This document shows, piece after piece, positions 1 through 64,000 of a stretch of DNA of 64,000 bases (position 1 is the first letter of the stretch; every line of letters begins with the position of its first letter). This stretch comes from Pseudomonas botevensis (lineage in GTDB: Bacteria > Pseudomonadota > Gammaproteobacteria > Pseudomonadales > Pseudomonadaceae): NCBI RefSeq assembly GCF_019145475.1, contig NZ_JAHTKI010000009.1, forward strand, positions 1 to 64,000, given 5' to 3'. The notes under the pieces were generated by a model that did no database searches, was not told the origin of the DNA, and saw only the letters and a program-made list of their open reading frames with translations. A program made the translations under genes and the position numbers.

Positions 1-34
1 AACCCCAATTGCGAAAGCAGTTGGGGTTTTGTTT
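1..34 (+). terminator. Rho-independent terminator of a gene upstream of the window
   Basis: The arms AACCCCAA (1-8) and TTGGGGTT (21-28) enclose a GAAA-capped inner stem and are followed by TTGTTTT. It ends a plus-strand gene lying outside the window. The next 240 bases (35-277) hold the leader of the penicillin-binding protein gene; no convincing promoter hexamers or ORF could be assigned there. Confidence 0.8.
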
Positions 35-277
35 TGCCTGCGAAAAAGTGGCTGGCCGATTCTGCGGGCTCGAAGCGAGAAGCCGCACGAATCAGAACTT
101 CAATCCTGCACAAAGCGCACGAATCTCGAAGGATCCAATCGTCGCCACGACAACCGTCTGAGGAATTCCTCATGAAGTAACCATTCGGTTTTTGTTATGG
201 TGCAGCTCGTTTTTTTAACGGACTGATGTCTCGCCCAAGGATCGGCGCTCATTTTTCGTCAAAGAGTTGCTGTAGAA

Positions 278-2170
278 ATGCCTGAACCGATACCTATCAA
301 GGATCACGAAAAAGAGACGAAGCTGGTCAACAAGAGGTTGATCGCCTGTGCTTTGTTCGTCTTCGCGGTCAGTTGCGCGCTGGTCGTGCGCTTGTACATC
401 CTGCAAGTGGTGGAGTTCGACTATCACTCCACGATCTCCGAGAACAACCGGGTTCACGTCCTGCCAATCCCGCCGACACGCGGCCTGATCTATGATCGTA
501 ACGGTGTGCTGTTGGCCGACAACCGCCCCAGCTTCAACCTGACCATCACCCGCGAACGCGCGACCAACGTCAATCAAGAGTTGGATGAGGTCATCAATCT
601 TTTGCACCTGCCGGCTGAAGATCGCGGAGTCTTCGACAAAGCCATGAAGCAGTCGCGCCATCCGTTCACACCGGTGACGTTGTTCTATGAGCTGACCGAA
701 GAACAGATCGCGGTGCTGGCCGTGAATGAGTTCCGCCTCCCAGGCCTTGATGTCGAACCACAGTTCGTCCGCAACTATCCGCTGGGCGCGCACTTCGCTC
801 ACTCTATCGGCTACGTCGGCCGGATCAACGAGAAAGAATCCAAGACCCTCGACTCCGTGGAGTACCGTGGCACGCAATCCATCGGCAAGACCGGCATTGA
901 ACGGTTCTACGAGCCGCAACTGCATGGCCACGTCGGTTACGAAGAAGTGGAGACCAATGCCCAGGGCCGGGTCTTGCGAGTGTTGAAGCACACTGATCCG
1001 GTGCCCGGTAAAAACATCGTCCTGAGCCTCGACGTCAAACTCCAGGAGGCTGCGGAAGCTGCGCTGGGCGATCGGCGCGGCTCGGTGGTTGCGCTGGATC
1101 CTTCGACCGGTGAAGTGCTGGCCATGGTCAGCAATCCGAGCTTCGACCCGAACCTGTTCGTCACCGGCATCAGTTCCAAGGAGTATTCGGCGCTGCGTGA
1201 TTCCATCGACCGGCCGCTGTTCAACCGCGTTTTGCGCGGGTTGTATGCGCCCGGTTCGACGATCAAACCGGAAGTGGCGATCGCCGGCCTCGATGCCGGG
1301 GTGGTCACGCCGCAGACCCGGGTGTTCGATCCGGGTTATTACCAACTGCCGGACTTCGATCACAAATACCGCAACTGGAACCACAGCGGCGACGGCTGGG
1401 TGGACATGGACGCCGCGATCATGCGTTCCAACGACACCTACTTCTACGATCTGGCACACAAGCTGGGTATCGATCGTCTGCATGATTACATGGCGATGTT
1501 CGGTCTCGGCGAGAAAGTCTCGCTAGACATGTTCGAAGAGTCGCCTGGCCTGATGCCATCGCAAGCCTGGAAGCGCGCAACCCGTCGTCAGGCCTGGTTC
1601 CCCGGCGAAACCGTCATCCTTGGCATCGGCCAGGGCTACATGCAGGTCACGCCGCTGCAACTGGCTCAAGCTACGGCGCTGATCGCCAATAAAGGTGTCT
1701 GGAATCGTCCACACCTGGCCAAGACCGTCGATGGCGTCGCTCCGGTGGACGAACATCCGATGCCGAACATCTTGCTCAAGGACCCGCGCGACTGGGATCA
1801 GGTCAACCACGGCATGCAGATGGTCATGCACGATGCTCGGGGTATTGCCCGCGCGGCAGCGGCGGGCGCGCAATATCGTATCGCCGGCAAAAGTGGTACG
1901 GCGCAGGTGGTGGCGATCAAGCAGGGCGAACGCTACAACCGCGAGAAAACCCTCGAACGCCATCGCGACAACGCCTTGTTCGTTGGCTTCGCGCCGGCCG
2001 AGCATCCGAAGATCGCGATTTCGGTGATGATCGAGAACGGCGAGGCCGGTGGCCGGGTTGCCGGCCCTGTGGTGCGGCAGATCATGGATGCCTGGCTGCT
2101 GGATCAGGACGGCCACCTCAAGCCGCAATACGCGGCGCCGACCAAGGCGCCGGGTGATCCGCACGTATAA
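278..2170 (+). CDS. mrdA: Penicillin-binding protein 2 (peptidoglycan D,D-transpeptidase)
   Basis: A 630-residue class B PBP, the usual length for the PBP2 family, which crosslinks peptidoglycan during cell elongation on the periplasmic face of the inner membrane. One membrane anchor is seen near residues 20-43, after a charged cytoplasmic tail. A dimerisation domain follows (RGLIYDRNG near residue 67), then the transpeptidase domain with all three motifs: STIK with nucleophile Ser327 and Lys330, SND at 384-386, and KSGT at 538-541. The ATG at 278 has only a weak ribosome binding site. The family normally sits next to rodA, mltB and rlpA; here the gene stands alone, between a terminator and a sigma-54 regulator, so it may be a second PBP2 copy. 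The family is certain; the paralogue status is inferred. Confidence 0.9.
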   Translation: MPEPIPIKDHEKETKLVNKRLIACALFVFAVSCALVVRLYILQVVEFDYHSTISENNRVHVLPIPPTRGLIYDRNGVLLADNRPSFNLTITRERATNVNQELDEVINLLHLPAEDRGVFDKAMKQSRHPFTPVTLFYELTEEQIAVLAVNEFRLPGLDVEPQFVRNYPLGAHFAHSIGYVGRINEKESKTLDSVEYRGTQSIGKTGIERFYEPQLHGHVGYEEVETNAQGRVLRVLKHTDPVPGKNIVLSLDVKLQEAAEAALGDRRGSVVALDPSTGEVLAMVSNPSFDPNLFVTGISSKEYSALRDSIDRPLFNRVLRGLYAPGSTIKPEVAIAGLDAGVVTPQTRVFDPGYYQLPDFDHKYRNWNHSGDGWVDMDAAIMRSNDTYFYDLAHKLGIDRLHDYMAMFGLGEKVSLDMFEESPGLMPSQAWKRATRRQAWFPGETVILGIGQGYMQVTPLQLAQATALIANKGVWNRPHLAKTVDGVAPVDEHPMPNILLKDPRDWDQVNHGMQMVMHDARGIARAAAAGAQYRIAGKSGTAQVVAIKQGERYNREKTLERHRDNALFVGFAPAEHPKIAISVMIENGEAGGRVAGPVVRQIMDAWLLDQDGHLKPQYAAPTKAPGDPHV

Positions 2171-2212
2171 CCGCTCCAGTCGCAGTCCCAAGTGTCGCAA
2201 GGCTATTGCCAT

Positions 2213-2252
2213 CGCCCTGACGTTAACGTAAACATTGGCGTCAGGGCGCTGA
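2213..2252 (+). terminator. Inverted repeat / likely terminator after mrdA
   Basis: The arms CGCCCTGACG (2213-2222) and CGTCAGGGCG (2239-2248) are perfect complements around a 16-nt loop. The sequence after them is A-rich with no clear T-tract, so termination is likely but not certain. It lies 40 bases before the regulator gene and could also be an operator. Confidence 0.5.
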
Positions 2253-2291
2253 AATAATAAAAGCGCAAAGCGGACCGCTCCGGAGCGCTTG

Positions 2292-4196
2292 ATGACACTT
2301 ATAAAAACAACCGATCCCAAGTCCCCTCACGAAGCCCGTCTCGCCCGGGAAAAACTGCATCTCGAAGGCCAGGTGCCGGACGGCGTGCTGCGTGCGGAGA
2401 TCGACGCCTCTTGGCGGCGCAGCCTGAGCCACGGCGTGCATTTCAATGGCAAACATGAGCTGAGCCTGGAGTCCAGCGCCAGCCTCGACGTGCTGCTGGC
2501 GAGCAATCGCCTGCTGATCGACGCCGCGATGCCGGCCATCGATTACCTTGCCGAACGCCAGGGCAAGGAAGGTCTGATTATCCTCGCCAACTCCGATGCC
2601 ACCATCCTCGCAGTCGAGGGGCGCGCCGATCGTCTCAAGGGCAGTGGTCTGCAAGACATCACGCTGGGTGCCTGCTGGAGCGAAGCCGCCCGTGGCACCA
2701 ATGCCCTCGGCACCGCGCTGGTGGAGGCACGGCCCACCCTGATCGACTGTGGTGAACACTACCTCGACCGCCTCACCGATTTCTCTTGCACCTCGGTGCC
2801 CATTCACTGTCCGCAGGGCGAAATCCTCGGTGTCCTCGACCTGACCCGCGAAGGCCCGCTCGGCCGGGTGCATGACAGCACCGCGTTGCTGAGCATGGCG
2901 GTCAGTCAGATCGAGAGCCGGGTGTTCAATAACAGCTTTGCGGATCAGATCGTTCTGGCGTTTCACAGTCGCCGGCAGTATCTCGAATCGCCGTGGCAGG
3001 GCCTGCTTGCGGTCAGCCTCGGCGGGCAGATCCTGGCGGTCAGCGCCCAGGCCTGCCAGTTGCTGCGGGCCGAGCGCTCGGCGTTGGTCGGGCACCGGTG
3101 CGAGGAGTTTCTCGGAGTCGATGGCGTGCAATTGCTCTCGCGCCTGCAGCAGGGCTGTATCGGCAGTCTGCAAACCGCCAAGGGTGAGTTTTTCTACAAA
3201 ACCCTGCGGGCACCGGTGCGCTCGGTCAACCTCGGCGGCTCGCCGCGCAGCGTGGCGAAAACCGCCAAACCGCAACCGGATCTCGACGCTCTCGCCGGCA
3301 GCAATACCCGCTACGCCCGTGCGCTGCGCATGGCCCGGCAAGGACTGGCCAACGAGTTGCCGGTGTTGCTGCTCGGCGAAACCGGCACCGGCAAGGAAGT
3401 GATCGCCCGCGCGCTGCACATGGCCGGCAGCCGCTGTGACAAACCTTTCGTTGCGGTGAATTGTGCAGCGATTCCCGAAGGCCTGATCGAGTCGGAACTG
3501 TTCGGCTACCGCGAAGGCGCGTTCACCGGTTCGCGCCGGGGCGGGATGATCGGACGCCTGCAACAGGCCCACGGCGGCACGCTGTTTCTCGATGAGATCG
3601 GCGACATGCCACTGGCCTTGCAGGCGCGGCTGTTGCGGGTGTTGCAGGATCGTAAAGTGGCGCCACTCGGTGCGGGGGAAGAACAGGACATTGACGTCGC
3701 GCTGATCTGCGCCACCCACCGCGACCTCAAGCGCCAGGTCGAGGACAAGCAATTCCGCGAAGACCTGTTCTACCGGGTCAACGGTATCAGCGTGATGCTG
3801 CCGGCCCTGCGCGAGCGTGATGATTTCGCCGCTTTGGTCGAGCGTCTACTGAGCAAACTCGATGCACCGAAAGTGCTGCTGCACGATGACCTCGAACGAC
3901 TGCTCGGCGCCTATCACTGGCCGGGTAACATCCGCCAATTGGAGATGGTCCTGCGCACCGCGCTGGCGATGCGCGAACCCGGCGAAACCGTGCTGACCCT
4001 CGATCACCTGCCTGACAGCATGCTCGACGAACTGTCCGCCAGCGAGAAACCCCAGGCCGGCAGCATTCGCGAGAACGAACTGGAAATGATCCGCCAATCC
4101 CTCGACACCCATCAGGGCAATGTCTCGGCCGCCGCCGACGCGCTGGGCATCAGCCGCGCGACCCTGTACCGCAAACTCAAACAGTTGCGCTCATGA
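2292..4196 (+). CDS. Sigma-54-dependent AcoR-type transcriptional activator
   Basis: A 634-residue enhancer-binding protein with three parts: an N-terminal GAF-like sensor region (about 60-200), a central AAA+ domain and a C-terminal Fis-type helix-turn-helix ([19 protein letters not shown]). The AAA+ domain carries Walker A GETGTGKE near 360-368, the sigma-54 contact loop GAFTGS near 408 and a Walker [13 protein letters not shown] codon lies directly before the chosen ATG at 2292. The stop overlaps the start of the ABC exporter gene (ATGA type), so it is co-transcribed with qhpF-qhpE-qhpG. Such activators act with RpoN at -24/-12 promoters, and one such promoter lies before the aldehyde dehydrogenase at 9417. 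The likely role is induction of the amine dehydrogenase locus by an amine or aldehyde; the effector is not known. Confidence 0.9.
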
Positions 4197-5914
4197 TGCA
4201 GCGCCTGATCGTGCGGCTGATCGACAGCCACAACCCAGCCGCGCTGCAAGCGGCGTTGCGCTGGCTGTACGGTTTCGTGCGGCCGCAGCGGCTGGCGATT
4301 GCCGGGTTGCTCGGGTTGTCGGTGTGCGCTTCGTTGCTGGTCCTGGTGCAGCCCTGGCTGGTGAAGTTGCTGATCGACGACGGGCTGCTCGCGCGCAATT
4401 TCCCGATGCTGGTGTTGATCGCGGTGCTGATGATCGTTGCCGGACTGCTCGGCACCGCGTTGTCGGGGATCAATCGCTACCTGCACACGCGTCTGTCCGG
4501 GCGAATTCTGTTTGCCCTGCGTGACGACCTCTACCGGCATTTGCAGACCCTGTCCCCAGGCTTCTACGGTCAGCGGCGGATCGGCGACCTGATGTCACGG
4601 CTCGACGGCGATGTTGCCGAGATCCAGCGCTTTGCGGTCGACTCATTGTTCTCGGCGGTGTCGAGCGTGATTGGCCTGGTAGTGGCGATCGCGATGCTCT
4701 TTACCCTCTCATGGAAACTTTCATTACTGGCGGTGGTGCTGATCCCGCTCGATGTGTTGTGGCTGCGCTGGATGCGGCGCAAGGTCGAGCGTGATGTGCG
4801 GCAATTGCGCGAGCGTTCGGCGGACATGTCGTCGTTCATGGTCGAGACCTTGCCCGTGATGAAATTCATCCAGTCCGCCGGCCAGCAGCAGCGTGAAGCG
4901 CGGCGCCTGGAAAGCCTCGGCCAGGGCTACATGAATCAGTTGCTGCGCCTGCAAGTCACCGAGTTTTTCACCCAGGCAGTGCCGGGCACGTTGACCTCGT
5001 TGTCCCGTGCCTGTGCGTTTCTGATCGGCGGTTACTGGGTGGTTCAGGGCACCTGGCAACTGGGCGCGCTGATTGCGTTTTCCACGTACCTGGGCATGGC
5101 GGTCGGGCCGGTGCAGAGCCTGTTGGGGTTGTATGTGGCGATCCAGCGCATGACCGTCAGCCTTGGCCGGGTCATGGAGTTGCGCGGTGAAGAGCCGACG
5201 GTGCGTTCGCCGGTCACGCCGCAACCGTTGCCGAGTTCTGGCGAGCTGCGTTTCGACGATGTGCATTTCAGTCATCCGGGACGCGCGAGCACCCTGAGCG
5301 GGATAGCGGCGACGATCCCCTACGGTTTGAAGGTCGCGTTGAGCGGCGGCTCCGGGGTCGGCAAATCGACCCTGATCGATCTGCTGCAACGCCATCACGA
5401 TCCACAGTCCGGGCGGGTGCTGCTGGGAGAGGTGGACCTGCGGGAACTGAATCTGTTCGAACTGCGCCGCCGCATTGCCGTGGTCAGTCAGGACATCGTG
5501 CTGTTTCGTGGCAGCCTCGCTGACAACCTGGCCTACGCGGTGCCGGATGCCAGTCGCGAAGCAGTTGCCGAAGTGGCACGACTGGCGCAACTCGACAGCC
5601 TGATCGCGTCCTTGCCCGAAGGCCTCGACAGTCCGCTCGGGGAGCGCGGGCAGCAGTTGTCCGGCGGGCAGAAGCAGCGTATCGCCATCGCTCGGGCGCT
5701 GTTGCAGGATCCGTTGATTCTGGTGCTCGACGAAGCGACGTCGGCAGTAGACGAAGCCACCGAGCGTGAAGTGATCGAAGCCATCGACCGTTTGTTTGCC
5801 GGGCGTACGCGGATCCTGATCAGTCACCGGCCGTCGACCCTGGCGGATGCCGACCTGCGCTTTGAACTCCTCGATGGCGTGCTGGTGTCGAAGACGGTGC
5901 TGCATGAAGCCTGA
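4193..5914 (+). CDS. qhpF: ABC transporter, fused membrane and ATPase domains (QhpF-type exporter)
   Basis: A 573-residue half-transporter with six membrane helices in the first 300 residues and a C-terminal nucleotide-binding domain. The ATPase motifs are Walker [10 protein letters not shown] near 384, signature LSGGQ near 488 and Walker B LVLDEATS near 510. Transporters of this type in QHNDH loci are proposed to export the processed gamma subunit to the periplasm, because that peptide has no Sec or Tat signal. The gene overlaps the regulator by 4 bases and the next gene by 11, so the group is translationally coupled. The family is certain from sequence; the assignment to the gamma peptide rests on its place between the regulator, the peptidase and the flavoprotein. 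No protease domain is fused to it, which fits the separate peptidase gene that follows. Confidence 0.87.
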
Positions 5915-6581
5915 ATGGCGTATCGGCGTGGTCGACAGCGGACACTCGGCGGCCCAGCGGGTGCAAGTGGTCGCCGGGCGCCGGTTTACCCTGCTGGAAG
6001 ACGGCTTGGTGATGTCGGAGTTGCGCGACGATCCCCTCGGTCATGGCAGCGCAGTCATCGAGGCGATCAGTCGTCGTGCACCGGCCGCGCAGATTTGCGT
6101 GGCCCAGGTGTTCGATCAGCGCGGCGTGACCAGCGCGTTGCAAATCGCTTCGGCCATTGATTGGCTGGTGGCCGAGGATGTGCGGCTGATCAACCTGAGT
6201 CTGGGGCTGCGTCAGGATCGCAGTCTGTTGCGCGCAGCCTGCGAAGCGGCGGTGGCTCGCGGGGTCTTGTTGTGTGCATCGAGCCCGGCGCAGGGCGCTG
6301 CGGTGTTTCCGGCGAGTTATCCGCAAGTGTTGCGGGTGACCGGGGATGCGCGTTGCACCGATGAGCAGTGGTCGTGGCTCGACAGCGCCCAGGCGGATTT
6401 CGCCGCGTGTGTGCATGGCACGTATCCGGGGCAGTCAGGCGCGAGTCTGGGGTGTGCGGCGCTGAGTGGGCATATCGCTGCTTTTCTTGTGGAGCATCCC
6501 GAGGCGAGCAATGCGGAGGTGATTGACTGGCTCCGGCAAAACGCCCGCTATCGTGGACCAGAACGGCGAACGGGGCCATGA
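5904..6581 (+). CDS. qhpE: Subtilisin-like leader peptidase of QHNDH gamma subunit (QhpE)
   Basis: A 225-residue S8-family serine protease, much shorter than secreted subtilisins and with no signal peptide, so it should act in the cytoplasm. The triad is visible: Asp11 in GVVDSG, His47 in GHGS and Ser178 in GQSGAS. The region around 124-131 (CASSPAQG), where subtilisins carry the oxyanion-hole Asn, has no Asn, so the hole may be built differently. In characterised systems QhpE cuts the 28-residue leader from the crosslinked gamma subunit. The ATG at 5904 was chosen because it gives an 11-base overlap with qhpF and starts just before the Asp motif; an upstream in-frame extension lies inside qhpF. 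The 3' end overlaps qhpG by 4 bases. Confidence 0.87.
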   Translation: MKPEWRIGVVDSGHSAAQRVQVVAGRRFTLLEDGLVMSELRDDPLGHGSAVIEAISRRAPAAQICVAQVFDQRGVTSALQIASAIDWLVAEDVRLINLSLGLRQDRSLLRAACEAAVARGVLLCASSPAQGAAVFPASYPQVLRVTGDARCTDEQWSWLDSAQADFAACVHGTYPGQSGASLGCAALSGHIAAFLVEHPEASNAEVIDWLRQNARYRGPERRTGP

Positions 6582-7873
6582 CGACCCTGGTGATACTCGG
6601 CGCGGGGCCGGCGGGCGCAGCGGTGGCGCTGGGGCTGCGACGGTTGGGCTACGCGGTCACGCTGGTCAGCGAGTGGCGACGCTTTGCGGCGCTTGAGGGC
6701 GTCTCGCAACGGGTGCTGGAGGCGTTACGCGGAGCAGGGTTGCAACGAGCGCTGACGGACGCGACATTGCCGTCCCAGCGTCAGGTGGCGTGGAACGGCC
6801 AGCAGCATGCGCAGAACATCGAGTTTCTGCTGGACCGACCGACCTTCGATCGTGGTTTGCGCGAAGACTTGGCGTTGGCCGGGGTCGAGTTGATCGAGGG
6901 CCGGGTGCTCGGTGTGCAATCCACATCGGGCGGGCATCGGATCGAACTCGATGGCGGCAAGGCTCTCGAGGCGGATTTTCTGGTGGAGGCTCGCGGGCGT
7001 CAGGCACCGGCGTCGGGCAAAGGCCTGCGCGGGCCGGAAACCGTCAGTCTGCTCAATCGCTGGCAAGGCACGCCGGGCGCGACTGCCAGTGCCGTGGAAA
7101 GCCTGGAGGATGGTTGGGCGTGGATGGCGCGCCGGGCCGATGGGCAATGTTATTGGCAGTGGACGGTGGATGTGGCGAGCGCCGGGCTGCCGGGCAAGGC
7201 GCAGTTGCTCGATTACTGTTGTGAGCGGCGCCGGCGTTCGGGTTTTGCCCAGGCCTTTTTTGCCGGCGGTGCCGAATCGGATCTGCAACTGCACGCCCGC
7301 AGCAGCACGGCGATTCTGGCGCCGCAGGTCTGTGGTGAAAACTGGATTCGTGTCGGCGATGCGGCAATGGCGGTGGACCCGCTGTCCGGCAACGGGATTT
7401 TCCAGTCACTGTCTTCGGCGTTGCAGGCGCCGGTGGTGATCAACACTTTGTTGGTCAAGCCTGAGCGAGCGTTGTTGGCGCAAGCCTTTCATCGGCAACG
7501 GGTGGAGCAGTTGTTCATGCGCTTTGCGCGGATCGGCCGGGATTTTTATGCCGATGAACAGCGTTGGGCCGAGCAACCGTTCTGGCTGGCGCGGCGGCAG
7601 TGGCCGGATGCGGAAGTGGCGCATGCGGCAGCGGACTTTTCGGCGTTGCGGATCGAGCGGATGCCGGTGCTGCACGACGGGTTGGTCGATGAGGCCGAGG
7701 TGGTGATCACGGCGGATCAGCCGCTGGGGATCTGGCATGTGCAGGGGGTGGAGTTGGCACCGTTGGTACGGCAGTTGCGGGTCGAACCGGTCGGGCAGGT
7801 GTTGGCGGGGTTGAGCGAAGAGCAGGGCAGGGTGATCCGGGGATGGTTGTTGAGTCAGGGATACCGGCCCTGA
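6578..7873 (+). CDS. qhpG: FAD-dependent hydroxylase for the CTQ tryptophan (QhpG)
   Basis: A 431-residue flavoprotein with an N-terminal dinucleotide-binding motif GAGPAGAA near residues 8-15 and a second FAD motif around WIRVGDAAMAVDPLSGNGI, as in p-hydroxybenzoate hydroxylase-type and halogenase-like monooxygenases. QhpG in other QHNDH loci dihydroxylates the gamma-subunit tryptophan that becomes the quinone. The gene starts inside the end of qhpE (4-base overlap), is last in the regulator-qhpF-qhpE-qhpG operon and ends at a hairpin between converging genes. The fold is certain. The exact substrate follows from the gene neighbourhood, since every other QHNDH maturation gene is present in the window. 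Confidence 0.85.
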   Translation: MTTLVILGAGPAGAAVALGLRRLGYAVTLVSEWRRFAALEGVSQRVLEALRGAGLQRALTDATLPSQRQVAWNGQQHAQNIEFLLDRPTFDRGLREDLALAGVELIEGRVLGVQSTSGGHRIELDGGKALEADFLVEARGRQAPASGKGLRGPETVSLLNRWQGTPGATASAVESLEDGWAWMARRADGQCYWQWTVDVASAGLPGKAQLLDYCCERRRRSGFAQAFFAGGAESDLQLHARSSTAILAPQVCGENWIRVGDAAMAVDPLSGNGIFQSLSSALQAPVVINTLLVKPERALLAQAFHRQRVEQLFMRFARIGRDFYADEQRWAEQPFWLARRQWPDAEVAHAAADFSALRIERMPVLHDGLVDEAEVVITADQPLGIWHVQGVELAPLVRQLRVEPVGQVLAGLSEEQGRVIRGWLLSQGYRP

Positions 7874-7894
7874 CCCTCTCCCTATGGGAGAGGG
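7874..7894. terminator. Palindrome between converging qhpG and aldehyde dehydrogenase genes
   Basis: CCCTCTCCC (7874-7882) and GGGAGAGGG (7886-7894) form a perfect 9-bp stem with a 3-nt loop in the 53-bp gap between two stop codons. No T-tract follows on either strand. The CCCTCTCCC/GGGAGAGGG word pair is a common intergenic repeat in gamma-proteobacteria, so it may be a mobile palindrome reused as a terminator. Confidence 0.5.
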
Positions 7895-7926
7895 AACCTG
7901 CTCTGGGGTGAGGGACTTTTGATCTT

Positions 7927-9417
7927 CTACAACTTGATCAACACCGATTTCAGTTCGGTGTAGTGCTCTATCGCCGCATACCCCATCTCCCGTCCAACCC
8001 CCGACATCTTGTAACCGCCAAACGGCAGCGCCGGATCCAGCGCGCTGTGACAGTTGACCCACACCGAGCCCGACTTGATCCGTGGAATCATCCGATGCAC
8101 CGCCGCCAGATCATTCGACCAGATACTGGCGCCCAGGCCATAAGGACTGTCATTGGCCAGGCGCAACGCATCCGCCTCGTCATCGAACGGAATCGCCACC
8201 AGCACGGGGCCAAAGATCTCTTCCTGCACCAGCGAATGCTGTTGATCGACATCGACGATCACCGTCGGCTTGACGAAGAACCCCGGCCCGAACTGCTCGC
8301 CACCGCAGGCGATGGTCGCGCCGCTTTCCCGGCCCATTTCGATGTAGCGGTAGACGCGCTCCTGCTGGCGCGCGGAAATCAGTGGACCCATCTCCACGCT
8401 CGGGTCGAGGCCGTTGCCCAGTTTCATGGCGTTGGCGATGTCGCTGATGTCCGCCACCACATTGTCGAAATGCTTGCGCTGCACATACAGGCGCGAACCG
8501 GCGCAGCAGACCTGCCCCTGGTTGAAGAAAATCGCGCTGGCCGCACCGGCTGCTGCGGTTTTCAGGTCGGCGTCGGCCATGACGATGGTCGGTGATTTGC
8601 CGCCCAGCTCCAGGGTCACGCGGGTCATCGAATCCATGGCGATCTTGCCGATCTGTTTGCCGACGGCAGTGGAACCGGTGAAGGTCAGTTTGTCGACCAG
8701 CGGGTTGTGGGTCAGGGCCGAACCGGCGGTGATCCCGGTGCCGGTGACCACGTTGAACACGCCTTCGGGGTAACCGGCCTCAAGCACCAGTTCCGCCAGT
8801 TTCAGCGCGGTCAGCGGGGTTTCGTCGGCAGGCTTGAGCACCACGGTGCAACCGGTGGCGAGCGCAGGGCCGAGTTTCCAGCAGGCCAGCAGCAACGGGA
8901 AGTTCCAGGCGACGATGGCGCCGACCACGCCCACCGCTTCGCGGCGAATGAAACTGTGGAACTGATCGCCAGGCATCAGTGGCAGCGATACCTCGACGCT
9001 GGAGCCTTCGATCTTGGTCGCCCAGCCAGCCATGTAGCGCAGGAAGTCGATCGCCAGTTGCACGTCCATCACTTGCGCCACGGCCGCGCTTTTGCCGTTG
9101 TTCAGGCATTCCAGTTGCGCCAGCAACTCGGCGTCGCGCTGCATCAGGTCGGCGAGTTTCCACAGCAGGTTCTGCCGCTCACGGGGACGGGTGCAGCTCC
9201 AGGGCGAATCATCGAAGGCCTGACGTGCAGCGAGTACCGCGCGGTCGACATCCTCCGCAGTGGCCCTGGGCACCACGCACAGTATTTCCCCGGTGGCGGG
9301 GTTGTGGAGCGGCATGGTCTGGCCGTCGGCAGCTTCGACCCAATCGCCGCCGATCAGCATGCGTGGCGGGCGCTGGATGAAGGCCGAAGTGGCGGGAAGC
9401 AGATAGGGCAGGGACAT
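7927..9417 (-). CDS. NAD-dependent aldehyde dehydrogenase, phenylacetaldehyde dehydrogenase type
   Basis: A 496-residue class I aldehyde dehydrogenase with the usual order: NAD-binding domain, general base region VTLELGGKSP, catalytic cysteine in GQVCCAGS near residue 302 and the EEIFGPVL motif. It is closest in style to betaine or phenylacetaldehyde dehydrogenases. It would oxidise the aldehyde released by amine dehydrogenase to the acid in the cytoplasm. The ATG at 9417 was chosen over upstream in-frame starts because it has an AGAGGT site and sits about 40 bases after a -24/-12 promoter. It is transcribed towards qhpG, from a promoter expected to be driven by the regulator gene at 2292. 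Confidence 0.9.
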   Translation of the reverse strand: MSLPYLLPATSAFIQRPPRMLIGGDWVEAADGQTMPLHNPATGEILCVVPRATAEDVDRAVLAARQAFDDSPWSCTRPRERQNLLWKLADLMQRDAELLAQLECLNNGKSAAVAQVMDVQLAIDFLRYMAGWATKIEGSSVEVSLPLMPGDQFHSFIRREAVGVVGAIVAWNFPLLLACWKLGPALATGCTVVLKPADETPLTALKLAELVLEAGYPEGVFNVVTGTGITAGSALTHNPLVDKLTFTGSTAVGKQIGKIAMDSMTRVTLELGGKSPTIVMADADLKTAAAGAASAIFFNQGQVCCAGSRLYVQRKHFDNVVADISDIANAMKLGNGLDPSVEMGPLISARQQERVYRYIEMGRESGATIACGGEQFGPGFFVKPTVIVDVDQQHSLVQEEIFGPVLVAIPFDDEADALRLANDSPYGLGASIWSNDLAAVHRMIPRIKSGSVWVNCHSALDPALPFGGYKMSGVGREMGYAAIEHYTELKSVLIKL

Positions 9418-9455
9418 GGCGGGACCTCTTGTTCTTCGATGGTGTGAGCAGGGTT

Positions 9456-9475
9456 TCGCAATGGCTGTGCCAACA
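9456..9475 (-). promoter_or_regulatory. Sigma-54 (-24/-12) promoter of the aldehyde dehydrogenase gene
   Basis: Read on the minus strand the sequence is TTGGCACAGCCATTGCGA. This matches the RpoN consensus, with GG and GC separated by exactly ten bases (GG at 9471-9470, GC at 9459-9458). The start site would fall near 9446, leaving a leader of about 29 bases before the ATG at 9417. Confidence 0.8.
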
Positions 9476-9547
9476 CTCCGGAAAGGGCGTGCAGCGCTGT
9501 CATGCGGGGGGGAAGGCAGAGCGTGGAGGGTGTGATGAGAGGGAATT

Positions 9548-9564
9548 TGTCGCAAAACGCGACA
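9548..9564. promoter_or_regulatory. Putative enhancer (UAS) palindrome for the sigma-54 activator
   Basis: TGTCGC (9548-9553) and GCGACA (9559-9564) are perfect inverted half-sites with a 5-base spacer. They lie about 80 bases upstream of the -24 element, the usual distance for an enhancer-binding protein. A related imperfect pair, TGTCGC-N9-GCGAACA, is found at 12266-12287. Binding by the activator encoded at 2292 is inferred. The rest of 9418-9815 shows no ORF with coding character. Confidence 0.5.
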
Positions 9565-9815
9565 GTCATTGAGATGCAAGATACGGATTGGAGCCGTGTT
9601 GTCGGGCTCGGGACAAAACAGTGGCCGATCTGCTGTAGGAAGAGTCGCTGGCCTGTTGGTTTACAGCGGCTGGTAGATAAAAGAGGTTCGAGCTAACGTC
9701 CTTTTCCATCGGCGTCTCGGGGGTGGACGCGGATTCGGCGGGTGATTCGTTGCCGCCGGTTTTTCAGCTTTGTCTGCCATGGAACCGGCAGGTTCGGGTT
9801 TTCACAAGGATGTCG

Positions 9816-10016
9816 ATGAACAACAAAACCATTCGATGGACGACCAACTTAATGATGGGTATGGGGACTGGATTCATGGTGACGGGGGCTGCTGCATTCG
9901 TGATTGGCAACGTGAGTGATGCCGACACGATCCGCACAAGTGCTGCGATGACGGTCAGCAGTTTTTTCGTCATCGCTGCCTCTTTCGCCGTAGCCCTGCT
10001 CGAGGATAAATCATGA
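9816..10016 (+). CDS. Small membrane protein, unknown function
   Basis: A 66-residue protein with two predicted hydrophobic segments, around LMMGMGTGFMVTGAAAFVIG and around AMTVSSFFVIAASFAVALL, and short polar ends. The ATG at 9816 has an AAGGA site five bases upstream; an in-frame ATG at 9810 overlaps that site. Its stop overlaps the next start (ATGA), which supports real translation. No family was recognised. It sits between the aldehyde dehydrogenase promoter region and the amidohydrolase, on the opposite strand from both. Confidence 0.6.
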   Translation: MNNKTIRWTTNLMMGMGTGFMVTGAAAFVIGNVSDADTIRTSAAMTVSSFFVIAASFAVALLEDKS

Positions 10017-10216
10017 CTTACCCAATGATTTTGGGCTTGTGGGTACTCGCGATCGCTTTGCTTATCGCGTTCGCGTTTTACCGGGATTATCGGATTGAAA
10101 CCAAATCGCGCGGCACCAGAGAGTTGGCCGCAAAAGCGCAAGTACAGGAGACGAACTCAATGGTTTGTGAGTCTTGTGGGCGCTACAGGGTTCACCCGGA
10201 CAACTCCGTTCGCTAG
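10013..10216 (+). CDS. Small membrane-anchored protein with a CxxC motif, unknown function
   Basis: A 67-residue protein with one N-terminal membrane helix (about residues 4-22), a basic linker and a C-terminal tail that carries CESC. The start ATG overlaps the stop of the preceding small gene by four bases, so the two are translationally coupled and may form a membrane pair. The CxxC could bind metal or be redox-active. No family was recognised and there is no direct evidence linking it to the amine dehydrogenase, although it lies within that locus. Confidence 0.55.
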   Translation: MTYPMILGLWVLAIALLIAFAFYRDYRIETKSRGTRELAAKAQVQETNSMVCESCGRYRVHPDNSVR

Positions 10217-10229
10217 CCCCGAATGGGCG

Positions 10230-10274
10230 CTTGCCAATACAGGTCCGCCCGAGGGTGAGACCTGTATTGGCAAG
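10230..10274. terminator. Perfect 15-bp inverted repeat between converging genes
   Basis: CTTGCCAATACAGGT (10230-10244) and its exact complement (10260-10274) enclose a 15-base GC-rich loop. The element sits between the end of the small membrane pair and the stop codon of the amidohydrolase. It lacks a T-tract, so it is either a two-way terminator or a transcript-stabilising hairpin. Confidence 0.55.
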
Positions 10275-10283
10275 GAGAATCGG

Positions 10284-12230
10284 TCAGCGCTCAGGGTTGG
10301 TATAAACCTTGTGCCCACCTTTCCAGGTTTCGCAGACCTTGATGTCACGGATGCTGGTGGCCGGGACGTTTTCGTCGAGCGGGTTCTGCCCGAGGATCAC
10401 GAAGTCGGCGAAGTATCCGTCCTGCAACGAGCCGGTGAATTTATCCGCGTGACATTGCCAGGCCGCGTCATAGGTGATGGCTTTCAACGCCTCTTCTCGG
10501 CTCAGGCACTGGGCCTTGTTGAGCACCGGTTGTTGCGCTGGATCATCAATGAAGGTGCCGTCCTCGCCGCGTTTGCCTTCGAGTTTTCGGGTCACCGCCT
10601 GTTCCATGGAGCGCAGCGGTCCCAGTGGCGTGACCGTGCAATCGCTGTGCAGCGAGATGCGCAGACCGCGGCCCAGGGCGTCCTTGCACAAGTCGAGCAT
10701 GTCGGTGGCTTTGGATTCGAAAATCGCCTGCTCGAACACATAACCCCAATAACCCACATGACCGATCAGGAAGCTGGGCGAGATGCCCAGGGTCTGCAGT
10801 TGATCGAGGGTGTCGGTTTTCAGCAGTGAGCAGTGTTCGATGCGATGACGTTTCTCCAGGCCGCTCTGACCGTTCAGCGCAGTCTTGTACGCCTGTAGGG
10901 TGAATTCGATCGCACGGTCGCCGTTGGCGTGGATCATCAGCGGCCAACCCGTGGCCACGGCCTTGTTCAGGGTCGTCTGATAGGCGTCGGGGAGGGTGGT
11001 CGGTGTGGTGTTTTCCGCGCCGGGATCACAGAAGTTGAAGTTGCCTTTTTCCGCTGTGGTCTCGCAGCAGTAGCGATGCTCCTGATAACCCGTCAGCCCC
11101 TGGTTCGAGCCGTCGGAGATCAGTTTCACCGAGCCCTGGTAAAACAGCCGGGCCGCTTCTTTGGTCACCGGTTTGTAGGGCGCGATGTGGCTGAAATCCA
11201 CGCCGTCGCAAGCCGCCGCGTAACCCACGCGCAGGTTGCGTGAATGGGTCAGGCCGTACGCTTCGAGAATCAGTTTGGAGGTCTTGTCCACCATCGCGTC
11301 ATACAGCAGGGTGATGCCGCGTTTTGAGGCCGTTTCAAAGTAGTGCTTCATGTACTTGAAGATATTCACGACATCCAGCGCCTGCGCCAGCGGGATCGAC
11401 AGGATGGCCGGCATGATGCCGGCTTCTTCCTGCAGCCTGCCCTGGGTTTTCTCGAGGAAGTCCTCGTAGCTGGTGTAGTGACTGCGCAGCTTCTCGCTGG
11501 CCTTGTTCTGATGGTGATACACGGCGTCGCACGCGGCGGTATTCAGGTAAACGGTGTGCATCGAGGCGCTGATCATCAACAGCGGGCGGTCGGACACGAT
11601 GCTGTCAAGGTTGCCGGTGTTGTCGGCGTTTTTGTCGAAGTGCCGGTCGCAGTAAAAGGACGTGAGGGTGTTCAATTCACCCTTTTTCCTTGCCTTGACG
11701 AAGGGCATCAGGGCGGGGTCGACCATGCGTCCCAGAAACCAGCTCGACTTTCCGTCGGGAAGGTTTTCACTGATCCTTTTTTTGAGCCAGCTCCAGTCAT
11801 AACGGGGTTTCAAGCGCTGCGTAGCGTTGTCGATCGGCCCCAGATCGACCCAGCCTTCCATGATGCAGGACTGGACGATATGCATGTGCGGCTCGATCAG
11901 GCCCGGGATCAGCGTCTTGCCGTTCAACGGATAGGTCTTGTAATGAATGCTCCTGTCTTTCATGCACTGCTGAACGTAAGCCAGGGTGCCCGAAGCGACC
12001 ACGTCGCCGCCATGGATGCCGAGCGCGTCGACCCGTTCCTTCATGTTGCCGTCTTTGAGGGGATAGATGATGCCGTCGGTGAAAATCAACGACTCGCTGC
12101 CGGGTTCCGGCAGCAGGCCGGCGACCGTGCCTGTGAAGGCTTTGAGGTCGACCGTGTGCTTGAGTGCGTTCCATACCGGGTTTTCACAGCCGCAGTGCGT
12201 GCAGTTGTGACCAGTTCCTTGTGATCCCAT
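10284..12230 (-). CDS. YtcJ-type amidohydrolase (amidohydrolase_3 family)
   Basis: A 648-residue metal-dependent hydrolase. Metal-site motifs of the family are visible: GLIEPHMHI near residue 115, HANGDRAIEFTLQAY, HRIEHCS and LHSDCTVTPLG. The protein begins with a CTHCGC cluster (residues 10-15), not usual for this family, and has no signal peptide. The ATG at 12230 has a GAGGA site nine bases upstream. Family members hydrolyse C-N bonds in amides such as formamides and N-acyl compounds; the substrate here is unknown. Its place between the two halves of the amine dehydrogenase locus suggests release of a primary amine from an amide, which is an inference. It is divergent from qhpA, with about 370 bases between the two starts. 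Confidence 0.82.
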   Translation of the reverse strand: MGSQGTGHNCTHCGCENPVWNALKHTVDLKAFTGTVAGLLPEPGSESLIFTDGIIYPLKDGNMKERVDALGIHGGDVVASGTLAYVQQCMKDRSIHYKTYPLNGKTLIPGLIEPHMHIVQSCIMEGWVDLGPIDNATQRLKPRYDWSWLKKRISENLPDGKSSWFLGRMVDPALMPFVKARKKGELNTLTSFYCDRHFDKNADNTGNLDSIVSDRPLLMISASMHTVYLNTAACDAVYHHQNKASEKLRSHYTSYEDFLEKTQGRLQEEAGIMPAILSIPLAQALDVVNIFKYMKHYFETASKRGITLLYDAMVDKTSKLILEAYGLTHSRNLRVGYAAACDGVDFSHIAPYKPVTKEAARLFYQGSVKLISDGSNQGLTGYQEHRYCCETTAEKGNFNFCDPGAENTTPTTLPDAYQTTLNKAVATGWPLMIHANGDRAIEFTLQAYKTALNGQSGLEKRHRIEHCSLLKTDTLDQLQTLGISPSFLIGHVGYWGYVFEQAIFESKATDMLDLCKDALGRGLRISLHSDCTVTPLGPLRSMEQAVTRKLEGKRGEDGTFIDDPAQQPVLNKAQCLSREEALKAITYDAAWQCHADKFTGSLQDGYFADFVILGQNPLDENVPATSIRDIKVCETWKGGHKVYTNPER

Positions 12231-12265
12231 GATTCCATTCCTCAGGTTGTCGGTGGTGTGAGGTG

Positions 12266-12287
12266 TGTCGCACTGAACATGCGAACA
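12266..12287. promoter_or_regulatory. Possible activator site between the amidohydrolase and qhpA
   Basis: TGTCGC and GCGAACA flank nine bases, resembling the palindrome at 9548-9564. A further TGTCGC lies at 12380-12385. The 12231-12601 gap holds no ORF that looks coding. No -24/-12 promoter with correct spacing was found before qhpA: TGGCACG at 12473-12479 is followed by TTGC five bases too far away. Confidence 0.3.
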
Positions 12288-12601
12288 GCAAGCGTAGCAG
12301 GCACATTGATATCAGACGGTCACTCGTCGGCCGTCCGCTGGCGGGCACGGCAACTATGCTTGTCTCACACTGCAACAGCTGTCGCGAAATTGGACGCTGG
12401 TGAACATCGCCACTGTCGTAAAGGCGCAGTGATCTTCACGTAACTGCTTGATTGAAAAGCTTATCGGCAAGCTGGCACGCTCCGTGTATTGCTCATCGCA
12501 GACGTTTCGCTTGCCTCCGTTCGCGGCGTGCCGCCAACGGCAGAAACCATAAAAACGATAAGCCACAACAATAAGAAAGCACCGTGCGAGGTTCGACGTT
12601 G

Positions 12602-14182
12602 ATGAAGAGAAAACTCCGATCAGGCATGAGCGCCAGCCTGCTGGCCGTGGCCGCTTGTGTCGCCCTGCATTCCCCCCACAGCCTGGCGGCGCGCGATGCG
12701 CAGACCATCCTCAAGGAAACCTGCCAAGGCTGTCACACCCCGGAAGCCGATAATGCCCTGAGCCGCATCAGCCACCAGCGCAAGACCCCGGAAGGCTGGC
12801 TGATGAGCATCGCCCGCATGCAAACCATGCACGGCCTGCAGATCAGCGACGATGATCGCCGCACCCTGGTCAAATACCTGGCCGATACCCAGGGCCTGGC
12901 GCCGAGCGAAACCGATGGCGTGCGTTACGCGCTGGAGCGGCGGTTGAACACCGTTGAGCAGTTCGACGAGAAAACCGCGCAGATGTGCGGCCGCTGCCAC
13001 TCCGGCGCGCGGGTCGCCCTGCAACGGCGTCCGGCACAGGAATGGGAACGGCTGGTGAATTTCCACCTCGGTCAATGGCCGTCGCTGGAGTATCAGGCCC
13101 TGGCCCGCGACCGCGACTGGTTCGATATCGCCCGCAAGGAGATGGTGCCGCTGCTGGCCAAGCGTTATCCGCTGGACAACCCGGCCTGGCAGAAGTGGCT
13201 GAAAACCGCACCGAAAGCCGACGCGCTGGTCGGTGACTGGAACTTCAGCGGCCACCTGCCGGGCAAGGGCGAACTGGCCGGCAGCATGAACGTCAGCGCC
13301 GACGGCAGCGACACCTTCAAGGTCAGCGTCAAGGGCCAGTACGCCGATGGTAGCCCGTTCAATGGCGACGGCAGCGCGATCCTCTACAGCGGTTACGAAT
13401 GGCGCGGCAACGTGACCATCGACGGCGTGACCATGCGTCAGGTGTTCGCTGCGCAGGGCAATGCCATGCAGGGCCGGATGTTCGAGGCCGAGCATGACGA
13501 GCGCGGTCTGGACTTCGTGGCAGCCAAGCAGGGTTCGCAACGCTTGCTGGCGGTACAGCCGGGTTACGTGAAGGCCGGCAGTGAAACCGAAGTGACCCTG
13601 ATCGGCAGCGGTTTGAGCGGCAAGCCGAACTTTGGCAAAGGCGTGGAAGTGGTCGAAGTGCTCGAGCAAAGTGCCGGGCAGATCAAGGTCAAGGTCAAGA
13701 CGGCGGCCAATGCCCCGGCCGGGTTGCGCGCGGTCAGCGTCGGCAGCCTGAAAGGCCCGAGCCTGTCGGTGTACAGCCAGATCGACTCGGTCAAGGTCGT
13801 GCCGGAGTTTTCCGTGGCGCGGATCGGCGAGGGCGGCGGCTCGACGCCGAAAGTCCAGGGCCGTTTCGACGCGGAAGCCTGGGGCAAGGGCGCCGACGGC
13901 AAGCCGTATCGCATTGGTGTGTTCCCGGCGCAGTGGAAGGTCGAAGCCTTCGACGAGCGTGCCAGGGAGGACGAGGACGTCAAGTTCGCCGGCACCATGC
14001 AGGCCGATGCGGGCGTGTTCACGCCGGGTGATGCCGGGCCGAATCCGGCACGCAAGATGTCCACCAACAATGCCGGCAACCTCAAGGTGATAGCCGCCGT
14101 CGACGACGCAGGGAAATCCCTCACCGGCGAAGGGCACATGATCGTCACCGTGCAACGCTGGAACAATCCACCCATTCCGTAA
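12602..14182 (+). CDS. qhpA: Quinohemoprotein amine dehydrogenase alpha subunit (diheme cytochrome c)
   Basis: A 526-residue secreted subunit. A Sec signal peptide (about 1-30, ending HSLAA) precedes the cytochrome domain, which carries two heme c sites: CQGCH at 41-45 and CGRCH at 129-133. The remainder would form the beta-barrel and Ig-like domains known in the family. The hemes carry electrons from the quinone in the gamma subunit to periplasmic acceptors. The ATG at 12602 was chosen over an in-frame GTG at 12584 because GAGG lies ten bases upstream and the signal peptide starts with a basic MKRK. It is followed by qhpD, qhpC and qhpB on the same strand. Confidence 0.93.
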   Translation: MKRKLRSGMSASLLAVAACVALHSPHSLAARDAQTILKETCQGCHTPEADNALSRISHQRKTPEGWLMSIARMQTMHGLQISDDDRRTLVKYLADTQGLAPSETDGVRYALERRLNTVEQFDEKTAQMCGRCHSGARVALQRRPAQEWERLVNFHLGQWPSLEYQALARDRDWFDIARKEMVPLLAKRYPLDNPAWQKWLKTAPKADALVGDWNFSGHLPGKGELAGSMNVSADGSDTFKVSVKGQYADGSPFNGDGSAILYSGYEWRGNVTIDGVTMRQVFAAQGNAMQGRMFEAEHDERGLDFVAAKQGSQRLLAVQPGYVKAGSETEVTLIGSGLSGKPNFGKGVEVVEVLEQSAGQIKVKVKTAANAPAGLRAVSVGSLKGPSLSVYSQIDSVKVVPEFSVARIGEGGGSTPKVQGRFDAEAWGKGADGKPYRIGVFPAQWKVEAFDERAREDEDVKFAGTMQADAGVFTPGDAGPNPARKMSTNNAGNLKVIAAVDDAGKSLTGEGHMIVTVQRWNNPPIP

Positions 14183-14261
14183 GGCTGGCCAGAAACGCTT
14201 CCAGACACTTTTCGGAATGACCGCAGGCCTCGCCGGACGGGGCTTGCACAGGAGGTTTGCA

Positions 14262-15692
14262 ATGGGCGCTATCTTGAATCTGGTCGAGCGTAACCTGCAC
14301 GAAGTGCAGGTTGACGCCGACCGCATGCTGTTCCACATCCCCAGCAGTTCGCTGTTCGCCAGCGATGAGCTGACCGGCACCATCATCGACGCGTTGCGCG
14401 GCCCCGGTTGTTCTTCGGAAGACCTGATCCAGCGCCTTGGCGCGCGTTTCAACGGCGAGGAAATCCACGAGACCCTGCGCGAGCTGATCTCGCTGGAGCT
14501 GGTCAGCGACGGCTCGCCACTGACCCCGGACATCGCTGTCAAACGGGTCGAGCGCACGGCGATCAACACCGTGGTGCTCAACGTCAACACCGGTTGCAAC
14601 CTGAGCTGCACCTACTGCTACAAGGAAGACCTCGACAAGCCGTCCGCCGGCAAGAAAATGGACGTCGAGACCGCCATCGCCTCCGTGGAAATGCTGCTGC
14701 GCGAGTCCCCCGACGAAGAGCGTTTCACCGTGGTGTTTTTCGGCGGCGAACCGCTGAGCAACCGCAAGCTGATCGAGTACATGGTCGACTACTGCGAAAA
14801 GCGCTTTGCCGAGGCGGGCAAGTTCGTCGAATTCGTCATGACCACCAATGCCACGCTGCTCACCGAAGAAACCGTGGACTATCTCAATGCCCACCGCTTC
14901 GGTTTGTCGGTGAGCATCGACGGGCCGAAAACCGTGCACGACCGCAACCGTATCACCGTGGGCGGGCAGGGCACCTATGACGTGGTGCGGCGCAAGGCCG
15001 AGATGCTGCTGTCGCGCTACAACAGCCGTCCGGTCGGCGCGCGGGTGACGTTGACCACGGGTGTCACCGATGTCGAAACCATCTGGGATCACCTGTTCAA
15101 CGAGTTGAAGTTCGCGGAAGTCGGGTTTGCCCCGGTGACCTCCGGCGACATCAGCAGCTTCAACCTGAGCAACGCCGAACTGGTCGAGGTGTTCGCCAGC
15201 ATGAAGCGCCTCGGTCGACGTTATCTGGACGCGGCACTGGAACATCGCAACATCGGCTTTTCCAACCTGCACCAGTTGATCACCGATATCCACGAAGGCC
15301 ACAAAAAGGCGCTGCCGTGCGGCGCGGGATTGAAGATGCTGGCGGTCGATCACAAGGGCGAGCTGAACCTGTGCCACCGCTTCACCGGCTCATCGCTGCC
15401 GACCTTCGGCAACGTCCACAACGGTGTGAAACAGGTTGAACTGAACGACTTCCTGTCCCAGCGCCTGGATCGCACCAACACCGGTTGCCACGACTGCCGG
15501 ATCCGCAACCTGTGTTCCGGCGGCTGCTACCACGAGAGCTACGCCCGTTACGGCGATGCGGCGCACCCGACGTATCACTATTGCGAACTGATGCGTGACT
15601 GGGTCGATTTCGGCATCGAGGTCTACACCCGGATCATGGCCAATAACCCTGCGTTCATCAGCAGCTACATCACTCCGCGCAAGGCTCACTGA
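14262..15692 (+). CDS. qhpD: Radical SAM/SPASM thioether-forming enzyme for QHNDH gamma subunit (QhpD)
   Basis: A 476-residue radical SAM enzyme. The cluster motif CNLSCTYC has cysteines at 112, 116 and 119. The C-terminal SPASM-like region is Cys-rich, with [14 protein letters not shown] among its motifs. QhpD forms the three Cys-to-Asp/Glu thioether crosslinks in the gamma peptide before export. The first 90 residues resemble a peptide-recognition (PqqD-like) region. The ATG at 14262 follows a strong AGGAGG site; an upstream in-frame extension lacks one. It is 79 bases after qhpA and one base before qhpC, so coupling with its substrate gene is expected. Confidence 0.93.
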
Positions 15693-15693
15693 T

Positions 15694-16017
15694 ATGAAAC
15701 ATCTCAAGGCAATCAATAACAAAGCGTTGAAGCTGGATCAGGCGGCGGACGAGAACCGCATTGAAGAGGTGGTGGCGATGAGCTCAGTCGCCGGTTGCGC
15801 CTCGACCACCGATCCGGGCTGGGAAATCGATGCGTTCGGCGGGGTGTCGTCGCTGTGCCAGCCGATGGAGGCGGACCTGTATGGCTGCTCCGACCCGTGC
15901 TGGTGGCCGGCCCAGGTGCCGGACATGATGAGCACCTACCCGGACTGGAACAAGGATGCCCAGGCGTCCAACGAAAACTGGCGCAACCTCGGCACGGTCT
16001 TCCCGAAAGACAAATGA
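15694..16017 (+). CDS. qhpC: Quinohemoprotein amine dehydrogenase gamma subunit precursor (CTQ-bearing)
   Basis: A 107-residue precursor that carries the catalytic cysteine tryptophylquinone. A 28-residue leader ([10 protein letters not shown]...RIEEVVA) gives a mature chain of 79 residues. In mature numbering every modified residue of the family falls in place: thioether pairs Cys7-Glu16, Cys27-Asp33 and Cys41-Asp49, and the quinone pair Cys37-Trp43 within YGCSDPCWW. The leader has no hydrophobic signal, in keeping with a dedicated exporter. The ATG at 15694 lies one base after the qhpD stop. Upstream in-frame codons were rejected because they lie inside qhpD and would break the 28-residue leader. 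Confidence 0.95.
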
Positions 16018-16057
16018 TGCCCTTGAACAAGCAGCGTACAAGAAGAAGGATTCCAGC

Positions 16058-17179
16058 ATGCCTAGCATCAACACAGCCTGCGGCCTGGCCGCGTTCGCCG
16101 CGCTGAGCGTTTGTTCGCTCAGTGTTCTGGCCGATGAGAACACCGCGCTGCAGGATGGTCACGAATACATGTTGACCACCAATTACCCGAACAACCTGAA
16201 CGTCATCGACCTGGCCACCGACAGCCTGTACAAGACCTGCAAGATGCCCGACGCTTTCGGTCCCGGGACCGTGCAGCTGTCGCCGGATCGCAAGACCGCC
16301 TATGTGCTGAACAACCATTACGCCGACGTTTACGGTGTCGAACTGGACAACTGCAAACAGGTGTTCCACGCCAGCATCACCCAGCAACCGGGGGAAAAGG
16401 CGCGGTCGATGTTCGCCTTCACGGTCAGCCATGACGGCAAGGAAATCTACACCGTCGCCAACCCGACGCTGATGCTCAACGACCGCTACGAGGTCAGGCA
16501 GCCGCGCCTGGATGTCTACGCCGCTGACGCCGGGATGAACGCCAAACCGGTGCGCAGCTTTGCGGCGCCACGGCAGTTGACGATCATGCAGAGTGGCGAT
16601 GACGGCACGTTGTATGTGGCCGGTGCCGATGTGTACAAGGTCGATGTGAAAACCGGCAAATTCGATGTGCTGATCCCCAGCCGTCACTGGAAGCGCCCCA
16701 ACTACAGCGCACCGGACGTGCTCTACGTGTGGAACCAGCAGACTTATCGCCACGACTTCTCGCTGCTCTACACCGCTGCCAAGTTCAAGGACAAGAAGCA
16801 GGACCCGGCCACCGCCGAATACCTGTACGGCCTGTTCAGCATCGACCTGAAGACCGGCAAGACCGAAACCACCGACTTCGGCCCGCTGACGGAAATCTAC
16901 TTCAGCGGCATGCGCTCGCCGAAGGACCCGAACCTGATGTTCGGCGTGCTCAACCGCCTGGCCAAGTACGACATCAAGCAGAAGAAGCTGATTCAGGCGG
17001 CGACCCTGGATCATTCCTACTACTGCATTTCGTTCAACAAGGAGGGCACCAAGATCTACCTGGCCGGGACGTTCAACGATGTGGCGATCTTCGATGCGGA
17101 GACGATGAAACAGACCGGCAGTATCAAGTTGCCGGGTGGGGATATGGCGATTACCACGGCGCAGGTTTTCGTCCGGTAA
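16058..17179 (+). CDS. qhpB: Quinohemoprotein amine dehydrogenase beta subunit
   Basis: A 373-residue secreted protein with a Sec signal peptide (about 1-25, ending SVLA) and repeated blade-like motifs such as VIDLATDSLYKTC and LSPDRKTAYV. It matches the seven-bladed propeller subunit of QHNDH that helps form the amine pocket above the quinone. The ATG at 16058 follows an AGAAGAAGGA site. In-frame upstream sequence overlaps qhpC and lacks a signal peptide start, so it was rejected. It is last in the qhpADCB group and ends before a REP-like palindrome. Confidence 0.92.
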   Translation: MPSINTACGLAAFAALSVCSLSVLADENTALQDGHEYMLTTNYPNNLNVIDLATDSLYKTCKMPDAFGPGTVQLSPDRKTAYVLNNHYADVYGVELDNCKQVFHASITQQPGEKARSMFAFTVSHDGKEIYTVANPTLMLNDRYEVRQPRLDVYAADAGMNAKPVRSFAAPRQLTIMQSGDDGTLYVAGADVYKVDVKTGKFDVLIPSRHWKRPNYSAPDVLYVWNQQTYRHDFSLLYTAAKFKDKKQDPATAEYLYGLFSIDLKTGKTETTDFGPLTEIYFSGMRSPKDPNLMFGVLNRLAKYDIKQKKLIQAATLDHSYYCISFNKEGTKIYLAGTFNDVAIFDAETMKQTGSIKLPGGDMAITTAQVFVR

Positions 17180-17201
17180 TTTGCCTCACCTTAACTGCCG
17201 C

Positions 17202-17249
17202 CATCGCGAGCCAGTCGAGTCGTTGTACCGAGTCGACTGGCTCGCGATG
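17202..17249. repeat. REP-like palindrome
   Basis: Perfect 17-bp arms at 17202-17218 and 17233-17249 contain CATCGCGAGCCAG and its complement. The element lies between the converging qhpB and LprI-like genes and may end transcription from both. Confidence 0.7.
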
Positions 17250-17272
17250 AGGCCGTCACAACCTTCAAGTCA

Positions 17273-17677
17273 TCAGGCCCCAGGCACCGGGCACCCCAAA
17301 TCACCTTCCTCACACTTCAAATACTGCTTGAGCGCCTCGACCCGTGCCTTGGTCACGCCAGTCATGCAGTTGCTGTAGATCAGCGGATAAACACTTCCGC
17401 CCGTCACCCCGGACGCAGAGAACTTGCACTCCGCATCGCGAAACCCGATCCACGCCCGTTGCGCGCCCACCAGCAGCTTTTTGCCGTCGGGGTTGTCCTT
17501 CAGTCGCGCGGTGATCTGCTGGTAGACAGTGTTCAGTTCCTTGTCCGCCGCCTTGAATTCCTGCCCGGCGCATTGGTTCATCGTCGACTGGTCGCTGGCG
17601 TTGGCACAGTCGACGGCGGCATGGGCCAGGGAGGTGAACAGCAATGGCGTCAGGAGCAAAAAGAGGCGTGGGGACAT
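17273..17677 (-). CDS. Secreted DUF1311 / lysozyme inhibitor LprI-family protein
   Basis: A 134-residue protein with a signal peptide (about 1-20, LLFTSLAHA) and the DUF1311 pattern: conserved cysteines and the segment AQRAWIGFRDAECKF. Family members are periplasmic, and some inhibit host lysozyme; that activity is not shown here. The ATG at 17677 was chosen because it begins the signal peptide; longer starts add a basic stretch. It has no operon partner. Confidence 0.8.
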   Translation of the reverse strand: MSPRLFLLLTPLLFTSLAHAAVDCANASDQSTMNQCAGQEFKAADKELNTVYQQITARLKDNPDGKKLLVGAQRAWIGFRDAECKFSASGVTGGSVYPLIYSNCMTGVTKARVEALKQYLKCEEGDLGCPVPGA

Positions 17678-17870
17678 AAGGGTTCTCACTGTGATGAATG
17701 GACGTGCCGAGCAGTGTAGTGACTTCAATGCACTATTGAGATTCGCGCAGCCTGGACGCCTTGAACAACGGGTCAGCCGTCGCCGCGATCGAGCGTCCGC
17801 ACGGGATTGATACAACTTCGCATTGGACATGTGGTCATACAAGCCTACTGTTCAAAACAGGAGGTGACGT

Positions 17871-18359
17871 ATGAAACCAGTACCTAACAGCTTTGAACGT
17901 AAAATCACCCTAAAGTCGCCGCGTTCCCACGTCTGGCGCGCCCTGGTCGATGCGGAGGCGTTCGGCCAGTGGTTTGGTGTTGCGCTGGAGGGCCGGCGGT
18001 TCATCGCCGGTGAGTGGACGCAGGGGCAGGTCACGTATCGCGGTTATGAGCATGTGTTATGGAATGTGTTGGTGGAGCGCGTCGAACCGCAGACCTTGTT
18101 TTCCTTCCGCTGGCATCCCTACGCGGTGAATCCGAAGATCGATTACTCCACGGAGCCGACCACGCTGGTCAAGTTCGAGCTGGAGGATTACGAGGGCGGC
18201 ACCTTGCTGAAAGTCTCCGAGACAGGCTTTGCGCACATCCCCGATTTTCGCCAGAAAGAGGCGTACTACATGGACAGTCGCGGCTGGGAGGAGCAAATGA
18301 GCCGGCTCGAGCAATTCCTCATTGAAAGTGATCGGGCCCGGGAGCGTGAGGGTGGCTGA
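17871..18359 (+). CDS. SRPBCC / AHSA1-type domain protein
   Basis: A 162-residue soluble protein built of one START-like SRPBCC domain, shown by SPRSHVWRALVDAEAFGQWFG at the N terminus and the late GWEEQMSRLEQFL helix. Family members bind hydrophobic ligands or act as stress-linked proteins; the ligand is unknown. The ATG at 17871 has a near-perfect AGGAGGTGA site. The 3' end overlaps the start of the kinase gene, so the two are translated together. Confidence 0.85.
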   Translation: MKPVPNSFERKITLKSPRSHVWRALVDAEAFGQWFGVALEGRRFIAGEWTQGQVTYRGYEHVLWNVLVERVEPQTLFSFRWHPYAVNPKIDYSTEPTTLVKFELEDYEGGTLLKVSETGFAHIPDFRQKEAYYMDSRGWEEQMSRLEQFLIESDRAREREGG

Positions 18360-19167
18360 CGGCGACCTGTTCGAGCCGTGGCTGCAACGCTGGGCGCTGG
18401 TGCCGGACGGCGCGCCGATCATCACCCCGGGCAGCCGTCTGTTGCCGGTGCGCCGGGGCGATACCCCGGCGATGCTCAAGATCGCGGTGGATGCCGAGGA
18501 GAAGTACGGCAATCTGCTGGTGACCTGGTGGGATGGAGACGGCGCCGCCTGGGTGCTGGCCCAGCATCAGGACGGGTTGCTGCTGGAGCGGGCCATGGGC
18601 CGGCGTTCGTTGATGCACATGGCGCTCAATGGCGAGGACGACACGGCCAGCCGGATCCTGTGTACGGCGCTGGCGCGCTTGCATGCGCCGGGTCCAACGC
18701 CGCCACCGCCGCTGGTGGAGCTGGCGCCATGGTTCGCTTCGCTGCGAATGGCTGCCGCCGAACAGGGTGGGGTGTATAGGCGCAGCTTGCAGACCGCCGA
18801 AGCCTTGCTCGCCGAACCTCAGGAGGTTGTGGTGCTGCACGGCGACATGCACCACGACAATGTGCTGGACTTCGGCCCGCGTGGCTGGCTGGCCATCGAC
18901 CCCAAACGGGTACGCGGTGAGCGCGGCTATGACTACGCCAACCTGATCTGCAACCCCGAGTTGCCCACCGCCACCGATCCCGAACGCTTTCGGCGACAGG
19001 TCGAGGTCATCGGCGAAGCGGCAGGGCTGGAGCGCCGACGTTTGCTGCAATGGGTACTGGCGTTCGCGGGACTGTCTGCTGCGTGGTTCCTGGAGGATGA
19101 CGAGCAAACGGCCGCTGCGGGGCAACTGAAAGTCGCACAGCTCGCGGCTTGCGCGCTCGATGCCTGA
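18346..19167 (+). CDS. Aminoglycoside 6-phosphotransferase / streptomycin kinase family protein
   Basis: About 273 residues with the APH(6)/hydroxyurea kinase pattern. The catalytic loop is VVLHGDMHHDNVL, and the metal-binding stretch is AIDPKRVRGERGYDYANLI. Family members phosphorylate streptomycin or related small molecules in the cytoplasm. A chromosomal copy in a pseudomonad may confer low-level resistance or have a metabolic substrate; neither is shown. Start choice is weak: GTG at 18346 is used because homologous N termini begin close to FEPWLQRW, but TTG at 18322 and GTG at 18328 or 18352 are also in frame. It overlaps the preceding gene by about 14 bases. Confidence 0.78.
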   Translation: MRVADGDLFEPWLQRWALVPDGAPIITPGSRLLPVRRGDTPAMLKIAVDAEEKYGNLLVTWWDGDGAAWVLAQHQDGLLLERAMGRRSLMHMALNGEDDTASRILCTALARLHAPGPTPPPPLVELAPWFASLRMAAAEQGGVYRRSLQTAEALLAEPQEVVVLHGDMHHDNVLDFGPRGWLAIDPKRVRGERGYDYANLICNPELPTATDPERFRRQVEVIGEAAGLERRRLLQWVLAFAGLSAAWFLEDDEQTAAAGQLKVAQLAACALDA

Positions 19168-19269
19168 CAGGGCTAAGGGTTTTCGGAAGGGGCGCTATGG
19201 CGAATGTCTTACACGCGATGGTAGCTATGTCGACTATTGCCGATTGGATCCGAAGCGTAATCTAGCCTC

Positions 19270-19388
19270 ATCAACTGAAGCACAGGGAGTGTTTCAGGAT
19301 CACGGATGATCGACCAATGCAAGGATCGCTGCCGACAGGGAGTCGATATGGTCTTGGGAAAAACCCGCTTCGGCGGGTTTTTTTTCGC
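19270..19388 (+). ncRNA. rsmX: RsmX-like small regulatory RNA (RsmA/RsmE sponge)
   Basis: A stretch of about 115 bases holds six GGA motifs, several shown in hairpin loops. GAAGCAC-AGGGA-GTGTTTC is at 19277-19295, GATCA-CGGA-TGATC at 19298-19311 and CGAC-AGGGA-GTCG at 19333-19345. The last is nested in an outer GACCA/TGGTC stem (19312-19316 with 19349-19353). A rho-independent terminator ends it. A possible promoter is TTGCCG (19238-19243) with TAATCT (19259-19264). CTTACA at 19208-19213 resembles half of the GacA site. The layout matches the Gac/Rsm sRNAs, which titrate RsmA-type translational repressors; its size and 5' hairpin fit RsmX best. The start is estimated. Confidence 0.75.
19359..19385 (+). 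terminator. Terminator of the RsmX-like RNA
   Basis: A CCCGC-TTCG-GCGGG stem, extended by A:T pairs on both sides, is followed by eight or nine T residues. It is a textbook intrinsic terminator. Confidence 0.9.
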
Positions 19389-19462
19389 CTGTAGGAAAGT
19401 GCCGTCTCCAGCCGTGTTTGCAGATCGTCCCCCGCGCGGAGCGGGGGAACGATCAAAGCGGA

Positions 19463-22204
<2,742 letters not shown>

Positions 22205-22425
22205 TACGATCACTCCTTTGAATCCGCACGGCTACGGACTGAGGGGATGAATAGAGCTTTAAACCTAGCCCCGTTTTAGGTAGCTGGCTAATAACTGGAC
22301 TCTATGGACAGAACCAAGGTTCCGACATGGGCTATCATGCGCCGGTTTTCGTGACAGGCTTTGCGTCAGCGCAAGCCTGGACATCGCGCAGCGGCCGAAT
22401 GATCGCCCGCTGCCCAGGAGTAAGA

Positions 22426-23499
22426 ATGAACACCCTATTCATGCATTGCCGGCCAGGCTTCGAAGGCGAAGTCTGCTCGGAGATTTCCGATCTTGCCGCC
22501 CGGTTGAACGTCGCCGGCTACGCCAAGGCCAAGCCGGCCACCGCTTGCGCCGAATTCGTCTGCACCGAAGAAGATGACGCCGAGCGTCTGATGCGCGGCC
22601 AGAATTTCGCCGAGCTGATCTTCCCGCGCCAGTGGGCGCGGGGCTTGTTCATCGATCTGCCGGAAACCGACCGCATCAGCGTGATTCTCGCGCAGATGGC
22701 CGGATTCCCGGTGTGCGGCAGCCTGTGGCTGGAGGTCGTCGACACCAATGACGGCAAGGAACTGTCGAACTTCTGCAAGAAATTCGAAGGCCCGCTGCGC
22801 AAGGCCCTGACCGGTGCCGGCAAATTGGTGGACGACGCCAGCAAACCGCGCCTGCTGCTGACCTTCAAGAGTGGCCGGGAAGTGTTCCTCGGTCTGGCCG
22901 ATGCCGGCAATTCGGCGATGTGGCCGATGGGCATTCCGCGCCTGAAGTTCCCTCGTGAGGCGCCAAGCCGTTCGACCCTGAAGCTGGAAGAGGCCTGGCA
23001 CCACTTCATCCCACGGGAGCAGTGGGACGAACGCCTGCACAGCGACATGACCGGGGTCGACCTCGGCGCGGCGCCGGGTGGCTGGACCTGGCAACTGGTC
23101 AATCGCGGCATGCTGGTGACCGCCATCGACAACGGCCCGATGGCCGAGAGCCTGATGGACACCGGCCTGGTGCAGCACCTGATGGCGGACGGTTTCACCT
23201 TCAAGCCGAAACAACCGGTGGACTGGATGGTCTGCGACATCGTCGAGAAGCCCGCGCGCAACGCGGCGATGCTCGAAGAGTGGATCGGCGAGGGGCACTG
23301 CCGGGAAGCAGTGGTCAATCTCAAGTTGCCGATGAAGCAGCGTTACGCCGAAGTGAAGCGTTTGCTGGAGCGCATCGCCGACGGCTTCAAGGCGCGGGGC
23401 ATCAAGGTCGACATCGGTTGCAAACAGCTGTACCACGACCGCGAGGAAGTGACCTGCCATCTGCGCCGCCACGACGTGAAAAAGCCAAAGTCCCGCTGA
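22426..23499 (+). CDS. rlmM: 23S rRNA C2498 2'-O-ribose methyltransferase
   Basis: A 357-residue protein that methylates C2498 of 23S rRNA. An N-terminal THUMP-like region precedes the Rossmann methyltransferase domain, whose SAM-binding motif is GVDLGAAPGGWTWQL. The catalytic Lys-Asp-Lys pattern of 2'-O methyltransferases is plausible with WMVCDIVE and NLKLPMK. The ATG at 22426 follows CAGGAG; an upstream in-frame extension lacks conservation with the family start MNTLFMHCRPGFE. Confidence 0.95.
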   Translation: MNTLFMHCRPGFEGEVCSEISDLAARLNVAGYAKAKPATACAEFVCTEEDDAERLMRGQNFAELIFPRQWARGLFIDLPETDRISVILAQMAGFPVCGSLWLEVVDTNDGKELSNFCKKFEGPLRKALTGAGKLVDDASKPRLLLTFKSGREVFLGLADAGNSAMWPMGIPRLKFPREAPSRSTLKLEEAWHHFIPREQWDERLHSDMTGVDLGAAPGGWTWQLVNRGMLVTAIDNGPMAESLMDTGLVQHLMADGFTFKPKQPVDWMVCDIVEKPARNAAMLEEWIGEGHCREAVVNLKLPMKQRYAEVKRLLERIADGFKARGIKVDIGCKQLYHDREEVTCHLRRHDVKKPKSR

Positions 23500-23612
23500 C
23501 ACCGCCAATAAACCTGAGGGAGCGCATTTGCTCCCGCAGGTGTGGCGCAACGCCACAGGTGACCCGGCACCCGGCAATGCGCGACAATGCCGGCCAGTTT
23601 CAGGAGTGAATC

Positions 23613-23864
23613 ATGAGTGAAATGATCGATACGCCGGTCGACGGCACCCTCGACGCCACCGGCCTCAACTGCCCGGAGCCGGTGATGATGCTGCATCAGC
23701 ACATCCGCGATCTGGCACCCGGCGGCCTGCTCAAGGTGATCGCCACCGATCCCTCGACCAAGCGCGATATCCCCAAGTTCTGCGTGTTCCTCGACCATGA
23801 ACTGGTGGGACAGCACGAAGACGCCGGCACCTATCTGTACTGGATCCGCAAGAAGTCCGCTTGA
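23613..23864 (+). CDS. tusA: Sulfur carrier protein TusA
   Basis: An 83-residue sulfur-transfer protein with the conserved active-site stretch LNCPEPVMM, in which the cysteine forms a persulfide for tRNA 2-thiouridine synthesis. It is of normal length, follows rlmM after a 113-base gap with small GC hairpins, and ends at a strong two-way terminator. Confidence 0.94.
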
Positions 23865-23872
23865 TCGGACAC

Positions 23873-23904
23873 AAAAAAAGACCTGCTTATGCAGGTCTTT
23901 TTTT
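23873..23904. terminator. Bidirectional terminator between tusA and the MATE gene
   Basis: AAAAAAAGACCTGC-TTAT-GCAGGTCTTTTTTT forms a long stem with a T-tract on both strands, so it serves both converging genes. Confidence 0.93.
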
Positions 23905-23912
23905 ATCGGTGA

Positions 23913-25337
23913 TCAGCCCGCCGAGCGACTGATACGAATGCGCTTGCGGGCGCTGCGGGTCAGGCGGACCGACAGCATCAGCGCCGCGCAACTGAGGCCG
24001 ACGATCAGGCCTTGCCACAAGCCGCTCGGGCCGCGTGCCTCGCCGAGCCAGTCGGTCAGGCCGAGGGCGTAACCCACCGGCAGGCCGATGCCCCAGTAGG
24101 CGAACAGGGTCAGGATCATCGTCACCCGGGTGTCCTGGTAGCCGCGCAGGGCACCGGCGGCGGTGACCTGGATCGCGTCGGAGAACTGGAACAGCGCCGA
24201 GTACACAATCAGCATCGCCGCGATGTGAATCACCATCGGGTCGGCGGTGTAGATCGCCGCGATGTGCTCGCGCATCAGCAACATCATGCTCGCCGACAGG
24301 CAGGCATAGGCCAGCGCGGTGCCCATGCCGACGCCTGCGGCGAACCGCGCTTCACGGGGTTCTTCACGGCCCAATGCCTGGCCGACCCGCACCGTCACGG
24401 CCATGCCCAGCGAGTAGGGGATCATGAACACCAGGGAGCTGACGTTCAACGCAATCTGGTGCCCGGCCACCACGGTGGCGCCGAGGCTGCCGATCAGCAG
24501 CGCGATCACCGCGAAAATGCTCGATTCGGCGAACACCGCAATGCCGATCGGCAGGCCGATGGCCAGCAACCGCTTGATCACCGCCCATTGCGGCCAGTCG
24601 AAACGGCTGAACAGCTCGCTCGACTGATAGGCCGGCGCCCAGCGCTCGTAACCGGCCAGGCCCAGCGCCATCACCCACATCACGATCGCCGTGGCCCAGC
24701 CGCAGCCGACGCCGCCCATGGCCGGCACGCCGAAGTGGCCATAAATGAAGATGTAGTTCAGCGGAATGTTCAGTGCCAGGCCGCACAGGCCCAGCACCAT
24801 CGCCGGCCGGGTACGGCCCAGGCCGTCACTGAAGCAGCGCAGCACATGGTAGAACGCCACTGCTGGCAAACCGCTGGCGATGCCGTGCAGGTATTGCATG
24901 CACGGGCCGATCAGTTCCGGATCGACTTTCATCAGGTGCAGGATCGGTTCGGCGGCGACCAGCATCGACGTCGCGATCAGGCCCACCACCAGCGCCAGCC
25001 ACAATGCCTGACGCACCACCGGGCCGATCTCGCTGTGGGTGCCGGCGCCGAAACGCTGGGCGACTTTCGGCGTGGTGGCCAGCAGGGTGCCGGTCATCAG
25101 CAGAAACACCGGCACCCAGATCGAGTTGCCCAGCGCCACCGCCGCCAGGTCCCGTGGCCCCACGCGGCCGGCCATCACCGCATCGACGAAGCCCATGGCC
25201 GTTGTCGCCAGTTGCGCGATGATGATCGGCAAGGCCAGGGCGAGCAGATTCCTCAGCTCCAGGCGAACCCGGGCGGGGCGATTGAGGGAAACGGCGGCAG
25301 GGCGGTCGGTCACGGAATTCACAGGCAAAGCGTCCAC
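23913..25337 (-). CDS. norM: MATE-family multidrug efflux transporter
   Basis: A 474-residue inner-membrane antiporter with twelve hydrophobic segments in two similar halves (ALALPIIIAQLATTAMGFVD opens the first). The family expels cationic drugs using Na+ or H+ gradients and includes PmpM of P. aeruginosa. The listed start is a GTG without a clear ribosome binding site; in-frame GTG codons 5 and 8 residues downstream are equally possible. The substrate range cannot be read from sequence. Confidence 0.9.
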   Translation of the reverse strand: MDALPVNSVTDRPAAVSLNRPARVRLELRNLLALALPIIIAQLATTAMGFVDAVMAGRVGPRDLAAVALGNSIWVPVFLLMTGTLLATTPKVAQRFGAGTHSEIGPVVRQALWLALVVGLIATSMLVAAEPILHLMKVDPELIGPCMQYLHGIASGLPAVAFYHVLRCFSDGLGRTRPAMVLGLCGLALNIPLNYIFIYGHFGVPAMGGVGCGWATAIVMWVMALGLAGYERWAPAYQSSELFSRFDWPQWAVIKRLLAIGLPIGIAVFAESSIFAVIALLIGSLGATVVAGHQIALNVSSLVFMIPYSLGMAVTVRVGQALGREEPREARFAAGVGMGTALAYACLSASMMLLMREHIAAIYTADPMVIHIAAMLIVYSALFQFSDAIQVTAAGALRGYQDTRVTMILTLFAYWGIGLPVGYALGLTDWLGEARGPSGLWQGLIVGLSCAALMLSVRLTRSARKRIRISRSAG

Positions 25338-25481
25338 GGAGGTTGATGCGCAAGGCGGCGCATTCTACGCCCCTGACGCCTTGGTCAGGAAAAATCCTCT
25401 GTTGCGGATTTGTAAGCGCAAACCTGCTGGCCCATCGCGGCATCTGCACCTAAACTGCCGATCCGCCCAAGGAGCCTTGCC

Positions 25482-26624
25482 ATGCTGATTGTTGCCGACG
25501 AAAACATCCCGTTGCTCGATGCATTTTTTGCCGGTTTCGGCGAGATTCGCCGCGTGCCGGGCCGCTCCATTGACCGTGCCACGGTCGAACAGGCCGACGT
25601 GTTGCTGGTGCGCTCGGTGACCAACGTCAATCGTGCGCTGCTTGAGGGCAGCCAGGTGCGCTTCGTCGGCACCTGCACGATCGGCACCGATCATCTGGAT
25701 CTCGAATACTTCGCCGAGGCCGGCATTCGCTGGTCCAGCGCGCCGGGCTGCAATGCGCGGGGGGTGGTCGACTACGTCCTCGGCAGCCTGCTGACCTTGG
25801 CCGAAATCGAGGGTGCGGACTTGACCCGACGCACCTATGGCGTGGTCGGTGCCGGCGAGGTCGGCGGGCGTTTGATCAAGGTCCTGCAAGGGCTGGGCTG
25901 GAACGTGAAAGTTTGCGACCCGCCGCGTCAGGCCGCCGAGGGGGGCGACTATGTGAGCCTGGAGCAGATCATCGAGCAGTGCGACGTGATTAGCCTGCAC
26001 ACACCGTTGACCCGTAATGGCGATGGCGCAACCTGGCATCTGTTCGACCAGCAGCGCTTGCAGCGACTCAAACCCGGCACCTGGCTGATCAACGCGGCTC
26101 GCGGCCCGGTGGTGGACAACGCCGCGCTGCGCAAAGTGTTGCTGGAACGTGAAGACCTGCAAGCGGTGCTCGACGTCTGGGAAGCGGAACCTGAAGTCGA
26201 TGTGGCCCTGGCTGAGCTCTGCGTGCTGGCGACTCCGCACATTGCCGGTTACAGCCTCGACGGCAAGCAACGCGGTACGGCGCAGATCTATCAGGCGTAC
26301 TGCGAGTTCATCGGCCAGCCTGCCAGCATCCAGCTCGCCGATCTGCTGCCGTCGCCGTGGTTGTCGCAGGTTTCCCTGCATGCCGAGAGCGATCCGGCCT
26401 GGGCGCTGGCGATGCTGTGCCGTGGCGTGTACGACCCGCGCCGGGACGACGCGGACTTCCGTAACAGCCTGATCGGCAGCGTCGGCGAACAGCGCGCGGC
26501 GTTTGACGTGTTGCGCAAGCAGTATCCGGTTCGGCGCGAAATCGAAGGGCTGAAGGTGCGGATCGAAGGGGATTCGCCGCTGTTGCGCAAGATCGTGACG
26601 GCACTGGGCGCGGTACTGGTCTGA
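25482..26624 (+). CDS. pdxB: 4-phosphoerythronate dehydrogenase
   Basis: A 380-residue D-2-hydroxyacid dehydrogenase that oxidises 4-phosphoerythronate in pyridoxal phosphate synthesis. The NAD motif [12 protein letters not shown] is near residue 122. The catalytic Arg, Glu and His are expected in [17 protein letters not shown] and TPHIAGYS. The C-terminal PdxB dimerisation domain (about 290-380) separates it from SerA-like enzymes. The ATG follows AAGGAG. It is divergent from the MATE gene. Confidence 0.95.
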
Positions 26625-26636
26625 TCGACCGGGCAG

Positions 26637-26661
26637 AAAAAACCCGGCCCAAGGGGCCGGG
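26637..26661 (-). terminator. Terminator of the PA1571-type gene
   Basis: CCCGGCCC-AAG-GGGCCGGG is followed, on the minus strand, by six T residues. The hairpin may also slow plus-strand reading from pdxB. Confidence 0.85.
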
Positions 26662-26681
26662 TCAGGAAGACGGTGGCTATA

Positions 26682-26864
26682 TCACTCTTGTTCGGCAGGC
26701 TGCTTGACCAATCGCTTGTCCAGTTCGCGGCAGGCGTCCTGGATCATGTCTTCAGTGATCGGTACTTCACGGCCATCCTTATCGATGATCGAGCAACCCA
26801 GGGGCTGGCCGGGTTTGGTGCGGATCACTTGAATCTTGTCATCGCTGCTGTTTTGCAAGGACAT
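26682..26864 (-). CDS. PA1571-family small protein, unknown function
   Basis: A 60-residue soluble acidic protein (MSLQNSSDDKIQVIRTKPG...) resembling a conserved Pseudomonas family of about this size. It has no membrane segment or known motif. The ATG at 26864 has GAGGAG upstream; longer in-frame starts lack one. It ends at its own terminator. Function is unknown. Confidence 0.8.
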   Translation of the reverse strand: MSLQNSSDDKIQVIRTKPGQPLGCSIIDKDGREVPITEDMIQDACRELDKRLVKQPAEQE

Positions 26865-27122
26865 GGCCTGTCTCCTCATCAGGTTGTGTACCCAGAATAA
26901 AACCGCCAGGTGACCGGGCTGTGACAACTCCCTGCGGTCGCTCTGGAACGGCATCTCCACTCAAGCAGAAATGACCGCTCGTCTCAACCCGGACTTTAGA
27001 CCGATAGCGTCTAGGGGCTAGTCTTGGCGGTCATAATTAACCTGACTCATTGTGATTTGCAGAGTTCCACCCCATTGAATGTCCAGGCTGGCCCCATCCA
27101 TCTGCACGAAATGTGAACCTGA

Positions 27123-28895
<1,773 letters not shown>

Positions 28896-28897
28896 AC

Positions 28898-28950
28898 CGA
28901 CCAAGTAACCGACCAAGTAATCGACTAAGTAATCGACTAAGTAATCGACC
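28898..28950. repeat. Short tandem repeat, four 12-bp units
   Basis: The unit CGAC(C/T)AAGTAA(T/C) is present four times in a row (28898-28945), with a partial fifth copy. It begins two bases after the stop codon of the ABC transporter gene and ends before the terminator. Units 1-2 and units 3-4 differ by one C/T change, which suggests stepwise duplication. Confidence 0.9.
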
Positions 28951-28966
28951 TGGAGGGGCGCCATAA

Positions 28967-28998
28967 AAAACGCCCGCATCTCTCGATGCGGGCGTTTT
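28967..28998. terminator. Bidirectional terminator between the ABC transporter and slt
   Basis: AAAACGCCCGCATC and GATGCGGGCGTTTT form a 14-bp perfect stem with a TCTC loop, with T-rich tails on both strands. Confidence 0.93.
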
Positions 28999-29032
28999 GT
29001 TTGTACGAAACTATCGGTAGTGCGGGTATCCA

Positions 29033-30961
29033 TCACTGATCGTCAAAATACCGCTCATGCCAATCCACCAGCGGTTGTGGCGAGTTGAGTTTCTGGCCGT
29101 AGATCACCGAATAGGACAGCACGTTCTGCACGTACTGGCGGGTTTCGTCGAACGGGATGCTTTCCACCCACACGTCGAAACTCAGGTGGTCGGCGCCGCG
29201 CAGCCATTGGCGCACGCGGCCGGGGCCGGCGTTGTAGGCGGCGGAGGCGAGGACGCGGTTGCCGTTGAACTGGCTGTGTACCTGGCTAAGGTAGGCAGCG
29301 CCGAGCTGGATGTTCTTGTCCGGGTCCAGCACCTGCTGAGGCGAAGCCAGCGGGATGCTGAACTTGCGTGCGGTTTCCTTGGCGGTGCCGGGCATCAGTT
29401 GCATCAGGCCGCTGGCGCCGACGCTGGAGCGGGCGTCGTCCATGAAGGCGCTTTCCTGACGGGTGATGGCGAATACCCAGCTCGAATGCAGGCCACGCAC
29501 CTTGGCTTCGCGCACGAGGGTGTCGCGGTGAGCCATCGGGAAGCGAATGTCCAGGTCATCCCAGTATTGCGCCTGGCTGATGGTGCGGATCGCCGGGAAA
29601 TACCATTTCAGGTCATAGGCCAGTTTGGCCTGGGCCACCATCTCATCGCGGTTGAAGTGACGGCTGACGTGATACCACTCGCGGCGACCGTCGACGATTT
29701 GCCCACGGGCGTGGAACTCCAGCGCGCGGCGTACACCGGGAGTGTTGCGCACCTTGTTGATGGTGGCCTGGCTGAGCACCAGCGGTTTGTTCACCAGCGA
29801 GTAAGGCGACTGCGAGCGGTCGGCCGCGAGGAACCCGTAGAAATCACGTTCCCGCGCGAGGTTCTTGTACAGCGTCTGCGCTTCCGGGTTCTGCGGCTGG
29901 GCCAGCTCCAGGCTGCGCGCCTGCCAGTAGCGCCAGCGGTTGGTGGTGGCCAGGTCTTGCGGCAGGCGTCGGGTCAGTTGATAGGCATCGTCCCAGCGCG
30001 CCAGGCGCAGCAACAGGCGCAGGCGCCATTCGGAGACGGTGTTGTCGCGCAGTTCCGGATCGTATTTGGTCATCACGTCCAGTGCGCGGCTGTCGAAACG
30101 CCGGGCCAGGGTCAGGCCGATTTCCCGGGCGATCGCGACTTTTTCATCGCGGGAAAAACGCATGCTGCTGGCATAGCCGTCGAGCAGGTCCATGGCCTTG
30201 TCCGGGTCCTGGCGGGCAAGACGGCGCAGGCCGAGGCTGACCACATCGGACATCGGCTCGTCGGCCGGGGTGAAGCGTGACGGCTGATTGAGCAGTTCGG
30301 GTTTCTGCGCCACGTCCACCAGCAGGCGACCGCGCGGGCCGAGGGTGGTCAGGCCGCTGACGAGGCTGTTGGCCAGGGGATAGTTGCGATGCTGGGCGGC
30401 GAGCTTGGCCCGCTCCCAGCGCTTCTGCTCGGTCAACTGGCCTTCGGCAGCCCACATGCCGAACAACGCATCGCAGGCGGCGGGTTGCGACTTGCCGGTG
30501 AGCCAGAGTTTCTCGGCGTTGGCGAAACCTTCGGCCTTTTTGTTGTGGCTGATCTGGTACTGCGCATTCAGGCAGTCCAGTTCGGTGAAGTTGAGTTTCG
30601 GATCGTAATACTTGACGAAGGTGGCCCAATCGCCGCGATCGGCCAGCCAGCGCAGCCAGCGCAACTTCATCCAGTTGGCCTGGGGCAGGTCACCGTGTTC
30701 GGCGAGGAATTTTTCGATTTCGGCATTGCTGGCGGTTTTCAGGCGAGCGGTCAGCTCGTCATAGGCCAGGTACGGCTCCAGCGGATAATCGGCCAGGGCC
30801 TGGCTGTAGCGGAAATAAGGGCCGGTATCGCCCTTGGCCAGGGCGCGTTTGGCTTCATCGTAATATTGACGTTGGGTGGACAGGTCCACCGCCTGAGCGG
30901 ATTGAACGGCAGCGGCGGAAAGTAGCAAACAGGACAAGACACTGAGAAGGCGACTGCGCAT
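29033..30961 (-). CDS. slt: Soluble lytic murein transglycosylase
   Basis: A 642-residue periplasmic enzyme that cleaves peptidoglycan to 1,6-anhydromuropeptides. A signal peptide (about 1-25, ending SAQA) is followed by the long helical superfamily ring and the C-terminal SLT catalytic domain, with the glutamate in ITRQESAFMD and the motif GLMQLMPGTAK. The ATG at 30961 begins the signal peptide, so an ORF start eight codons earlier was rejected. Its products feed the NagZ recycling step encoded further on. Confidence 0.94.
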   Translation of the reverse strand: MRSRLLSVLSCLLLSAAAVQSAQAVDLSTQRQYYDEAKRALAKGDTGPYFRYSQALADYPLEPYLAYDELTARLKTASNAEIEKFLAEHGDLPQANWMKLRWLRWLADRGDWATFVKYYDPKLNFTELDCLNAQYQISHNKKAEGFANAEKLWLTGKSQPAACDALFGMWAAEGQLTEQKRWERAKLAAQHRNYPLANSLVSGLTTLGPRGRLLVDVAQKPELLNQPSRFTPADEPMSDVVSLGLRRLARQDPDKAMDLLDGYASSMRFSRDEKVAIAREIGLTLARRFDSRALDVMTKYDPELRDNTVSEWRLRLLLRLARWDDAYQLTRRLPQDLATTNRWRYWQARSLELAQPQNPEAQTLYKNLARERDFYGFLAADRSQSPYSLVNKPLVLSQATINKVRNTPGVRRALEFHARGQIVDGRREWYHVSRHFNRDEMVAQAKLAYDLKWYFPAIRTISQAQYWDDLDIRFPMAHRDTLVREAKVRGLHSSWVFAITRQESAFMDDARSSVGASGLMQLMPGTAKETARKFSIPLASPQQVLDPDKNIQLGAAYLSQVHSQFNGNRVLASAAYNAGPGRVRQWLRGADHLSFDVWVESIPFDETRQYVQNVLSYSVIYGQKLNSPQPLVDWHERYFDDQ

Positions 30962-31176
30962 GAGACATCCGGGCAGAGAAATCATGAATAAGTGCCGACC
31001 ATTGCCGACACTGAATTATCCGTAGCTTAGCCTTTTGCCAGCAGGCGGTGAAAGCTTTGCGGGCCTTGTCGCACAAGTTCGCAACAAATGTTGTGCAGAG
31101 TGCGTCGACAGACAAATTGCCGGCCTGCTGAAGTCTCAAGTCAGGTAGAATGCGCGCCCGGTTTTTGGAGAAGCTC

Positions 31177-33099
31177 ATGACCCTGCTCAAATTCAGCGAT
31201 GTGTCCCTTGCATTCGGCGCGATGCCGTTGTTGGACAAGGTGTCCTGGCAGATCGCCCGTGGTGAGCGGGTGTGCATCATCGGTCGCAACGGCACTGGCA
31301 AGTCCAGCATGATGAAACTGGTCAAGGGCGACCAGAAGCCTGACGACGGCGCGGTGTGGCGTGCCCCCGGTCTGAAAATCGGCGAATTGCCCCAGGAATT
31401 GCCGGTGGCCGACGAACGGACCGTGTTCGACGTGGTCGCTGAAGGCCTGGACGGCGTCGGCGCATTGCTCGCCGAATACCATCACTTGAGCCAGAACATC
31501 GTCACCGACGCCGATCTGGAAAAACTGATGCACGTTCAGCACGACCTTGAAGCCCGTGACGGCTGGCGTCTGCAAACCCTCGTCGACAGCACCCTGAGCC
31601 GCCTGCAACTGCCGGCCGACAAGACCCTCGCCGAGTTGTCCGGCGGCTGGCGTCGTCGCGTGCTGCTGGCACAGGCGTTGGTGTCCGAACCCGATCTGCT
31701 GCTGCTCGACGAGCCAACCAACCACCTGGACATCGGTGCGATCGCCTGGCTCGAAGAAGCGCTGAAGGATTTCCAGGGCGCCGTGCTGTTCATCACGCAC
31801 GACCGTTCTTTCCTGCAAAACCTCGCCACCCGCATTCTTGAACTGGACCGCGGCGGCCTGATCGACTGGAACGGCGACTACGCCAGCTTCCTGGTGCATA
31901 AAGAAGCCGCGCTGGCCGCTGAGGAAACCGCCAACGCGCTGTTCGACAAGCGTCTGGCCCAGGAAGAAGTGTGGATCCGCCAGGGCATCAAGGCCCGTCG
32001 CACCCGTAACGAAGGCCGCGTGCGCGCCCTGAAAGCCTTGCGCGTCGAACGCAGCGAGCGCCGTGAACGCACCGGCAAGGCCAACATTCAGCTGGAAACC
32101 GCCGAGAAGTCCGGCAAACAGGTGATGGTGCTGGAAAACGTCAGCTTCGCTCACCCGGGCGGCCCGTTCCTGATCCGCGATTTCTCCATGGTGCTGCAAC
32201 GCGGCGACCGCATCGGTCTGCTCGGCGCCAACGGTACTGGCAAGACCACCCTGCTGAAACTGATGCTCAGCGGTCTGCAGCCGACCAGCGGCACGGTGGA
32301 AGAGGGCACCAAGATCGACGTGGCCTATTTCGACCAGTTGCGCCATCAACTGGAACTGGAAAAAACCGTGATCGACAACGTGGCCGAAGGTCGCGACTTC
32401 ATCGAAATCGACGGCCAGAACCGCCATGTCCTGAGCTACCTCGGCGACTTCCTGTTCAGCCCGCAGCGCGCCCGCACGCCGGTCAAGGCGTTGTCCGGTG
32501 GCGAGCGTGCGCGTCTGTTGCTGGCCAAACTGTTCAGCAAGCCGGCAAACCTGCTGGTGCTCGACGAACCGACCAACGACCTCGATGTGGAAACCCTCGA
32601 ACTGCTCGAAGAAGTGCTGCTGACCTTCAGCGGCACTGTGCTGATGGTCAGCCACGACCGGGCATTCCTCGACAACGTGGTCACCAGCACCCTGGTTTTC
32701 GAAGGCGAAGGCAAGGTGCGCGAGTACGTTGGCGGTTATCAGGACTGGATCCGTCAGGGCGGTTCGCCGCGCCTGTTGGGCGTGACCGAAAGCAAGTCCG
32801 GCAAAGCCGACTTGAACTCGGCGGTGGTGACCGCTGAGCCAGCTCCGGTGGCGGCGCCTGCTGCGGCGGCGCCGGCGGCCAAGAAGAAGCTGAGCTACAA
32901 GCTGCAGCGCGAACTGGAAGCCCTGCCGGGTGACATCGACGCCAAGGAGCAGCAGATCGCCGCTGTCGAAGCTGAAATGGCCGAGGCCGGTTTCTATCAG
33001 CGTCCGCCGGCCGAGACAGCCAAGGTCATCGCAACGCTTGAGCAGATGCAAGCCGAGCTGGACGCCCTGGTGGAGCGCTGGGCCGAACTGGATGCCTGA
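31177..33099 (+). CDS. uup: ABC-F family ATPase, Uup-like
   Basis: A 640-residue soluble protein with two ABC ATPase domains, Walker A motifs GRNGTGKSS and GANGTGKTT, signature motifs LSGGW and LSGGE, and no membrane helix. The linker between domains and the C-terminal coiled coil (about 570-640, after an Ala/Pro-rich spacer) match Uup rather than EttA. ABC-F proteins act on ribosomes or branched DNA. The ATG at 31177 follows TTGGAGAAG. A TAGAAT box at 31146-31151 may be its -10 element. Confidence 0.92.
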   Translation: MTLLKFSDVSLAFGAMPLLDKVSWQIARGERVCIIGRNGTGKSSMMKLVKGDQKPDDGAVWRAPGLKIGELPQELPVADERTVFDVVAEGLDGVGALLAEYHHLSQNIVTDADLEKLMHVQHDLEARDGWRLQTLVDSTLSRLQLPADKTLAELSGGWRRRVLLAQALVSEPDLLLLDEPTNHLDIGAIAWLEEALKDFQGAVLFITHDRSFLQNLATRILELDRGGLIDWNGDYASFLVHKEAALAAEETANALFDKRLAQEEVWIRQGIKARRTRNEGRVRALKALRVERSERRERTGKANIQLETAEKSGKQVMVLENVSFAHPGGPFLIRDFSMVLQRGDRIGLLGANGTGKTTLLKLMLSGLQPTSGTVEEGTKIDVAYFDQLRHQLELEKTVIDNVAEGRDFIEIDGQNRHVLSYLGDFLFSPQRARTPVKALSGGERARLLLAKLFSKPANLLVLDEPTNDLDVETLELLEEVLLTFSGTVLMVSHDRAFLDNVVTSTLVFEGEGKVREYVGGYQDWIRQGGSPRLLGVTESKSGKADLNSAVVTAEPAPVAAPAAAAPAAKKKLSYKLQRELEALPGDIDAKEQQIAAVEAEMAEAGFYQRPPAETAKVIATLEQMQAELDALVERWAELDA

Positions 33100-33114
33100 T
33101 TGGCTCCCGTCGTG

Positions 33115-33151
33115 AAAAAGCCCGGCTCATTTGCGTGAGGCCGGGCTTTTT
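33115..33151. terminator. Bidirectional terminator between uup and usp
   Basis: AAAAAGCCCGGC (33115-33126) and GCCGGGCTTTTT (33140-33151) pair around a 13-base loop, giving T-tracts on both strands. Confidence 0.92.
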
Positions 33152-33167
33152 GTAGGTGCTTGAAGGG

Positions 33168-33605
33168 CTAGCGTTTTACCAGATGCACCGCCAGCACATC
33201 ACAAGGCGCGCCATGCAGCACATCGTTGGCGGTCGAACCCAGCAGTAGCGCCAGGCCATGCCGGCCATGGCTGCCGACCACGATCAGGTCGCATTGCTGC
33301 TCCTTGGCGAAGTGGTGGATTTCCTGGCGCGGCTGGCCGTAGGTCAGGTGGCAATTGGCGCCTTCGAGTTCGTTGTACTTGTGCTTCAGGCGCTCGAGAC
33401 GCTCCTTGGCCTGATCGAACTGCTGCTGTTGCAGTTGTGACAGATCCATTGGTACGTCACCCCCGAAGGCCATGGCCATCGGTTCGACAATATGCACCAG
33501 CGACAGCTTGGCGCCATTGCTCACCGACAGCTCTCGGGCGCGGTGAATCACAGGGTCGCACTCTTCGGTCAGATCTACGGCGACCAGGATATGGTGGTAG
33601 GGCAT
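33168..33605 (-). CDS. Universal stress protein, UspA family
   Basis: A 145-residue single-domain protein. The start MPYHHILVAVDLTEECD and the nucleotide-binding pattern GSHGRHGLALLLGSTANDVL match ATP-binding UspA-type members. The ATG at 33605 has an AGGAGG site, so the longer in-frame start was rejected. Such proteins support survival in starvation or low oxygen; the specific role is not known. It diverges from the next gene. Confidence 0.9.
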   Translation of the reverse strand: MPYHHILVAVDLTEECDPVIHRARELSVSNGAKLSLVHIVEPMAMAFGGDVPMDLSQLQQQQFDQAKERLERLKHKYNELEGANCHLTYGQPRQEIHHFAKEQQCDLIVVGSHGRHGLALLLGSTANDVLHGAPCDVLAVHLVKR

Positions 33606-33708
33606 GAGGTGCTCCTCCTGAGGTTTCAATATTGTTAAGTATGGCTGGTTTCAAGCGCATTGGTTCCAAAGTGACACAATGGGCTCATCTAAAATCGGGA
33701 GTAGAGAT

Positions 33709-34146
33709 ATGACGGTCTGGTTGGTGGTGTCAATCCTGCTGGTGGTCTTGAGTCCGCTGGCGTGGTTGCGACCGTCGCGTGTGCAGAGTGGACGAATGGC
33801 CCTGCGCATGGAGGCCAGGCGCCTTGGCCTGGCCATGCAACTGGCCCCTCAGGAGTGGCCGCACTGGCTGGCGCCAGAGCCGCCGAACCCGTGCGCGCAA
33901 TACCATCGTCCACGACGCGGCAAGCAGCCGGCATGCTGGACGTACTGGCAGAAGTCGCCGGGTGTGTGGGTCAATCAGTGGCAGGAAGTGTGTGAGGATC
34001 CGCTGCTGGTCAATCATTTCGAAAAATTGCCGGGCAACGTTTTCAAGATCGAAGCGGACAAACAGATGATTGCTCTTTACTGGGGCGAGAAGGGCGAAGC
34101 GACAGTTTTGCACGACATAGACGCCACGCTGAAAGCGCTGGCATGA
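33709..34146 (+). CDS. Membrane-anchored protein of unknown function
   Basis: A 145-residue protein with one N-terminal membrane helix (about 2-21, VWLVVSILLVVLSPLAWL), then a basic segment and a soluble domain with three cysteines and several tryptophans (PACWTYWQKSPGVWVNQWQE). The position matches the hypothetical gene between usp and fadB in other pseudomonads. The ATG at 33709 has GGGAG upstream. No function was recognised. Confidence 0.8.
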   Translation: MTVWLVVSILLVVLSPLAWLRPSRVQSGRMALRMEARRLGLAMQLAPQEWPHWLAPEPPNPCAQYHRPRRGKQPACWTYWQKSPGVWVNQWQEVCEDPLLVNHFEKLPGNVFKIEADKQMIALYWGEKGEATVLHDIDATLKALA

Positions 34147-34198
34147 CTCGCGGACTTTTCGCGCTGCAACGGTGCGAAACGTCCGGCAGACGAGCAAT

Positions 34199-34225
34199 AA
34201 AAAGCCCGACATGCTTCATCGGGCG
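34199..34225 (-). terminator. Minus-strand terminator with no known minus-strand gene
   Basis: On the minus strand GCCCGATG and CATGTCGGGC pair, followed by TTTTTATT. On the plus strand there is no T-tract, so it does not end the gene before it. No minus-strand gene lies upstream of it before lexA-sulA, so it may end an unlabelled RNA from 34226-34500. Confidence 0.6.
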
Positions 34226-34507
34226 GGATTGGCCAGGCAGGCCGGTAAATTTTTGCGCAGTGATCGGTTTCGGTCGGGCAGCAAAAGCGCGCCTGTTTTG
34301 CCCCGTAGTCCAGCCAGCGTAGCCTTTTAAACAGGGCGCGCCGTGAATTAGGGCGAATTTTCTAACAATTGATTCTATGAATGGCTTTCCATGCAACGGC
34401 GGGTTGCTGGCCTTTGTCTTACGGAAATGACTGCAAGGTCGCATTTCAACCCCTATTTCGGGCGATTGACAATTGTCGGAAATTCCGTGAAGGTGACATA
34501 CCCAAAT

Positions 34508-34521
34508 CAAACGGGCGTATG
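34508..34521. promoter_or_regulatory. Possible PsrA operator before fadB
   Basis: CAAAC-GGGC-GTATG differs by one base from the PsrA box pattern (G/C)AAAC-N2-4-GTTT(G/C). GTTTG also occurs at 34529-34533. The site overlaps a possible -10 TATGAA (34519-34524). PsrA is known to repress fadBA-type operons in P. aeruginosa. The rest of 34147-34684 contains no ORF that looks coding. Confidence 0.5.
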
Positions 34522-34684
34522 AATTGAGCGTTTGTATTGCAGAACGCTCCTACAGAATCCCGACTATCGCGTTGGCGGGTGTGCCGGGTGGATTGGCGTC
34601 AGCATCGACGAAAAAGCGTCCTGCCGAGTCATTCGCCTGCGTCCGACGTGTACTGTTCAGCTTCCATATCGTGGAGATCAGTTG

Positions 34685-36832
34685 ATGATTTACGAAGGTA
34701 AAGCCATCACGGTTAAAGCTCTTGAAAGTGGCATCGTCGAACTGAAGTTCGACCTCAAGGGTGAGTCCGTCAACAAGTTCAACCGTCTTACCCTGAACGA
34801 GCTGCGTCAGGCCGTAGACATCATCAAGGCAGATGCTTCGATCAAGGGCGTGATCGTCAGCAGTGGCAAGGACGTATTCATCGTCGGCGCCGACATCACC
34901 GAATTTGTCGACAACTTCAAGCTGCCGGATGCCGAGCTGGTTGCTGGCAATCTCGAAGCCAACAAGATCTTCAGCGATTTCGAAGACCTCAACGTTCCGA
35001 CCGTAGCCGCGATCAACGGTATCGCCCTGGGTGGCGGTCTGGAAATGTGCCTGGCGGCGGACTACCGCGTCATGTCCACCAAGGCCAAGATCGGCCTGCC
35101 GGAAGTCAAGCTGGGCATCTACCCTGGCTTCGGCGGGACCGTGCGTCTGCCGCGTCTGATCGGTGCCGATAACGCCATCGAGTGGATTGCCGCCGGCAAG
35201 GAAAACCGTCCCGAAGACGCGCTGAAAGTCGGCGCAGTCGACGCCGTGGTTGCTCCAGAGAAGCTGCAGGACGCTGCCCTTGAACTGATCAAGCGCGCCA
35301 TTTCCGGCGAGTTCGACTACAAGGCCAAGCGCCAGCCGAAACTGGAAAAACTCAAGCTCAACGCCATCGAGCAGATGATGGCTTTCGAAACCGCCAAAGG
35401 TTTCGTGGCTGGCCAGGCGGGTCCGAACTACCCGGCACCGGTCGAAGCGATCAAGACCATCCAGAAAGCCGCGAACTTCGGTCGTGACAAGGCTCTGGAA
35501 GTCGAAGCCGCCGGTTTTGTGAAACTGGCCAAGACGTCGGCCGCACAGAGCCTGATCGGCCTGTTCCTGAACGATCAGGAACTGAAGAAAAAGGCCAAGG
35601 CCTACGACGAAATCGCCCAAGACGTGAAGCAGGCCGCCGTTCTGGGCGCCGGTATCATGGGTGGCGGTATCGCCTATCAGTCGGCGTCCAAAGGCACGCC
35701 GATCCTGATGAAGGACATCAACGAGCACGGTATCGAGCAGGGTCTGGCCGAAGCCGCCAAGTTGCTGGTTGGCCGCGTTGACAAGGGCCGCATGACCGCC
35801 GCGAAAATGGCTGAAGTGCTCAACGGCATTCGTCCTACGCTGTCCTACGGCGATTTCGGTCATGTTGACCTGGTCGTGGAAGCGGTCGTCGAGAACCCGA
35901 AGGTCAAGCAAGCCGTTCTGGCCGAAGTCGAAGACAAGGTCAAAGAGGACACCATCCTCGCGTCCAACACCTCGACCATTTCCATCAGCCTGCTGGCCAA
36001 GGCCCTCAAGCGTCCGGAAAACTTCGTCGGCATGCACTTCTTCAACCCGGTACACATGATGCCGCTGGTGGAGGTGATCCGTGGCGAGAAGTCCAGTGAA
36101 CTGGCCATCGCCACCACCGTTGCCTACGCCAAGAAAATGGGCAAGAACCCGATCGTCGTCAACGACTGCCCGGGCTTCCTGGTCAACCGCGTGCTGTTCC
36201 CGTACTTCGGCGGTTTCGCCAAACTGGTCAGCGCCGGTGTGGACTTCGTCCGTATCGACAAGGTCATGGAAAAGTTCGGCTGGCCGATGGGGCCTGCGTA
36301 CCTGATGGACGTGGTCGGTATCGACACCGGCCACCACGGTCGTGACGTCATGGCCGAAGGTTTCCCTGATCGCATGAAAGACGATCGTCGTTCGGCTGTG
36401 GACGTGCTTTACGAAGCCAAGCGTCTGGGTCAGAAAAACGGCAAGGGTTTCTACGCCTACGAGGCGGACAAGAAGGGCAAGCAGAAGAAAGTCGCCGATC
36501 CGTCGGTGCTGGAAGTGCTCAAGCCGATTGTCTACGAGCAGCGCGAAGTCACTGACGAAGACATCATCAACTGGCTGATGATCCCGCTGTGCCTGGAAAC
36601 CGTGCGTTGCCTGGAAGACGGCATCGTCGAAACCGCCGCCGAAGCCGACATGGGTCTGGTCTACGGTATTGGTTTCCCTCCATTCCGTGGCGGTGCGCTG
36701 CGCTACATCGACTCGATCGGTGTTGCCGAGTTCGTTGCCCTGGCCGACCAGTACGCTGATTTGGGCGCGCTGTACCACCCGACCGCGAAGCTGCGCGAAA
36801 TGGCCAAGAACGGCCAGAGCTTCTTCGGTTAA
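34685..36832 (+). CDS. fadB: Fatty acid oxidation complex alpha subunit
   Basis: A 715-residue bifunctional enzyme: enoyl-CoA hydratase/isomerase in the N-terminal third (oxyanion motif [20 protein letters not shown]) and L-3-hydroxyacyl-CoA dehydrogenase in the remainder (NAD motif [16 protein letters not shown] near residue 318, then [14 protein letters not shown]). It forms an alpha2-beta2 complex with FadA. The ATG at 34685 gives the normal family length and has a GGAG site; the 51-codon upstream extension has none. fadA starts 29 bases after its stop, in one operon. Confidence 0.97.
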
Positions 36833-36846
36833 GCGCCCCCAACTAG

Positions 36847-38037
<1,191 letters not shown>

Positions 38038-38055
38038 GCGTCTCGTCGATGGAAG

Positions 38056-38085
38056 CCGGGGCCAAGTGCCCCGGTTTTTGTTTTT
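38056..38085 (+). terminator. Terminator of the fadBA operon
   Basis: CCGGGGC (38056-38062) and GCCCCGG (38068-38074) are followed by TTTTTGTTTTT. Confidence 0.92.
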
Positions 38086-38136
38086 GCGGGTTTATTTTGT
38101 TTTTATTTTGAAAAAAAATTGAGAGAGGGCCGAAGC

Positions 38137-38373
38137 ATGCCGATACAACCTGGGCTCTACCAACATTACAAAGGTCCGCAGTACCGCGTATTCAGTGTCG
38201 CGCGGCACTCCGAGACGGAAGAGGAAGTGGTCTTTTACCAAGCCCTGTATGGCGAATACGGCTTCTGGGTTCGCCCCTTGAGCATGTTTCTGGAGTCGGT
38301 CGAGGTTGACGGCGAGCAGGTGCCACGCTTTGCTTTGGTGCAGGCCGAACCGAACCTTTTTTCCAAGCCATAG
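38137..38373 (+). CDS. DUF1653 family protein
   Basis: A 78-residue soluble protein of the DUF1653 family, shown by the opening PGLYQHYKGPQYRVFSVARH and the FWVRPLSMFLE segment. Its role is unknown. The ATG at 38137 was used because the family starts close to MPIQPGLY; an in-frame start six codons upstream also exists. It lies between fadA and topA. Confidence 0.85.
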   Translation: MPIQPGLYQHYKGPQYRVFSVARHSETEEEVVFYQALYGEYGFWVRPLSMFLESVEVDGEQVPRFALVQAEPNLFSKP

Positions 38374-38398
38374 GGCGAGTACGCGCAGAACCCTGCGC

Positions 38399-38427
38399 TT
38401 GACCTCACCTTGTAGCCACTATATATA
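38399..38427 (+). promoter_or_regulatory. Sigma-70-type promoter of topA
   Basis: TTGACC (38399-38404) and TATATA (38422-38427) are 17 bases apart. The start site would be near 38434, giving a leader of about 54 bases. Confidence 0.65.
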
Positions 38428-38487
38428 GCGGTGCCGCGTCAGGCGCCAACCGCCTTTCACTTTTAGAATTCAGGAATTTTCTGATCC

Positions 38488-41115
38488 ATGGGCAAATCGC
38501 TGGTCATTGTGGAATCCCCGGCTAAGGCCAAGACCATCAACAAGTATCTGGGCAACCAATACGTGGTGAAGTCGAGTATCGGCCATATCCGAGACCTGCC
38601 CACCAGCGGTTCGGCTAGCGCCAGCAAAGAGCCTGCCGCCAAGCGCGGCAAGGCCGCCGCAGGCGAAGGTCCCGCGCTCACGCCGAAAGAAAAGGCGCGC
38701 AAGCAGCTCGTTTCGCGCATGGGTGTCGATCCCGATCATGGCTGGAAAGCCAAGTACGAGATCCTCCCGGGCAAGGAAAAGGTCATCGAAGAGCTGCGCC
38801 GGCTCGCCAAGGATGCTGACACCATCTATCTCGCAACCGACTTGGATCGCGAGGGGGAAGCCATTGCCTGGCACCTGCGCGAAGCCATCGGTGGTGACGA
38901 CAGCCGCTACAAGCGCGTGGTGTTCAACGAAATCACCAAGAAGGCGATTCAGGAAGCGTTCTCCGAGCCGGGCGAGCTGGACATCGACCGCGTCAACGCC
39001 CAGCAGGCGCGCCGTTTTCTCGACCGTGTCGTCGGCTACATGGTTTCGCCGCTGCTGTGGGCCAAGATTGCCCGTGGTCTGTCCGCCGGTCGTGTGCAAT
39101 CGGTTGCCGTGAAACTGGTGGTTGAGCGTGAGCGTGAAATTCGTGCGTTCAACCCGGAAGAGTACTGGGAAGTGCATGCCGATCTCGGCAGCGCCAAAGG
39201 TTCGACCGTGCGTTTCGAAGTGGCCCGTGAAAAAGGCGAAGCCTTCAAGCCGCTCAACGAAACCCAGGCCATGGCCGCGCTGGAGAAGCTCAAGTCTTCC
39301 AGCTACAGCATCGCCAAGCGCGAAGACAAACCGACCAGCAGCAAGCCGTCGGCACCGTTCATCACTTCCACGCTGCAACAGGCCGCCAGCAACCGCTTGG
39401 GCTTTGGCGTGAAGAAAACCATGATGATGGCCCAGCGTCTGTATGAAGCCGGCTACATCACGTATATGCGTACCGACTCGACCAACCTCTCGGCCGATGC
39501 CGTGGCGATGGCGCGTACCTACATCGAAAGCGAGTTCGGCAAGAAGTACCTGCCGGAAGCGCCAAACGTCTACAGCAGCAAGGAAGGCGCACAAGAGGCT
39601 CACGAAGCGATTCGTCCGTCCGACGCCAACACCATTCCGAGCAAGCTGTCGGGCATGGAGCGCGACGCTGAGCGCCTCTACGAGCTGATCTGGCGCCAGT
39701 TCCTGGCTTGCCAGATGCTGCCGGCGCAATACCTGTCGACCACCGTCAGTGTGGCCGCTGGCGACTTCGAGCTGCGCGCCAAGGGCCGTATCTTGAAGTT
39801 CGACGGTTACACCCGCGTTCTGCCGCAAATCGCCAAGCCGGGCGATGACGACGTGCTGCCAGACATGGCGCAGGGCGACGTGATGAAGCTGATCAAGCTC
39901 GATCCGTCCCAGCACTTCACCAAGCCGCCGGCCCGTTACTCGGAAGCCAGCCTGGTTAAAGAGATGGAAAAGCGTGGTATCGGTCGTCCTTCGACCTACG
40001 CCGCGATCATCTCGACCATTCAGGATCGCGGATACGTGACGCTGCACAACCGTCGTTTCTATTCGGAAAAGATGGGCGATATCGTCACCGAGCGTCTGTC
40101 AGAGAGCTTCTCCAATCTCATGGACTACGGCTTCACCGCCGGCATGGAAGAGAACCTCGATGACGTGGCCCAGGGCGAGCGCGACTGGAAAAACGTGCTG
40201 GACGAGTTCTACGGCGACTTCAAGAAGAAGCTCGAAGTAGCGGAAAACCCGGACGACGGCATGCGTGCCAACCAGCCGGTGATGACCGATATTCCGTGCA
40301 CGACTTGCGGTCGTCCCATGCAGATTCGTACCGCGTCGACTGGCGTATTCCTTGGCTGCTCGGGTTACAGCCTGCCACCGAAAGAGCGTTGCAAGGCGAC
40401 CGTCAACCTGGTGCCGGGCGACGAAATCGCTGCGGACGACGAGGGTGAGTCGGAATCCCTGGTGCTGCGTGGCAAGCACCGCTGCCCGATCTGCAGCACG
40501 GCGATGGATGCTTACCTGCTCGACGAGAAGCGCAAGCTGCACATCTGCGGTAACAACCCGGATTGTGCCGGCTACGAAATCGAAGAGGGCAGCTACCGGA
40601 TCAAGGGCTACGAAGGCCCGAGCCTGGAATGCGACAAGTGCGGCAGCGAGATGCAGCTCAAGACTGGTCGCTTCGGCAAGTTCTTCGGTTGCACCAACCC
40701 GACCTGCAAGAACACCCGCAAATTGCTCAAGAGTGGTGACGCGGCGCCACCGAAGATGGATCCGGTGAAGATGCCGGAGCTGAAGTGCGAAAAGGTCAAT
40801 GACACGTACATCCTGCGTGACGGCGCGTCCGGCCTGTTCCTGGCAGCCAGTCAGTTCCCGAAAAACCGCGAGACCCGTGCTCCGCTGGTGATCGAGATTC
40901 TGCCGCACAAGGACGAAATCGATCCGAAGTATCATTTCCTCTGTGACGCACCGCAGAAGGATCCTGATGGCTTGCCGGCGGTGATCCGTTACAGCCGCAA
41001 GACCAAGGAGCAGTACGTCCAGACCGAAGTCGACGGCAAGCCGACTGGCTGGAAGGCGTTCTTTGACGGTGGCAAGTGGACCGTTGAGGACAAGCGTCCG
41101 GCGGCGAAGGCTTAA
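38488..41115 (+). CDS. topA: DNA topoisomerase I
   Basis: An 875-residue type IA topoisomerase that relaxes negative supercoils. The TOPRIM domain opens with [12 protein letters not shown], and the acidic [13 protein letters not shown] motif follows near residue 120. The active-site tyrosine is Tyr326 in [10 protein letters not shown]. The C terminus carries three zinc-ribbon units with Cys pairs (CTTC, CPIC and CDKC as first pairs). An insert rich in Ala, Lys and Gly near residues 40-75 is normal for pseudomonads. It ends at a strong terminator. Confidence 0.97.
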
Positions 41116-41132
41116 CGAGGCGTTCGTACTGA

Positions 41133-41170
41133 AAAGGCCGCATGAAACTTTCGGGTTTCATGCGGCCTTT
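41133..41170. terminator. Terminator after topA
   Basis: AAAGGCCGCATGAAAC and its exact complement form a 16-bp stem with a 6-base loop, followed by CTGTTTT. Confidence 0.9.
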
Positions 41171-41256
41171 CTGTTTTGGGCTTGCGGTGGGATCGGCTGA
41201 TCCATGACACTGTCCGGCCTGTGTGAAGCAATTATTTCGTTGTGGAGAGCGCCGTC

Positions 41257-41781
41257 ATGGCTCAAGAACTCTATACCCGTACCAATCAGAAGATCTATTT
41301 CGCTGGCTTGTCGCTGGAAGCCCTAGCAAGAGCCGAAGAGGGGCGGGCGATGAATGCTCTGGCACTGATTCAGGCCGGGCGCGAGTCGGCGCTGTTTCAT
41401 CTGTATGGTGCGTTGTTGGGGCTTTGCCATGAAATTGCCGGGTTTTACCGACTGCCCGAGGCCAATGCACAGCGGGCTGAAGCGCTGTTGACCCGTGAGT
41501 TGCTGGAGTCGATCGCGATTCCGGAACTGGCTGAGATGATTGAGCTGGCTGGGAATCCGGAAACCTGGCTGGCCAAACTGTTGGCGGCGCATTCGGCGAT
41601 GTTTCAGCCTCCGCGAGTGCCTCACAAGCCTAAAGGCGACGTGACGCAACCGCTGATTCAGGCAGTGAATCTGGATGAGGAAGAGGCGCCGCAAGAGCTG
41701 AGTCGCCAGGAGTTGGAAGTGTGGCGGCAAAACCTCAAGAGTCTGGCGATTCGCTTTCGCGACGGCCTGAACGAATGCTGA
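41257..41781 (+). CDS. DUF6586-like protein, unknown function
   Basis: A 174-residue, mainly helical soluble protein (MAQELYTRTNQKIYFAGLSL...). It matches the hypothetical gene next to topA in other pseudomonads and resembles DUF6586. It has no membrane segment or catalytic motif. The ATG at 41257 has GGAGAG upstream; an ATG five codons earlier overlaps that site. Confidence 0.75.
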   Translation: MAQELYTRTNQKIYFAGLSLEALARAEEGRAMNALALIQAGRESALFHLYGALLGLCHEIAGFYRLPEANAQRAEALLTRELLESIAIPELAEMIELAGNPETWLAKLLAAHSAMFQPPRVPHKPKGDVTQPLIQAVNLDEEEAPQELSRQELEVWRQNLKSLAIRFRDGLNEC

Positions 41782-41887
41782 ACGGGTTCGGGGTGATGGC
41801 AATCTGAAACATGCTGCTGGTCAAGATCCCGAGCGAAGCCTGAACGATGTCTATATAATCCCTGCCTTTCGTGGAGAACAGACCCCT

Positions 41888-42121
41888 ATGCCAACGTCCT
41901 TTCTAGAAATTGTCGAGTTACCAGACGGCCGTATCGAGCTGCGCAGGGCCGAGGACGAGGGTTCTTTGGTTACTCTGGATTTCTCCGAGGATGCCAAGGC
42001 GTTCCTGCAGGGTCAGCATGTGGAAATCGCCAAGGCGATGCTCAGTGTCGGCGTCCAGATGGCAGGTCGCATGGTTGAGGGCGAGTTTGACAAGGATGAG
42101 GGGCAGCGGGTTCTTCATTGA
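41888..42121 (+). CDS. Small conserved protein of unknown function
   Basis: A 77-residue soluble acidic protein (MPTSFLEIVELPDGRIELRR...). A TATAAT box at 41855-41860 and a GTGGAGA site before the ATG support expression. It occupies the place of a conserved small gene between topA and sulA in pseudomonads. No function was recognised. Confidence 0.75.
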   Translation: MPTSFLEIVELPDGRIELRRAEDEGSLVTLDFSEDAKAFLQGQHVEIAKAMLSVGVQMAGRMVEGEFDKDEGQRVLH

Positions 42122-42210
42122 TCCCGGCTCAGTCGTTACCGCATCAGATCGGCTTCTCTGTCCCTGGAGAAGCCCTGCGCTTCACACAGCGCGCGTTACG
42201 TACAAGTGAA

Positions 42211-42684
42211 TCAACCCAAGCGAATATTCAGGCTCTGCGCATCGCCGATGCGTGCGGCGCTGACCAGTTGTTGCCGCGAACTTGTGTTCAGAGGGTTGAG
42301 CCAAGTGACGACAGTGTGGCTGCGCCCCAGGCGCAATGCTTCGCAGGCCAGTTGCTGAGCACTTTGAGTGCCGCGCGGTTGCAACAGCAGAATGCGCTCC
42401 CTGTTCAGGCCGGCCTCCCGCAGCCAGGTCTGGGTGAGGCTGGCAGGTGGGGCGATCAAGGTCAGCCATCGCGCATCCTGATCCTCACTCAATTCGCGAA
42501 GAATGGGCGCCAGCAGGCTCAGACAGTTCCCGGCCGCACCACGCAATGACAGTTCGCTGAAGACTTCGGGTTGTGCATTCCAGGAGCGCTCGACCACGTC
42601 GTTGAGGATCGGGGCCAATGGCTGCGCCAGAAACGCATCGAATAACGGCAATTGTGTTTGCTGAGGTGCGTGTGGGAACTGCAT
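42211..42684 (-). CDS. sulA: SOS cell division inhibitor SulA
   Basis: A 157-residue protein of the SulA family, which binds FtsZ to halt division during DNA damage. The core RWLTLIAPPASLTQTWLREAGL and the later SHTVVTWLNPL match the RecA-like SulA fold. The ATG at 42684 follows AAAGGAGG. It starts ten bases after lexA and shares its transcript, so it falls under LexA control. Confidence 0.88.
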   Translation of the reverse strand: MQFPHAPQQTQLPLFDAFLAQPLAPILNDVVERSWNAQPEVFSELSLRGAAGNCLSLLAPILRELSEDQDARWLTLIAPPASLTQTWLREAGLNRERILLLQPRGTQSAQQLACEALRLGRSHTVVTWLNPLNTSSRQQLVSAARIGDAQSLNIRLG

Positions 42685-42694
42685 GGAGCCTCCT

Positions 42695-43303
42695 TTAGCG
42701 GCGAATGACGCCGACACTCAAGCCTTCGATGACCAGTTCCTGGTCGTTCAGGTTGACTTCGATGGGCGCGAATTCCGGGTTCTCGGCAATCAGCCAGACT
42801 TTGCTGCCGTCGCGCTTGAAGCGTTTGACGGTCACTTCATCGCCGATCCGGGCCACGACAATCTGGCCGTTGCGCGCTTCGCGAGTGGTGTGAACCGCGA
42901 GCAGGTCGCCGTCGAAAATACCGATGTCCTTCATGCTCATGCCGTGTACGCGCAACAGGTAGTCGGCGCGCGGATGGAAGAAGGCCGGGTTGATGTTGCA
43001 GGATTCTTCAATGTGCTGTTGGGCGAGGATCGGGGCGCCGGCGGCCACCCGACCGATGATCGGCAACGTGGATTCGTCGTCCTTGGCCTCAAGGCCGGGA
43101 ATCCGAATGCCGCGAGAGGCGCCAGGGGTCATCTCGATGGCGCCTTTGCGGGCAAGCGCCTTGAGATGCTCTTCCGCCGCGTTGGGCGATTTGAAACCCA
43201 GCTCCTGAGCGATTTCGGCGCGTGTCGGCGGGTAGCCGTTGTCTTCGAGGCAGCGTTTGATGAAGGCCAGAATCTCGGCTTGGCGTGGCGTCAGCTTTAG
43301 CAT
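42695..43303 (-). CDS. lexA: LexA repressor
   Basis: A 202-residue SOS repressor with an N-terminal winged helix (residues 1-65, [15 protein letters not shown]) and a C-terminal S24 peptidase domain. The self-cleavage site is Ala-Gly in RVAAGAPI, the nucleophile Ser is in VHGMSMKD and the Lys is in [13 protein letters not shown]. Two LexA boxes lie just upstream, so it represses itself and sulA. Confidence 0.97.
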
Positions 43304-43313
43304 ATTGATCGCT

Positions 43314-43348
43314 CTGTTTTTTTATACAGTGGCTGGGATTATATACAG
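43314..43348. promoter_or_regulatory. Two tandem LexA (SOS) boxes
   Basis: CTGTTTTTTTATACAG (43314-43329) and CTGGGATTATATACAG (43333-43348) both fit CTG-N10-CAG and are three bases apart. They lie 10-45 bases upstream of the lexA start. Confidence 0.9.
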
Positions 43349-43473
43349 TGAAGCGACCTTGGCAATGCCCGTTTTTTTGCCAGCTGCCGGACGGTCGGCG
43401 CGGGCGCGGATGGAAGCGTCTGCCTTGTGTGGTTAAATAGCTGACCGACCATTCCCAAAACGACTTCGCAAGC

Positions 43474-43502
43474 TTGACAACACACAGGCTGAAACGTATG
43501 TT
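43474..43502 (+). promoter_or_regulatory. Sigma-70 promoter of psrA
   Basis: TTGACA (43474-43479) and TATGTT (43497-43502) are exactly 17 bases apart. Both PsrA boxes touch the -10 element. Confidence 0.82.
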
Positions 43503-43517
43503 TCAAACAAGTGTTTG
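43491..43517. promoter_or_regulatory. Two overlapping PsrA operators (autoregulation)
   Basis: GAAAC-GTAT-GTTTC (43491-43504) and CAAAC-AAGT-GTTTG (43504-43517) are perfect palindromes matching the PsrA box, sharing one base. Their overlap with the -10 box indicates self-repression relieved by long-chain fatty acids. Confidence 0.85.
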
Positions 43518-43532
43518 TCAGGCGGAGTAGCC

Positions 43533-44240
43533 ATGGCCCAGTCGGAAACCGTTGAACGCATTCTTGATGCTGCCGAGCAGTTGTTCGCGGAGAAAGGTTT
43601 CGCCGAAACCTCGTTGCGTTTGATCACCAGCAAGGCCGGGGTCAACCTGGCGGCGGTCAACTATCACTTCGGCTCAAAAAAGGCGCTGATCCAGGCGGTT
43701 TTCTCGCGTTTTCTCGGGCCGTTCTGCATCAGCCTCGATAAAGAGCTTGAGCGGCGTCAGGCCAAGCCCGAAAACAAGCCGACCCTGGAAGAGTTGCTGG
43801 AGATCCTGGTCGAGCAGGCATTGGTCGTGCAACCGCGCAGCGGCAACGACTTGTCGATCTTCATGCGCTTGCTCGGTCTGGCCTTCAGCCAGAGTCAGGG
43901 TCACCTGCGGCGTTATCTGGAAGACATGTACGGCAAGGTTTTCCGCCGCTACATGTTGCTGGTCAACGAAGCCGCTCCGCGCATTCCTCCCATCGAATTG
44001 TTCTGGCGTGTTCACTTCATGCTCGGTGCGGCAGCATTCAGCATGTCCGGGATCAAGGCCTTGCGCGCGATTGCCGAGACCGATTTCGGCGTCAACACAT
44101 CCATCGAGCAGGTCATGCGCCTGATGGTGCCGTTCCTGGCCGCCGGCATGCGTGCCGAAACCGGCGTCACTGACGATGCCATGGCCACCGCTCAGTTGCG
44201 CCCGCGCAGCAAGACCGCACCGGCGGTTGCCAAGGCCTGA
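43533..44240 (+). CDS. psrA: TetR-family regulator PsrA
   Basis: A 235-residue TetR regulator. The N-terminal helix-turn-helix (FAETSLRLITSKAGVNLAAVNYHFGSK) binds the palindromes upstream. The C-terminal domain senses long-chain fatty acids in P. aeruginosa, where PsrA represses itself and fadBA and activates rpoS. The ATG at 43533 follows GGCGGAG. It is 4 kb from fadBA and diverges from lexA. Confidence 0.92.
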   Translation: MAQSETVERILDAAEQLFAEKGFAETSLRLITSKAGVNLAAVNYHFGSKKALIQAVFSRFLGPFCISLDKELERRQAKPENKPTLEELLEILVEQALVVQPRSGNDLSIFMRLLGLAFSQSQGHLRRYLEDMYGKVFRRYMLLVNEAAPRIPPIELFWRVHFMLGAAAFSMSGIKALRAIAETDFGVNTSIEQVMRLMVPFLAAGMRAETGVTDDAMATAQLRPRSKTAPAVAKA

Positions 44241-44332
44241 TCGACTGCGATATCCGGGTGGGCGCGGCAGCTGACATCCGCTAAGCTAGCCGCCCATGCC
44301 GACTCTCGTTCTGAACCCGTCTCCATTGAAAT

Positions 44333-44362
44333 CGCCGCCTGGGATAATCCCGGCGGCGTTTT
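44333..44362 (+). terminator. Terminator of psrA
   Basis: CGCCGCC (44333-44339) and GGCGGCG (44352-44358) pair, with an inner GGGA/TCCC stem, followed by TTTT. Confidence 0.85.
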
Positions 44363-44398
44363 CGTGTGCGACGGGTTTTTCGTTTTAAAGGAATCTCT

Positions 44399-45409
44399 AT
44401 GACTGCAGGCCTGCAAGGCTCGTTGATGGTGGACGTCGCCGGTACCTGGCTGACGGCTGAAGATCGCCAACTGTTGCGCCAGCCCGAAGTGGGCGGCCTG
44501 ATCATTTTTGCCCGCAACATCGAGCATCCACGCCAGGTTCGCGAGCTGAGCGCAGCGATCCGCGCCATCCGTCCGGATCTGCTGCTGGCGGTGGATCAGG
44601 AGGGCGGTCGCGTGCAGCGCCTGCGTCAGGGTTTCGTGCGTCTGCCGGCCATGCGCGCGATTGCCGACAATCCGAATGCGGAATACCTGGCCGAACAATG
44701 TGGCTGGATCATGGCCACCGAAGTGTTGGCGGTCGGCCTCGACCTCAGTTTCGCGCCGGTGCTGGATCTGGATTACCAGCGCAGCGCCGTGGTCGGCACC
44801 CGCTCGTTCGAAGGTGATCCCGAACGCGCCGCGTTGCTCGCCGGGGCCTTCATTCGTGGCATGAACGCAGCCGGCATGGCGGCCACCGGCAAGCATTTCC
44901 CCGGTCATGGCTGGGCAGAGGCTGACTCTCACGTCGCGATCCCCAACGACGAGCGCAGTCTCGACCAGATCCGCGCCAATGACCTGGTGCCGTTCGCCAG
45001 ATTGAGCAAGCAATTGGCGGCGGTCATGCCGGCCCATGTGATCTATCCGCAAGTCGACGCACAACCTGCCGGTTTCTCCCGTCGCTGGTTGCAGGACATT
45101 CTGCGTGGCGAGTTGCAGTTCGATGGCGTGATCTTCAGTGATGACTTGTCGATGGCCGGTGCTCATGTGGTCGGCGATGCGGCCAGTCGTATCGAAGCGG
45201 CGCTGACGGCCGGTTGCGACATGGGCCTGGTGTGTAACGATCGCGCCGCCGCCGAGCTCGCCCTGAGCGCTGCACAGCGCCTGAAGGTCAAGCCGTCGGC
45301 GCGTATCGCGCGGATGCGCGGGCAGGCGTTCGCCAATACCGAATACCGTCAGGATCCACGCTGGCTGGCCGCTGTCGGCGCGCTCAAAGACGCTCAACTG
45401 ATTGATTAA
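44399..45409 (+). CDS. nagZ: Beta-N-acetylhexosaminidase NagZ
   Basis: A 336-residue cytoplasmic GH3 enzyme that removes GlcNAc from anhydromuropeptides in cell-wall recycling. The signature KHFPGHGWAEADSH holds the catalytic His of NagZ enzymes; the nucleophile Asp is in FSDDLSM. The ATG at 44399 follows AAAGGAA. It precedes the MTI phosphorylase gene by 12 bases, probably in one operon. Its products induce AmpC where AmpR is present. Confidence 0.95.
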   Translation: MTAGLQGSLMVDVAGTWLTAEDRQLLRQPEVGGLIIFARNIEHPRQVRELSAAIRAIRPDLLLAVDQEGGRVQRLRQGFVRLPAMRAIADNPNAEYLAEQCGWIMATEVLAVGLDLSFAPVLDLDYQRSAVVGTRSFEGDPERAALLAGAFIRGMNAAGMAATGKHFPGHGWAEADSHVAIPNDERSLDQIRANDLVPFARLSKQLAAVMPAHVIYPQVDAQPAGFSRRWLQDILRGELQFDGVIFSDDLSMAGAHVVGDAASRIEAALTAGCDMGLVCNDRAAAELALSAAQRLKVKPSARIARMRGQAFANTEYRQDPRWLAAVGALKDAQLID

Positions 45410-46159
<750 letters not shown>

Positions 46160-46185
46160 GTCCGGTTTTGAATTGAGTTGCCCCT

Positions 46186-46249
46186 TTCGTGAGCAAGCCC
46201 GCTGCCACAGGTTTTGTATGACGCCTGTGGCAGCGGGCTTGCTCGCGAA
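46186..46249. repeat. REP-like palindrome
   Basis: Arms of 26 bases at 46186-46211 and 46224-46249 differ by one base. They carry GAGCAAGCCCGCTGCCACAGG, a common intergenic element of P. fluorescens-group genomes. It sits between converging genes and may end transcription. Confidence 0.85.
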
Positions 46250-46272
46250 TGAGATCTGACAAGCGCTGAGAT

Positions 46273-48963
46273 TCAGCGCTTGTCGAACTTGTCCGGCAAC
46301 GGCGCAAACAACGCGTCGATATCGTCGTTCTGCAGTTTCCAGTCTCCGGCCTTGCGCCCATCCAGCACGCCCGCCGCCAGGTCGGACTTTTCCTTTTGCA
46401 GGTGCTGAATCTTCTCTTCCACCGTGCCTCGGGCAATCATCTTGTAGACGAATACCGGCTTCTCCTGGCCGATTCGGTAGGCGCGGTCGGTGGCCTGATT
46501 CTCGGTGGCCGGGTTCCACCACGGGTCGTAGTGAATCACCGTATCCGCTTCGGTGAGGTTCAAGCCAACGCCGCCGGCCTTCAGGCTGATCAGAAAGATC
46601 TGACGCTTGCCGCTCTGGAATTCCTTCACTGGCGTGCGCCGGTCACGGGTCTGCCCGGTCAGCAGGGCGTAGGCGACGTTGCGTTTTTTCAGTTCGTCTT
46701 CGATCAGGGCCAGCATCGACGTGAACTGCGAAAACAGCAGAATCCGCCGACCTTCCTCGAACAACTCTTCCAGCATCTCCATCAGGCTGTCGAGTTTGCC
46801 CGAGGTGCTGCCACGAGCGGGCAGGGGAGCGTCGTTGACCAGGCGCAGATCGCAGCAGACCTGACGCAGCTTGAGCAGCGCCTCGAGAATGATGATCTGG
46901 CTGCGTGCCACGCCCTTGCGGGTGATCTCGTCGCGGACTTTCTTGTCCATCGCCAGACGCATGGTTTCGTACACGTCGCGCTGGGCTTCGTTGAGTTCGA
47001 CCCAGTGGATGATCTCGGTTTTCGGCGGCAACTCGGTTGCCACCTGTTCCTTGGTGCGGCGCAACAGGAATGGCTTGATCCGGCCGTTAAGGTGCTGAAG
47101 CCTGACTTCGCTGGCGTGTTTTTCAATCGGCACGCGGTAAGAGGCATTGAAGCTTTTGACGTCGCCGAGCCAGCCGGGCAGCAGGAAGTGAAACAGCGAC
47201 CACAATTCGCCCAAGTGGTTTTCCAGCGGCGTTCCGCTCAGGCACAGACGCTGGCGAGCGTTGAGTTCGCGCGCGGCCTGCGCCGCCTTACTGTTGGGGT
47301 TCTTGATGTATTGCGCTTCGTCCAGCACCAGCACATGCAACGGTTGCTGCGCCAGACGTTCGACATCCTTGGGCAGCAACGCATAAGTAGTGAGGATCAG
47401 ATCGTAGTCGGCCAGATGTTCGAAGTGTTTTTTGCGACTGGGACCGTACAGCGCAACCACCTTGAGTTGCGGGGTGAAGTGCGCTGCTTCGTCGAGCCAG
47501 TTCGGAATCAGGCTGGTGGGCATCACCACCATGCACGGACGATCCAGGCGTCCGGCGTTTTTCTCGCTGAGAATGTGCGCCAGGGTCTGTAGGGTTTTGC
47601 CCAGGCCCATGTCGTCCGCGAGAATCCCGCCGACTTCGAGTTCCCGCAGCGATTGCATCCAGCTCAGCCCTTCGAGCTGATAAGGGCGCAGTGTCGCGTT
47701 CAGGCCTTTTGGCGCCTTGGCGTTGTAGCTGCGAATATCGCGCAGGCGCTGGGCGAGGCTGCGAATCTGGTCGCCGCCCTCCCACAGCAAGGGAATGCCT
47801 TCCAGTGCATTGAGTCGGGTGGCGTCGGCCTTGCTCAGACGCAAAGTGGTTTCGCCCGGCTCTTGCAGGTAGAAGTTGCCGAGGGTCGCCAGCACCGGTT
47901 TCAACCGACCCAGAGGCAGCGCCACCTGCAACGGCCCGTGTTCGCTGTTGCGTTGCGGAATGTTGACCAGGATCAGCTCATCGTCGCGCCGGCGGGCGAG
48001 GCGCTCGGGGACAAGAATCTCGGTGTGCGAGCGCATCAGGTTGAGCAGAATCGGCAGCAGGCTCAGGCGCTCGCCGTTGACGATGATCCCCAGTTCCAGG
48101 TCGAACCAGTCGCGTTCCGGCGTCTGCTCGACGGTGGCGTACCAGTCGTCGACGGCGGTCAGGTCGAAACCGAACTCGTCGTCGATCTGCAATTCCCAGC
48201 CCTGGGTGCGCAGCTTCGGCAAGTCATTGAGGGTAAAGGTCAGCCAGGCGCTGTCATTGACCATCTCGTACAGCTCGCCGGCGCTTTCCGGCAAGGCCTT
48301 GCTCTGCCGGGTGGCGATGCGGAAACCGAGGATGCGCAGTTGCTCGCGATACGTCTGCTCGACGTCCGGATGACGCTTGATGCGCAGGGTCTGGGTTTCC
48401 TGGCGAATCAGGATGTCGCTGTTTTTCTGCCCGCTGACGTATTCGTCGAGATAGCTGAAAGACAGTGCCGCGCGATGCTGGATGTAGCGCTGCATTTTGC
48501 CGTTGCGTGGCTCGAAGGCGCTGAACTCGACGCTCGCCAGCCACAGGCGCGGCATTGGCTGGACGTTGTCCACCAGCACTTGCGGCGGCGCTTTGGGGCT
48601 GCGGTTTTCCAGCACGGCCTGGAGTTTCTCCAGCAGTTCGGCGTCCTTGGCGGCGGCGGGGTATTCGAGGGTTTCCTGCACTTGCAGCAATACGGCTGCA
48701 CAGTGTTTGCAGTTGCTGTGAACAGGGCAGGTACAGGTCGCGTCGACCATCAGCAGCGTGCCTTTGGCCGACTCGCGCAGGCGAATCGTCTGGCGATAGA
48801 CGTTGCCGCCAGAGCCTTCGCAACTGGCGGTGATGGTGGCGTCGCCAACCTGAACGATGCGTACCCGGTTTTCCAGAGCGTAGCGGCGGCCACGCTCCAG
48901 GCTCTGTTCCTTGAATCGGCTGACCCAGGAGGGTGCCAGCGGTTTGCTCAGAGACGCGGACAT
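46273..48963 (-). CDS. SNF2-family helicase with N-terminal SWIM zinc finger
   Basis: An 896-residue protein. The N-terminal SWIM zinc site is CTCPVHSNCKH near residues 78-88. The C-terminal half is a SNF2/HepA-type motor: Walker A DDMGLGKTLQ, Walker B box VLDEAQYIKN and motif VI ATENQATDRAYRIGQ. Such proteins remodel DNA-protein or transcription complexes; the precise role is unknown. It is followed upstream by the csiV-like gene and mfd on the same strand, so DNA repair or transcription coupling is plausible. Confidence 0.9.
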   Translation of the reverse strand: MSASLSKPLAPSWVSRFKEQSLERGRRYALENRVRIVQVGDATITASCEGSGGNVYRQTIRLRESAKGTLLMVDATCTCPVHSNCKHCAAVLLQVQETLEYPAAAKDAELLEKLQAVLENRSPKAPPQVLVDNVQPMPRLWLASVEFSAFEPRNGKMQRYIQHRAALSFSYLDEYVSGQKNSDILIRQETQTLRIKRHPDVEQTYREQLRILGFRIATRQSKALPESAGELYEMVNDSAWLTFTLNDLPKLRTQGWELQIDDEFGFDLTAVDDWYATVEQTPERDWFDLELGIIVNGERLSLLPILLNLMRSHTEILVPERLARRRDDELILVNIPQRNSEHGPLQVALPLGRLKPVLATLGNFYLQEPGETTLRLSKADATRLNALEGIPLLWEGGDQIRSLAQRLRDIRSYNAKAPKGLNATLRPYQLEGLSWMQSLRELEVGGILADDMGLGKTLQTLAHILSEKNAGRLDRPCMVVMPTSLIPNWLDEAAHFTPQLKVVALYGPSRKKHFEHLADYDLILTTYALLPKDVERLAQQPLHVLVLDEAQYIKNPNSKAAQAARELNARQRLCLSGTPLENHLGELWSLFHFLLPGWLGDVKSFNASYRVPIEKHASEVRLQHLNGRIKPFLLRRTKEQVATELPPKTEIIHWVELNEAQRDVYETMRLAMDKKVRDEITRKGVARSQIIILEALLKLRQVCCDLRLVNDAPLPARGSTSGKLDSLMEMLEELFEEGRRILLFSQFTSMLALIEDELKKRNVAYALLTGQTRDRRTPVKEFQSGKRQIFLISLKAGGVGLNLTEADTVIHYDPWWNPATENQATDRAYRIGQEKPVFVYKMIARGTVEEKIQHLQKEKSDLAAGVLDGRKAGDWKLQNDDIDALFAPLPDKFDKR

Positions 48964-48974
48964 AACGACTGCGA

Positions 48975-49556
48975 TCAGTCCGGAACGACTTCAGGCGCTT
49001 CCCGTGGCGCGGGCGCCGTCAGGGAAGTGATCTTGATCAGCAGGGCCAGGTGGCCGTTGTCGAGGTAGTTGAGCTGGCCATTCTTGGTGTGGCTTTCCTG
49101 TTTCAGCCGTTCGCTGGCGGTGACCATGCCGTTGCCATCTATCTGATTGACCCAGAAGTCGGCGTTCACGTCGGTAAAGCGCCCGAGCTGCATTTCCAGG
49201 GTGCCTTCGATCGGGTATTGCCCGAACTGCTCCTGGCCCTCGCTGACTGCGACCTTTGCTGGCGCCTCGCCCAGGGTCTGTTGCCAGGCCTTGTGCATCA
49301 ATACGCTGTACTCGCCGCTGGCGGTCAGCTTCGCCGCGACGTCGCCCAGTGCCGGGGTGCGTCTGGTTTCATCGCCGAGGCGCTGGGCGCCAGCGGCCCA
49401 GTCTTCCGGTGCGGCACGGCTGACAATCGCCGGCACCGCGTTCTGGCGGACCAGAATCATTTCGACCTGATACGTGTCATCGGCAAATGCCGTGGGGGCC
49501 AGCAGCGTCATCAAGAGCGAGGTCATCAACAGGGTTGGTGAACGAAACAGGCGCAT
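48975..49556 (-). CDS. CsiV-family periplasmic protein
   Basis: A 193-residue exported protein. A signal peptide (about 1-25, LLAPTAFA) is followed by YQVEMILVRQNAVP, typical of CsiV proteins. In Vibrio CsiV is needed for penicillin-binding protein 1A activation; a similar role here is inferred. It starts 10 bases after mfd and ends 11 bases before the helicase gene, so the three form one operon. Confidence 0.82.
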   Translation of the reverse strand: MRLFRSPTLLMTSLLMTLLAPTAFADDTYQVEMILVRQNAVPAIVSRAAPEDWAAGAQRLGDETRRTPALGDVAAKLTASGEYSVLMHKAWQQTLGEAPAKVAVSEGQEQFGQYPIEGTLEMQLGRFTDVNADFWVNQIDGNGMVTASERLKQESHTKNGQLNYLDNGHLALLIKITSLTAPAPREAPEVVPD

Positions 49557-49566
49557 GCGGCGTCCT

Positions 49567-52500
49567 TCAAGCAGTTTTCGGGATGAGGCGCTCGAACAGC
49601 GCCTCCACAGTATTAAAGCGCTCTTCCGGGCGCTCCATCGGCACCATGAACTTGAACATCGTGGCGCCTTCGAATTTGTAGCGTTTGGGCTGGCCCTGGA
49701 TCAGTTTGATCAGGGTCAGCGGGTCGACCGGTGTCTGCGCGGCGAACTCGATGCGTCCGCCCTGCGGGCCGCCGTCGACTTTTTTGATGCCCAGCTGTTC
49801 GGCCTGCAATTTCAGCGCGGTGATCCGCACCAGGTTCTTGGTCGGTTCCGGCAGCAGGCCGAAGCGGTCGATCATCTCCACTTGCAGGTCTTTCAGGCCC
49901 TCTTCGTCGGTGGCCGAGGCGATGCGCTTGTAGAGGATCAGTCGGGCGTGAACGTCCGGCAGATAGTCTTCCGGAATCAGCGCCGGCACCCGCAGATTGA
50001 CCTCCGGGCCGCCGCCGAGCGGTTGGTCGAGGTTCGGCTGCTCGCCCTTGCGGATCGACTTGACCGCGCGTTCGAGCATTTCCATATAAAGGGTGAAGCC
50101 CACGGCCTGGATCTGCCCGCTCTGGCCATCGCCGAGCAGTTCGCCGGCGCCCCGGATTTCCAGGTCGTTGGTCGCCAGCACGAAGCCCGCGCCAAGGTCC
50201 TGGGTGTTGGCAATCGCCTCCAGGCGCTTTTCCGCATCGGCGGTGATTTGCTGGCGCGGCGGCGTCAGCAGATAGGCGTAGGCCTGGTGGTGACTGCGGC
50301 CGACGCGTCCGCGCAACTGGTGCAGCTGCGCCAGGCCGAACTTGTCGGCGCGCTCGATGATGATGGTGTTGGCGCTCGGCACGTCGATGCCGGTCTCGAT
50401 GATGGTCGAGGCAATCAGCACGTTGAAGCGCTTGTGGTAGAAGTCGCTCATCACCTGTTCGAGTTCGCGCTCGCGCATCTGCCCGTGGCCGATGCCGATC
50501 CGCGCTTCCGGCACCAGTTCGGCCAGGTCGGCGGCGCACTTCTCGATGGTCTTCACGTCGTTGTGCAGGTAGTAGACCTGACCGCCGCGCAGCAACTCAC
50601 GCAGCAGCGCTTCCTTGACCGTGCTCTTGTTCTGCTCCATGACGAAGGTGCGCACCGACAGGCGTCGTGCCGGCGGCGTGGCGATGATCGACAGGTCGCG
50701 CATGCCCGACACCGCCATGTTCAGCGTGCGCGGAATCGGCGTGGCGGTCAGCGTAAGGATGTCGACTTCACTGCGCAGGGCCTTGAGCTGTTCCTTCTGA
50801 CGGACACCGAAGCGGTGTTCCTCGTCGATGATGACCAGTCCGAGGTTTTTGATCTTCACGTCGTCGGACAGCAGCTTGTGCGTGCCGATCACGATGTCGA
50901 TCTTGCCTTCCGCCAGATCGGCGACCGCGGCGTTCACTTCCTTGGCCGACTTGAAGCGGCTCATCACTTCCACGGCCACCGGCCAGTCGGCGAAACGATC
51001 GCGGAAGCTGTTGTAATGCTGCTGGGCGAGCAGGGTGGTCGGCACCAGGATCGCCACTTGTTTGCCGCCGTGTACGGCAATGAACGCGGCGCGCATCGCC
51101 ACTTCGGTCTTGCCGAAGCCGACGTCGCCACAGACCAGGCGATCCATCGGCTTGGGCGCGAGCATGTCTTCGCGCACGGCTTCGATGGTGGCTTGCTGGT
51201 CCGGGGTTTCCTCGAACGGGAAGCCGGCGCTGAAGGTCGCGTAATCGGCTTTCGGGTCGGCGAAGGCGTAACCCTCGCGAGCCGCGCGACGGGCATAGAT
51301 GTCGAGCAGTTCGGCGGCCACGTCGCGCACCTGTTCGGCAGCCTTGCGCTTGGCTTTCTGCCAGGTCTCGGAGCCGAGGCGGTGCAGCGGGGCGAGGGCG
51401 TCGTCGCTGCCAGTGTAGCGGGCGATCAGGTGCAGGTTGGCCACCGGCACATAGAGCTTTGCGCCCTCGGCGTATTCCAGGGTGAGGAATTCGGCGGCTT
51501 GATTGTCGATCTCGAGGATCGTCAGGCCCAGGTAGCGGCCGACCCCATGGTCGATATGCACCACCGGCGCGCCTTCGCGCAGTTCGGTGAGGTTCTTGAT
51601 GACGGCGTCGTTGTTGGCATCGGCGCGTTTTTCGCGACGGCGACGCTGCATCACGCGCTGGCCGAACAGCGGGCTTTCCGCCACCAGCGCCAGCGCCGGG
51701 TTGTCGAGCATCAGGCCTTCATCGAGCGGGGCGATGGTGATTGCCAGGCGCTCCTTGCCAGCGACGAAGTCCGGCCAGCTCTCGACGGTTTTCGGTCGCA
51801 GCTTCAGGCGTTCCAGCAGCTCCAGCAGCACCTCGCGGCGGCCGGCGGATTCGGCGGTGAACAGCACTCGCCCGGGGAACTCGTCGAGGAATGCCGAGAG
51901 CGCGGCCAGGGGTTGTGTGGCCTTGGCTTCAATCGCCAGATTCGGCAGCGCCTGGGCCGGGAAGCGCTCGCGGCCGATCCCGGTTTCCACGTCCTGCTGG
52001 CTGGCGACCACGCGCGGCCAGCTCTTGAGGCGGGCGAAGCAGTCTTCCACCGGCAGGAACAGTTCGGCCGGCGGCAATAAAGGACGGGATGGGTCGACGC
52101 GGCGTTCTTCATAACGATTGCGCACGTCGTTCCAGAAGTTTTCCGCCGCCTGCTCGATACCCGGCAGCGAGAACACCTGAGTGTCCTGGGGCAGGTAATC
52201 GAACAGGGTCGAGGTTTCTTCGAAGAACAGCGGCAGGTAGTACTCGATGCCGGCCGGTGTGATGCCGCTGCTCAGGTCCTGGAAGATCGGGCAGCGACGG
52301 AAGTCGACATCGAAGCGTTCGCGAAAGCGTGCCTTGAAGCGGGTGACCGCTTCCTTTTGCAGCGGGAATTCCTTGGCCGGCAGCAACTTGACCGAATCGA
52401 CCTTGTCGATGGACCGCTGGTTTTCCGGATCGAAGGTGCGCAGGGTTTCGATTTCGTCGTCGAACAGGTCGATGCGGTAGGGCAGTTTGCTGCCCATCGG

Positions 52501-53016
52501 GAACAGGTCGATCAGCGCGCCGCGCACGGTGAACTCGCCATGCTCGTAGACGGTGTCGACGTAGCGATAGCCGCTGGCCTCGAGCCGCGTGCGCATCTGT
52601 TCGACATCGAGCTTCTGGCCGACATCCAGCACCAGGCTGCTGCCGAGCAGGAATTTGGTCGGTGCCAGACGATGCAGGGCGGTCGTGATCGGCACCACCA
52701 GCACGCCGTGTTCCAGCTCCGGCAGTCTATAAAGGCTGGCGATGCGCTGGGAGATGATGTCCTGGTGCGGCGAGAACAGGTCGTACGGCAGGGTTTCCCA
52801 GTCGGGGAAATGCAGTACGGGCAAATCCGGGGCGAAGAAACTCAGCTCCTGTTCCAGCCGTTCGGCGCTCTGGCTGTCGGCGGTCAGTAGCAGGGTGAAG
52901 CGCTTGGCAGCGCTGGCAGCCTCGGCAATCGCCAGGCTCAGGGCGGCACCGGGCAGATTGCCCCAGTGCTGTTTACCTGCCGCGGCAGGGAGAAGCGGTA
53001 GACGCAGAACAGGCAC
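49567..53016 (-). CDS. mfd: Transcription-repair coupling factor
   Basis: A 1149-residue Mfd of normal length. It has an N-terminal UvrB-homology region, the RNA polymerase-interacting domain (VHIDHGVGRYLGL), a RecG-like translocase with Walker A GDVGFGKTEVA and box IIDEEHRFGV, and the C-terminal TRCF domain. It removes stalled RNA polymerase from damage and recruits UvrA. The ATG at 53016 lies about 370 bases from the divergent gap gene. Confidence 0.97.
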   Translation of the reverse strand: MPVLRLPLLPAAAGKQHWGNLPGAALSLAIAEAASAAKRFTLLLTADSQSAERLEQELSFFAPDLPVLHFPDWETLPYDLFSPHQDIISQRIASLYRLPELEHGVLVVPITTALHRLAPTKFLLGSSLVLDVGQKLDVEQMRTRLEASGYRYVDTVYEHGEFTVRGALIDLFPMGSKLPYRIDLFDDEIETLRTFDPENQRSIDKVDSVKLLPAKEFPLQKEAVTRFKARFRERFDVDFRRCPIFQDLSSGITPAGIEYYLPLFFEETSTLFDYLPQDTQVFSLPGIEQAAENFWNDVRNRYEERRVDPSRPLLPPAELFLPVEDCFARLKSWPRVVASQQDVETGIGRERFPAQALPNLAIEAKATQPLAALSAFLDEFPGRVLFTAESAGRREVLLELLERLKLRPKTVESWPDFVAGKERLAITIAPLDEGLMLDNPALALVAESPLFGQRVMQRRRREKRADANNDAVIKNLTELREGAPVVHIDHGVGRYLGLTILEIDNQAAEFLTLEYAEGAKLYVPVANLHLIARYTGSDDALAPLHRLGSETWQKAKRKAAEQVRDVAAELLDIYARRAAREGYAFADPKADYATFSAGFPFEETPDQQATIEAVREDMLAPKPMDRLVCGDVGFGKTEVAMRAAFIAVHGGKQVAILVPTTLLAQQHYNSFRDRFADWPVAVEVMSRFKSAKEVNAAVADLAEGKIDIVIGTHKLLSDDVKIKNLGLVIIDEEHRFGVRQKEQLKALRSEVDILTLTATPIPRTLNMAVSGMRDLSIIATPPARRLSVRTFVMEQNKSTVKEALLRELLRGGQVYYLHNDVKTIEKCAADLAELVPEARIGIGHGQMRERELEQVMSDFYHKRFNVLIASTIIETGIDVPSANTIIIERADKFGLAQLHQLRGRVGRSHHQAYAYLLTPPRQQITADAEKRLEAIANTQDLGAGFVLATNDLEIRGAGELLGDGQSGQIQAVGFTLYMEMLERAVKSIRKGEQPNLDQPLGGGPEVNLRVPALIPEDYLPDVHARLILYKRIASATDEEGLKDLQVEMIDRFGLLPEPTKNLVRITALKLQAEQLGIKKVDGGPQGGRIEFAAQTPVDPLTLIKLIQGQPKRYKFEGATMFKFMVPMERPEERFNTVEALFERLIPKTA

Positions 53017-53317
53017 GGAAGGTTGAGCTCCAGGCTTTGCGACAAAGTCGGTAATTGTAGCGGCGTCCGGTGCCGCCTGTCAGTTGCAGACTGTGTCTAT
53101 CTTCGTGGTTTGGGCGAAATGTAGTGGTAACCATAAAAACGAGCACTTTTTTTGCGGTTATGTAGTGCCGAAAGTTGGTGGTGTTACGGAGGGTTACAGA
53201 CATCGTCTAACAGTCGTCGGAAAATTGACTGCGCTGGAGGCCCCGGTTTTACTGGGCTGGCGCGGGGCGCAAATTTTTTTACCGGCGTTTTGTTACCGAT
53301 TGCGCGACAAGCGCGCA

Positions 53318-53346
53318 TTGCTACAGGAGGATCTGGGCGGCATAAT
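53318..53346 (+). promoter_or_regulatory. Sigma-70-type promoter of gap
   Basis: TTGCTA (53318-53323) and CATAAT (53341-53346) are 17 bases apart; the leader would be about 33 bases. The rest of 53017-53385 shows no ORF that looks coding. Confidence 0.6.
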
Positions 53347-53385
53347 GTAGCCCCTTTTTTCTGCCCCTACATGTGGAAGGTTACC

Positions 53386-54834
53386 GTGACTCAGAAGCCC
53401 GACCAGTGTCTTGGTGAATGGATCGACCGTGAAGCACTCGCAGAAGCGATGATTCCGCTTATCGGTCAGCTCTACCGCAATAACAACGTGGTGAGCTCGA
53501 TCTATGGCCGCAGCCTGATCAACCAGTCTGTCATCGCGATTCTCAAAGCTCATCGCTTTGCTCGCCATCGTTCTGCCGACGATAGCGAACTCTCCGTCCA
53601 CGAAACATTCCCACTGCTCAAGGCCATGAGCGAGCTCAAGCTCGGCGCGGCTTCGGTGGATCTGGGCAAGTTGGCGTTCAAATTCCGCAACGAAGGCAAC
53701 GGCCGCACCGCCGAGCAATTCGTTCGTGAAGAAATGGCTGACGTGGTTGGCCAGCAAAACGCTTCGGCCCGCAAAGGCACCGACGTTGTTCTGTACGGCT
53801 TCGGTCGTATCGGCCGTCTGCTGGCGCGCATCCTGATCGAGAAAACCGGTGGTGGCGACGGTCTGCGTCTGCGTGCCATCGTGGTGCGCAAGGGCGCCGA
53901 AAACGACCTGACCAAGCGCGCCAGCCTGCTGCGCCGCGATTCGGTACATGGTTCGTTCAACGGCACCATCACCATCGACGAAGAAAACAACACCATCACC
54001 GCCAACGGTAACCTGATCCAGGTGATCTACGCGAAGAACCCGACCGAGGTGGATTACACCCAGTACGGCATCAAAGACGCGCTGCTGGTGGACAACACCG
54101 GTGTATGGCGTGACGCCGATGGCCTGGGTCAGCACCTGCAGTGCCCGGGTATCGACCGCGTTGTTCTGACTGCGCCTGGCAAGGGCAAGCTGAAGAACAT
54201 CGTTCACGGTATCAACCACGGTGAAATCACCGCTGACGACAAGATCGTGTCCGCCGCTTCCTGCACCACCAACGCCATCGTGCCGGTGCTGAAGGCTGTG
54301 AATGACAAGTTCGGCATCGTCAACGGTCACGTCGAAACCGTTCACTCGTACACCAACGACCAGAACCTGATCGACAACTTCCACAAGGGTGATCGCCGTG
54401 GCCGCAGCGCCGCGCTGAACATGGTCATCACCGAGACCGGTGCTGCCACCGCTGCTGCCAAGGCCCTGCCTGAGCTGGCCGGCAAGCTGACCGGTAACGC
54501 GATCCGCGTTCCGACGCCGAACGTCTCGATGGCCATTCTCAACCTGAACCTTGAGAAAGCCGCCACCCGTGAAGAGATGAACGAGTACCTGCGCTACATG
54601 GCGCTGCACTCCGAGCTGCACAAGCAGATCGACTTCGTCAATTCGCAGGAAGTGGTTTCCACCGACTTCGTTGGCTCGCGCCACGCAGGCGTTGTGGACG
54701 CTGAAGCGACCATCACTCAGGATAACCGCGTTGTTCTGTACGTCTGGTACGACAACGAGTTCGGTTACAGCTGCCAGGTGATCCGCGTGATGGAAGACAT
54801 GGCCGGTGTAAACCCGCCAGCGTTCCCGCGCTAA
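53386..54834 (+). CDS. gap: Glyceraldehyde-3-phosphate dehydrogenase, long N-terminally extended form
   Basis: A 482-residue GAPDH, about 140 residues longer than the classic enzyme because of an N-terminal extension (1-125) before the NAD motif LYGFGRIGRLLARIL. The catalytic cysteine is in SAASCTTNAIVPV. This large form is normal in Pseudomonas next to mfd. The GTG at 53386 is preferred because GGAAGG lies just before it; an ATG five codons upstream (53371), giving 487 residues, lacks a site but is also used in annotations. It may serve gluconeogenesis. Confidence 0.92.
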   Translation: MTQKPDQCLGEWIDREALAEAMIPLIGQLYRNNNVVSSIYGRSLINQSVIAILKAHRFARHRSADDSELSVHETFPLLKAMSELKLGAASVDLGKLAFKFRNEGNGRTAEQFVREEMADVVGQQNASARKGTDVVLYGFGRIGRLLARILIEKTGGGDGLRLRAIVVRKGAENDLTKRASLLRRDSVHGSFNGTITIDEENNTITANGNLIQVIYAKNPTEVDYTQYGIKDALLVDNTGVWRDADGLGQHLQCPGIDRVVLTAPGKGKLKNIVHGINHGEITADDKIVSAASCTTNAIVPVLKAVNDKFGIVNGHVETVHSYTNDQNLIDNFHKGDRRGRSAALNMVITETGAATAAAKALPELAGKLTGNAIRVPTPNVSMAILNLNLEKAATREEMNEYLRYMALHSELHKQIDFVNSQEVVSTDFVGSRHAGVVDAEATITQDNRVVLYVWYDNEFGYSCQVIRVMEDMAGVNPPAFPR

Positions 54835-54850
54835 GCCTTAGCCGCAAATG

Positions 54851-54886
54851 AAAACGCCCCGACTCTGGTCGGGGCGTTTTTGTTTG
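54851..54886 (+). terminator. Terminator of gap
   Basis: AAAACGCCCCGAC (54851-54863) and GTCGGGGCGTTTT (54868-54880) form a 13-bp stem with a TCTG loop, followed by T residues. Confidence 0.92.
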
Positions 54887-54928
54887 TGTATCCGTTGGGT
54901 CTTTGTTGTCCGTGCCCGCGAAGGCGTC

Positions 54929-56230
54929 CTAGCGGGCGCCGCCAGGTACAGCCGCCTGCGCCGTGCGCAATTCATGTTTGTTGCCACGGAACAGCACCAG
55001 CGTCGCGATCAGCCCCAGCACTGCCGCGCCGCTGAGCCAGATCCCCGGCGCAGCCTTGTTGTCCAGCACATGAATCAGATAGGTGCAGGCCGCTGGCGTG
55101 AAGCCGCCGAACGTCGCGGTCGCCAGGCTGTAGGCCAGAGAGAACCCGGTCGTACGAACTTCCACCGGCATGATCTCGGTCAGCGCCACCACCATCGCCC
55201 CGTTGTACGAACCGTACAGGAACGACAGCCACAGTTCGACGATCAGCAGATGGCTGAAACTCGGGTTCGCCACCAGCCACGACAGCGCCGGATACGCGGT
55301 GAGAATCGCCAGAATCGTCGCCGCCAGCAGCAGGGGTTTGCGGCCGATCCTGTCAGACACTGACCCCATGACCGGCAGCCAGAAGAAGTTCGACAGGCCG
55401 ATGCACACGGTTACCAGCAAGGCATCGAAGTCGGACAGGTGCAGTTCCGCCTTGCCGAAGGTCGGCGTGTAGGCAGTGATCAGGTAGAACGACACCGTGG
55501 TCATCACCACCAGCGCCATGCCGGCGATGACGATGCCGAAATTCTGGCCGATGGAGCGGACGATTTCCCGTAGGGTAGGGCGGTGTTTGCGCGCCTGAAA
55601 CTCTGGGGTTTCCTCCAGTGAGCGACGAATCATGAAGATCGCCGGGACGATCATGCAGCCGACCAGAAACGGTACGCGCCAGCCCCAGTCACCCATTTGT
55701 TCCGGACTCAGCCAGTGGTTCAGGCCCACGCCAAGCAGGCCGGCGAAGACCACGGCCGCCTGCTGGCTTGCGGATTGCCAACTGACGAAAAAGCCCTTGC
55801 GGCCCGGTGTGGAGATTTCCGCCAGATACACCGACACGCCGCCCAGTTCCACGCCAGCGGAAAAGCCTTGCAGCAACCGGCCGAGCAGTACCAGCAGCGG
55901 AGCGGCGACGCCGAGGGTGGCGTATCCCGGAACGCAGGCAATCAGCACCGTCCCGGCCGCCATCAGCGCCAGCGTGATGATCAGGCCTTGTCGACGGCCA
56001 TGGCGGTCGATATAGGCACCGAGGAAGATCGCTCCCAGCGGACGCATCAGGAAACCGGCGCCGAAGGTCGCCAGTGAGAGCATCAGGGAAGCGAAGGCGC
56101 TGTCGGCCGGGAAGAACGTCTTGGCGATGGCCGTGGCGTAGAAGCCGTAGACCATGAAGTCGAACATTTCGAGAAAGTTGCCGCTGACAACGCGAAAAAT
56201 CGCTTTGCCTTTGCCCGTGGTCGAGGACAT
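54929..56230 (-). CDS. MFS transporter, citrate/tricarballylate-proton symporter type
   Basis: A 433-residue member of the metabolite:H+ symporter family with twelve membrane helices. [20 protein letters not shown], the loop DRHGRRQ and [10 protein letters not shown] are typical of the CitA/TcuC group. It would import citrate or a similar acid. It replaces genes found here in P. aeruginosa and is single, with no catabolic partners beside it. The exact substrate is not certain. Confidence 0.85.
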
Positions 56231-56337
56231 TTTTAGTTACTCACTTTTGAGTTTTGTATAAAGGCGTTGCATTCGTATGGGAGCGAGCGGGCGCTGTATT
56301 CATAATGGCGGGCGCGGTTTTGCGGGGAGATGAAGAA

Positions 56338-57354
56338 TTGTTAACTGGACGGTTAGCGGCAATTGTGATGCTGATGGTGACTTTGCCTGGCTGCGGTAAC
56401 GGCGATGCCATGGAAAGCTTCGGCGGGCCGACCATGGGCAGCACTTACTCGATCAAGTACGTGCGCCACGCCGGTCTGGCTGACGCCGAACAAGTGCGCA
56501 GTGAAGTGGAAGCGATCCTCGGCGAAGTGGATCGGCAAATGTCGACTTATCGCAGCGACTCGGATATCGAGCGTTTTAACGCCTTACCGGCCAATCGTTG
56601 TCAGACCATGCCGGCCCCGGTGCTCGAATTGATTCGCGTCGGCGAGCAGCTGTCAGAGCAAAGCGAAGGCGCCTACGACCTGACCGTCGAACCGCTGATG
56701 AACCTTTGGGGCTTCGGCCCGCAAGGGCGCGAAGAAAAAGTCCCGAGTCCTGCGGCACTGGCCGAAACCCGGCAACGGGTCGGTTACCGGCACCTGCGCA
56801 TCGAAGGCGATCAATTGTGCAAGGATGCGGCGGTCGAGGTCGATTTCAACAGCATCGCCGCCGGTTATGCCGTCGACACCATTGCCGCCCGGCTCGAAGC
56901 GATGGGCATCCATGACTACCTTGCCGAGGCCACTGGCGAGCTCAAGGCCTCTGGCAAGAAGCTGGATGGCTCGCCCTGGCGTATCGCGCTGGAAGAGCCA
57001 CGAGACGATCAGCAGGTCGCCGAGCGCATCATCAGCGTCGATGGCTATGGCGTCTCCACCTCCGGCGACTACCGCAACTATTTTCAGCAGGATGGCCGGC
57101 GTTATTCCCACACCTTCGATGCCCGCAGCGGCGCCCCCGTCCTGCATAACCTGGCGTCGGTCACGGTAATTCATCCTTCAGCGTTGATGGCCGATGGACT
57201 ATCGACGCTGTTGCTGATTCTCGGTCCCGAAGCGGCGTGGGACTATGCCGAAAAACACGACATTGGTGCATTCTTTGTGATTCGTGCCGATACAGGTTTC
57301 GTCACACGCACCAGTCAGGCTTTCGAGCGCCTCAGTGGTGGAAAAACTGACTGA
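56338..57354 (+). CDS. apbE: FAD:protein FMN transferase ApbE (lipoprotein)
   Basis: A 338-residue flavin transferase that links FMN to Thr or Ser of NqrB/NqrC, RnfG-type and other proteins in the periplasm. A short lipoprotein signal ends at LPGC. The conserved segments GPTMGSTYSIKY, DFNSIAAGYAVD and SGDYRNYF are seen. The start is unclear: TTG at 56338 has GGGGAG upstream and gives a proper signal peptide, while ATG at 56305 lacks a site. No nqr operon is adjacent in this window, so the target protein must be encoded elsewhere. Confidence 0.88.
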   Translation: MLTGRLAAIVMLMVTLPGCGNGDAMESFGGPTMGSTYSIKYVRHAGLADAEQVRSEVEAILGEVDRQMSTYRSDSDIERFNALPANRCQTMPAPVLELIRVGEQLSEQSEGAYDLTVEPLMNLWGFGPQGREEKVPSPAALAETRQRVGYRHLRIEGDQLCKDAAVEVDFNSIAAGYAVDTIAARLEAMGIHDYLAEATGELKASGKKLDGSPWRIALEEPRDDQQVAERIISVDGYGVSTSGDYRNYFQQDGRRYSHTFDARSGAPVLHNLASVTVIHPSALMADGLSTLLLILGPEAAWDYAEKHDIGAFFVIRADTGFVTRTSQAFERLSGGKTD

Positions 57355-57551
57355 GGACAATACGAAAACTGGCGTTCCAGTGCAGGCAAAAGTAGCCTAC
57401 GACGCGACCAAGGGTTAATGTGCGCGGCGTTGACGCTTCTATAGACTGTGTCCGGGTTCTTCACTGGCCCCCAATTGTTCCTTCGCGCCGTCGTTCGGCG
57501 TGATTTAGCCGCCGGTGCTGCTGGCATCGCGGCCTGTTCTGAGGAGTACGC

Positions 57552-58946
57552 ATGGCTGTCTACAACTACGACGTGGTGGTGCTGGGTTCCGGCCCGGCGG
57601 GAGAAGGCGCGGCAATGAACGCCGCCAAAGCAGGGCGCAAGGTGGCGATGGTCGACAGCCGTCGCCAGGTCGGCGGTAACTGCACCCACCTGGGCACCAT
57701 CCCGTCCAAGGCACTGCGTCATTCGGTGCGGCAGATCATGCAGTTCAACACCAACCCGATGTTCCGGGCCATTGGTGAGCCGCGCTGGTTCTCGTTCCCG
57801 GACGTGCTGAAAAGCGCCGAGAAGGTCATCTCCAAGCAAGTCGCCTCGCGTACCGGTTACTATGCCCGTAACCGCGTCGACGTGTTCTTCGGCACTGGCA
57901 GCTTCGCCGACGAGCAAACCATCGAAGTGGTCTGCGCCAACGGTGTGGTCGAGAAACTGGTGGCCAAGCACATCATCATCGCCACCGGCTCGCGCCCGTA
58001 TCGTCCGGCCGACATCGATTTCCACCACCCGCGCATCTACGATAGCGACACCATCCTCAGCCTCGGCCACACCCCGCGCAAACTGATCGTTTACGGCGCC
58101 GGCGTGATCGGTTGCGAATACGCCTCGATCTTCAGCGGCCTGGGTGTGCTGGTTGAACTGGTGGACAACCGTGGCCAGTTGCTGAGCTTCCTCGACTCGG
58201 AAATCTCCCAGGCGTTGAGCTACCACTTCAGCAACAACAACATCACCGTGCGCCACAACGAAGAATATGACCGCGTCGAAGGCGTGGACAACGGCGTGAT
58301 CCTGCACCTCAAGTCCGGCAAGAAAATCAAGGCCGACGCCTTGCTCTGGTGCAACGGCCGGACCGGCAACACCGACCAGTTGGGTCTGGAAAACATCGGC
58401 GTCAAGGTCAACAGCCGGGGCCAGATCGAAGTCGACGAGAACTACCGCACCTGCGTGCAGAACATCTACGGTGCCGGTGACGTGATCGGCTGGCCGAGCC
58501 TGGCCAGTGCCGCCCACGACCAAGGTCGTTCGGCCGCCGGCAGCATCGTCGACAATGGCAGCTGGCGCTTCGTCAATGACGTGCCGACCGGCATCTACAC
58601 CATTCCTGAGATCAGCTCGATCGGCAAGAACGAGCAGGAGCTGACCCAGGCCAAGGTCCCGTACGAAGTGGGCAAGGCGTTCTTCAAGAGCATGGCGCGG
58701 GCGCAGATCGCCGGCGAGCCGCAAGGCATGCTGAAGATCCTGTTCCACCGCGAGACCCTGCAAGTGCTGGGCGTGCATTGCTTCGGTTATCAGGCGTCGG
58801 AGATCGTCCACATCGGTCAGGCGATCATGAACCAGCCGGGTGAGCTGAATACCCTGAAGTATTTCGTCAACACCACGTTCAACTACCCGACCATGGCCGA
58901 AGCCTATCGGGTAGCGGCGTATGACGGCCTCAACCGGCTTTTTTGA
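57552..58946 (+). CDS. sthA: Soluble pyridine nucleotide transhydrogenase
   Basis: A 464-residue FAD enzyme that passes hydride between NADPH and NAD+. The FAD motif [13 protein letters not shown] and the region [15 protein letters not shown] are present; only the first of the usual two redox cysteines remains, as is known for SthA. The NAD motif is [13 protein letters not shown]. The ATG follows a GAGGAG site. The 57355-57551 gap shows no ORF that looks coding. Confidence 0.96.
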
Positions 58947-58988
58947 GCGGCTCCGGCCGGTGGCCTGAGCCGGCCGGGGAGACCGATT

Positions 58989-59711
58989 TCAGCAATTCTC
59001 GAGGGTGGCAGTGGCCAAACCGGGAAAGTCTGTAATCAGGCTGTCAACGCCGAAGTCGGCGAGTCTGCGCATCAGCGCAGGCTCGTTGACGGTCCACACC
59101 GACACATGCAGCCCCTGACGCTGCGCCTTCTGCAAGCGTTCCGGCGTGCAGAGTGTCCAGTTCAACGCCAGAATCTCGCAGCCATAGTTTTGCGCCACCT
59201 TCAGCGGGTCGAGCCAGGCGTACTCGGCGACCAGTCCGCGCGAGACGTCCGGCACCAGTTCCTGCGCAGCCTTCAATACTTCCCGCGAGCTCGAAGTGAT
59301 TGTCACCTTGTCGAGCAGGCCATGCCGTTGCACCATTTCGCGGATGGCCAGCACGGTGGTCGCGGCGCGAGTGCGCGAGGCGCTTTTGACTTCCAGCTGC
59401 CAGTGATCGAAATCACACTTTTCGAACAGTTCTTCCAGTGTCGGGATCGGGCAGGGCTTGATCCAGCCCGGGCCGCCCTTGCGCGCATCGTAGGTCACCA
59501 GCTCTGCAGCCGTGTGCTCGACGACCTTGCCACGCCGGTCGGTGGTGCGTTTGAGGGTCGGGTCGTGGATGACCATCAGCTCGCCGTCACTGGACAGGTG
59601 CAAGTCCAGTTCGCAACGGCGCACGCCGTGCTTGAGGCATTCCTGAAAGCTGGTCAGGGTGTTTTCCGGTGCTTCGCCCTTGGCGCCGCGGTGGCCGTAG
59701 ATAAGGGTCAC
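58989..59711 (-). CDS. glpQ: Glycerophosphodiester phosphodiesterase
   Basis: A 240-residue cytoplasmic GDPD (UgpQ-like, without a signal peptide). The active-site pattern HRGAKGEAPENTLTSF, the metal ligands in ELDLHLSSDGELMVIHD and the second His are seen. It releases glycerol-3-phosphate from deacylated phospholipids. It starts with GTG, after an AAGGAAG site, 14 bases after the PilZ gene stop, so the two are probably one operon. Confidence 0.9.
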   Translation of the reverse strand: MTLIYGHRGAKGEAPENTLTSFQECLKHGVRRCELDLHLSSDGELMVIHDPTLKRTTDRRGKVVEHTAAELVTYDARKGGPGWIKPCPIPTLEELFEKCDFDHWQLEVKSASRTRAATTVLAIREMVQRHGLLDKVTITSSSREVLKAAQELVPDVSRGLVAEYAWLDPLKVAQNYGCEILALNWTLCTPERLQKAQRQGLHVSVWTVNEPALMRRLADFGVDSLITDFPGLATATLENC

Positions 59712-59725
59712 GGTTCTTCCTTAAT

Positions 59726-60307
59726 TTAAATGCCTGAATCGTTTTGTTCGCGGGCCAGACGTCGTTCCTGGGCCTGCTTTTGCAAGATGTAGCGGGCGAG
59801 CAACTGGCGCTGGGCATCGGTCAGGTGTTCGAACTCGGTGCCGATGTCGTAGCCGTCGCCCTTGCGGTCGCAATGGGTCACGCGGGCGCGCAGCAGCAGG
59901 CCGTGTGCCTGGGGCATCAGCACCATTTTGACCGACAGGTGCGCGCCGGTGGCGATCGGGGCCGGATTCTGGAAGTCGATGCCGCCCTCGGAAATGATCA
60001 CCGGTTGCGGCTCGCCGATCTGGCCGAGCGCGGTCAGGGCGATCACCTGGCTGAGCAGGTCGATGCGTTTGTTCTGGGATTTGAGGAACGCCGCGATCGC
60101 CCGGTCGCGCTCGTTGATCTGGCGCAACAGGTGCTGCGACTCGAATTCGCTCAGGTGCAGTTCGCTGAGCACGTTGAAAAGTGGAGAAGCATCCTGCAAC
60201 ACTTCCTGGCCTGCGGCTTCGAGAGCGGACAGGGGCCGAATTTCCAGTGCGATCGAGTCCTCGATACGGTAGTATTCGCGGCGATCTTCTTCATCTAATG
60301 TCGACAT
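59726..60307 (-). CDS. PilZ domain protein (c-di-GMP binding type)
   Basis: A 193-residue protein. The RxxxR motif is at Arg10-Arg14 (RREYYR). The second motif, normally (D/N)xSxxG, reads IISEGG, so the acidic/amide residue is replaced by Ile. A helical insert (about 55-95) lies between the two. Flagellar or biofilm regulation is the usual role; c-di-GMP binding may be weak and is not shown. It is encoded divergently from lolC. Confidence 0.83.
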   Translation of the reverse strand: MSTLDEEDRREYYRIEDSIALEIRPLSALEAAGQEVLQDASPLFNVLSELHLSEFESQHLLRQINERDRAIAAFLKSQNKRIDLLSQVIALTALGQIGEPQPVIISEGGIDFQNPAPIATGAHLSVKMVLMPQAHGLLLRARVTHCDRKGDGYDIGTEFEHLTDAQRQLLARYILQKQAQERRLAREQNDSGI

Positions 60308-60401
60308 GGCGAACCCATGGTAGCGGCGGTGGTCTGAGTGTAAAGCTGGTTATCGACCCCCGCCACAAGGACGTTCCTTTTCCCTCCGAACAAGCCCCGA
60401 C

Positions 60402-61652
60402 ATGTTCAGACCTCTCTTCGTATTTATCGGCACGCGTTATACCCGTGCAAAGCGTCGCAATCATTTTGTGTCATTCATTTCCCTGACTTCGATGATCGGG
60501 CTCGCGCTTGGCGTGGTCGTGATGATCGTGGTGCTGTCGGTGATGAACGGCTTCGATCATGAGATGCGCACCCGCGTGCTGGGCATGGTGCCCCACGCGA
60601 CCATCGAATCCGGTGAAGCCATCAGTGACTGGCAGAGCCTGGCTGCCAAAGTGAAGCAGAACCCGCAGGTGACGGCCGTCGCGCCGTTCACCCAGATGCA
60701 GGGACTGCTGACCAACAACGGCCAGGTGTCCAAGGTGTTGCTCAATGCCATCGATCCGGCGCTCGAGCGCAACGTGTCGATCATCGACAACTTCATGAAG
60801 CAGGGCAAACTCGACGACCTGACGCCGGGCAGCTTCGGCATCGTCATCGGTGACAAGGCCGCGACCAAGCTTGGCGTGGGCATCGGCGACAAGATCACCT
60901 TCGTCGCCCCGGAGGTCAGCGTGACCCCGGCCGGGATGTTCCCGCGCATGAAGCGCTTCACCGTGGTCGGCATCTTCCATGTCGGCGCCGGCGAGCTCGA
61001 CGGCTATCTGGGCGTCACCAACCTGCAGGATCTGGCGAAGATGCATCGCTGGAAGCCGGATCAGGTGCAGGGCCTGCGGCTGAAGTTCGACGACTTGTTC
61101 CAGGCGCCGCGCGTGGCCTGGAACATCGCCCAGCAGCTCGGCGAAGACCATTACTACGCCCGCGACTGGACCCGTACCCACGGCAACCTGTATCAGGCGA
61201 TCCGCATGGAAAAAGCCATGATCGGCCTGCTGTTGCTGCTGATCGTTGCCGTCGCCGCGTTCAACATCATTTCTACCCTGGTGATGGTGGTGAACGACAA
61301 GAAGGGCGACATCGCCATTCTGCGTACCCTCGGCGCCACGCCGGGCACGATCATGCGCACGTTCATGGTGCAGGGCACGGTCATCGGCGTGGTCGGTACA
61401 GCCATCGGCGCGGTGGTCGGGATCTTTGCCGCACTCAACGTCAGCGCGGCGATTTCGGCTCTCGAAGGCCTGATCGGACACAAGTTCCTTAATGCTGACG
61501 TGTATTTCATTGATTATCTTCCGTCGCAGATACAGACCCAGGATGTGGTCATGGTCTGCGCCGCTGCGTTGGTCCTGAGTTTCCTCGCCACCCTGTATCC
61601 AGCCTGGCGTGCCGCGCGCACCCAGCCGGCGGAGGCGCTACGTTATGAGTGA
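60402..61652 (+). CDS. lolC: Lipoprotein-releasing ABC transporter permease LolC
   Basis: A 416-residue inner-membrane protein with one N-terminal helix (about 26-48), a large periplasmic domain and three C-terminal helices. It forms LolCDE with LolD and LolE and passes outer-membrane lipoproteins to LolA. The conserved start [13 protein letters not shown] is shared with the second permease at 62407. Its 3' end overlaps lolD by eight bases. Confidence 0.93.
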
Positions 61653-62343
61653 GTCGGGCATGAGTGAAAAAGCAATCTTGAGCTGCCGCAACCTGGGCAA
61701 ATCCTACGAGGAAGGCCCGGAGTCGGTGCAGGTGTTGGCCGGTCTGCAACTGGAGTTGCACCCAGGCGAGCGGGTAGCGATCGTAGGCACGTCGGGTTCG
61801 GGCAAAAGTACCTTGCTCAACCTGTTGGGCGGTCTCGACACCCCGACCAAGGGTAGCGTCTGGCTCGACGGCGAAGAACTCTCGGCGCTCAACGAGAAGA
61901 AGCGCGGCCTGCTGCGTAACCGTGCACTGGGTTTCGTCTACCAGTTCCACCACTTGCTGCCGGAATTCACCGCACTGGAAAACGTCTGCATGCCGCTGCT
62001 GATCGGCAAGACGCCGATCCCGGAAGCGCGTCAACGCGCGACCGCGCTGCTGGAGCGGGTAGGGCTGGCCCATCGCCTGGAGCACAAACCGGCCGAGCTG
62101 TCCGGTGGCGAGCGTCAGCGCGTGGCCATCGCCCGCGCGCTGGTGAACAAGCCAGGCCTGGTGATGCTTGACGAGCCGACCGGCAACCTCGACTCCCACA
62201 CCGCCCAGGGCATCCAGGATTTGATGCTGGAACTCAGCACTTCGATGCGTACCGCGTTCCTGGTGGTGACCCACGACATGAACCTGGCCCGCCAGATGGA
62301 TCGCGTCCTGCACCTCAACGAAGGTTGCCTGACACCTATCTGA
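61645..62343 (+). CDS. lolD: Lipoprotein-releasing system ATPase LolD
   Basis: A 232-residue ATPase with Walker [10 protein letters not shown], signature [10 protein letters not shown] and Walker [12 protein letters not shown]. It powers LolC/LolE. The ATG at 61645 has GGAGG nine bases upstream, inside lolC; a second ATG at 61660 gives a 227-residue form. A strong terminator lies just after its stop. Confidence 0.95.
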
Positions 62344-62352
62344 TGGGTTGAA

Positions 62353-62389
62353 ACCCGAAGCCTGAAAAGGCTTCGGGTCTTTTATTTTT
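62353..62389 (+). terminator. Strong terminator inside the lolCDE group
   Basis: ACCCGAAGCC (62353-62362; starting A to C) and GGCTTCGGGT (62369-62378) form a 10-bp stem followed by CTTTTATTTTT. It separates lolD from lolE by only a few dozen bases. Confidence 0.9.
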
Positions 62390-62406
62390 ATACGGTGCCC
62401 CAGCGA

Positions 62407-63651
62407 ATGTTCAGACCGTTATCGATCTTTATCGGCACGCGCTATACCCGCGCCAAGCGCCGCAATCGCTTTGTTTCGTTCATTTCGATGACCTCGATGA
62501 TCGGCCTCGCCCTCGGCGTGCTGGCGATGATCGTGGTGTTGTCGGTGATGAACGGCTTCCAGCGCGAGATGAGCTCGCGCATCCTCGGCATGGTGCCCCA
62601 CGCGACCATCGTCGGCGTCAAGCCGATCGATGACTGGCAGCCGGTGGCCGCCGCCGCGATGAAAAATCCCGAAGTCACCGCCGCCGTACCGTTCACCGAG
62701 ATGGAAGGCATGCTGTCCTACAAGGGCTTGATGCAGCCGATCCAGATCAGCGGCGTCGATCCGGCGCAGGAAGGCAAGGTGTCGATCGTCGCCCAGCACA
62801 TTGTGCAAGGTCGTCTCGACGCCCTGAAGCCGGGCGAATTCGGCGTGGTGCTCGGTGAAATCACCGCACGGCGCTTCCGCCTCAACGTCGGCGACAAGAT
62901 CACCCTGATCGTGCCGGAAGTCAGCACCGCACCGGGGGGCATCACCCCGCGCATGCAGCGCTTGAATGTGGTCGGCGTGTTCAAGGTCGGTGCCGAGCTG
63001 GACGGCTCCATGGGCCTGATCCATGTGGCCGATGCCGCGCAGATGCAGCACTGGGAGCCGAATCAGGTGCAGAGCGTGCGCCTGGCGGTGAAAGACCTGT
63101 ACGCCGCGCCGAAAGTCTCCTCGGACATCGCCGCCGGCCTTGGCGCCGAGTTCAAGGCTGACGACTGGACGCACACCCAGGGCAGCCTGTTCAGCGCGAT
63201 GAAAATGGAAAAGACCATGATCGGTCTGTTGTTGCTGATGATCGTCGCGGTGGCGGCGTTCAACATCATCGCGACCCTGATCATGGTGGTGAACGACAAG
63301 GGTGCGGACATTGCAATCCTGCGCACCATCGGCGCCACGCCACGGCAGATCATGGCGATCTTCATGGTGCAGGGCACGGTGATCGGGATTGTCGGCACAC
63401 TGATCGGCGGCGTGCTCGGCGTGATCGCCGCGCTGAACGTCAGCGAGCTGGTGGGCTGGATGGAGCGGGTGACCGGGCAGCACATCTTCAGTTCCGACGT
63501 GTATTTCGTCAGCAACCTGCCGTCCGAATTGCAGGGCGGCGACGTGCTGCTGATCTGCTCGGCGGGCTTTATCCTCAGCTTCCTGGCAACGGTGTATCCG
63601 GCCTGGCGTGCGGCGAAGATCGAGCCGGCGCATGCGCTGAGATATTCGTAA
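62407..63651 (+). CDS. lolE: Lipoprotein-releasing ABC transporter permease LolE
   Basis: A 414-residue permease, closely similar to LolC along its length (shared starts [13 protein letters not shown] and [10 protein letters not shown], and the same MIGLLLL transmembrane region). The two look like an old tandem duplication. The ATG at 62407 has a weak site; a GTG at 62395 is also possible. It completes the LolCDE complex. Confidence 0.92.
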   Translation: MFRPLSIFIGTRYTRAKRRNRFVSFISMTSMIGLALGVLAMIVVLSVMNGFQREMSSRILGMVPHATIVGVKPIDDWQPVAAAAMKNPEVTAAVPFTEMEGMLSYKGLMQPIQISGVDPAQEGKVSIVAQHIVQGRLDALKPGEFGVVLGEITARRFRLNVGDKITLIVPEVSTAPGGITPRMQRLNVVGVFKVGAELDGSMGLIHVADAAQMQHWEPNQVQSVRLAVKDLYAAPKVSSDIAAGLGAEFKADDWTHTQGSLFSAMKMEKTMIGLLLLMIVAVAAFNIIATLIMVVNDKGADIAILRTIGATPRQIMAIFMVQGTVIGIVGTLIGGVLGVIAALNVSELVGWMERVTGQHIFSSDVYFVSNLPSELQGGDVLLICSAGFILSFLATVYPAWRAAKIEPAHALRYS

Positions 63652-63665
63652 GCTTCAAGGCTGCT

Positions 63666-63740
63666 TTCGCGGGCAAGCCCGCTCCCACAGGGATTTGTGC
63701 ATGACACAGGTCTATCGTAGGAGCGGGCTTGCTCGCAAAA
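63666..63740. repeat. REP-like paired palindrome
   Basis: TTCGCGGGCAAGCCCGCTCCC (63666-63686) and GGAGCGGGCTTGCTCGCAAAA (63720-63740) are near-perfect inverted arms, the same family as at 46186. It lies between converging lolE and histidine kinase genes. Confidence 0.85.
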
Positions 63741-63744
63741 GGGC

Positions 63745-64000
63745 CTAAATGCCTTTGGGCAACTCAATCACAAACCGCGTCCAGCCCTGATCCGATTCGC
63801 AATGAATCTGCCCACCGTGGGCCTTGATGATTGACTGAGTGATCGCCAACCCCAATCCCGCATGTTCGCTGCTACCTTCCTGCCGCGCCGGATCGGCCCG
63901 GTAGAAGCGGTCGAACAAACGCGGCAGCAGCTCCGCCGAAATCCCCTCGCCACTGTTCTCTACGCTCACCCGCAGTCCTTTCGAGTGCTCGGCGATCCGC
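63745..64000 (-). CDS. Sensor histidine kinase, C-terminal part (runs off the window)
   Basis: The last 84 residues of a kinase ATPase domain: N box and G1 in VSVENSGEGI, F box RLFDRFYRADPARQ and G2 GLGLAI. The reading frame stays open to the window edge. The pattern RFYRADPAR and AITQSIIKAHGGQI resembles heavy-metal sensor kinases (CusS/CopS type). The sensor region, and so the signal, is not in view. Confidence 0.88.
   Translation of the reverse strand, partial: RIAEHSKGLRVSVENSGEGISAELLPRLFDRFYRADPARQEGSSEHAGLGLAITQSIIKAHGGQIHCESDQGWTRFVIELPKGI

Follow-up and report, generated by a model that had tools for sequence, protein, structure and literature searches.

Rfam identity, gene neighbourhood and Gac/Rsm genes

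Rfam scanning of the whole window (the 64-kb stretch of Pseudomonas botevensis DNA that was analysed) showed a match to rsmX (RF02144) at positions 19270-19383 of the plus strand, scoring 112.3 bits (gathering score 56; E-value 1.8e-20). The alignment was full-length (model positions 1-114 of 114), the score was twice the gathering score, and 8 positions (4 pairs) of the window RNA were flagged as non-standard. No other Rfam family reached its gathering level within the window. With two further T residues past the match, the rsmX small RNA gene was placed at 19270-19385 (plus strand), and the RNA 5' end most likely lies near 19270. RsmX is a known Pseudomonas small RNA that is thought to mop up the translation repressors RsmA/RsmE under active GacS/GacA signalling, and its covariance model reportedly originates from Moll et al. 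2010.

The initial annotation had proposed an RsmX-like Gac/Rsm small RNA adjoining acnA and had named the Rfam RsmX model as the check. The check was passed at full model length, and the acnA neighbour, the upstream box and the Gac/Rsm genes of the genome agree with the proposal. The covariance-model match is the decisive test, GGA counts are weaker evidence, and the initial observation is confirmed. The proposed extent of 19208-19388 covers rsmX, but its start cuts a GacA-type box that begins at 19196 and precedes the likely RNA start at about 19270. RsmY (RF00195) was rejected as the identity of 19270-19383, as it scored 25.6 bits against a cut-off of 57. Matches to istR, isrB and isrK were each under their own gathering score, the istR and isrB alignments resting on the terminator hairpin. 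A search for similar DNA among phage records found none. The locus is an ordinary rsmX orthologue; the gene is already known and no new principle is involved.

Upstream of rsmX on the plus strand lie an APH(6)-like kinase gene (Pfam APH_6_hur) and an AHSA1-domain gene, and acnA lies downstream in convergent orientation. The acnA end was found 74-149 bases past the rsmX match in 14 of the 31 sampled rsmX loci (flanks of 1.5 kb or less). The AHSA1-domain gene was 5' of rsmX in all 14 of these acnA-linked loci, and the kinase was not found in five of them; at locus L027 the best kinase alignment covered the last 61 residues only. A survey of acnA loci from named genomes (26 of 80 fetched loci scanned, flanks up to 3.5 kb) showed rsmX near acnA in one of 20 Pseudomonas loci (L061) and in none of six others, with a short view at L069, where the sequence stops 226 bases past acnA. 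The adjacency to acnA, seen in 14/31 rsmX loci and 1/20 Pseudomonas acnA loci, thus characterises a lineage, and nothing pointed to a functional link between rsmX and acnA.

Some further features of the neighbourhood were recorded. The kinase of the window (18322-19167) matched four NCBIfam APH(6) models, in every case under the cut-off, and the kinase at L061 was matched only in pieces. Just past the acnA stop, at 19423-19454, an almost perfect inverted repeat that lacks a T run was read by eye; it is perhaps the acnA terminator. A quinohemoprotein amine dehydrogenase cluster occupies 12584-17179, where the alpha subunit, the radical SAM maturase and the beta subunit pass NCBIfam equivalog cut-offs.

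The window copy was the only rsmX over the cut-off in its own genome. RsmY was found at G000:C11:706099-706217 (124 bits) and RsmZ (RF00166) at G000:C5:84419-84548 (131.8 bits), the latter being the sole RsmZ place at E up to 0.001. The genome contained three CsrA/RsmA-family genes. A single gene passed NF007018 (model labelled PRK09483.1), which we take to be the UvrY/GacA model, with 316 bits (cut-off 280), and this gene is probably GacA. The same cut-off was passed by one of 14 control genomes. All parts of the Gac/Rsm cascade that were searched for (a set without GacS, RetS and LadS) are present.

Further Rsm RNAs were sought in the genome with the rsmX model at E up to 10, and the other 33 places scored 32.5 bits or less, under the cut-off, the best of them being RsmY itself. 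At this loose limit the model also matched in 11 of the 14 control genomes, with none over the cut-off, so scores that low mean little. Five of the remaining 32 places (L003, L004, L005, L007 and L008) were read and contained 0-4 GGA motifs and, by eye, ordinary terminator hairpins.

Promoter region and GacA-type box

The GacA box is a palindrome, TGTAAG-N6-CTTACA. A GacA-type upstream activating sequence, TATGGCGAATGTCTTACA, was located at 19196-19213 (plus strand), with the right half CTTACA intact and the left half diverged. A CTTACAC half-site (one mismatch or fewer) starting at -63 to -60 from the model start was present in 30 of the 31 sampled rsmX loci, with L022 as the exception lacking one in register, and shuffled upstream regions gave an expectation of 0.195 half-sites at -64 to -60. 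The window box is in register with these 30 loci. It also resembles the GacA box (UAS) of P. brassicacearum, which is TATAGCGAAACGCTTACA in the available text of PMC7911923.

Fit to the palindrome was 8/12 for the window box and 12/12 for the rsmY site of the same genome, while no evident GacA palindrome was seen within 110 bases upstream of rsmZ (L016; best 7/12). A window scan for the palindrome with three mismatches or fewer did not return the rsmX site. Genome-wide, the box pattern with one mismatch or fewer occurred at six places against seven for the reversed control, so that it is uninformative outside the known site.

Between the box and the RNA, a putative GATTGGATCC promoter element was found at 19242-19251 (plus strand); GATTGG stands at -28 in 16 of the 31 sampled rsmX loci. 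A probable -10 element, TAATCT, was read from the sequence at 19258-19263 (plus strand), six bases 5' of the model start. The upstream regions of rsmX and rsmY in this genome both carry GATTGGATCC followed by TAATCTA. A simple promoter/terminator scanner reported neither a promoter nor a terminator at the locus, so the assignment of both depends on sequence reading and comparison. The left half of the box reads TATGGC, compared with TATAGC elsewhere, and this form is common to 15 of the 31 loci. From the diverged box and the GATTGGATCC element upstream of the -10, also found at rsmY, it could be argued that a second regulator acts on rsmX and rsmY via GATTGGATCC and that rsmX is less bound to GacA than elsewhere; this is an outside chance.

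The diverged half-box also bears on whether the locus is a relic, an rsmX that has fallen silent or decayed and no longer functions, and the presence of RsmY and RsmZ in the genome would suit that reading as well. A relic is very improbable, as the RNA fits the model end to end, terminator included, and is the only rsmX of the genome over the cut-off. The TATGGC form, being common to 15/31 loci, points to conservation in the lineage and not to fresh decay.

It is more improbable still that the hairpins form the 3' untranslated region of the upstream kinase mRNA and not an independent small RNA. The two are on the same strand, with 102 bases from the kinase stop (19167) to the RNA start (19270), but the box and the -10 element sit within this interval, and rsmX with its upstream box is kept in the five acnA-linked loci where the kinase was not found. 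An independently transcribed rsmX remains the preferred reading.

GGA motifs, fold and covariation

Six GGA motifs, the number given by the initial annotation, were all located within 19270-19383 (at 19286, 19297, 19304, 19323, 19339 and 19357). The minimum-energy fold contained hairpin 1 (19275-19297, plus strand), a 9 bp stem with an AGGGA loop (19284-19288), and hairpin 2 (19298-19311, plus strand), a GAUCA/UGAUC stem with a CGGA loop (19303-19306). Hairpin 3 (19332-19346, plus strand) carries the third loop motif, AGGGA (19337-19341), which the Rfam consensus fold leaves as a loop, whereas ViennaRNA prefers another pairing in which it is partly paired. The RNA thus has several GGA motifs with some exposed in loops, as in RsmX, and the earlier claim of three clear loops stands for the two in the minimum-energy fold and, for the third, in the Rfam fold only. 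The intrinsic terminator, also claimed earlier, is plain at 19361-19385 (plus strand), where the sequence and the folds show a GC-rich hairpin with a UUCG loop and a U run, the Rho-independent terminator expected of RsmX.

The fold was far more stable than those of dinucleotide shuffles (z -4.38), with 0/200 and 0/1000 shuffles as stable. Six or more GGA motifs were found in 151 of 1000 dinucleotide shuffles, and two or more hairpin-loop GGA motifs (the observed number being two) in 98 of 1000. When the window was divided into overlapping 114-base stretches, at least six GGA motifs occurred in 16 of 6389 on the plus strand and in one of 6389 on the minus strand. The GGA number alone is weaker evidence and not decisive.

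Covariation was analysed in an alignment of 31 sequences (27 distinct), made up of the window copy and a single fetched locus from each of 30 top-scoring genomes; these loci were chosen by model score, a choice that favours the structure. In the 27 distinct homologues, 94.4% of 967 cells were paired under the Rfam structure, and both sides had changed in 45 cells and in 9 of the 36 pairs. The shuffle control gave a mean of 6.6 pairs changed on both sides (nine were reached in 13/500) and a mean of 15.0 cells (45 were reached in 0/500). In slid-structure controls the share of paired cells did not exceed 45.9%, and two-sided changes were seen in no more than 5 pairs and 14 cells.

The contribution of each helix among the 27 distinct sequences was uneven. 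Hairpin 1 had 95.4% of cells paired and changes on both sides in 7 of its 9 pairs, contributing 7 of the 9 covarying pairs. Hairpin 2 had 99.1% of cells paired over four Rfam pairs, three of them invariant; hairpin 3 had 89.6% of cells paired, with the outermost pair formed in just 13/27; and the terminator had 100% of cells paired, with 7 of 8 pairs invariant. There is almost no variation in helices 2 and 6 or in most of helix 3, which therefore reveal little about pairing. Overall, the fold is conserved with compensatory changes, as expected of an RsmX RNA. A short coding gene with an incidental RNA match is hardly credible, for although mechanical ORFs of 25-85 amino acids overlap the region on both strands, homologue changes preserve base pairs, single-base alignment gaps would break the frames, and the covariance match is full length.

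Proposed function and distribution in the genus

The locus is almost certainly rsmX, best read as a decoy RNA under GacA control whose GGA hairpins would sequester RsmA/RsmE. Its transcription, its dependence on GacA, its binding of proteins and its action on targets are all predicted here from homologues that have been characterised. Phosphorylated GacA, or a downstream factor, would act at the box at 19196-19213 and switch on the promoter with the -10 element at 19258-19263. The transcript, about 115 nt long, would run from near 19270 to the terminator near 19385. By imitating sites in mRNA leaders, its GGA hairpin loops and linkers may bind proteins of the RsmA/RsmE type, and target mRNAs would as a result be freed for translation. 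The available portions of PMC7366521 and PMC2375449 describe this scheme for homologues, in which rsmX is activated by GacA and its RNA sequesters RsmA/RsmE, so that repressed mRNAs are released, and those of PMC7911923 report exclusive GacA dependence for rsmX-1 and rsmX-2 of P. brassicacearum. RsmX examples named in papers include RsmX of P. protegens CHA0, rsmX-1/rsmX-2 of P. brassicacearum and RsmX1-5 of P. syringae.

The window copy shares with RsmX the full-length covariance match, the size, the GGA hairpins, the terminator and a GacA-type box at the same distance as in the sampled rsmX loci. It differs in the TATGGC left half of its box, in place of TATAGC, in its position next to acnA, found in 14/31 of those loci, and in being a single copy, whereas some others have tandem or many copies (also in the accessible text of PMC7911923). 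RsmY shares the proposed mechanism and, in this genome, the GATTGGATCC and TAATCTA elements, but its model scored low at the window locus and its own gene lies on contig C11. RsmZ likewise shares the proposed function in the Gac/Rsm cascade, but its sole place in the genome, on contig C5, is not the window locus.

Across the genus, rsmX was over the cut-off in 116 of 199 sampled genomes (own genome included). A match at E up to 0.001 was found in 171 of the 199 and in none of the 14 control genomes, in a survey run with stricter filters by which some weak matches were lost. A tandem second rsmX was present in 8 of the 31 sampled loci (L017-L021, L025, L031 and L043), at 226-314 nt from start to start; within 1.5 kb of the window copy no second rsmX was found. 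In one relative (genome G148, loci L141-L144), eight rsmX copies passed the cut-off with 88.3-100.3 bits; some were clustered, and each had a CTTACAC box upstream and 7-8 GGA motifs, against three CsrA-family genes in the genome.

These eight copies compare with up to five reported in P. syringae in the part of PMC7911923 at hand, which also describes correlated sRNA and protein numbers in P. syringae. Large Rsm RNA sets are already known, as the available text of PMC7366521 lists RsmZ1-7, RsmY1-2 and one RsmA in Azotobacter vinelandii. A search of the accessible literature for 'rsmX6' found no paper, which is no proof that such rsmX expansions are unreported.

With this finding, RsmX joins the other Gac/Rsm genes of the genome: RsmY, RsmZ, three CsrA-family genes and a probable GacA. 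In related strains, the Gac/Rsm cascade controls secondary metabolites and biofilm. The part with some open biology is the rsmX copy number across the genus, with one copy here and eight in one relative.
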